From a virus, in IMG/VR virus record IMGVR_UViG_3300022932_000002, positions 64,001-95,278 of that record: a stretch of DNA of 31,278 nucleotides, one strand, 5' to 3'. This document shows, piece after piece, positions 1-31,278 of the stretch (positions within the stretch are counted from its first letter, which is position 1; each line of letters begins with the position of its first letter). A model generated the notes under the pieces. It saw only the letters and a program-made list of their open reading frames with translations, made no database searches and had not been told where the DNA came from. Made by a program: the position numbers and the translations under genes.

Positions 1-1491
1 TTCTTAGAAAATCAACCAAGTTTATCTGATATTACTGTAAGATTTGATATAAATTATTCTTGGTTGAATAATAATAAAAATGATATTAAGTATAAAGATA
101 TTAGAGAGCAACTCAATAGTGGAAGTATTCCTTCTAATATAGGTGAAGTGCCTATTGTAGCTAATCTTTATAGAGATAATAAACCTATTATAGAGAATGA
201 TATTCAGTTACAGATGAGTTTGCATGATGACTCTTTCTTTTTTACTAAAGAAGGTACTCCATTAAGTGAAAATAGTGAAGCTCAAGCTCAAGCTACTAGA
301 GATATAAAAACTAAAGTACTTCAAGCTATCAACGATAATGTACAACTTGAAGCTAAAGTTACTAGATTATCTAATGGTAATTTGAATATAATTCCTACTA
401 AAGCTGGAGCTTATGCAAGAAATAAGATAAGTGACGTTTTAGGTAAAGATATTAGCACTATAGAGTTTATATATGGTGATGAAAATGAATATTATATTAA
501 TCCTTCTACTAAGAAAAGAGATAATAGATTGAATATATATACATCTTCAACAAAAGGAGCTATTTATGCTTTAACTAAGACTGCTAATGGATCTTATTTT
601 CCTTTAAGACTTCAGTCTAGTAAGTTGACTAAAAGTGAGGCAGAACTCATATATGATATATATTATTATATTTTTGCAGAATCTTCTTCTACTAGTCCAT
701 ATTCTGAAAGAGGAAATAATAACATTAGTGATGAACTAATTCAAACTATTAAAAGTAGTTCAGATCCTCGTATATCTTCTATATTAGATTATATTGGAGA
801 GAGTGTTACTTATGATGAATTACTAAATCAATTAGTATTTTATGGTGCTAAAGGCTCTATTTATGGAGATAATAGACTTGAAATCTCTTTAGTTAGAAAT
901 GTACCTACATTATTATTTGGCACTGATGGTAAAATGACTCCTGAAGCAATGAGTTCTCCTGGAGTTAAAAATATATTGAAGCAAGCTTTTGTTAGTCACT
1001 TAATGGAATTTAGAAATAGACAAATTGATTCTAAGAGATTAAATGATAATAACTATAAACAGTATATAAATGATAATAATATTCTAACTTCTAATGCTGT
1101 TAAAGCTACAGAAGGACCTTTATTTGTACAACCTGTTTTAGAATTTGATTCTAATTATAATGTAGTTGTAAATAATGTTGAGCCAATAGAAGAAACAATT
1201 ACAAATGATATATTGTTTCCTGAGATTGTAGAAGAGAGTACAGAAGAGGGTAACACAACAGATATAGAAGTGAAGATGGAAACTACAGATGATAAAATTA
1301 AGAAAGCTAAAGAGGCAAGAGCTTTACTTTTAGTAAATAAAAAAGATAAAGAGGCTTCCTTACAATTAGATAGTGATAATTTAACTATCTTTACCAATGA
1401 GAAGTTTTCACAATTCCTAAAAGAACAAAGAGTAAAAGATAAATCTTCTTCTCTATTGGAATTAATAGAATATTATAAAAAATGTAAATAA
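1..1491 (+). CDS. Large virion (cargo) protein, C-terminal part, open at left edge
   Basis: The frame is open from the first base, so this is the last ~496 residues of a longer protein. The TTG at 64 lies inside the frame and is not a real start. No catalytic motif is recognisable. The visible part is rich in Asn, Ser, Thr and Lys and has a low-complexity acidic stretch followed by a Lys/Glu-rich, probably helical segment near the C-terminus. Its stop overlaps the polymerase start as TAATG, so the two are translationally coupled. In crAss-like phages the genes next to the virion RNA polymerase encode very large proteins packaged in the virion and delivered with the DNA. The cargo assignment here rests only on that position and on gene size, not on a sequence signature. 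Confidence 0.7.
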   Translation, partial: FLENQPSLSDITVRFDINYSWLNNNKNDIKYKDIREQLNSGSIPSNIGEVPIVANLYRDNKPIIENDIQLQMSLHDDSFFFTKEGTPLSENSEAQAQATRDIKTKVLQAINDNVQLEAKVTRLSNGNLNIIPTKAGAYARNKISDVLGKDISTIEFIYGDENEYYINPSTKKRDNRLNIYTSSTKGAIYALTKTANGSYFPLRLQSSKLTKSEAELIYDIYYYIFAESSSTSPYSERGNNNISDELIQTIKSSSDPRISSILDYIGESVTYDELLNQLVFYGAKGSIYGDNRLEISLVRNVPTLLFGTDGKMTPEAMSSPGVKNILKQAFVSHLMEFRNRQIDSKRLNDNNYKQYINDNNILTSNAVKATEGPLFVQPVLEFDSNYNVVVNNVEPIEETITNDILFPEIVEESTEEGNTTDIEVKMETTDDKIKKAKEARALLLVNKKDKEASLQLDSDNLTIFTNEKFSQFLKEQRVKDKSSSLLELIEYYKKCK

Positions 1492-4400
1492 TGAGTGTAC
1501 CTAATTGTATAAATTTTAGTAACCCTACTTTAGCAAAATTAGCTACAGATTTTGGAGAAGTTTTAACAGCTAATATATTGGAAAATTATTTTCCCAATTC
1601 GATACCTACTATAAATGAATTCAAGACTGCTTTAGCTAGAATAAACAGACAAGTTTATTACTCTAATTCTTCAAAAGACAGAATTATTGCACCATTTGAG
1701 GAAATTAATAGAATTAATCAAGATGAAATTGCTACTATAGGTAAATTGTTACCTAAAGCTATAGCAATAGATTTAATTCCTTCTTATTCAGAAGTACTAA
1801 AAGGTGGATATATAGCTACAGCTAAGTTTCAAGATGGTATTATTACATTATCTTCAAATGCAATTCAAGGTACAGCTTTTCATGAGGCTTTTCATGCTGT
1901 ATATAGAACTATGCTTAGTGATTCTAAGCAGAAAGCTATAATGAATCAAGCTACTAAGCTATATGCTAAACCTAATGATACTGTAGTTAATAGACTTAAA
2001 GAACAATATAATATCTCTGATGAAGAAGCAGTAATATTATCTTATGAAGAAATGCTTGCTGATGAGTTTGCTGAGTATATGAAAGATACTTCCTCTTATA
2101 ATAGTTTAAATTCTGGAATAAGATCCTTATTTGATACTATTATACAATGGATAAAAAATGTATTTTCTAATAAAGTCTTAGTAAAACAGTTATTTGAAGA
2201 TGTTGCAGCAGGTAAATTTGTTGATAAAGAGGTAAACCTGAGTAGATCTGTTACTCCAGCATATCAGTCTTTAAGATTTGAAGGTCTTACAGCTGACGAA
2301 GTAAGAGATATTACAAGACAATTAGCATACATTACATTAAAAGATATAGACAGTATCCAAGATATTAGAGATATTAATGGACAAACAGCTACAGAAAATA
2401 TCAATTTACTTATTGCAGAAATTGAAGATAATATAGATAAACTTCCTTTTCCTGAGAAAACACAAGAAGTCCTTGATAAACTTTTAAATTATGAAGCTGA
2501 GCCAGATGAAGATGGTTTATATCCTTTAACAGATTTCTGGAAAGATAATCTTGTTTCTTATATGTCTGATAACTTAAACATTAAAGTTAAAAGTTCTTTA
2601 AATAAAGAGAAAAAGAAAGCTTTAGATGATAAGTTAGCAGATGAGGATGGAGAAGCTCAAGATGAATTAACTAATAAAGGTTTTCTTAAATCCTCTTTTG
2701 AAACTTCTGCTCAAGTAAATGCTACTTCTAATATTAAGTTCATGATTAGTTCTATTCCCAAACTTGATATTATAGGAGGTAAAGTAGTAGAACAAAGAAG
2801 TCAACTTACTGGATTTCCAATGTTTAATGATTTTGGTACAACATGGAATCTTATTCAGAAATCTTTATCAGGTATTGTTCCTTTACATGAAGTTAATGAG
2901 GAAGGCACAGTGGTTAAGATTACAGATACTTATGAGTTAATGGTTAATAAACTACTTGAAGATTCTATATCTGTTCCTGAGCTTAAATATGTATTAGATA
3001 GATTAAATAAAGCAGATGAATCAGTTAGATCTGAGTTTACATCTGTTTTTTCAATGCATAAAGGTATTTATCAAACTCTATTGATTGATAAAGGTGCAGC
3101 TGTACAAACTAAGATTACTACTGAAGATGTAGAGTCTAAAGAAAGAGCTATTCTTGAAAGATGGGGAGCTGAATTTGCTTTAAAGTTTGGAACTAAAGAA
3201 GGAAGACAATTAGTTTATAATCAAGAAGCAATCAATAATTTTGCAGAAGTTAGAAGTGCATTGCAAGAAAGTATCAATAATGACTTAAGAAATAAGAATT
3301 TAACCACTACTACTAAAAAACTATTGGTAGGTACATTTAAGGCTTTAGGTATTACTTTAGATAGTAAGACTTACTTACATATGTTTAATGAAAGAAGCTT
3401 CGAAATAGAAGATACTGATGATAATAGAGTGCTTATTGCTGTAGATAGTATTGTCAATGATATTATTAGAGCTACTAATACTCTAGTAGGCGCTGGAAGG
3501 AACTCTAGAAGAGAAGGAGAACTTAATGAAACTACTAATCAGATATTAGATGAGAAATCTGTATTTAAAAATATCTTTGCTAGAGCAGAATCTATATTTG
3601 ATAATGTAAAAGGAGAAGCTATGTTTAGAAGTGCTGGTGGACCTACTTGGGTCTATCAGGATCATAATTCTATGTCATTAATTCAAAATCAGATTAATAA
3701 TGGAGATTTAACTCATGTAAACAATTTATTAAATAGTCATTATTCTAAGTTTTCTTTATGGGCTAATACTTTAGCATCTAATCCTGAAGCTAGAAAAAAC
3801 TTTAATATTATTTTATATGGTAATAATAAAGTAGAAAATGCTCAAGATGCAGGGTCTAAAGCAAATGACTTAAAGAAGTTTGACCAGTTGCATGATGTAT
3901 TACATAGACAACTTAATGGAACTTTTATAGGTTTAGCTGAAGCAGATAAGGGACAGCAGAGTTATATTAAAGGTTTTTCTTTGATTAAATCTGGTATTAT
4001 ATCTACTGGATTAGTTCCTGAGTTTACTAATGCCAATCCTGTAGCTATTAAAGTGTTTATGGGATACCTTAAAGGAGAAATAGAAAGAGCTAGAGCTGCT
4101 AAAATAGCTTTATATGGAGATTCAGCTAATGGTATTCCACCTTTAGCAGAAGAAAAACTTATTCCTAATTATCATTATTACATAGATCCTAGTGGAGTTA
4201 GACAACCTGGAGGAGCTTTTTACAGCTATATATTTCCTAATATTGATCCTAGGGAACTAGATTTAGTTGACGATGCTGGTAACTATTATCCTACTGAATC
4301 AGTTGAAAACTATGATAACAATATTAAACTTATAGAGTACATCAAGAATTCTTTAATTTCTAACGTAAAGAAAGATATTAAAGACTTTAAAAATGCTGGA

Positions 4401-7400
4401 ATTATTGGCGTAGAAGGTGGCGCATATATAAATAAGCTTATCAGTCCGGAATTATTAACTAATAGAAGTATAGTAGCAACTCTAGGAGATTATAGTATTA
4501 ATGCCTTAATAGGTAATATTGAGTTTACTATGATGTTTACTGGAGATCCTGCATTTTATAAAATGAAACCTAAATGGGATAAACTAGTTGATGGTACTTA
4601 TCAAATGAAACCTTGGGCACAACAAGATCACTTTAGTGATTTTATGAAGAGGATTCCAGCTGCGGGAGCTTCGGGAAAACTTGCTAGGATATTCAATAAT
4701 AATGATGGTAGTGCAGCAGTTAGAAGTACTTATAGTTCAGCTGTTATAGCTAATATCATGACCCCTTCTACTTATTTTGGTAATGATGATAACATCAGAA
4801 ATATTGTAGATAATCTTAATAAATTTGATCTAGGTGTAAAATTAGATTATGAAGATATCAAAGATTTATTAAGTAGTTATAAAACTATTAATCAAACAGA
4901 TGCTCAAGCTTGGATTAGTTTAAAGACTTATAGAGAAAGAATGAGAGCTTATGGTAGATGGAATCCTGCTAAAGAATCTGTATACCAACAGATTATAGAT
5001 AATGAAATAGCAATAGCAGAAGGAAAACAAATAAAACCTTTATCTTTTGCTGATACTTCATTATTAATGCAACCTCTTAAGACAGTTCATTTTCAATTAA
5101 AGAAAACTCCTGGAGGCATGATGGTTCCTCACTTTAATAAGCAATCTGAAGCTCCTTTGCTTCCTTTTATGACTAGAGGTACTGAATTAGACAATCTGAG
5201 AGTAGCTATGGATAATAATGATATTGACCATGTTATTGTATTAGATGGTAAGAAAGTAGGAGGTAATGGTATTACTCGTATAACTGATGAAAATGGTAGA
5301 ATTAAAGCTACTAATGAAATTACATTTAATCCTACTCAACTAGACTATAGTAATTTATTCTTACAACAAGATTTAACTCCACATGGAGTAGGTCCTACAG
5401 TAGTAGGTTCACAGACTACAAAGAATATCTTAGGTACAGTTAATATCAATGCTAAATACCTAGATGGAACTCTAGAAGGTGTACAAGCAGCGTTTGCATT
5501 AGAAGATGCTATTGCTAAGTTATCTGATTTTGGATTAAAGAATTTTCAGAATTCTATCGGTTATGACGATGGTATTTGGGAAGTTGATGAAAAGACTGGT
5601 AGAAGAAAAGTTATCAATAAGATTATTGATATGCTCAGAGGAGAAGTATCCGATAATCAAATTGAAGCTTTAGAGAAAGGTATTATACCTGATGCTTTGA
5701 CTATTCCACAAAAACTTCAAAGTAAGATTAGCTCTTTGAATACTAAGTCTGTTGTTAAACTTAAGCAGAATGGAGGGGCTTTTATTCAATTGTCTAATTT
5801 TGGATTTATTGGTAGTGAAGTAACTATGTCTGATGAGGTTAAAAACGGTATTATTTGGTTTCAAGAGCCACAGAAACAATTAGAACCTATGCAAATGAAT
5901 GCCGATGGTACTACTTCTGCTGCTAAAGTTTTGTTACCTTATAATACTTTGACGAAGCTTCTGTCTGATAAAGGTATAGATATAGCTAATATGTCTTCAG
6001 AAGACATCATGAAACATATTAATCCTAATGTATTGAAAGGTCTATCTTATAGAATTCCTAATCAGGCAGCTGGGTCTAATGATGCTTTTGAAATTGTAGG
6101 TATATTACCACCACAAGCAGGAGATACTATTGTAATGTATTCAGAAATTACAGCTAAGACAGGATCTGACTTTGATATTGATAAAGCTTATATAATTCTA
6201 CCAGAATTCTATTGGGATGATAAATTAAAACAAGTTAGATTAATTCAATATGATCCGAATAATGAAACTGAAGCAGGATTAAAGAATAGAAGATTAAGTA
6301 TTATGAGAGAAATTCTTCTTAATCCTTTAGCTTATCTTGATGTAATGGCTCCGCTTGATAATGATTGGTTTGAAATATTAGCTAAAAATCTATTTAAAGA
6401 AGTTAAAGATATTGGTGATATGTCATTCTTTAGAGGAGTTACACAACTCAATAATAAGAATACATTTGATATGGCTAAAAATCTTGTAGGTTCTATTGCT
6501 AATGTATTGTCTCATCATAATGCTTCTAAGGCTTATAGATTAGGTTTAAGAGAATATCTTGGTAAAGGTACTATAGTAGATGGCAGGACTCAATTTGATA
6601 CTAATGCTGAAGGTTTATCATTTGATGAAGATGGTAATTCAATAGCTATTACATTAAGTGCATTTATGAATGCTATTGTCGATGCTGCTAAAGATCCATT
6701 TATTGCTAGATCTAATATTAATATGAAGACTGCTAACACTGCTTTTATGTTAGCTAGAGCTGGTGTAGAAAGGGAATGGATTGTTGCATTTATAGGTCAA
6801 CCTATTCTAAGAGATTTCATTGAATTAATGGATAATACTGAAAGTAGATTCACTGATAAATCTCAAGGAGCTTTAGATTTAGTATTAAAGAAATATGGTA
6901 TTAAATATGAAGCTAAAGATATTCAGAAATTAAATCTTAAGAATGAAGATGGTAATGTTACAATTAGTACTCAGGTTCTTATTGATAGCATTAATGGACA
7001 ACAACTAGATTTAGAAACTAATAGTAGAATTCTTGGTCAATTCTTGCAATGGAGAGATAATGCTAAGTATCTTAATGAAGCTTTGAAGGTTAATAAAGTA
7101 GATGTTGAAGGTTCAGGAGGAAGTATGCCTGAGACAATGTTAATGTATAACTCATTCTTAAAAGTAGTTAAAGACAATGTTATTGTCAACTTTGATAAAA
7201 TGATGGGTTACAATATTATTGATGGTTATATTGTATGGAATACTGAAGGGCCTAAGTCAATGATGGGAACTTATTTTCAAAATGCTGTTCTCAAATATAG
7301 AGAAGCTTTTGAAGGTTTCTTCTTGTCTACTTCACCAGCTGTTGAAAGAAGTATTAATAGAATAGCAGCTAGATCTGGTTATACATTCTTGACTAATAAT

Positions 7401-8480
7401 GAAGCACATATGGATATTACTAACAAGTTAAGTAATGAGTTACAGGGTTTAATTAGAAGTAAATCAGATGTGTTTAATATTAGTATGGATGAGGTATATG
7501 ATATATTCTATGGTAATGATACTAAGAAACCTATGTATCAGAGATTATTAGAAGCTAAGCAAGATCCTAATCTCAAGAATAATCTTCTAGTTAAGTCATT
7601 AGAAGTAGAAGCACCTAAAGGTGACTTACCCGGTAAAGTATTATTACCTAATAATGAGACTACTAAGGATGCGGCTGACTTCTTGTTTATAGCAGGAGAA
7701 GAATTACTTCTTAATGATAAAGAATTTGCAGAAGATTTATTTAAATATTCTTTCTATAGTACAGGATTTAATAGTGCAATGTCAAGTTTTCATTCTCACA
7801 TTCCTTCCACATGGTTAGATGCTAATGGATTTACTTCTGATATTAAAGCTATGTTAGATAATGTTAATAATGATATCAATTATCTTGAAGAATATGAAGA
7901 TACTATTATTCAAAATCTCTATATAGATAATAAGCTTGTTCCTACTGTATCAAATAAAGACATACAAACTATTAAATTCATAGATTCAGAGACTAAAATT
8001 AATACAAAAATAGCTTTTAAGTTAACCCAAAGTGAAAGTAGCCAAGGTTATATAGCAGGAATGAGCGGAAACAATACTGTTTATAAAAGATTTGTAAAAA
8101 GACAAATTAATTTAATGCGAGACATAGGAGGAGAATTAGTTGATTCAGGTGAAAAAGTTAATTATCTTTATCAACTACAGGGATATCTTAAAGATAATGA
8201 TGGTAATTCTTCTGCTATATATGTAAGAATAAATACTAAAGGTATTAATGAGAGAGGTATTAGAGTTAAAGAATTCTCTACTGAAGATAAATCAGTGTTT
8301 ACTAAGAATAATATGTCACCCCAGGAACAAGGGATTAAATCTATACTAATGCCTTATTTTAATGGTTTAGATATCAGCAATGAAATTCCTACAAGTGAAT
8401 ATGTAGAAACTATTGCTACTGAAGATACTCAAGATACTGAGTTACAAGAACAAGTTAGATACTGTAAAGGATTAATATAA
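1491..8480 (+). CDS. Giant virion-packaged single-chain RNA polymerase (crAss-like phage type)
   Basis: This 2329-residue protein is a predicted DNA-dependent RNA polymerase. The motif TGSDFDIDKAY places three aspartates at 1560, 1562 and 1564, matching the DxDxD metal-binding signature of the second double-psi beta barrel in YonO-like and crAss-like polymerases such as phi14:2 gp66. Those enzymes are carried in the virion and transcribe early genes after DNA entry, and the size fits that family (about 2,000-2,300 aa). Near the N-terminus, FHEAFH (His131, Glu132, His135) followed by LADEFAEY (Glu192) resembles a zincin-type metallopeptidase site. The start overlaps the upstream stop as TAATG, and the next gene begins one base after the stop. 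Seen: motifs, size and context. Known: the family role. Inferred: activity and packaging. Confidence 0.88.
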   Translation: MSVPNCINFSNPTLAKLATDFGEVLTANILENYFPNSIPTINEFKTALARINRQVYYSNSSKDRIIAPFEEINRINQDEIATIGKLLPKAIAIDLIPSYSEVLKGGYIATAKFQDGIITLSSNAIQGTAFHEAFHAVYRTMLSDSKQKAIMNQATKLYAKPNDTVVNRLKEQYNISDEEAVILSYEEMLADEFAEYMKDTSSYNSLNSGIRSLFDTIIQWIKNVFSNKVLVKQLFEDVAAGKFVDKEVNLSRSVTPAYQSLRFEGLTADEVRDITRQLAYITLKDIDSIQDIRDINGQTATENINLLIAEIEDNIDKLPFPEKTQEVLDKLLNYEAEPDEDGLYPLTDFWKDNLVSYMSDNLNIKVKSSLNKEKKKALDDKLADEDGEAQDELTNKGFLKSSFETSAQVNATSNIKFMISSIPKLDIIGGKVVEQRSQLTGFPMFNDFGTTWNLIQKSLSGIVPLHEVNEEGTVVKITDTYELMVNKLLEDSISVPELKYVLDRLNKADESVRSEFTSVFSMHKGIYQTLLIDKGAAVQTKITTEDVESKERAILERWGAEFALKFGTKEGRQLVYNQEAINNFAEVRSALQESINNDLRNKNLTTTTKKLLVGTFKALGITLDSKTYLHMFNERSFEIEDTDDNRVLIAVDSIVNDIIRATNTLVGAGRNSRREGELNETTNQILDEKSVFKNIFARAESIFDNVKGEAMFRSAGGPTWVYQDHNSMSLIQNQINNGDLTHVNNLLNSHYSKFSLWANTLASNPEARKNFNIILYGNNKVENAQDAGSKANDLKKFDQLHDVLHRQLNGTFIGLAEADKGQQSYIKGFSLIKSGIISTGLVPEFTNANPVAIKVFMGYLKGEIERARAAKIALYGDSANGIPPLAEEKLIPNYHYYIDPSGVRQPGGAFYSYIFPNIDPRELDLVDDAGNYYPTESVENYDNNIKLIEYIKNSLISNVKKDIKDFKNAGIIGVEGGAYINKLISPELLTNRSIVATLGDYSINALIGNIEFTMMFTGDPAFYKMKPKWDKLVDGTYQMKPWAQQDHFSDFMKRIPAAGASGKLARIFNNNDGSAAVRSTYSSAVIANIMTPSTYFGNDDNIRNIVDNLNKFDLGVKLDYEDIKDLLSSYKTINQTDAQAWISLKTYRERMRAYGRWNPAKESVYQQIIDNEIAIAEGKQIKPLSFADTSLLMQPLKTVHFQLKKTPGGMMVPHFNKQSEAPLLPFMTRGTELDNLRVAMDNNDIDHVIVLDGKKVGGNGITRITDENGRIKATNEITFNPTQLDYSNLFLQQDLTPHGVGPTVVGSQTTKNILGTVNINAKYLDGTLEGVQAAFALEDAIAKLSDFGLKNFQNSIGYDDGIWEVDEKTGRRKVINKIIDMLRGEVSDNQIEALEKGIIPDALTIPQKLQSKISSLNTKSVVKLKQNGGAFIQLSNFGFIGSEVTMSDEVKNGIIWFQEPQKQLEPMQMNADGTTSAAKVLLPYNTLTKLLSDKGIDIANMSSEDIMKHINPNVLKGLSYRIPNQAAGSNDAFEIVGILPPQAGDTIVMYSEITAKTGSDFDIDKAYIILPEFYWDDKLKQVRLIQYDPNNETEAGLKNRRLSIMREILLNPLAYLDVMAPLDNDWFEILAKNLFKEVKDIGDMSFFRGVTQLNNKNTFDMAKNLVGSIANVLSHHNASKAYRLGLREYLGKGTIVDGRTQFDTNAEGLSFDEDGNSIAITLSAFMNAIVDAAKDPFIARSNINMKTANTAFMLARAGVEREWIVAFIGQPILRDFIELMDNTESRFTDKSQGALDLVLKKYGIKYEAKDIQKLNLKNEDGNVTISTQVLIDSINGQQLDLETNSRILGQFLQWRDNAKYLNEALKVNKVDVEGSGGSMPETMLMYNSFLKVVKDNVIVNFDKMMGYNIIDGYIVWNTEGPKSMMGTYFQNAVLKYREAFEGFFLSTSPAVERSINRIAARSGYTFLTNNEAHMDITNKLSNELQGLIRSKSDVFNISMDEVYDIFYGNDTKKPMYQRLLEAKQDPNLKNNLLVKSLEVEAPKGDLPGKVLLPNNETTKDAADFLFIAGEELLLNDKEFAEDLFKYSFYSTGFNSAMSSFHSHIPSTWLDANGFTSDIKAMLDNVNNDINYLEEYEDTIIQNLYIDNKLVPTVSNKDIQTIKFIDSETKINTKIAFKLTQSESSQGYIAGMSGNNTVYKRFVKRQINLMRDIGGELVDSGEKVNYLYQLQGYLKDNDGNSSAIYVRINTKGINERGIRVKEFSTEDKSVFTKNNMSPQEQGIKSILMPYFNGLDISNEIPTSEYVETIATEDTQDTELQEQVRYCKGLI

Positions 8481-8481
8481 T

Positions 8482-11400
8482 ATGATAGTAAACGGAATTG
8501 TGTGTCCTACTAATAGATTAGCTATGGACCTTCTAGTAAAGAAATATAATGGAGATGAGGTTGCTGCCATGAAAGAATGGAAAGAAGCTGGATATGAATT
8601 TTCGCAAGATATTCTAGCTCAAGCAGCAGCGTTAAGTGAGGTAACTGAGTTAGAAGAGGATTTATCTGTAGATCCTCTTTTAGCTAAGGAACATGAATTT
8701 CTCACTAATGCTAAGTCTCTTCTTACTGCTAAGATTGACAGAATACAGAAAACTCTTAAGGATAAGAAGAAAGGTGAAGAAGGTTTAACTAGGCTTAAAG
8801 AGTTACTAGCTGAGTTTGATACACTAGATGAGACTAATGGTAAGCTTATCATTAATAGATTCCTCATAGCTGCTGATAGAATGTCATCTAGTTCTGAAAA
8901 GTTATTTAAAGACATTAAGGAAGGTAAAAAAGGGGCTAATCCAGCTTTTATGCAGAGAATGGTAGAATATACTGAGTCTCTTAATATTGTTAGTGAGATT
9001 AGTGATGAATTACTTGAAGATGAGACTCTAGTAGAACATAAGCAAACAGTTAAAGATATTTTAGCAAGAATTAGGAAAGTAAAGAAAGATTATTTAGAAA
9101 TCTTTCAAGATCAAACTGCTAAAAAGGCAGCAGGTTCTTTTAAAAAGATTCAAGCTAAAAGAAGAGAAGAATATGGAATAGAGTATGATAGAAACTTTAA
9201 GAGAGATGATATATCTAAAGGTTTATCTCCTAAGCAAGTAATTCAAGCCAAGAAAGAATACATTGATAAAAAAATGATTCTTAATGCTAAACAGATTGAA
9301 GCAGATACTTTTAACTATGTTAAAGAGATGCTTAAAAGAACTACTGATATATCCACTATAACTGAATGGGTTGTCAATCCTAAAGATATGAATCATGATA
9401 TCATGAGTTTAGCTACCGAGTTTTTAGATAAACAAGATTTCAGAATTAGAAATTCTAACTATGATAAATTACATGAAGCACAGTCTTTATATGATGAATA
9501 TGTGAAGCAAGTTGGTTCTTCTAGTGATATGAAGAAATTATATGCTCCTATTCTAGAGAAGAATCCTGACGGAAGTGTAAAGCCTATTATTATCAATCAG
9601 AATTCACCTGGATGGAAACAGTTTAAAAAAGACAATGAAGGTAATGCTATATGGAATTTCCAACAATTTCTAGCTAGAGTAGTAAATGAGAAAGGTAAAA
9701 TTGTTCCTAACTTTGCAAATATTGGATTTCAATTACCTAAAATAAATAAATCTTCTTTAGAAAGAATGCAATCTAATGGTGTCTGGCATACAATTAGAGA
9801 GAAGTATTTAGATTTTTCTAAGCTTAGAGGTTCAGATACAGAATTTGGAGCTTTGGAATATGTAGAAGATGAATCAAGTAATAGCAACAAGATTAAAGTA
9901 ATTACTGATGAAACAGGTAGAGAAAGAGAACTTATTCCTATTCATTATAGATATAAAGTTGAAGATGAGGATTTAAGCTATGATGTATTATCCTCTATTC
10001 TACTTGATTATGACAATAGTCTTAAATATGAAGCTAAAAGTGAAGCAGCTGTATTCTTACAGGGGTTAAAAGATTCAGTAAAAGAAGCAGATATTATTCA
10101 AACTACTTCATTTAGACAGAGACTTAAAGTTAATAGAAATGATAAGGTAGTAACTAGAAAAGGAGAATCTAATCTTGAGAAAGCAATAGATAATCTAATT
10201 AGGCACAGAGTATATGGTATATCAGTAGAAGGAGATCCTAAGCTAGTTAAGACTATGAATGTTATTAAATCTTATACTTCCTTAGTAGGCTTAGGTTTAA
10301 ACGTTTATGCTGGCGTTACTAACTACTTACAAGGTACAGCTATGAACTGGCTAGAAGCTACTGGGAATTCTACAGGAGCTTATAATAAAGATAATCTTCT
10401 TAACGCAGTTGTTAAGTATCAGAATCCTAAAGACCTTACCGATAGATTAGCAGATACTACTCGTAGAGTACCTATTAGTAGAGTGAACTTGCTAATGGAA
10501 ATATTCAATCCAGGTTCTGAACATTATTCAGTCAGTAATGATGCTTTTATCCAAGATAATGTTATAAAAAGAAAAGCTAATACAGGAGCTTTAATGGTAA
10601 TAGATTCACTGGGTCAACATGCTTTACATGCTAATCTTATGTATGCTATACTAGATAATATTAAAGTATTGAATACAGAAGGTTCTTATCTAGATAAAGA
10701 TTTTAAACCTACAAAGGATAGATCTAAAGCATTATCTATAGATGAAGCTATGTATATAGAAGAAAATGGTAGAATGGCTGTAGATCCAAGAGTATATGCT
10801 ACTGAGAGAACTAATGGCGTATCTGTAGATGATTTGCAGCAAATATCTGGAATTATAAGAAGAACAGCTAGAGATTTATATGGAAATTATGATTCTAATA
10901 ATAAATCTAAGATCCAGAGAATGGCTGTGCTTTCCTTAGCTACCCAGATGAGAGGTTGGTTAGTGCCTGGAATTCAAAAGAGATGGAGAGGATTAGGAAC
11001 TGCAAATAGAAGTTTACAAGACTTAACTATTGAACAACGAAGCTTTAATGCTGAAACTAATGAATTTGAAGAAGGTATTTATACATCTACTATTAGATTC
11101 ATTACTCAATTAGCTAAAGAGTGGAGAGGATTAAAAATGGAGATGGTTGCTGAGAATTGGAATAATTTAACAGATCAAGAAAAAGCAAATATTAAGAAAA
11201 CTGTTTATGAAGTAGGTACATTTACTTTAATGGTAATAGTCTCAACTCTATTAGCTGGAGATGCAGACGATGAAGATGATAATAAACTTTATTTAGCTTA
11301 TTTCGCTAGAAGGATGTATTCTGAATTAAGCACTTATACAAATCCTAAAGAAGCTATTAGAACTTTTAAGAATCCTATGATGTCTGTAAGTACAATTAAT

Positions 11401-11595
11401 AACGGATTAGATATATTGATCCAGCACATAACAGACTTAGGTAGTGTAGCCTTTGGTGGAGAAGCTGAAAGATATAAACAAGGAGATAGAAAAGGACAAT
11501 TAAAAGCTGGGAAATTATGGGAAGATATGATTCCTGTATTAAATCAAAATACTAAAATACAAGATAAATATAATTTCTTAGTGAAGTCAATGTAA
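8482..11595 (+). CDS. Large probable virion cargo / ejected protein
   Basis: This 1037-residue protein starts one base after the polymerase stop and is the last gene of the + strand unit. The N-terminal half is Lys/Glu-rich and probably largely helical or coiled coil. The C-terminal third is richer in aromatic and hydrophobic residues and contains one clear hydrophobic stretch at about residues 911-926 (LMVIVSTLLAG), followed by an acidic patch. No enzymatic motif is recognisable. In crAss-like phages the two or three giant genes around the virion polymerase encode capsid- or tail-packaged proteins injected with DNA, and the position and size here agree. The hydrophobic segment could help membrane crossing during DNA entry, which is inference. 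It could instead be a structural muzzle or tail protein. Confidence 0.65.
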   Translation: MIVNGIVCPTNRLAMDLLVKKYNGDEVAAMKEWKEAGYEFSQDILAQAAALSEVTELEEDLSVDPLLAKEHEFLTNAKSLLTAKIDRIQKTLKDKKKGEEGLTRLKELLAEFDTLDETNGKLIINRFLIAADRMSSSSEKLFKDIKEGKKGANPAFMQRMVEYTESLNIVSEISDELLEDETLVEHKQTVKDILARIRKVKKDYLEIFQDQTAKKAAGSFKKIQAKRREEYGIEYDRNFKRDDISKGLSPKQVIQAKKEYIDKKMILNAKQIEADTFNYVKEMLKRTTDISTITEWVVNPKDMNHDIMSLATEFLDKQDFRIRNSNYDKLHEAQSLYDEYVKQVGSSSDMKKLYAPILEKNPDGSVKPIIINQNSPGWKQFKKDNEGNAIWNFQQFLARVVNEKGKIVPNFANIGFQLPKINKSSLERMQSNGVWHTIREKYLDFSKLRGSDTEFGALEYVEDESSNSNKIKVITDETGRERELIPIHYRYKVEDEDLSYDVLSSILLDYDNSLKYEAKSEAAVFLQGLKDSVKEADIIQTTSFRQRLKVNRNDKVVTRKGESNLEKAIDNLIRHRVYGISVEGDPKLVKTMNVIKSYTSLVGLGLNVYAGVTNYLQGTAMNWLEATGNSTGAYNKDNLLNAVVKYQNPKDLTDRLADTTRRVPISRVNLLMEIFNPGSEHYSVSNDAFIQDNVIKRKANTGALMVIDSLGQHALHANLMYAILDNIKVLNTEGSYLDKDFKPTKDRSKALSIDEAMYIEENGRMAVDPRVYATERTNGVSVDDLQQISGIIRRTARDLYGNYDSNNKSKIQRMAVLSLATQMRGWLVPGIQKRWRGLGTANRSLQDLTIEQRSFNAETNEFEEGIYTSTIRFITQLAKEWRGLKMEMVAENWNNLTDQEKANIKKTVYEVGTFTLMVIVSTLLAGDADDEDDNKLYLAYFARRMYSELSTYTNPKEAIRTFKNPMMSVSTINNGLDILIQHITDLGSVAFGGEAERYKQGDRKGQLKAGKLWEDMIPVLNQNTKIQDKYNFLVKSM

Positions 11596-11603
11596 CGGAA
11601 GGT

Positions 11604-11628
11604 AAAAAGGGGGTAAAACCCCTTTTTT
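11604..11628. terminator. Bidirectional intrinsic terminator between convergent units
   Basis: A run of five A and a GGGG arm, a short TAAAA loop, a CCCC arm and six T form a hairpin with a T tract on either strand. It lies 8 bases after the last + strand stop and overlaps the stop of the converging - strand gene at 11627, so one element can end both transcription units. Confidence 0.85.
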
Positions 11629-12049
11629 ATATTACACTAAATATAGCTTCTACTACTTGTTTATTTTCTGAATTTGATAATTCATTTTTAAAGTAATTAT
11701 TTAACTCTTCAATAGTACTGCTTTCATCAATAATAATTGAATCACCTTCTTTAATCTTAAAAGTTCCTTTTATTGATGTAATTTTTCCATCTCTGTCCAT
11801 TTCTCGAACCGTACTGTTAAATGTAGATGCATTAGTTAGAGGATATGTACTTACACGATGATTCCCAATAGTGTTACTTAACAATTTATATACAAAATCT
11901 TTTAATAATGTACTATGTAGCTGTTTTTCTTTAAGCGTTTTGATTATAGCCATGAATTTCTCAGAAGTTTCTAGAGTCATATTCTTAACGTCGTATTCAA
12001 TCTTAAAGTCAATAGGGATAATTATTTCTAGTTTTTTACTCATTACCAT
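11627..12049 (-). CDS. Hypothetical protein, last gene of the replication operon
   Basis: This 140-residue protein is not recognised. It starts with a strand-like segment rich in Ile and Lys (KKLEIIIPIDFKIEY), has a helical middle, then alternating strand-like segments (GTFKIKEGDSIIID), and ends in a helix. It could be a small alpha/beta protein. Two starts are possible: ATG at 12049, overlapping the uracil-DNA glycosylase stop by 7 bases, or ATG at 12043, which shares one base with that stop in a TAATG junction typical of coupled translation. It is the final gene before the convergent terminator. No function is proposed. Confidence 0.7.
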   Translation of the reverse strand: MVMSKKLEIIIPIDFKIEYDVKNMTLETSEKFMAIIKTLKEKQLHSTLLKDFVYKLLSNTIGNHRVSTYPLTNASTFNSTVREMDRDGKITSIKGTFKIKEGDSIIIDESSTIEELNNYFKNELSNSENKQVVEAIFSVI

Positions 12050-12738
12050 TTAATTTTAAATTCTTTTCCATTCATTTGTTCTAATATTTCATTTGTTTTA
12101 GTAAAATGTTTACATCCAAAGAATCCACCATGCGCTGATAATGGACTAGGATGTACAGCTTCTAAAATATGATTAGAATTAAAGATCCATTTCTTAAACT
12201 GTTTAGCATGATTGCCCCATAGTAAATAGATTATTCCTGTTTTCTGTTGAAGAACTTTCATAACTTCTATAGTAAATGGCTGCCATAAAGCAGTATGAGA
12301 TCCAGGTTTACTTTGTTCTACAGTTAATGCTGTATTTATCAACAGTACTCCTTGTGCAGCCCAATCATCTAAACAATATTTATAATCTATTTCTAAATTT
12401 AAACCTTTATAATAATCATCTTCGACTTCTTTCAAGATATTAGTTAATGAAGGAGGTCTTGGATAATCTACTCCAGAGCTAAAAGCTACTCCTGTAGCAT
12501 GCTTAGGTGTATGATATGGGTCCATACCTAGTATTACTACTTTTACTTCTTCTAAAGGAGTTAATTGAAAGGCTCTAAACATATTTTTAGCTGATGGATA
12601 TACATTAGTTATCTTTCTAGCTTTTAATACTGATAATCTGATTTTTTCCATTTCGTCAGTTTCTAGAAAATGTTGGAGAGACTTAAACCAGCCTTCTCCT
12701 AAATTTTCTAGATAAAAATCTCTCACAGCTTGAGTCAT
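12043..12738 (-). CDS. ung: Uracil-DNA glycosylase (family 1)
   Basis: This 231-residue enzyme should cleave the glycosidic bond of uracil in DNA to start base excision repair. The water-activating motif is present as GMDPYH at residues 71-76 (Asp73), a variant of the usual GQDPYH with Met replacing Gln. The second signature, HPSPLSAHGGF, begins at His196. The proline-rich PRPPSL loop (about 92-98) and LLINTALTV (131-140) also match the family, and the length is typical. It starts in an ATGA overlap with the 53-aa ORF. In a phage that carries ThyX and MazG genes, it fits keeping dU out of phage DNA. Because family 1 enzymes are very conserved, the assignment is firm. Confidence 0.96.
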   Translation of the reverse strand: MTQAVRDFYLENLGEGWFKSLQHFLETDEMEKIRLSVLKARKITNVYPSAKNMFRAFQLTPLEEVKVVILGMDPYHTPKHATGVAFSSGVDYPRPPSLTNILKEVEDDYYKGLNLEIDYKYCLDDWAAQGVLLINTALTVEQSKPGSHTALWQPFTIEVMKVLQQKTGIIYLLWGNHAKQFKKWIFNSNHILEAVHPSPLSAHGGFFGCKHFTKTNEILEQMNGKEFKIKW

Positions 12739-12896
12739 TTCTTTATTTGATATTTTAAATTCTTATTCTTAAAAAAAGCATCTACATATCTAAGACTACT
12801 ATGGTCAAAATTACCATGTGTAGGGATAGCCCAGCTATAATAGCCTCCTGGCTGTTTTTCTACAATAACAGGTTGTTCAATTATTACTTTTATCAT
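12735..12896 (-). CDS. Small hypothetical protein, 53 aa
   Basis: This ORF of 53 codons begins MIKVIIEQPVIVEK and ends YQIKK. It fills exactly the gap between two longer genes. Its ATG overlaps the upstream gene's stop as ATGA at 12893-12896, and its own TGA overlaps the uracil-DNA glycosylase ATG as ATGA at 12735-12738. Precise ATGA junctions at both ends strongly suggest a real, translationally coupled gene. The sequence has an aromatic Gly-Tyr-Tyr-Ser-Trp patch and a basic C-terminus. No family is recognised. Confidence 0.72.
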   Translation of the reverse strand: MIKVIIEQPVIVEKQPGGYYSWAIPTHGNFDHSSLRYVDAFFKNKNLKYQIKK

Positions 12897-13663
12897 TTAG
12901 TTATATATTTGTATAAATAAATCTCATTAATTGGAACAAAACTACTCATTAGTTCATTTCCTATGGGTATTCTAGCTCCTAAGTCTCTTTCCATAGCTAG
13001 TCTTCTACTTTCAGCCTTATATAAAGTTTCTTTAATAGGCTTTTGATTTCCATGAAACTCAATAATTCTTTCTTTGGCTGACTCGGTAATAGTAGAATAT
13101 CTACCTTCTAATATTTTATTAATATCATTATTATCTTTTGGTAATTCAAATTTGTACATAGTGTGATAATTATCCACTTCTATTACACTTTGAAACCATT
13201 TGTGATTTCTTAATTCTTCTTCAAATTCAAGAAAAGATATTGAACCATCAAATCTATATAATAAATAAATACTGTCTCCATAATCTCCATCATATTCAGT
13301 TCCTACGAAAGAATTTACAAAGACAGTATTCCATTTGAATGATTCTCTATTGTGACCTAAAAAAGGCAAAAGAAAAGTACTTGTTTTAGTTATTTTCTCA
13401 TGGGTATATAAATAATACCCTGGTCCAAATACTGCATGGCAACTTTCTTTTTTAATAGATTGTATTTTATATTTCTGTTTATCAATTTTTAAGTTATCGT
13501 TAATTTTAATTCGAAAGTTATCACACTCAAGTCCTATAAGAATCTTGTCTTTATCATATACTTCAAAATCATCGTGTATAGGGCCTATAAATATTGCTCG
13601 GCTACTTAATACATTAATTTTGATTAATGTTCCATTAGAATTCTTCAGTACTTTCGTTGTCAT
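12893..13663 (-). CDS. Hypothetical protein, ~256 aa
   Basis: No family is recognised. With the ATG at 13663 (MTTKVLKN) the protein has 256 residues and overlaps the 5' nuclease gene by 29 bases. An upstream in-frame ATG at 13714 would add 17 hydrophobic residues and lengthen the overlap to 80 bases, so the shorter form is preferred. The first half looks beta-rich. A Tyr/Asp/Gly segment lies around the middle (TEYDGDYGDSIYLLYRF), and the C-terminal third is helical and charged (ESAKERIIEFHG). Its place between a FEN-type nuclease and uracil-DNA glycosylase suggests a role in DNA replication or repair, but that is context only. Confidence 0.75.
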   Translation of the reverse strand: MTTKVLKNSNGTLIKINVLSSRAIFIGPIHDDFEVYDKDKILIGLECDNFRIKINDNLKIDKQKYKIQSIKKESCHAVFGPGYYLYTHEKITKTSTFLLPFLGHNRESFKWNTVFVNSFVGTEYDGDYGDSIYLLYRFDGSISFLEFEEELRNHKWFQSVIEVDNYHTMYKFELPKDNNDINKILEGRYSTITESAKERIIEFHGNQKPIKETLYKAESRRLAMERDLGARIPIGNELMSSFVPINEIYLYKYITK

Positions 13664-14399
13664 GTGTTGTTTGAAATTTAAAAGGTGTAGGTAGTTCAGG
13701 TATATAACCAACATTTGTATAAAAATCTATAGGTTTTCTTAAGATATAGACTTGTTTAAATACCTTTGTAAAATTATGAATACCTTCTCCTAGACCATAT
13801 GTTTGTATGTATTGTTTTAAACATGTTTGATAATAATGCTCTAGAGTTTTACAATCTTTTAATATTAATTCTGACTTTACTTTTCCTATTCCTTTTAATC
13901 CTTTTATATTATCCCCCGCATCACCTTCCAACAATTGTTTGAATAGAAAATGAATAGCTTCATTATTAGAAGTTACTCCTCTTTCTACTTTTTTGTAATC
14001 ATAATGCTCACCAGCAATCTGTTTTTTAACATCTTTATCTGGTGAGCAATTGATATATTTATATTTCTTTGGATTAACTTGATTAAACATCACTAAACCA
14101 TTCATATCATCAGCTTCTAAGCCTTCAAAAGATAATGCATTATACTGCTCTTTTAAATAACTTTTCAAAGTCTTTAAATATTTTAAATCACTTATAGGTC
14201 TATGTGCTTTATACTGATTATTAATATTATGTCTGAAGTAAATACCTTCAGATATGAATAAATAGTAGCTAGATGCACCAGTTTTAATTCTAATTGATTC
14301 TATTATAGAATCAATATTTTTAATACTAGTAGAAATATTTTCTTTACTACATATATAGCATAAAGAATCACCATCAATAACAGCTACTGTTTCTAACAT
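13635..14399 (-). CDS. 5'-3' exonuclease / flap endonuclease-like (FEN/PIN superfamily)
   Basis: This 254-residue protein matches phage 5' nucleases of the T5/T7 flap endonuclease type, which remove RNA primers and 5' flaps. Metal-binding acidic residues appear in order: VIDGDS (Asp9, Asp11), EADDMNG (Glu95, Asp97, Asp98), SPDKD (Asp121, Asp123) and LEGDAGDN (Asp160, Asp163). The last runs into the helix-three-turn-helix DNA-binding motif GLKGIGKVKSE at 168-178. The basic patch YKAHR (63-67) is also typical of the family. It starts inside the end of the 292-aa gene (7-base overlap). As part of this replication operon it would complement the family A polymerase, whose own fragments usually lack a 5' nuclease in phages. 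Confidence 0.93.
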   Translation of the reverse strand: MLETVAVIDGDSLCYICSKENISTSIKNIDSIIESIRIKTGASSYYLFISEGIYFRHNINNQYKAHRPISDLKYLKTLKSYLKEQYNALSFEGLEADDMNGLVMFNQVNPKKYKYINCSPDKDVKKQIAGEHYDYKKVERGVTSNNEAIHFLFKQLLEGDAGDNIKGLKGIGKVKSELILKDCKTLEHYYQTCLKQYIQTYGLGEGIHNFTKVFKQVYILRKPIDFYTNVGYIPELPTPFKFQTTHDNESTEEF

Positions 14400-15271
14400 A
14401 ATACGAGATCTATAGAATTTTTAGAATTTAATTTTTGTATAGTTTCTTCGAAAGATAAGAATTCATCACTTACATTTTTAAGCCATTCTTTCTTATCTTT
14501 AATAGTTTTTAAATTGGGCTTTTTAATATAGGAACATAATGCTTGTTTTGTGTCTCTTAATTCAACAAAATCTGTTATTCCTGACTTTTCATAAAGAGGC
14601 TTTATTGACTTTATATAATGTCTTTTAACTACCTCTAAATCTTTTTCATGTAGTAAATCTGAAGAAACAATAACACTAAATGCTTGAGGCAAAGGTGTTT
14701 CACCCAAAAATAAACATTTTCTGACATATTCAACGTAATCTCTTTTAACACATAATGTTATTAAAGGATTAAAATGTGGAACACCATCAATATATTTATC
14801 TAAATAGATCATATTACGGTAAGCTACTAGATTTCTAAATCTCCAACCATACGTTCCAGATAATTCTTCTGTAAACTGCTTTATTAAGCCTGTATATGAT
14901 TGAGTAGTACCAGGATTCATACCAGATAAATGATAATAATTTTTATCTTGTACTTGTTTAATTAAGTTTTTATGAAGTAAATCAATTACTTTATTTGCGT
15001 TAGTTTTAGTTTTAATATCTCCTACTTGATAAATTCTAGTTAGTGCAGATAAAATATAACCATCTAATTCAGAACTTGTAAATTTCTTATACTTATCTAA
15101 TACAATTTTAGCGAATTGATTCTTATCAAATCTTTTAGAATAATTATAACTTTGACCAAAGAAAATAAAAGGAATATATTCTTTATCTGAAGTAAAAATA
15201 ATATTACTTTTTAGATATCCTTTGGGAATTTGAAAAATAGATCCTATAGGATTCTTATTGAGTACATCCAT
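14393..15271 (-). CDS. Hypothetical protein downstream of the E1 gene
   Basis: This 292-residue protein is not recognised. It begins MDVLNKNPIGSIFQIPKGYL. It appears to be an alpha/beta protein with an aromatic N-terminal third, a central region with many Tyr and Arg residues, and a Lys-rich helical C-terminus. No catalytic motif is evident. It starts 10 bases after the stop of the E1-like gene and overlaps the 5' nuclease start by 7 bases (stop codon TAG), so it is expressed with both. It could be a target or accessory factor of the ubiquitin-like system, or a replication protein. The data do not decide. Confidence 0.72.
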   Translation of the reverse strand: MDVLNKNPIGSIFQIPKGYLKSNIIFTSDKEYIPFIFFGQSYNYSKRFDKNQFAKIVLDKYKKFTSSELDGYILSALTRIYQVGDIKTKTNANKVIDLLHKNLIKQVQDKNYYHLSGMNPGTTQSYTGLIKQFTEELSGTYGWRFRNLVAYRNMIYLDKYIDGVPHFNPLITLCVKRDYVEYVRKCLFLGETPLPQAFSVIVSSDLLHEKDLEVVKRHYIKSIKPLYEKSGITDFVELRDTKQALCSYIKKPNLKTIKDKKEWLKNVSDEFLSFEETIQKLNSKNSIDLVLC

Positions 15272-15281
15272 ATTTTATATT

Positions 15282-15965
15282 TTACATTTCTTGAAAATTT
15301 AATGAAGGTAACTCAAAATCAGTTTTAAAGTTGACTTGTCTAACCTCCATTTCTAAAAATCTATTTGCTAGATAATTATTAAAGACAGCTGTCATTAATG
15401 ATGCTATTAAAGCGCCACAATGTGATGTTGCTTTAAAGCTGCATGGAGCTTCTTCAATTTCACTATCATCAAATAAATATTTGATATATTCTTCTTCTTG
15501 ACCTTTTTGTACACAGAATACCATACCAACTTCAGCAAGTACTCTACCATCAATAAATACTTCTCTATCTTCTTGTTTCATCCAATTAGAAAACATAGTC
15601 TTTCTTGCTTTCATATTATCAAAAGCTGAAAACATAATTGGAGATATTTCTGATTCTTCTGTATAAAGACCCAAAGTTTCAACATTAGAATTACCTGAGA
15701 ATGCATAAATAGTTTCAGCAATAGCAGCTGCTTTATTTTTACCTATTTGATTTACTGAATACAATTGACCTGCCATATTTACTTCTTCAATAGTATCGTT
15801 ATCAAATAAGTATAGATTATGACCAATTCTTCCTAAGAATAAACTTAACCATGAACCTATTCCACCAGCACCACCAATAATGATATCTTGTGCTCCTGCT
15901 CGATACCAAGCTGCATCAGAAAATCTAACCTGTTTATTATTAATATTTACTACTTCTTCTTCCAT
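15282..15965 (-). CDS. E1-like adenylating enzyme (ThiF/MoeB/UBA fold)
   Basis: This 227-residue protein is predicted to adenylate the C-terminus of a ubiquitin-like modifier. The Rossmann ATP loop is IIGGAGGIGSWL (GxGGxG at 31-36). It is followed by LFDNDTIEEVN (Asp55, Asp57, Asn63), a conserved GKNKA lysine segment (75-79), and AFDNMKARK (Asp116, Arg121), all in the order of MoeB/ThiF enzymes. Departures are notable. The family SNLNRQ segment reads VNMAGQ, so the ATP-contacting arginine is absent, and there are no paired CxxC zinc motifs. Cys175 and Cys183 are candidate thioester cysteines. The gene lies 3 bases after the JAMM peptidase gene. This compact build resembles E1s of prokaryotic Ub-like operons (PRTRC, Bil and similar) more than housekeeping MoeB. 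Confidence 0.92.
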   Translation of the reverse strand: MEEEVVNINNKQVRFSDAAWYRAGAQDIIIGGAGGIGSWLSLFLGRIGHNLYLFDNDTIEEVNMAGQLYSVNQIGKNKAAAIAETIYAFSGNSNVETLGLYTEESEISPIMFSAFDNMKARKTMFSNWMKQEDREVFIDGRVLAEVGMVFCVQKGQEEEYIKYLFDDSEIEEAPCSFKATSHCGALIASLMTAVFNNYLANRFLEMEVRQVNFKTDFELPSLNFQEM

Positions 15966-15968
15966 AAT

Positions 15969-17243
15969 TTAAGCTTTTTCAAGTTTTAATCCTGTTAGTC
16001 TTTCAATTTCTTCATCTCCTACACTATCCTCAACATTTGCCATTAAAGCATCTATAACAGCATCGTAGATTTTTAGATCTTTACAAGGCTCTAATAACTC
16101 AATACAAGACATGGCAATTGCAGTATAATCTACAAAATTACAAATTACTCCAAATCTTGTATCAACTTTTTCAGGGAACATTAATTCTAGTTCACACAAA
16201 TAATTATCAAGAGCAATTTTACTCAATCCTCCTTTAGAAATTAAGATTTGATCTAAAGTATATTCTTTACCTGGGCCATTTTTCAATGTATCAATCAAAA
16301 ATAATTTTACTTTAGCTGGACTAAAACTACCAGCTTCTCTATTTGAAGTTAATTCAAACATATCATCTGGATCTTCTACTATTTCAGAAGTTGAATGTTC
16401 AACATAATCTTCTAATCTATCTCTGAAGGTGTTTTTTTTTCGTGAAGCTTTAGTACTTTTTCCTACTTTAGAATTTGGAGTATATACTTGGTATCCCGGC
16501 TGATAAGTTCTTTCATAAGGTTTATCATATTGCATAGTATACTGACCCGGTACATACTTAGCAACAGTTGTCTTTCTTTTAGATTCTTGCAATTCAGCAA
16601 TTCTTTTGTAAAAACTTTCTCCCAAATCTTCTAATACTAAATCGCAATCAATAGTATACATTACTTGTTCAACTTCATTAACTTCTTCTTCTGTTGATTC
16701 TGTTGAAAAGCCGAGATTACCAATATAACTTCTCTTTGTTTGCAACTTACCTGTCTTTTCAATAGTACCACAAAATGCTACTTTAGCACACCATTTATGG
16801 TATTCTTTGAAATTTACAATAAGTGATAAGTAATAGTTATATTTTGGAGCATTATCATGCAATTCAGACATATCAGTACCTGAAAAGAAAGTTTCCATAC
16901 CATGATGTGTATGAATATGACCCATTTTTTTACCTTGTTCTAATGCATCAGTCCAAGCTTCAAATGAGAATTCATCATCTGGATTAATTTCATATTCAGT
17001 ATAAGAAGCATTACCAATATCCATTGGAATAACTTTTTCAGCTAGAATTTTCCAAGTTCCAGGTTCTTCAATTCTACCTTCTGTAGTTGAATAGATTAGG
17101 ATACCACTCCATTCATCTCCTCCTACATTTTTATGTAGCACTTGGATTTGATTCAGCAATTCTCTTGAAATAGTTACCGTAGCTTTATCTTTTAAAGTAA
17201 CTACTTTTTTAGCATGTGTTTTATTATCGTTTACATTACTCAT
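15969..17243 (-). CDS. JAMM/MPN+ metallopeptidase (candidate Ub-like processing/deconjugating enzyme)
   Basis: This 424-residue protein has an N-terminal JAB/MPN domain (about 20-160) with a complete zinc-peptidase signature. Glu44 lies in DEWSGIL, and GHIHTHHGMETFFSGTD gives His111, His113, Ser121 and Asp124, which is HxHx7SxxD. JAMM enzymes cleave after the C-terminal glycine of ubiquitin-like proteins, either to mature the modifier or to remove it from targets. A basic low-complexity linker (about 230-275) leads to a C-terminal domain of about 130 residues that I cannot assign. The gene sits 2 bases after the E2-like gene stop and 3 bases before the E1 start, so all three are one translational unit. 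An E1 and an E2-like neighbour make deubiquitinase-like function much more likely than a generic peptidase. Confidence 0.92.
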   Translation of the reverse strand: MSNVNDNKTHAKKVVTLKDKATVTISRELLNQIQVLHKNVGGDEWSGILIYSTTEGRIEEPGTWKILAEKVIPMDIGNASYTEYEINPDDEFSFEAWTDALEQGKKMGHIHTHHGMETFFSGTDMSELHDNAPKYNYYLSLIVNFKEYHKWCAKVAFCGTIEKTGKLQTKRSYIGNLGFSTESTEEEVNEVEQVMYTIDCDLVLEDLGESFYKRIAELQESKRKTTVAKYVPGQYTMQYDKPYERTYQPGYQVYTPNSKVGKSTKASRKKNTFRDRLEDYVEHSTSEIVEDPDDMFELTSNREAGSFSPAKVKLFLIDTLKNGPGKEYTLDQILISKGGLSKIALDNYLCELELMFPEKVDTRFGVICNFVDYTAIAMSCIELLEPCKDLKIYDAVIDALMANVEDSVGDEEIERLTGLKLEKA

Positions 17244-17245
17244 TT

Positions 17246-18811
17246 TTAATCTAATATTAAATAATACGAATTTATTTTATCTTGTAAAACAGTACAAAAG
17301 TCTGTTTTTAATGTTGGGTGAATAACTAAGCAGTTTGCTTCAGCCTCTTGTACTTCTACTCCAATAGTATGTACGACATTTCCTTTATAATATAAAGGTT
17401 TATATCTTTTATTATCTGAATTAAATTGTCTTAGAAAACTTTGAACATCATTTGCATTACTATCTGGAGAATAATATGAACCATTGGAATAAACAACTTT
17501 AACATCAGTATTTGTAGTCATGAAATTGTTGAATTCTTCATTTTCCATGCTTAATTCAAATAACTGGGATCTTTCATTATAAGTTATTGGTAAAGTTAAA
17601 CTTGATTTAGTTAACTTTCTCAAAAGTAGTTTAGTGTGATCCATTACTTGTCTATTAGATAAGGTTACACGACTTCTAGTTCCACCATGAATATTCTCCA
17701 TTTTCATATAAGGTCCTCCTTCTATAGATTCCCAAGCTGAATAACTGTATAAGTTTACAAGTATCTTCTTAAAAGTAACTATATCCCATTTATTTCTTAT
17801 CGAATGACATAAGTTAGACATTATGGTATTATCACCTAAACAAAATGCAGTTGGAGCATTATGGTTTCTAGATACTAAATGTGAATGTCTATATCCAACA
17901 TTAGCTTCCTTAAAACTTACAGTGCCTCTATGTCCCCATATAGAACTAGTATGATTCATGTATTTATCAAAATATAAAACAATATACAAATCAGTAATAT
18001 CATGAGTTTGCTTATTACTGTTAGATAAAGTAAATTTATCAAAATAAATAATAGCAGAATATTTAGAAATAGGTTCATTTTTATAGACCTGATTTGGTAT
18101 TTCATTTAAGTCCCAAGAAGTATCGTAGAATTCTTCTAATGCTTCTCTAGCTTGCTTTTGTCGAGAATCACATAAAGTTTTAATAAAATCCTGTGGAACT
18201 GGATCTGCTGAAACAGAGTGAATTAATTCTCTAATTGCATCATATTCTTCTTGAGATTCTATAACACTAGTAACATTAGCTTTTGGAACGAATAGCTCTT
18301 TGTATAGAAAATTAAATACTTTATTATCTAACTTATATTCAACTAAAAAATCAACTTTATATGAATTACTATTATTTACAACATCTTTTATTACTCCTTT
18401 ACAAACTTTAGGGATAGCTACTAAATCCCTTATAGTATAAGAATCTACAGTATCTAAAGTTTTAAATCTTCCTGTACCATTATAAGAATATGTAAAAGAT
18501 ATTACTTCTCCTACTTTGAGATTATTTAAATTTACTTCTTTCTTCTTAACTATTTTTTCTTCTTTTTCTTCTTGAACAATCTGTTCAGGAGTAATTTTAG
18601 GCATGCTTACAGAAACTTCAGGAGATGAGTCCAACTCTCTTACCCTTCTTTCTAGGGCTTCTAAATCATCTTCTTCATCCTCATCCTCTTCTTCAATTTC
18701 TTCATCTACATCACTATATTCTTCTTCCTCTTCTTCCATGATTGGTATTTCAATAAGGTTATTAAATAAATATTCTTCTATTGCTCTTGACTCTAATTCT
18801 GAATCTTCCAT
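17246..18811 (-). CDS. E2-like conjugating protein with acidic N-terminal extension
   Basis: This 521-residue protein begins with a strongly acidic low-complexity region (about 25-50 mostly Glu/Asp). A Lys/Glu linker follows, then a beta-rich domain around 95-180. The region 250-375 has the layout of a ubiquitin-conjugating E2 fold. It contains successive strands (SAIIYFDKF, DLYIVLYFDKY, GTVSFKEA), an HSHL motif at 309-312 at the place of the usual HPN, then AFCLGD with Cys324 where E2s carry the catalytic ICLD cysteine, followed by a Trp-containing helix (KWDIVTFKKILVNL). Neighbouring E1 and JAMM genes support this reading. The start directly follows the T tract of an upstream terminator. 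The E2 assignment is from motif order, not from an alignment. Confidence 0.75.
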   Translation of the reverse strand: MEDSELESRAIEEYLFNNLIEIPIMEEEEEEYSDVDEEIEEEDEDEEDDLEALERRVRELDSSPEVSVSMPKITPEQIVQEEKEEKIVKKKEVNLNNLKVGEVISFTYSYNGTGRFKTLDTVDSYTIRDLVAIPKVCKGVIKDVVNNSNSYKVDFLVEYKLDNKVFNFLYKELFVPKANVTSVIESQEEYDAIRELIHSVSADPVPQDFIKTLCDSRQKQAREALEEFYDTSWDLNEIPNQVYKNEPISKYSAIIYFDKFTLSNSNKQTHDITDLYIVLYFDKYMNHTSSIWGHRGTVSFKEANVGYRHSHLVSRNHNAPTAFCLGDNTIMSNLCHSIRNKWDIVTFKKILVNLYSYSAWESIEGGPYMKMENIHGGTRSRVTLSNRQVMDHTKLLLRKLTKSSLTLPITYNERSQLFELSMENEEFNNFMTTNTDVKVVYSNGSYYSPDSNANDVQSFLRQFNSDNKRYKPLYYKGNVVHTIGVEVQEAEANCLVIHPTLKTDFCTVLQDKINSYYLILD

Positions 18812-18812
18812 A

Positions 18813-18853
18813 GATAAAAAATAAAAAGACCCTTAACAATTAAGCTAAGGGCC
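18813..18853 (-). terminator. Intrinsic terminator between the Ub-like unit and the E2-like gene
   Basis: Read on the - strand, GGCCCTTA (18853-18846) pairs with TAAGGGTC (18835-18828) over eight base pairs including one G-U, around a 10-base loop. It is followed by TTTTTATTTTTT (18827-18816). It lies 10 bases after the stop of the 50-aa ORF and just before the E2-like start, so it should make the modifier transcript more abundant than the enzyme transcripts. Confidence 0.8.
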
Positions 18854-18862
18854 TTCTAATGA

Positions 18863-19015
18863 TTATAAAAAAGGCGTTACTTTATTGTAATCACATGCTA
18901 AATAAGAATCATATTCTTCTAAAACATCCTTTTTTAAATTTTCAAAATAATCATCTATTTTTTTGTCAAGAAGTTCATTATGAGCTTTTAAAGCTTTTTC
19001 CTCTTCTTCTGACAT
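18863..19015 (-). CDS. Small acidic protein, 50 aa, between Ub-like and E2-like genes
   Basis: The ORF starts ATG at 19015 (MSEEEEKALKAHNELL) and ends VTPFL, 6 bases downstream of the ubiquitin-like gene and before the terminator. The first 35 residues are predicted to be one charged amphipathic helix, and the C-terminal part has a single Cys (position 41). The close spacing and the shared terminator support a real gene co-transcribed with the modifier. It could be a partner or adaptor of the conjugation system. No family is recognised. Confidence 0.7.
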   Translation of the reverse strand: MSEEEEKALKAHNELLDKKIDDYFENLKKDVLEEYDSYLACDYNKVTPFL

Positions 19016-19021
19016 AGTATA

Positions 19022-19258
19022 TTATTTACCAGATTTCATTTTTGCAGCAGTAAGGAAAATTGTAAATTCACCTTCAGGCAAAGCTGCTCCATCATTTTCC
19101 AGAGTTACTTTCAGTGTTTTTACAGTAGCTTTCATTCCATCAGCAGAAATTGCCGCAGCTTTCATTTCAGCTTTCAATTCTCCCCATGTAGTTGCAGAAG
19201 ATTCAATTTGTTGCAAACTATCATTCTGTGCTGTATAAATTTTTACGATTCTTGACAT
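19022..19258 (-). CDS. Ubiquitin-like (beta-grasp) modifier protein, 78 aa
   Basis: The likely start is ATG at 19258 (MSRIVKIYTAQN), preceded by an A-rich leader. An upstream ATG at 19306 would add an implausible 16 residues. The order is strand (RIVKIYTA), strand (SLQQIES), helix (TTWGELKAEMKAAAI), a middle segment, then LPEGEFTIFLT, which matches the ThiS/MoaD/Prok_Ub pattern of a final strand after a Gly-Glu/Asp turn. The protein ends AAKMKSGK, so removal of one residue would leave a C-terminal glycine (Gly77) ready for adenylation. The gene heads the cluster that includes the 50-aa ORF, E2-like, JAMM and E1 genes. It resembles Prok_Ub/PRTRC-C type modifiers. The fold call is from pattern and context. 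Confidence 0.85.
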   Translation of the reverse strand: MSRIVKIYTAQNDSLQQIESSATTWGELKAEMKAAAISADGMKATVKTLKVTLENDGAALPEGEFTIFLTAAKMKSGK

Positions 19259-19391
19259 AATTTTGTTTTTTAAATTTTTTGTTGTTTTTATAAAAATAAG
19301 AACCAACTTGAATTACTATAATTTTATCAATTTAATATTCCTATGTGAATATATACTAATTAGTGCACCCCTGCGTTATTAATATACTTTA
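19259..19391 (-). promoter_or_regulatory. Promoter/leader region of the Ub-like transcript
   Basis: This is the largest non-coding gap in the - strand module (133 bases), between the RusA-like stop and the modifier start. The 3' part is an A-rich, nearly G-free leader (ACAACAAAAAATTTAAAAAA), the kind that drives strong translation without Shine-Dalgarno pairing in Bacteroidota. Further upstream are two inverted repeats (19335-19352 and 19355-19364). No canonical Bacteroides TAnnTTTG element is visible, so the polymerase that uses it (host or virion enzyme) is unknown. Confidence 0.6.
19335..19364. repeat. Two adjacent inverted repeats, candidate operator
   Basis: ATATTC-(6)-GAATAT at 19335-19352 and the perfect palindrome ACTAATTAGT at 19355-19364 lie 77-106 bases upstream of the modifier start. 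Their position suits protein binding sites controlling the cassette, but such A+T-rich palindromes can arise by chance. Confidence 0.35.
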
Positions 19392-19973
19392 TTAAATTAA
19401 TTCAATATTAAATACAAGCTTTCTTTCTTCTTCTGTATTTACAAAATGGTATCTCTTTCTACCACTTTCTCTAACATACTTAGGGCCATCATCTGGAATA
19501 ATATTACACATAGTTAAGGAGTCTTCAAACCACTTTTCAAGTAACCACATATTGCTAACGTCTGGCATATTACCCCTTTCTATTTCGTAAATATCACAAG
19601 ATATACTAAGATATCTTCCTTCTGGTATTTCTATAGGTGACAGTTGTTCATTGATAAAAAATGAGAAATAATTATGATAATATGTGGTAATTGTTTTTCT
19701 CATTCGCCAATTTAATACTGCACTATATAAATCCTGGCCATTTACTGTCCATGTATTCGGTGTACCTGCTTTTTTACTATTCTTTACAAATCTATTTTTG
19801 TCATTATCACAACAGTAAACTTTCTTTCCTATTACGATGGGACTGTTTGCTAATTTTTCTTTATGTTTTATTGGTAACTTTTCTCTGTCTTGCCATAACC
19901 AATACTTAGTACTAGTTCTGTTAGACAGTATATAAAGTGATTCCCATCCTGGTATTGTAACATGATAACTCAT
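19392..19973 (-). CDS. RusA-like Holliday junction resolvase (probable)
   Basis: This 193-residue protein has its informative part near the C-terminus. GNMPDVSN (Asp138, Asn141), then EKWFEDSL (Glu146, Glu150, Asp151) and IIPDDGPKYV (Asp161, Asp162) follow the RusA order of PDxDN, an aspartate-bearing helix and a GxxxDD segment. RusA enzymes cut four-way DNA junctions as dimers using these acidic residues. The second aspartate of the DxDN signature is replaced (DVSN), so activity is not certain. The N-terminal 100 residues carry two Cys (54, 55) and many aromatic residues and are not recognised. The start overlaps the primase gene by 53 bases. The context of replication and recombination genes agrees. 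Confidence 0.7.
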   Translation of the reverse strand: MSYHVTIPGWESLYILSNRTSTKYWLWQDREKLPIKHKEKLANSPIVIGKKVYCCDNDKNRFVKNSKKAGTPNTWTVNGQDLYSAVLNWRMRKTITTYYHNYFSFFINEQLSPIEIPEGRYLSISCDIYEIERGNMPDVSNMWLLEKWFEDSLTMCNIIPDDGPKYVRESGRKRYHFVNTEEERKLVFNIELI

Positions 19974-20946
19974 AAAGATAATTTATATAGATTTGTAATT
20001 GCTCCAGAGAATACTTTTCTGTATAATCTGAAACATCTTTAGTACATAAGGGTAAGAAGTGTGCCTGAATATCATATAGATTTTGATTTCTCAATGCATT
20101 ATTTACACCCGGTATATCATTATCATAAAGAAATATAATTACTTTGAACCTCTCTTTAAGCTCTAGTATTAAATCTTCTGATAAATAACTTGATTCACCT
20201 TGTGGTGCAATTGCTGGAATACCAATTTTACTCAATATAATAATATCCTTAAGGGATTTTGTAATAATCAAAAACTCCCCTGCGTCAGGGAGTTGATTTA
20301 ATCCTTGGATACTAGTAGTTGAATAATTAGATATCCATTTACACTTCTTACTATAGGGTTGATAGATTTTCCATTGCTCTTCTCCTAATTCATTTAAACC
20401 TAGATAATAACCATAACATAAAGAATCTGCTATAAAATGCATACCATTAATCCAAAAGGATTTTAAAGCATAAACATTAAACTTTTTTAAATCTTTACTT
20501 GTTATTTCATATTTATCTTTCCAATACTTTTTATCTAACCTATTCCATTCTCTTATCTCAACATTAATAATAACTTCTTTGTCGGGAAGATCTTTTATAT
20601 TAATATTATGAATTATAGAAGTTGATGGTATATGTTTAATACTTGTATTAGGAATAAAATTTAAATTGAAATCAGAGTTTACAATATCTAGTGCTTCGTA
20701 GTAAGTCACCCCATATTTCTCCTTAATGTAATCAAAACAGCTTAGTGTACCAGGTACTCCAAAGTCTTTATACTGAAGATTATTTCCACTTTTGTATATA
20801 ACACAAGTTGGCTTCTTATCTGTTCTTAATTCACTCTTAAATAATTTATGAATATCATCAAAATTATTTACATATTTTTTGAATATATCATAAACACTTA
20901 TTTTTGATAATATATTCTCTTTTGATACTAATTTTCTTCCCCACAT
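19921..20946 (-). CDS. DnaG-like DNA primase (TOPRIM)
   Basis: This 341-residue protein should make RNA primers. The first 90 residues resemble the N-terminal domain of DnaG primases (VYDIFKKYV, DKKPTCVIYKSG, LQYKDFG, CFDYIKEKYG), but the usual set of zinc-binding cysteines and histidine is not complete. A TOPRIM domain follows in the C-terminal half. GEFLIITKSLKD corresponds to the first conserved motif, though the catalytic Glu is not evident there, and IFLYDNDIPGV supplies the DxD metal site. The DnaB-like helicase encoded in the same strand module is the expected partner. It starts 51 bases after the SSB-like gene. It is shorter than bacterial DnaG, and no helicase-binding domain is seen. 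Confidence 0.87.
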   Translation of the reverse strand: MWGRKLVSKENILSKISVYDIFKKYVNNFDDIHKLFKSELRTDKKPTCVIYKSGNNLQYKDFGVPGTLSCFDYIKEKYGVTYYEALDIVNSDFNLNFIPNTSIKHIPSTSIIHNINIKDLPDKEVIINVEIREWNRLDKKYWKDKYEITSKDLKKFNVYALKSFWINGMHFIADSLCYGYYLGLNELGEEQWKIYQPYSKKCKWISNYSTTSIQGLNQLPDAGEFLIITKSLKDIIILSKIGIPAIAPQGESSYLSEDLILELKERFKVIIFLYDNDIPGVNNALRNQNLYDIQAHFLPLCTKDVSDYTEKYSLEQLQIYINYLYELSCYNTRMGITLYTV

Positions 20947-20997
20947 TTTGCAAAATTATATAAATTATACAAAATATGTATTACCTAATGTTTTTAT

Positions 20998-21573
20998 CTA
21001 GAAAACATCATCCTCTGAGGTTGCCTCAGTAGGTGGAGCAACATTGCTTCTTGTAGGGGTTTCATAGATATCAAACTTTGGATTAGTAGATAATCCTGAT
21101 GGAGTTGTACCATCTAATTCCACGAAATTTGGAAAAGTTGGGAAACCTGCATAGAATTTATCTCCATTTTGACGGTATGTAAATTTCATTGTAAAAGTTT
21201 TACCTACTGCACGTGGGAATACTCTATCTTTTAAAGCAGTTACAAATTCTTTGAAGCTAGAAGGATTAGCTAAAGCAGCATAATATTCTTCTTCTGTCAT
21301 GAATTTAGTTGCCAAATGCAATACAGTTCTATTAGCAATATCCTGAGCCTTTACATTATCAGAATTTGTTAACATGTGACGATATTCAGCTCCATTAGTT
21401 TGTTCGATAATAATGAAAGCTCTATCTTCATTAATTGAAGTATCTTCATTTTTAGCAAACTCTACACCTTTAATCTTATTACCTACTACTCTCTCACCTA
21501 CCATAATTGGTGAAAACCCATCTGCTGTAATACTTTTTCCTTCTGAATTTACTTTACTTCCGTAACCTGACAT
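20998..21573 (-). CDS. Probable single-stranded DNA-binding protein
   Basis: This 191-residue protein has a beta-rich middle with segments such as FIIIEQTNGAEYRHML and KTFTMKFTYRQNGDKFY, followed by a low-complexity Pro/Thr/Ser tail that ends SEDDVF. An acidic, disordered tail ending in aspartates and phenylalanine is the hallmark of SSBs, where it recruits replication partners. The gene lies immediately upstream of the primase, preceded by an A-rich leader, which suits an abundant protein. The OB-fold assignment is inferred from this architecture, since no SSB sequence motif is diagnostic. The stop is TAG. Reading through it would add only 10 codons. Confidence 0.65.
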   Translation of the reverse strand: MSGYGSKVNSEGKSITADGFSPIMVGERVVGNKIKGVEFAKNEDTSINEDRAFIIIEQTNGAEYRHMLTNSDNVKAQDIANRTVLHLATKFMTEEEYYAALANPSSFKEFVTALKDRVFPRAVGKTFTMKFTYRQNGDKFYAGFPTFPNFVELDGTTPSGLSTNPKFDIYETPTRSNVAPPTEATSEDDVF

Positions 21574-21618
21574 AAAATTTAATTTTTAATTTGTTATTAT
21601 TAATTTGATTATTGATAC

Positions 21619-21978
21619 TTAAAATGTGTCTGCTGATTCAGTATCTGATTCAACAGCTGCTGCTAGAGAACCTTCTGATAATTGAGCTGCTGTAACTTCA
21701 GTTGATTCTAAAGAAGGAATTTCTGCATTAGTTGATGCATTTTCATTTGATTCTTCATCATCAACAAGTTTCCATGATTTAGGAGCCTTCACTCTCAATC
21801 TACTCAGTTTAGGACTACTTGCAAACAATTCTTTTACATCTGCTTTAGCAAGTCCATACTTCTCTTCAATTGAACCTAGAGCTTCATTATAATGAGCATC
21901 CCCTTTGCATTTTGTCAGACCATTTTCAAGATCTTGTTTAATTTCTGAGATTTTAATCTCTCTTACTCCATTTGACAT
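21619..21978 (-). CDS. Hypothetical protein with acidic disordered C-terminus
   Basis: No family is recognised. The first 75 of the 119 residues are helical and charged (KISEIKQDLENGLTKCKGD, then KYGLAKADVKELF) and end in a basic patch (LSRLRVKAPKSWK). The last 45 are Ser/Glu/Ala-rich, very acidic and end SADTF, similar in style to the tail of the SSB-like protein encoded next. It begins after an A-rich leader (TAAAATAAAAAACA), implying strong expression. It could be a small DNA- or SSB-associated factor, which is only a guess from composition and position. Confidence 0.65.
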   Translation of the reverse strand: MSNGVREIKISEIKQDLENGLTKCKGDAHYNEALGSIEEKYGLAKADVKELFASSPKLSRLRVKAPKSWKLVDDEESNENASTNAEIPSLESTEVTAAQLSEGSLAAAVESDTESADTF

Positions 21979-21999
21979 TGTTTTTTATTTTAATTGTTA

Positions 22000-22509
22000 T
22001 TACTTACTTAATTGTTCTCTTTCTGCATCTAAATCTCTATTTAATGCATTTTCAGTGGTAAACTTTTCTGGATATCTAACTTTGAGTTTATCAATATTAT
22101 TTTGTAATCCTTGGTAATAATCTAATCCTAAAGTTTTAGAACCTACTCTTAAAATATACAATAAACCTTGTTCTTCAATTTCCATATTTAGCAACAAATG
22201 TAGTCCTGCAATTAAAGCTGTTGCTACTTCATTTTCTTCAATTTTATCTTCTTCAGGCAATTCTTCGTCTTCTACAATTAAATTCCTAAAAGTCAAAGAA
22301 TTGACTAAATACCAAGTTGCATCTGAGATTTCTTCTTGAATATTGACTAAATCTAGTTCTTTCTTATAAGCTAAATTCTTTTTAAATGCATCAATAAGCT
22401 CTCCCATTTCTGTAATGATGCCCATAACCATATGTAGTAGGTTTTCTTCATCACTACCTAAACTTGCACAAGTTCTTTTAGCCTCTAATTGATATTGTTT
22501 TAAATCCAT
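22000..22509 (-). CDS. MazG-like nucleotide pyrophosphohydrolase
   Basis: This 169-residue protein is of the all-alpha NTP pyrophosphatase superfamily, which hydrolyses (d)NTPs to monophosphates and pyrophosphate. GIITEMGELIDAFKK (Glu34, Glu37, Asp40) and IQEEISDATWYLVN (Glu60, Asp63) form the ExxE-(n)-ExxD magnesium site of MazG-type enzymes. The C-terminal 90 residues are acidic and helical, without a second catalytic site. It lies one base after the P-loop ATPase gene. In phages these enzymes shape the nucleotide pool or lower the (p)ppGpp alarm response. Which substrate applies here cannot be read from the sequence. Confidence 0.87.
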   Translation of the reverse strand: MDLKQYQLEAKRTCASLGSDEENLLHMVMGIITEMGELIDAFKKNLAYKKELDLVNIQEEISDATWYLVNSLTFRNLIVEDEELPEEDKIEENEVATALIAGLHLLLNMEIEEQGLLYILRVGSKTLGLDYYQGLQNNIDKLKVRYPEKFTTENALNRDLDAEREQLSK

Positions 22510-22510
22510 A

Positions 22511-23242
22511 TTAATATTCTGAGATTACTTTTCGAATCAATTCGAAATTATTATCAATATACCTACTCTCAAACGCACTTTCTAGACTTCTAGCAGTGTT
22601 AGTACCGGAATTAGTAGTATCAAGCTTAAACTCGACATTATCACCTAATACGTTAATCCTACTGTATAGACAATTCTCAACACTTCCTTCAATATTCATC
22701 TTAGATGCCATATTACCAAGCATTTTAAGCCTTTGTCTCATTTCTCCATTTTCAGATTTATAATCTTCAATGTGTCCAATCAAGAAAGCTATAGGATTCT
22801 CATCAAGTTTGTCTGCTTTCTTAATAGCATCAACATGTTTAAGAATCTCTTCATAACTAGATGAAATCTTCATAAATTTAGTTGGAGCTAATTTAGTACC
22901 ATAAACTTCTCTTGATTTGTAAGTATTTCCGTCGAATTCTACGTTTCTAAATGTTGGATTCTTCTTATCCGCATTATACCACATATTAGTACCTGGTTCT
23001 AAATACTTAATTCCAAAGCTTTTACCTGTTCCTTCTCTTCCAAGAATTAAAACTGTTTCAAAGCCTCTTGCAGATAAACCTTCAGCCATAAACGCATATA
23101 TAGCAACGCCGAAATCACGCCAAGTATCTCGTGTCATACCTGTCTTTTTATCAAGCATTCCCATATATTGATTATTCTGAATGGCATTAAGAGTGTCTAC
23201 TACAATAGTTTTAATCTTTTTTCCTTCAAATAATTCTGACAT
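22511..23242 (-). CDS. Sak4-like P-loop ATPase with swapped Walker order
   Basis: This 243-residue protein belongs by motif to the RecA-like ATP-binding proteins of phages (Sak4/AAA_24), which assist single-strand annealing or strand exchange. The Walker A loop LILGREGTGKS lies at residues 66-75 (Lys74, Ser75). The segment that normally follows it, TIVVDTLNAI (Walker B, Asp16) with the Trp-containing helix DTWRDFGVAIYAF (39-51), precedes it at the N-terminus. The later motifs keep the usual order: AFLIGHIED (152-160), LKMLGNMASK, and a C-terminal TTNSGTNTARSL like the family's QNDGS-TAKSP element. The start is well placed 2 bases from the upstream stop. See the findings for the permutation. 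The role in recombination is from the family. Confidence 0.8.
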   Translation of the reverse strand: MSELFEGKKIKTIVVDTLNAIQNNQYMGMLDKKTGMTRDTWRDFGVAIYAFMAEGLSARGFETVLILGREGTGKSFGIKYLEPGTNMWYNADKKNPTFRNVEFDGNTYKSREVYGTKLAPTKFMKISSSYEEILKHVDAIKKADKLDENPIAFLIGHIEDYKSENGEMRQRLKMLGNMASKMNIEGSVENCLYSRINVLGDNVEFKLDTTNSGTNTARSLESAFESRYIDNNFELIRKVISEY

Positions 23243-23244
23243 AT

Positions 23245-23487
23245 TTATTTATTAATTTTTGCAAATAACAATTCATTATGAGTTTCACTTACTCGTTTGA
23301 ATCCTTCAGAAACATAAAAATGAGTATTAGGATCTTTTTCATCAGATTTTCCTTTCTTTAACTCATTAGCTATATTTTCAATAAAGCCTTCATTTCTCAT
23401 CAGACTTGTTATTTCCAATCTTATTTCTAACTTCTGTATCATTTTTAATAGACTAGGGTGGAGATTGTAGATATTCCCGTTATTCAT
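23245..23487 (-). CDS. Small hypothetical protein, 80 aa
   Basis: This 80-residue protein is not recognised. It is mostly helical and charged, with a central segment SLMRNEGFIENIANELKKG and a C-terminal SETHNELLFAKINK. It lies 2 bases upstream of the P-loop ATPase gene and 68 bases downstream of thyX, so it may be the first gene of a sub-operon. It might be a regulator or partner of the ATPase. Only the position suggests it. Confidence 0.6.
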   Translation of the reverse strand: MNNGNIYNLHPSLLKMIQKLEIRLEITSLMRNEGFIENIANELKKGKSDEKDPNTHFYVSEGFKRVSETHNELLFAKINK

Positions 23488-23527
23488 GAAATCTTTACCC
23501 TAATCGCTTATTCAGCAAACTCTACAA

Positions 23528-23535
23528 CCTCCTTA
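23528..23535 (-). promoter_or_regulatory. Isolated strong Shine-Dalgarno-like octamer TAAGGAGG
   Basis: In the 68-base gap after thyX the - strand reads TAAGGAGG, a near-perfect anti-16S match, 40 bases upstream of the 80-aa gene. That is too far to serve its ATG at 23487. A seven-codon reading frame from TTG at 23518 to TAA at 23495 sits 9 bases after it. It may be a leader peptide site or chance. Confidence 0.3.
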
Positions 23536-23555
23536 TTTATTAAAATTTTTAATTT

Positions 23556-24227
23556 TTACAAAAACATCCCTTCTTTCCAATTGATATTTGCAAATACATT
23601 AAGAAGATTTTTTTCTAATTCCAATCCTACCAGCATGGCAATTTCTTGACATTCCTTTTGTGCATGTTTATCCAATCTAACATTTAATAAAGATAACCAA
23701 GATCTTAGTGTACCATTAAAAGACATAACAGTAGTCGTACAATTAGGAAGAATAAACCTAGCGCATTCTTTTGCTACACCTGCATCTATTAGTTCATTAT
23801 AAAAATCTTCAACCTTTGTTAAGTAATCTTCGATAGCTTTATCAGCGAACATTTTCTTTTCTGCGGACACGTCCCATACAATCGGGTTAAAAGACTCTGT
23901 ACTACTTTGACGATTTGTAGGATGTTCTTTTCTTAATTCAATAGGTTCAAAACCAATACTTTTTGAGTATCTTAAACTGTGCTCTTGCGGCTTGATAGAA
24001 GCATGTCTGAGAAGTTGTCTACCTATACTTAAAGATGTTTCAATTTCAAATACATAATTAATCATATCTAATGGAGAAACATGTTTATGATCCATTAGAT
24101 ATTTAACTAGCTTTCCATTGTCTTCCTTAATAATACCATGTCTAGCAATTGCTGAAACAATTTCTTCATCATTTAAATCTGTGTATTTACCAACCCCTAC
24201 TGTTTTAGCTACTAATTCTACTTTCAT
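23556..24227 (-). CDS. thyX: Flavin-dependent thymidylate synthase
   Basis: This 223-residue enzyme makes dTMP from dUMP with FAD, NADPH and methylenetetrahydrofolate, without ThyA. The ThyX signature is read as RHASIKPQEHSLRYS at residues 74-88, keeping Arg74, His75, Glu82, Ser84, Arg86 and Tyr87. The third position of the usual RHR is Ala. The upstream segment HKHVSPLDMINYVFEIETS (47-65) matches the family's H-x-S/SP and phenylalanine region. The length is typical. It starts 2 bases after the NUMOD1-like gene stop. With the MazG and DUF1599-like genes it forms a nucleotide-supply group suited to an A+T-rich genome. Confidence 0.94.
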   Translation of the reverse strand: MKVELVAKTVGVGKYTDLNDEEIVSAIARHGIIKEDNGKLVKYLMDHKHVSPLDMINYVFEIETSLSIGRQLLRHASIKPQEHSLRYSKSIGFEPIELRKEHPTNRQSSTESFNPIVWDVSAEKKMFADKAIEDYLTKVEDFYNELIDAGVAKECARFILPNCTTTVMSFNGTLRSWLSLLNVRLDKHAQKECQEIAMLVGLELEKNLLNVFANINWKEGMFL

Positions 24228-24228
24228 A

Positions 24229-24624
24229 TTATTCTGCTTTTTTCCATTGAAATCCTCCTACTAATACTCTACCTTGTAAACCATTAATACATTGACTTAT
24301 TGAAGCAACAGAGATATTATTATTTTTCTCAGAAGCTGTAATTATATTTGGATATGAACAAATATAATTATCATTATAATACTTATGTACCGGAACTGTG
24401 TTCGATAGGTTAAGTACATCAGTTATATCTCCTATATGCTTAAGAACACGATTATTATGCACCTGTCTAAACTGTCTTCCATAAGCACTATTTCTTGTAC
24501 CATTTAAACATTGATGTAAAGAACTTTGATGCATACCTAGGAACTGAGATCCCTTACGAACATTCTCAACTTCGATAGTTTCTAAAAAATTACCTTCTAA
24601 ATCATATATTGCTATTTTAATCAT
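24229..24624 (-). CDS. Tandem NUMOD1-like DNA-binding protein, no nuclease domain
   Basis: This 131-residue protein consists of two similar repeats. Repeat 1 (about 1-55) reads IAIYDLEGNFLETIEV, then LHQCLNGTRNSAYGRQFRQV. Repeat 2 (about 78-131) has HKYYNDNYICSYPNIITASE, then ISQCINGLQGRVLVGGFQW. Both show the pattern of a strand pair with a short strand end, a helix-turn-helix ending in S-x-x-x-C-x-N-G, and a closing G-x-x-F/W. This is the pattern of NUMOD1-type modules, usually attached to HNH or GIY-YIG homing nucleases. Here no nuclease is fused or adjacent. The gene overlaps the preceding one by ATGA. It may be a DNA-binding regulator or a remnant of a homing endonuclease. Confidence 0.72.
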   Translation of the reverse strand: MIKIAIYDLEGNFLETIEVENVRKGSQFLGMHQSSLHQCLNGTRNSAYGRQFRQVHNNRVLKHIGDITDVLNLSNTVPVHKYYNDNYICSYPNIITASEKNNNISVASISQCINGLQGRVLVGGFQWKKAE

Positions 24625-24977
24625 ACTATTTCTTCTTTACGTCTTGATACATAATCTGCTTGATAAATTCTATCAATAATACTCGCTTTCTCTAACAATA
24701 AATAATTCACAGCATCAGAATATTTCTCTTCAAGTATTTCTAGAGTAGGTAATATTCCTTTATCCAAATCATTTCTAATATCAGCTATGCTTACTTGATG
24801 TTTAAGTGCAAAACCATACATAGCTTTCTCCCTAGTAATATTAGCAATTCTAGCTGCCTGCTCAAAAACATGAAATACATTATTATTCCTACGATACTCC
24901 TTGCCTTTTACTACTAAAGTTTGTTTAATATTAGCACAAGATTCTTCAATTATTTTATCAAATTCTTCTTCACTCAT
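24621..24977 (-). CDS. MazG-like DUF1599 protein (nucleotide modification associated domain 1)
   Basis: This 118-residue protein matches the pattern of the DUF1599/Nmad1 family, relatives of MazG that occur in phages with nucleotide-modification genes. The recognisable pattern is KGKEYRRNNNVFHVFEQAAR (24-43), then KAMYGFALKHQVSIADI (51-67), then EEKYSDAVNYLLLEKASI (83-100) with a Glu/Asp pair in the last helix. Catalytic residues are not certain. It starts 8 bases inside the preceding gene's end and overlaps the next by ATGA. A role in nucleotide metabolism or DNA modification is inferred from the family name and from the neighbouring thyX. Confidence 0.75.
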   Translation of the reverse strand: MSEEEFDKIIEESCANIKQTLVVKGKEYRRNNNVFHVFEQAARIANITREKAMYGFALKHQVSIADIRNDLDKGILPTLEILEEKYSDAVNYLLLEKASIIDRIYQADYVSRRKEEIV

Positions 24978-25419
24978 AGACTGTAACTGTTTTTGCTTTA
25001 TAGATATATTTGCAAATTAATTTATTAAGCCAATTAATTTTTCCTATGAAAATAATGGAGTCGGATACTAAACCATCAATTTCTGATAAAATAATTTCAT
25101 CAAGATCTGGATTTTCAGCACCCACGTAATAAAAAGAACCTTTGGGAATAATAAATAAACTATTATTATCTTCCATAGTAGGTTTTTTAGTTTCTATTTC
25201 AAATCTAGAATGATAACCATAGTTTATAGCATCATATCCCTTATTATTTCTATAATCTGGAAAAATTAGCTTGTGCATATTTACTAACTCCTGTTTTTTA
25301 TATCTAATATACTTATGTTGCTGATGATATGAATAATTTCTTCTAGTCAAATATTTATAAACTAAAATATTATCTTTAGCTAATAAATACTTTCTTTCTG
25401 CTGGTACTACTAAACACAT
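24970..25419 (-). CDS. Hypothetical protein, 149 aa
   Basis: This protein begins MCLVVPAERKYLLAKDNILV. It contains an aromatic/basic segment (YSYHQQHKYIRYKKQELV), NYGYHSRFE near residue 66, IIPKGSFYYVG around 90 and a C-terminal SDSIIFIGKI. The layout, a short start Met-Cys-Leu, a Tyr-Lys-containing strand, a Gly-(Tyr/Phe)-His-Ser segment and a IIPKGSxYY segment, recurs in small phage proteins of Bacteroidota that I have seen only as hypothetical. No catalytic site is evident. The stop and start overlap as TAATG with the upstream gene. Confidence 0.7.
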   Translation of the reverse strand: MCLVVPAERKYLLAKDNILVYKYLTRRNYSYHQQHKYIRYKKQELVNMHKLIFPDYRNNKGYDAINYGYHSRFEIETKKPTMEDNNSLFIIPKGSFYYVGAENPDLDEIILSEIDGLVSDSIIFIGKINWLNKLICKYIYKAKTVTVYE

Positions 25420-26225
25420 TATTTTTTAAGATTAGATAAATAGTCTATTAATTCTTGTTTGATAGATGATTCTTCATCAATGTTAAAGAAATTGATAATT
25501 TCATTAACACTATAAGAAGGTTTATTTAATTGAATATACTTCTCAGCTGCTTCTTTTGTTGAAAAATATCTATAAAAGTCTTTAGTACAAAAGTTACTAA
25601 TATCCTTGAATTGTCCAATTATAAAAGAACCTGGAAAACTATTATCAAATAAAATATGATATGGTGAATCACCTTCAAAAATATCTACAGCATCTTCTGT
25701 TGTGAATAAAGGAGTTCTAGCTTTTACTAATTTATCTATATCTAACCATTTTCCAAGACGTTTATTTGTATGAGGAAAGCTTAATATTCCTTTACCTTTA
25801 TCTGCTGGAGCAATTTCAAACTCAATTGCATTTAACGTAAAAGAATATACTTGATCTTTATGTTGATAATTTAAATTCTCATTAACAGTAAAAATTTCAC
25901 CATCAGATAATCTTTTTATTGAATGGATTTTGTAAAGCATTGGTCTATTTAAAAACCAACTTTCCTTAAATTCACCATAAAAATTAATATCTTTAGCCCA
26001 GGAAAAAGTTTTATCTTTTCTCAAAGTTCCAATCCCACCTGAAGTATAAAAACTTAAAATTTCATACTCTTTTTTTTTAATTTCTTCCCAGAATTCGGGA
26101 TATTCAGTTGGATTCACTAGTGTATGACCTTTATTAGTGTAATAGACTGTTTCACAGTTAGGATTATGACATTCTAAAGGCATTGTAAATCCAGGATAAT
26201 TCTTTATTAATTTAAATGTTCTCAT
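25419..26225 (-). CDS. Hypothetical protein, 268 aa
   Basis: No family is recognised. Near the N-terminus is MPLECHNPNCETVYYTNKG, with two Cys spaced CHNPNC that could bind metal, although no second pair follows. The middle is beta-rich with a KRLSDGEIFTVNENL strand pair, and the C-terminal part reads FSTKEAAEKYIQLNKPSYS. This last segment is common in phage proteins that carry a short repeat-like helix. The gene is 1 base downstream of the DnaB-like helicase stop and overlaps the next gene by TAATG. A DNA-associated role is suggested only by position. Confidence 0.7.
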   Translation of the reverse strand: MRTFKLIKNYPGFTMPLECHNPNCETVYYTNKGHTLVNPTEYPEFWEEIKKKEYEILSFYTSGGIGTLRKDKTFSWAKDINFYGEFKESWFLNRPMLYKIHSIKRLSDGEIFTVNENLNYQHKDQVYSFTLNAIEFEIAPADKGKGILSFPHTNKRLGKWLDIDKLVKARTPLFTTEDAVDIFEGDSPYHILFDNSFPGSFIIGQFKDISNFCTKDFYRYFSTKEAAEKYIQLNKPSYSVNEIINFFNIDEESSIKQELIDYLSNLKK

Positions 26226-26226
26226 A

Positions 26227-27408
26227 TTATTTCTTTCTATTTAGTAATTCATCTGCTTTGAGATAATATCTCTCTAGTTCAGTTTTTTCATTAGGTAAGG
26301 GTAATTCAGAAAATCTATTAGTTGCACCATCAAACAATAACGGAATGTTTTTATTAGGTATTCCAATTCTATTCTTAAGTACCATAATACAACGATAAGT
26401 ATCTCTAAATCTATTAATATCATATTTCATATGTTCCTCAAAACCATATCTATCAGGAGAATATAATCCTAAAATAACATAGTCATCCCTCTGAATTTCT
26501 AAGTTATTAGCCAAGCCAGACAATGTAGGATATGTTTTTTCGACAATACTTTTACCTGTATTAGTAAATTGTTGAGATTCATTAGATTGTCCTTGTTGTT
26601 GTACATTAACTACAGTCCATTTCCAATGTTTACTAATTTGATTATTACAATATTCAGTACTCCATTTACCCATAGCCTCATGCTGAGACAACATTTTATT
26701 TTTATACTTATCAAATTCACCCTGTATTAGGCTTATATGATCTGTAATAACAATAACATGTTCATTAGGATCATTAGGTTCATAATGAGAATAAACCTTT
26801 TCTGTTGTTTTGGTAACTACACCTTCAGAGTTAGTATGGGTAAACTCTACTTCATTCCAAACATGAGTACCAGCTTTTTCAGAATAAGATCTACATCTTT
26901 TATAAAGACCTGTAGGATTAAAAGTAGAATCTACGACATCAATATAGTTCATATAGTAGTCTACTTCTTCTTGACAATCTTCTATAAGTGCTAATAAGTT
27001 ATCATCAATATACTCTTCTCTAAGTCCCTTTAACATTGCAGGATCTATTCTTACTTTATGTTTCATTGCTAAGACAGCAGAAATTAAAGAATCTATAAAC
27101 TCTTCCTGAGATTCCTCAAGAGCAAAATAAATTATTTTAACCTTAAGTTTAGATTCAGGGTGATTTCTAGCATAATCTAATGGAAGTATTACAAATAGCT
27201 GCTTGGTTAACTGGGTCTTTCCAATCCCCGACGCAGCTGAAATCTTATAATTGATTCCTTTTACAACTCCAGGTACACTTTTAGATAGTCTAGGAAACTT
27301 TTCATAAAAGGGAATACAAATCATTTCTCCTTTATCTCTAATTTCCTTAATTCTTCGAATATCTTCTATTCTTTCCTGAACTTTAGTTTTTCTAGTTTCT
27401 TCTTTCAT
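26227..27408 (-). CDS. DnaB-like replicative helicase (SF4 RecA-fold)
   Basis: This 393-residue protein carries the RecA-like motor of hexameric helicases that unwind DNA 5' to 3' at the fork. The Walker A segment is KISAASGIGKTQLTK (Lys64, Thr65). The usual first glycine of GxxxxGK is Ala58. The catalytic glutamate lies in IIYFALEES (Glu98), Walker B in VIVITDHISLIQGE, and the H3 glutamine region in TVVNVQQQGQS. A short N-terminal part (about 45 residues) replaces the larger DnaB N-domain. The start overlaps the winged-helix-like gene stop by TAATG. It would pair with the primase encoded downstream in the same module. Confidence 0.9.
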   Translation of the reverse strand: MKEETRKTKVQERIEDIRRIKEIRDKGEMICIPFYEKFPRLSKSVPGVVKGINYKISAASGIGKTQLTKQLFVILPLDYARNHPESKLKVKIIYFALEESQEEFIDSLISAVLAMKHKVRIDPAMLKGLREEYIDDNLLALIEDCQEEVDYYMNYIDVVDSTFNPTGLYKRCRSYSEKAGTHVWNEVEFTHTNSEGVVTKTTEKVYSHYEPNDPNEHVIVITDHISLIQGEFDKYKNKMLSQHEAMGKWSTEYCNNQISKHWKWTVVNVQQQGQSNESQQFTNTGKSIVEKTYPTLSGLANNLEIQRDDYVILGLYSPDRYGFEEHMKYDINRFRDTYRCIMVLKNRIGIPNKNIPLLFDGATNRFSELPLPNEKTELERYYLKADELLNRKK

Positions 27409-27971
27409 TAGAAATCCTCAAATAATTTATCTTGTTGTTTATCTAAGAATTCTTGTTTAGAATCTAAATCTTCAACTAGACTTCGTAATAATGATACATT
27501 GTCTTTACTGATAAGATAATCAGCACATATCATAAAACTATAGTTTTCTTTTTTCTTTTCATCTATATATATCTTGGTAGCTTCAAATATTCTTTCTTTA
27601 TCTATCTTTTCATCTTTTACGAAAACTGTCATTTTACTCAAACAACTTTTACTATCTCCCCTCACAGGTCTACCTCCAGATTTAACTCCCATTGGAAATA
27701 AATTTCTCCATTCTTGAATCCATTCTTTTACTTTGAGATATTCCTTATGTACCTTTAGTAAATCAATAGCTGGTTTTCTTAATATATAACCTGAATCAGT
27801 TATTTTAAGCCATCCATCTCTCTCTAAGATCTTGATACATGAATTTATATCGGTAGATTCATTTACAATTGTATGTAAATCTATTTCATTGTATAAACCA
27901 AATAGAATTACATACATTGTAGGAGCTAGATTTAATCTCTTTAATTTTTCTAAATCAATAGATAATTCCAT
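27408..27971 (-). CDS. Winged-helix-like protein upstream of the replicative helicase
   Basis: This 187-residue protein is not recognised by name. Residues 1-70 look like a winged helix: helices in LAPTMYVILFGLYNEID and NSCIKILERDGW, followed by a beta hairpin (WLKITDSGYILRKPA). The C-terminal part has EWRNLFPMGVKSGGRP and a helical segment EATKIYIDEKKKENYSFMICADYLISKD. Small proteins of this plan next to DnaB-type helicases in phages often act as replication initiators or helicase loaders. The TAATG overlap with the helicase gene agrees with coupled synthesis. This role is inference. A transcription regulator is the alternative. Confidence 0.72.
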   Translation of the reverse strand: MELSIDLEKLKRLNLAPTMYVILFGLYNEIDLHTIVNESTDINSCIKILERDGWLKITDSGYILRKPAIDLLKVHKEYLKVKEWIQEWRNLFPMGVKSGGRPVRGDSKSCLSKMTVFVKDEKIDKERIFEATKIYIDEKKKENYSFMICADYLISKDNVSLLRSLVEDLDSKQEFLDKQQDKLFEDF

Positions 27972-28200
27972 ATTTTTGCTTTCTATTTTCTAATTCATAA
28001 TCCTCAGACTGTATATAAAGACTATGATAGCCTTTTATGTCTTCGGGCGTACAATCTACTTCAAATAATTCATTTATTGCAGCAGAAAGCTCCTCTGGAG
28101 TTTCTAATAAAGGATTATCTAAATAAACTAATTTAAGCATCAAACTCAAATCAGCTAATTGTACTTTTGATTTGATTAATTTTTTCTCTGAGTTCTTCAT
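27955..28200 (-). CDS. Small hypothetical protein, ~81 aa
   Basis: With the ATG at 28200 (MKNSEKKLIKSKVQLA) the protein has 81 residues. An in-frame ATG at 28212 would add four. It overlaps the SF2 helicase end by 50 bases and the next gene by 17 bases. The middle, TPEELSAAINELFEVDCTPE, is a helix-turn-helix-sized segment of two short helices, followed by YHSLYIQSEDYELEN. Such segments recur in crAss-like phage small proteins of unknown role. Overlap at both ends within a packed operon supports expression. Confidence 0.62.
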   Translation of the reverse strand: MKNSEKKLIKSKVQLADLSLMLKLVYLDNPLLETPEELSAAINELFEVDCTPEDIKGYHSLYIQSEDYELENRKQKYGIIY

Positions 28201-29272
28201 AACTATTAACATTAATTACATTAAAATTAGCAAATGATTCCTTAACCCATTTTTCTTCTACTGTATTCTTGACAACAATTCTAATAAGTATAGCATGCTT
28301 GTTAGTATCCTTTCTTATTAGTCTTCCAAGTCTTTGAATACTTTGTTTTTCTTTTGATGAACCAGATCCTATTACTCCATAAGCTAATCTTGGAAGTGTT
28401 ACTCCCTCATCAAATATTTTAGCTGTAGAAATAAGTTTCACTTTAGTCCTACCATCTTTAAATTTATTAAGTAATATCTGTCTCTTCTTAATTGACATAT
28501 TACTATGTATCGAGACACAAGATTCTCCTAATAAATCTGAAACCTCATCTGCTTCAACCTTAGTTAAAGAGAATATAATTCCATATTCTCCTTTAAATAA
28601 ATCAGATAATTTACCAATTAATTTAAGTTTATTGCTAGATCTATAAATTAATTTCTTTCTGGTGTTAATCTGTTTCCAGCTTTGTCTTCCAAATGCTATA
28701 TAAGTATAATCTATAATAGATGTAGCTTTATCATATAAATCTTTCTCTTCGTCAGTTAAATCTACATTAATAGTAAATATAGTGAACTCGGATACCAAAT
28801 CTAAATCTCTTGCTTCAGATACTACTAATGAATCGACTATAGTTAAATAAGGATTCAATAGTTGCTCTTGTTTCTCTGTAATAGAAGCAGATAAGCCTAG
28901 AATAGCTCTATATTTTCTAGTATCAAAAAATGTCATTCTATTTTCACTAGTAACATTATGAATTTCATCAAGTACTACCAGACTATAAGTAGACACTATA
29001 TCAGCAATAGAATGATAACATATAAAATCACAATACTTAAGTAGTTTAAGTTTTTTGAATTTCTTAAATTCAGCTTGGAAATTCTCTATAACAGCATAAG
29101 TTGGACATACAATAAGTATTCTTTCATCAGGATATTTATTTATGAAATGTTCAGAAGCTAGTATACCAGCAAAAGTTTTACCTGAACCAGTACCATACTG
29201 TAATATACCAGCATATGAATTACTAGCCCATTTATTTAGCCCTTTTCTGATTATTTCTTCTCTAATATCCAC
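28151..29272 (-). CDS. SF2 DNA helicase (UvsW/DEAD-box-like)
   Basis: This 373-residue protein has helicase superfamily 2 motifs in order: I QYGTGSGKT (25-33), Ia LIVCPTYAV, II VVLDEIHNV (DEIH 102-105), III LGLSASI (126-131) and VI QSIQRLGRLIRKD near the C-terminus. Phage enzymes of this kind (T4 UvsW type) remodel forks and recombination intermediates by branch migration. The start is GTG at 29272, because the codon immediately before is an in-frame TAA (the junction reads TAGTAAGTG) and no ATG lies close downstream. The 3' end overlaps the next gene by 50 bases. The lack of additional domains fits the compact phage type. Confidence 0.92.
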   Translation of the reverse strand: MDIREEIIRKGLNKWASNSYAGILQYGTGSGKTFAGILASEHFINKYPDERILIVCPTYAVIENFQAEFKKFKKLKLLKYCDFICYHSIADIVSTYSLVVLDEIHNVTSENRMTFFDTRKYRAILGLSASITEKQEQLLNPYLTIVDSLVVSEARDLDLVSEFTIFTINVDLTDEEKDLYDKATSIIDYTYIAFGRQSWKQINTRKKLIYRSSNKLKLIGKLSDLFKGEYGIIFSLTKVEADEVSDLLGESCVSIHSNMSIKKRQILLNKFKDGRTKVKLISTAKIFDEGVTLPRLAYGVIGSGSSKEKQSIQRLGRLIRKDTNKHAILIRIVVKNTVEEKWVKESFANFNVINVNSYEELREKINQIKSTIS

Positions 29273-29275
29273 TTA

Positions 29276-29758
29276 CTATGATTTAATATTTAATCTTTCC
29301 TTTAATCTTTGGTCAACCAATGTTTCAATTCTCTTATTTAATTGACCATCAGTTAAAGTATCTGTTATTTTAACAATAGACAATTCTAATTTCTGATTAA
29401 ACATTTTTAGCATTTCATTTCTGTCTATATCCTTATGAACTAAATTCCAAACTTCTTCCCTAGCTATACTTTCTATTTTTTCACGAATTAAGGCAGTAAT
29501 TTGATCTCCTAATACTACAAATTTAGCTTCTCTATATCCAGGATTTAATACTTTTTCTTTTAAATACTCTGAATCTATTAGAATTTGTTTAACACTGTTT
29601 TCTAATCCAGTTTCTATAAGCTTTGTTCCAATTGCTTTAAGATGTTTGTTAGTAAATGCTTGTACAATAGAATTTCTGATCTCTATTTCTAATTCGGAAT
29701 CTCCACCTATTAATCTTTCTAAAGCTTCTAATGAAGCTATTTGTATTTTTACACTCAT
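29276..29758 (-). CDS. Hypothetical protein, 160 aa, helical
   Basis: No family is recognised. The protein is mainly helical, beginning VKIQIASLEALERLIGGDSE and continuing through charged amphipathic helices (EIRNSIVQAF, ALIREKIESIAREEVW, KRIETLVDQRLKERLNIK), so it may be a coiled-coil oligomer. It lies between the polymerase and the SF2 helicase genes with 10- and 3-base spacing. Similar proteins starting LIGGD-SE occur in tailed phages, though only as hypothetical. A DNA polymerase accessory role is possible from position. Confidence 0.7.
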   Translation of the reverse strand: MSVKIQIASLEALERLIGGDSELEIEIRNSIVQAFTNKHLKAIGTKLIETGLENSVKQILIDSEYLKEKVLNPGYREAKFVVLGDQITALIREKIESIAREEVWNLVHKDIDRNEMLKMFNQKLELSIVKITDTLTDGQLNKRIETLVDQRLKERLNIKS

Positions 29759-29768
29759 AATTAATTAT

Positions 29769-31278
29769 TTAATGTTCCCATAAGTTTGATATTACTGCTT
29801 CTGCTTTTAATGGTACTCTTTTGCACCATAATGCTCCAGCAGTTTCCATTAATTCTTGAAGTTTTGTTTTTGCATAGTCTTTTAATTCTTCATCTGATTC
29901 TAATACAATCTCATCATGGACTAACAGAACTATTTTAATTTTATCTAATAGATTTTCAGATGTAATCCATTCATGTAGTAACACAACAGCATACTTTGTA
30001 ATAGATCCTGCTTCTCCTTGAATACTGTAATTCTGAGCAGCTCTGCCCATTTGGCCTTGCAACTTATTAACAAGCTTATAATCATGATTCCACTCAGCTT
30101 CTTTTAATCGGTCATAGTCTTTGAAATAAAATTTCCTTTTGGTAAGTTTATCAATTAGTATATAACCTTGTCTCAAGCTCTTATCCCTTTCACTTTGGAA
30201 GTAAGCTTTTAAGCCTGGAAAAGCATTGAAATATGCATTATAAACTGCATCTCCTTCAGCTGTGGTAATTCCTAAATTAGCTGCAATAGTGAAACCATTA
30301 CCACCGTAATCAATAGCAAAACCACTTGCTTTTACTTTCTGCCTTAAGTCCTTTCTAATATGCTTGACATCTTCTAAGGCTATATCAGCTAGCTCAGTCT
30401 TATAGACTAGTTTAGCTGTATAGGAATGCAAATCTCCCAAGTTCTTATCAAAGAATACCAATAAATCCTTGTCTAGAGATTTATTAGCTAAGATAATTTT
30501 TTCCTGTCCAGAATAATCCGCATTAATAAGAGATTTGTTAGAAGGAGCATCAAAAGCATATCTAAATTCATGTCTTGCAGGAATATTTTGCAAATTAGGT
30601 CCAGCAGAACTAATTCTACCAGTATTTAGTATCTGTTTATAATTAGAATGCAGTCTTCCTGTTATAGGATTAATATGCTTGAAGAAACTTACACCAAAAG
30701 TAGTAATAGTTTGTTCTGATTCTTTAGCTCTTAAATATAATCTTACAAATTCTCTAGTAAGCGAATCTAACTCTTCTTTAATTAATAAAGGTCTCACTTC
30801 CTTAGCTTCAACGGTATAACTTAATTTACCTGTAGTTTTTGAAACAGCTAAAGGACAGATTCCTAGAAATTTAAAAAAATCTATCACTTGTTTAGAAGAA
30901 GTCCATTGTATATTACATTTAGGTTCTTCTGAGAAAAGATCCAGTTGTCTATTTATAAATCTAGAATTAGAATAGTTAGTTATAATGAAAGCATTTAAAT
31001 CTTTTATCAGAGAGTTAAATTCAATCAGATTTTCATCATATGTAGCTTTCCATTTTTCTTTGTTAAAATTAACTCCATTATATTCAATCTCTGCTAATGC
31101 TACTAAAAATCTCATTTCTAGTTTTACACATTGCATTAAATCTCTGCGTTGAATTTCTATTAGTTGTTTCTCTCGAATCCTTACAGGAAATTCAATATCT
31201 TCAGCACCATATTTAATTTGAGAAGAAGTAAAAGGAGTTGAGCCTATACTAAGGAATTCTAATCTTATAGCTTTTTCT
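29769..31278 (-). CDS. Family A DNA polymerase, 5' end beyond the right edge
   Basis: The frame runs open to the last base, so the N-terminal part is missing. The ATG at 31136 is internal. Just upstream of it the translation reads YGAEDIEF, matching the third exonuclease motif (YxxxD) of the 3'-5' proofreading domain, so at least the end of that domain is present. Polymerase motif A is NADYSGQEKIILAN, motif B is LRQKVKASGFAIDYGGNGF and motif C is LLVHDEIVLE. A tyrosine in motif B suggests efficient use of ddNTPs, as in T7. This is the replicative polymerase of the module. crAss-like phages carry either family A or family B polymerase, so this one is an A-type member. Confidence 0.96.
   Translation of the reverse strand, partial: EKAIRLEFLSIGSTPFTSSQIKYGAEDIEFPVRIREKQLIEIQRRDLMQCVKLEMRFLVALAEIEYNGVNFNKEKWKATYDENLIEFNSLIKDLNAFIITNYSNSRFINRQLDLFSEEPKCNIQWTSSKQVIDFFKFLGICPLAVSKTTGKLSYTVEAKEVRPLLIKEELDSLTREFVRLYLRAKESEQTITTFGVSFFKHINPITGRLHSNYKQILNTGRISSAGPNLQNIPARHEFRYAFDAPSNKSLINADYSGQEKIILANKSLDKDLLVFFDKNLGDLHSYTAKLVYKTELADIALEDVKHIRKDLRQKVKASGFAIDYGGNGFTIAANLGITTAEGDAVYNAYFNAFPGLKAYFQSERDKSLRQGYILIDKLTKRKFYFKDYDRLKEAEWNHDYKLVNKLQGQMGRAAQNYSIQGEAGSITKYAVVLLHEWITSENLLDKIKIVLLVHDEIVLESDEELKDYAKTKLQELMETAGALWCKRVPLKAEAVISNLWEH

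Follow-up and report, generated by a model that had tools for sequence, protein, structure and literature searches.

A predicted ubiquitin-like protein conjugation cassette among the replication genes of crAss-like phages

Described systems and the crAss-like locus

Bacterial ubiquitin-like conjugation is known mainly as an antiphage defense. The Bil (BilABCD) and type II CBASS (Cap2/Cap3) systems use ubiquitin-like protein (Ubl)-type modification with E1, E2, and JAMM parts. Ubl conjugation in CBASS has been described (PMC10097602). The PRTRC system, an operon of plasmids and mobile elements, encodes the proteins E, C, F, B, A, and ThiF, an order that corresponds to Ubl (C), F, E2 (B), JAMM (A), and E1 (ThiF). 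In lambda and T1 phages, the Ub-like tail protein I and the tail protein K (JAB plus NlpC) lack accompanying E1 or E2 proteins and belong to the tail assembly genes (Iyer 2006, PMC1779556). Here, we describe a set of Ubl, probable E2, JAMM, and E1 genes that is carried by a group of crAss-like phages. No description of this cassette was found in the literature searched, which was limited to open-license papers without preprints, so prior reports elsewhere are not excluded; the main text of Yutin 2021 (PMC7886860) contained none of the terms searched.

The analyzed stretch of DNA (the window; 31,278 nucleotides) corresponds to positions 64001 to 95278 of a 95,278-base virus record (IMGVR_UViG_3300022932_000002). 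The record encodes a terminase and a portal protein that are 37% and 41% identical, respectively, to those of bajarodcaudo virus 1, whose replication block resembles that of crAss001, so the phage is crAss-like. The cassette (positions 15282 to 19258, minus strand) encodes, in order, a Ubl, a 50-amino-acid (aa) ORF, an E2-like protein, a JAMM peptidase, and an E1, with gaps of 2 to 51 bases between these genes. The original prediction, a complete set of these parts inside a phage replication operon, was confirmed with respect to the presence, position, and order of the five ORFs and to the replication operon, although its reading of the Ubl terminus required correction (see below). Polymerase A, a DnaB-like helicase, a second helicase, Sak4, thymidylate synthase, primase, and a 5'-3' exonuclease are encoded on the same strand. 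The cassette lies between the Toprim primase (19921 to 20946; phrog_12622, E=2e-43) and the exonuclease (13635 to 14399; phrog_107, E=2e-38). A 193-aa ORF between the primase and the Ubl (19392 to 19973) showed a weak match to a RusA-like Holliday junction resolvase (E=4e-4). The 292-aa protein encoded immediately downstream of the E1 (14393 to 15271, minus strand) was considered as an E3 or a target. However, its alignment with relatives was poor, and it had no significant match in Pfam, NCBIfam, PHROG, or PADLOC; it was therefore not assigned to the system.

Predicted components of the cassette

The E1-like protein (15282 to 15965; 227 aa) has a ThiF fold, with the motif GGAGGIGS, catalytic Asp116, and catalytic Cys175. 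It matched Pfam ThiF above the curated cutoff (57.5 versus 28.1 bits; E=1.4e-15) and phrog_15670 (E=4e-53), and its best PDB profile matches were UBA5, MccB, TcdA, UBA1, MoeB, ThiF, and Cap2. Asp116 was conserved in 85 of 85 members and Cys175 in 84 of 85, the remaining sequence being cut short. The JAMM/MPN+ metalloprotease (15969 to 17243; 424 aa) has an N-terminal catalytic domain and a variable C-terminal region. Its match to Prok-JAB was just below the cutoff (21.8 versus 25 bits; E=1.7e-4). However, the full motif (E44 and H111-x-H113-x7-S121-x2-D124) is present, and these residues were conserved in 84 to 85 of 85 members and invariant in complete ones.

The E2-like protein (17246 to 18811; 521 aa) contains the candidate active site H309-S310-H311...C324-L325-G326. 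The catalytic candidate Cys324, which lies downstream of this HPN-like motif, and His311 were found in 75 of 75 aligned members. The structural model shows a helix, four strands, a loop with the HxH motif and the Cys, and two helices, with pLDDT values mostly between 76 and 98 over residues 211 to 520 except for a dip at residues 241 to 250. Structural support for an E2 (UBC) fold was weak: no Foldseek PDB hit fell below 1e-3, although the weak hits included chain C of the BRCA1-A complex (the UEV protein BRE), kinetochore chains that appear to be CENP-P (RWD), and the UEV domains of Vps23 and Tsg101. No Pfam, NCBIfam, or PADLOC E2 family matched the window protein, a Pfam scan of 59 members revealed no E2 family and nothing shared between members, and PDB sequence profiles returned nothing. 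Searches with Prok-E2_A/D in the virus record, one bin, and 199 genomes gave no hits, controls included, and are thus uninformative. Some relatives read HPHSSREGVMCLG (as in L019, one of the fetched loci described below) or HPHVHGNFSSYCLG; the first has the HPN-to-Cys spacing of eukaryotic E2s, as judged against approximate reference sequences used only as a rough control. On the basis of topology and the active-site motif, we consider the E2 assignment likely but not proven.

The Ubl (19022 to 19258; 78 aa) ends with KSGK. An AlphaFold2 model (mean pLDDT of 85.8, low confidence at residues 75 to 78) shows a beta-grasp with the order EEHEEE, and its best Foldseek PDB matches were ubiquitin and Ubls (probability of 1.00, TM scores of about 0.6 to 0.7). 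None of 39 members matched a Pfam family, and PDB sequence profiles yielded only chance-level coiled-coil hits. Ser76-Gly77 was invariant in 12 phages, although the invariance of the Gly in alignment A6 is partly by construction, because rows were trimmed at that motif. The mature C terminus is probably Gly77, with Lys78 as a predicted one-residue propeptide, rather than the SGK end originally read.

In most phages, the Ubl domain ends with KSG, followed either by a long tail in the same ORF or by an immediate stop. Where the Ubl stands alone, the ORF stops exactly one residue after the Gly in seven contigs (SGK in the window and, among the fetched loci, SGF in L013, SGI in L016, SGE in L021, AGI in L024, AGN in L067, and SGK in L080), two residues after it in cr106, and five in L018 and L029, so that gene breaks fall at the predicted cleavage site. 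Six of these loci (L013, L016, L021, L024, L029, and L080) have an ORF of 32 to 131 aa in the place of the tail. In cr106 (cr106_1, positions 1746 to 2949), the Ubl gene is split by an HNH endonuclease; the Ubl part ends with SGKF, and the tail is a separate ORF behind the endonuclease. The acidic 50-aa ORF of the window (18863 to 19015, minus strand) occupies the same place, and its KIDDYF resembles EIDDMF at the end of fused tails. It is therefore best read as the split-off tail of the Ubl and the site after the Gly as the JAMM cleavage site, both by inference. A possible SAP/HeH-like domain in the fused tail had no significant Pfam match. A 191-aa protein of the window (20998 to 21573) ends with SEDDVF, which resembles an SSB acidic tip; the EIDDMF-like ends look similar, and a shared partner is a speculative possibility. 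However, in one clade of seven loci (L051, L055, L060, L061, L081, L091, and L092), the Ubl ends with KAA instead of KSG despite intact E1, E2, and JAMM residues, which Gly-based conjugation does not explain.

Conservation in related phages and comparison with PRTRC, Bil, and CBASS

Of 50,697 phage records, 74 were found with the E1, including those of Flavobacterium psychrophilum phages, crAss001-type and DAC15-type gut phages, and a few uncultured phages. The order Ubl-E2-JAMM-E1 occurred in all 11 annotated phages examined (nine gut phages of the crAss001/DAC15 type, Flavobacterium phage FpV4, and Dulem virus 41). Uracil-DNA glycosylase is encoded close by, downstream in the gut phages and Dulem virus 41 and upstream next to the primase in FpV4 (in DAC15, the neighbors are unnamed). 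Homologs of all four genes include crAss001 gp76 to gp79 and FpV4 gp50 to gp53 (phrog_15670, 21448, 16107, 15310, and 15560), which PHROGs lists as unknown function. Listed product names are "thiamine biosynthesis protein," "E1 enzyme family protein," "ThiF family protein," "metalloprotease domain," or hypothetical. The annotated E2 and JAMM ORFs overlap by about 50 to 125 bases in most annotated relatives (e.g., positions 11732 to 11793 of locus L003) but not in DAC15 or the window.

A viral scan with the window E1 alone as a single sequence found nothing, whereas an E1 alignment detected 182 viral-contig relatives, of which 80 were fetched, and two contigs in bacterial bins (L093, with the whole set, and L094, cut short). 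Of the 81 fetched loci (L013 to L093), E1 and JAMM were found in all, E2 in 72 by HMM and in 9 by reading, and Ubl in 72 by HMM and in 8 by reading; the last locus (L071) ends inside the E2. The four genes occur in the same order in 80 of 81 loci. Because the loci were chosen by E1 alone, the co-occurrence of the other three genes is an independent test, although some loci are near duplicates. At 16 to 41% identity to the window proteins, the E1 Cys and Asp, the E2 Cys and His, and the full JAMM motif remained invariant. The four genes are under purifying selection (dN/dS of 0.19 to 0.31 between crAss001 and cr112), similar to the primase (0.20).

The closest known system is PRTRC. The only plasmid tblastn hits of the E1 were PRTRC ThiF proteins (four annotated as such and a fifth in an unannotated record with PRTRC-like neighbors). 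Eight plasmid loci from three bacterial phyla showed the same gene order as the phages, apart from protein F between Ubl and E2. A single terminal Gly (predicted for the phage Ubl) and an E2 motif with C-x-G (CLG in many members of both) are also shared. Profile comparisons (hhalign) detected homology between E1 and PRTRC_ThiF (P=9e-20) and between JAMM and PRTRC_A (P=1e-5; reversed control, 0.2). The E2-like protein matched PRTRC_B only at a P of 0.02 to 0.03, with the Cys in register and reversed controls at 0.6 to 0.9; matches to PRTRC_B or eukaryotic E2 were at a P of about 0.02 to 0.05 overall, in register at the Cys and absent in reversed controls. The Ubl had no match to PRTRC_C. The curated models do not place the cassette in PRTRC: the E1 scored 35 bits against a PRTRC_ThiF cutoff of 144.75, and A, B, and C gave no hits. 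No ParB, E, or F protein was recognized among the window proteins scanned, which did not include every window ORF or the rest of the phage genome. In addition, the E2-like protein has HxH where PRTRC_B has a P..N(I/V) motif, and the cassette is carried by phages among replication genes. The best NCBIfam match of the E1 was ThiF PRK08644 (63.5 bits, far below its cutoff of 159) rather than PRTRC_ThiF, so descent from PRTRC is not shown. Curated defense models do not place the cassette in Bil or CBASS either. PADLOC E1-E2 models matched only the E1 weakly, JAB models gave weak hits, and neither the E2-like protein nor the Ubl was matched. Unlike in those systems, E1 and E2 are separate proteins here and are encoded by phages rather than directed against them.

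Inferred function and alternative explanations

The interpretation given in the original prediction was partly supported. A complete set resembling PRTRC and Bil is supported, and two outcomes that had been set beforehand as refutations were not observed: the Ubl model is a beta-grasp, and the genes co-occur in related phages, although the E2 fold lacks a significant structural match. No evidence was found for the suggested role against host Ub-like defense. We consider reversible conjugation of the Ubl to proteins during phage DNA replication to be the likely function. In this model, the JAMM peptidase would trim the Ubl after Gly77, removing one residue here or a long tail in most relatives; the E1 would adenylate Gly77 and take it as a thioester on Cys175; the Ubl would move to Cys324 of the E2-like protein, which would attach it to lysines of target proteins; and the JAMM would remove it again. 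The targets would most likely be phage or host proteins of DNA replication or recombination, although neither an E3 nor a target was identified. The analysis itself shows the parts, with the E2 assignment likely, the predicted Ubl fold, the conserved active-site residues, the fixed gene order, and the purifying selection, whereas every reaction step, conjugation included, and the targets are inferred.

Among the alternatives, an action against host Ubl-based immunity (Bil or type II CBASS), for example, as a decoy Ubl and a JAMM removing host conjugates or as a dead-end E1/E2, is unlikely. Bil and CBASS use the same parts, and the E1 and JAMM weakly match defense models. However, all enzyme active sites are conserved, which argues against an inactive decoy set. 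The cassette also lies in a syntenic block with primase and uracil-DNA glycosylase across the annotated phages rather than in a variable accessory region, and no similarity of the Ubl or E2 to defense families was found. The replication-gene setting points more to phage DNA metabolism. A sulfur carrier system, in which the Ubl would be a ThiS/MoaD-like thiocarboxylate donor activated by the E1 for a thiolated nucleotide or cofactor, is slightly less likely still. It is suggested by the name "thiamine biosynthesis protein," the ThiF match of the E1, and nearby nucleotide metabolism genes. However, no other thiamine or sulfurtransferase gene was identified among the window and annotated neighbor genes, and the E1 keeps a Cys at the UBA-type position. 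Moreover, an E2-like protein with an invariant Cys and a JAMM accompany the E1 in every complete locus. A JAMM is not needed for thiamine or molybdopterin sulfur transfer (Iyer 2006, PMC1779556); an E2 is not known to be needed either. Finally, a processing-only Ubl-JAMM pair for assembly or maturation, as suggested by the long Ubl tails of most relatives and the proposed JAB cleavage of the Ub-like tail protein I in lambdoid phages (PMC1779556), is very unlikely, because the lambda set has no E1 or E2, whereas here both are always present with intact residues and in replication rather than tail genes.

The group includes cultured gut phages (crAss001 and DAC15) and cultured Flavobacterium phages, so the system is open to direct testing. 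Conjugation would turn misannotated genes into a protein modification pathway, raise the question of what is tagged during replication, and bear on how Ubl systems spread between plasmids, phages, and defense islands. More tentatively, a virus-owned, complete cascade, with E2 and Ubl families not represented in Pfam, may be a conserved part of the replication block of this crAss-like phage group and may reversibly tag replisome or recombination proteins, as SUMO or ubiquitin does for PCNA in eukaryotes. A parallel Ubl-E2-E1 set may exist in unrelated jumbo phages. In Xanthomonas phage PhiXhv-15 (PV764602, positions 2817 to 6696), an E1 homolog is encoded directly downstream of an 892-aa protein holding HPHMAVPSSQESHGSLCLG (an E2-like motif), which is preceded by a 141-aa protein ending with ASGG, a candidate Ubl. 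DNA topoisomerases and a ligase are encoded nearby, with no adjacent JAMM, and Erwinia phage Ep032 has a similar E1.
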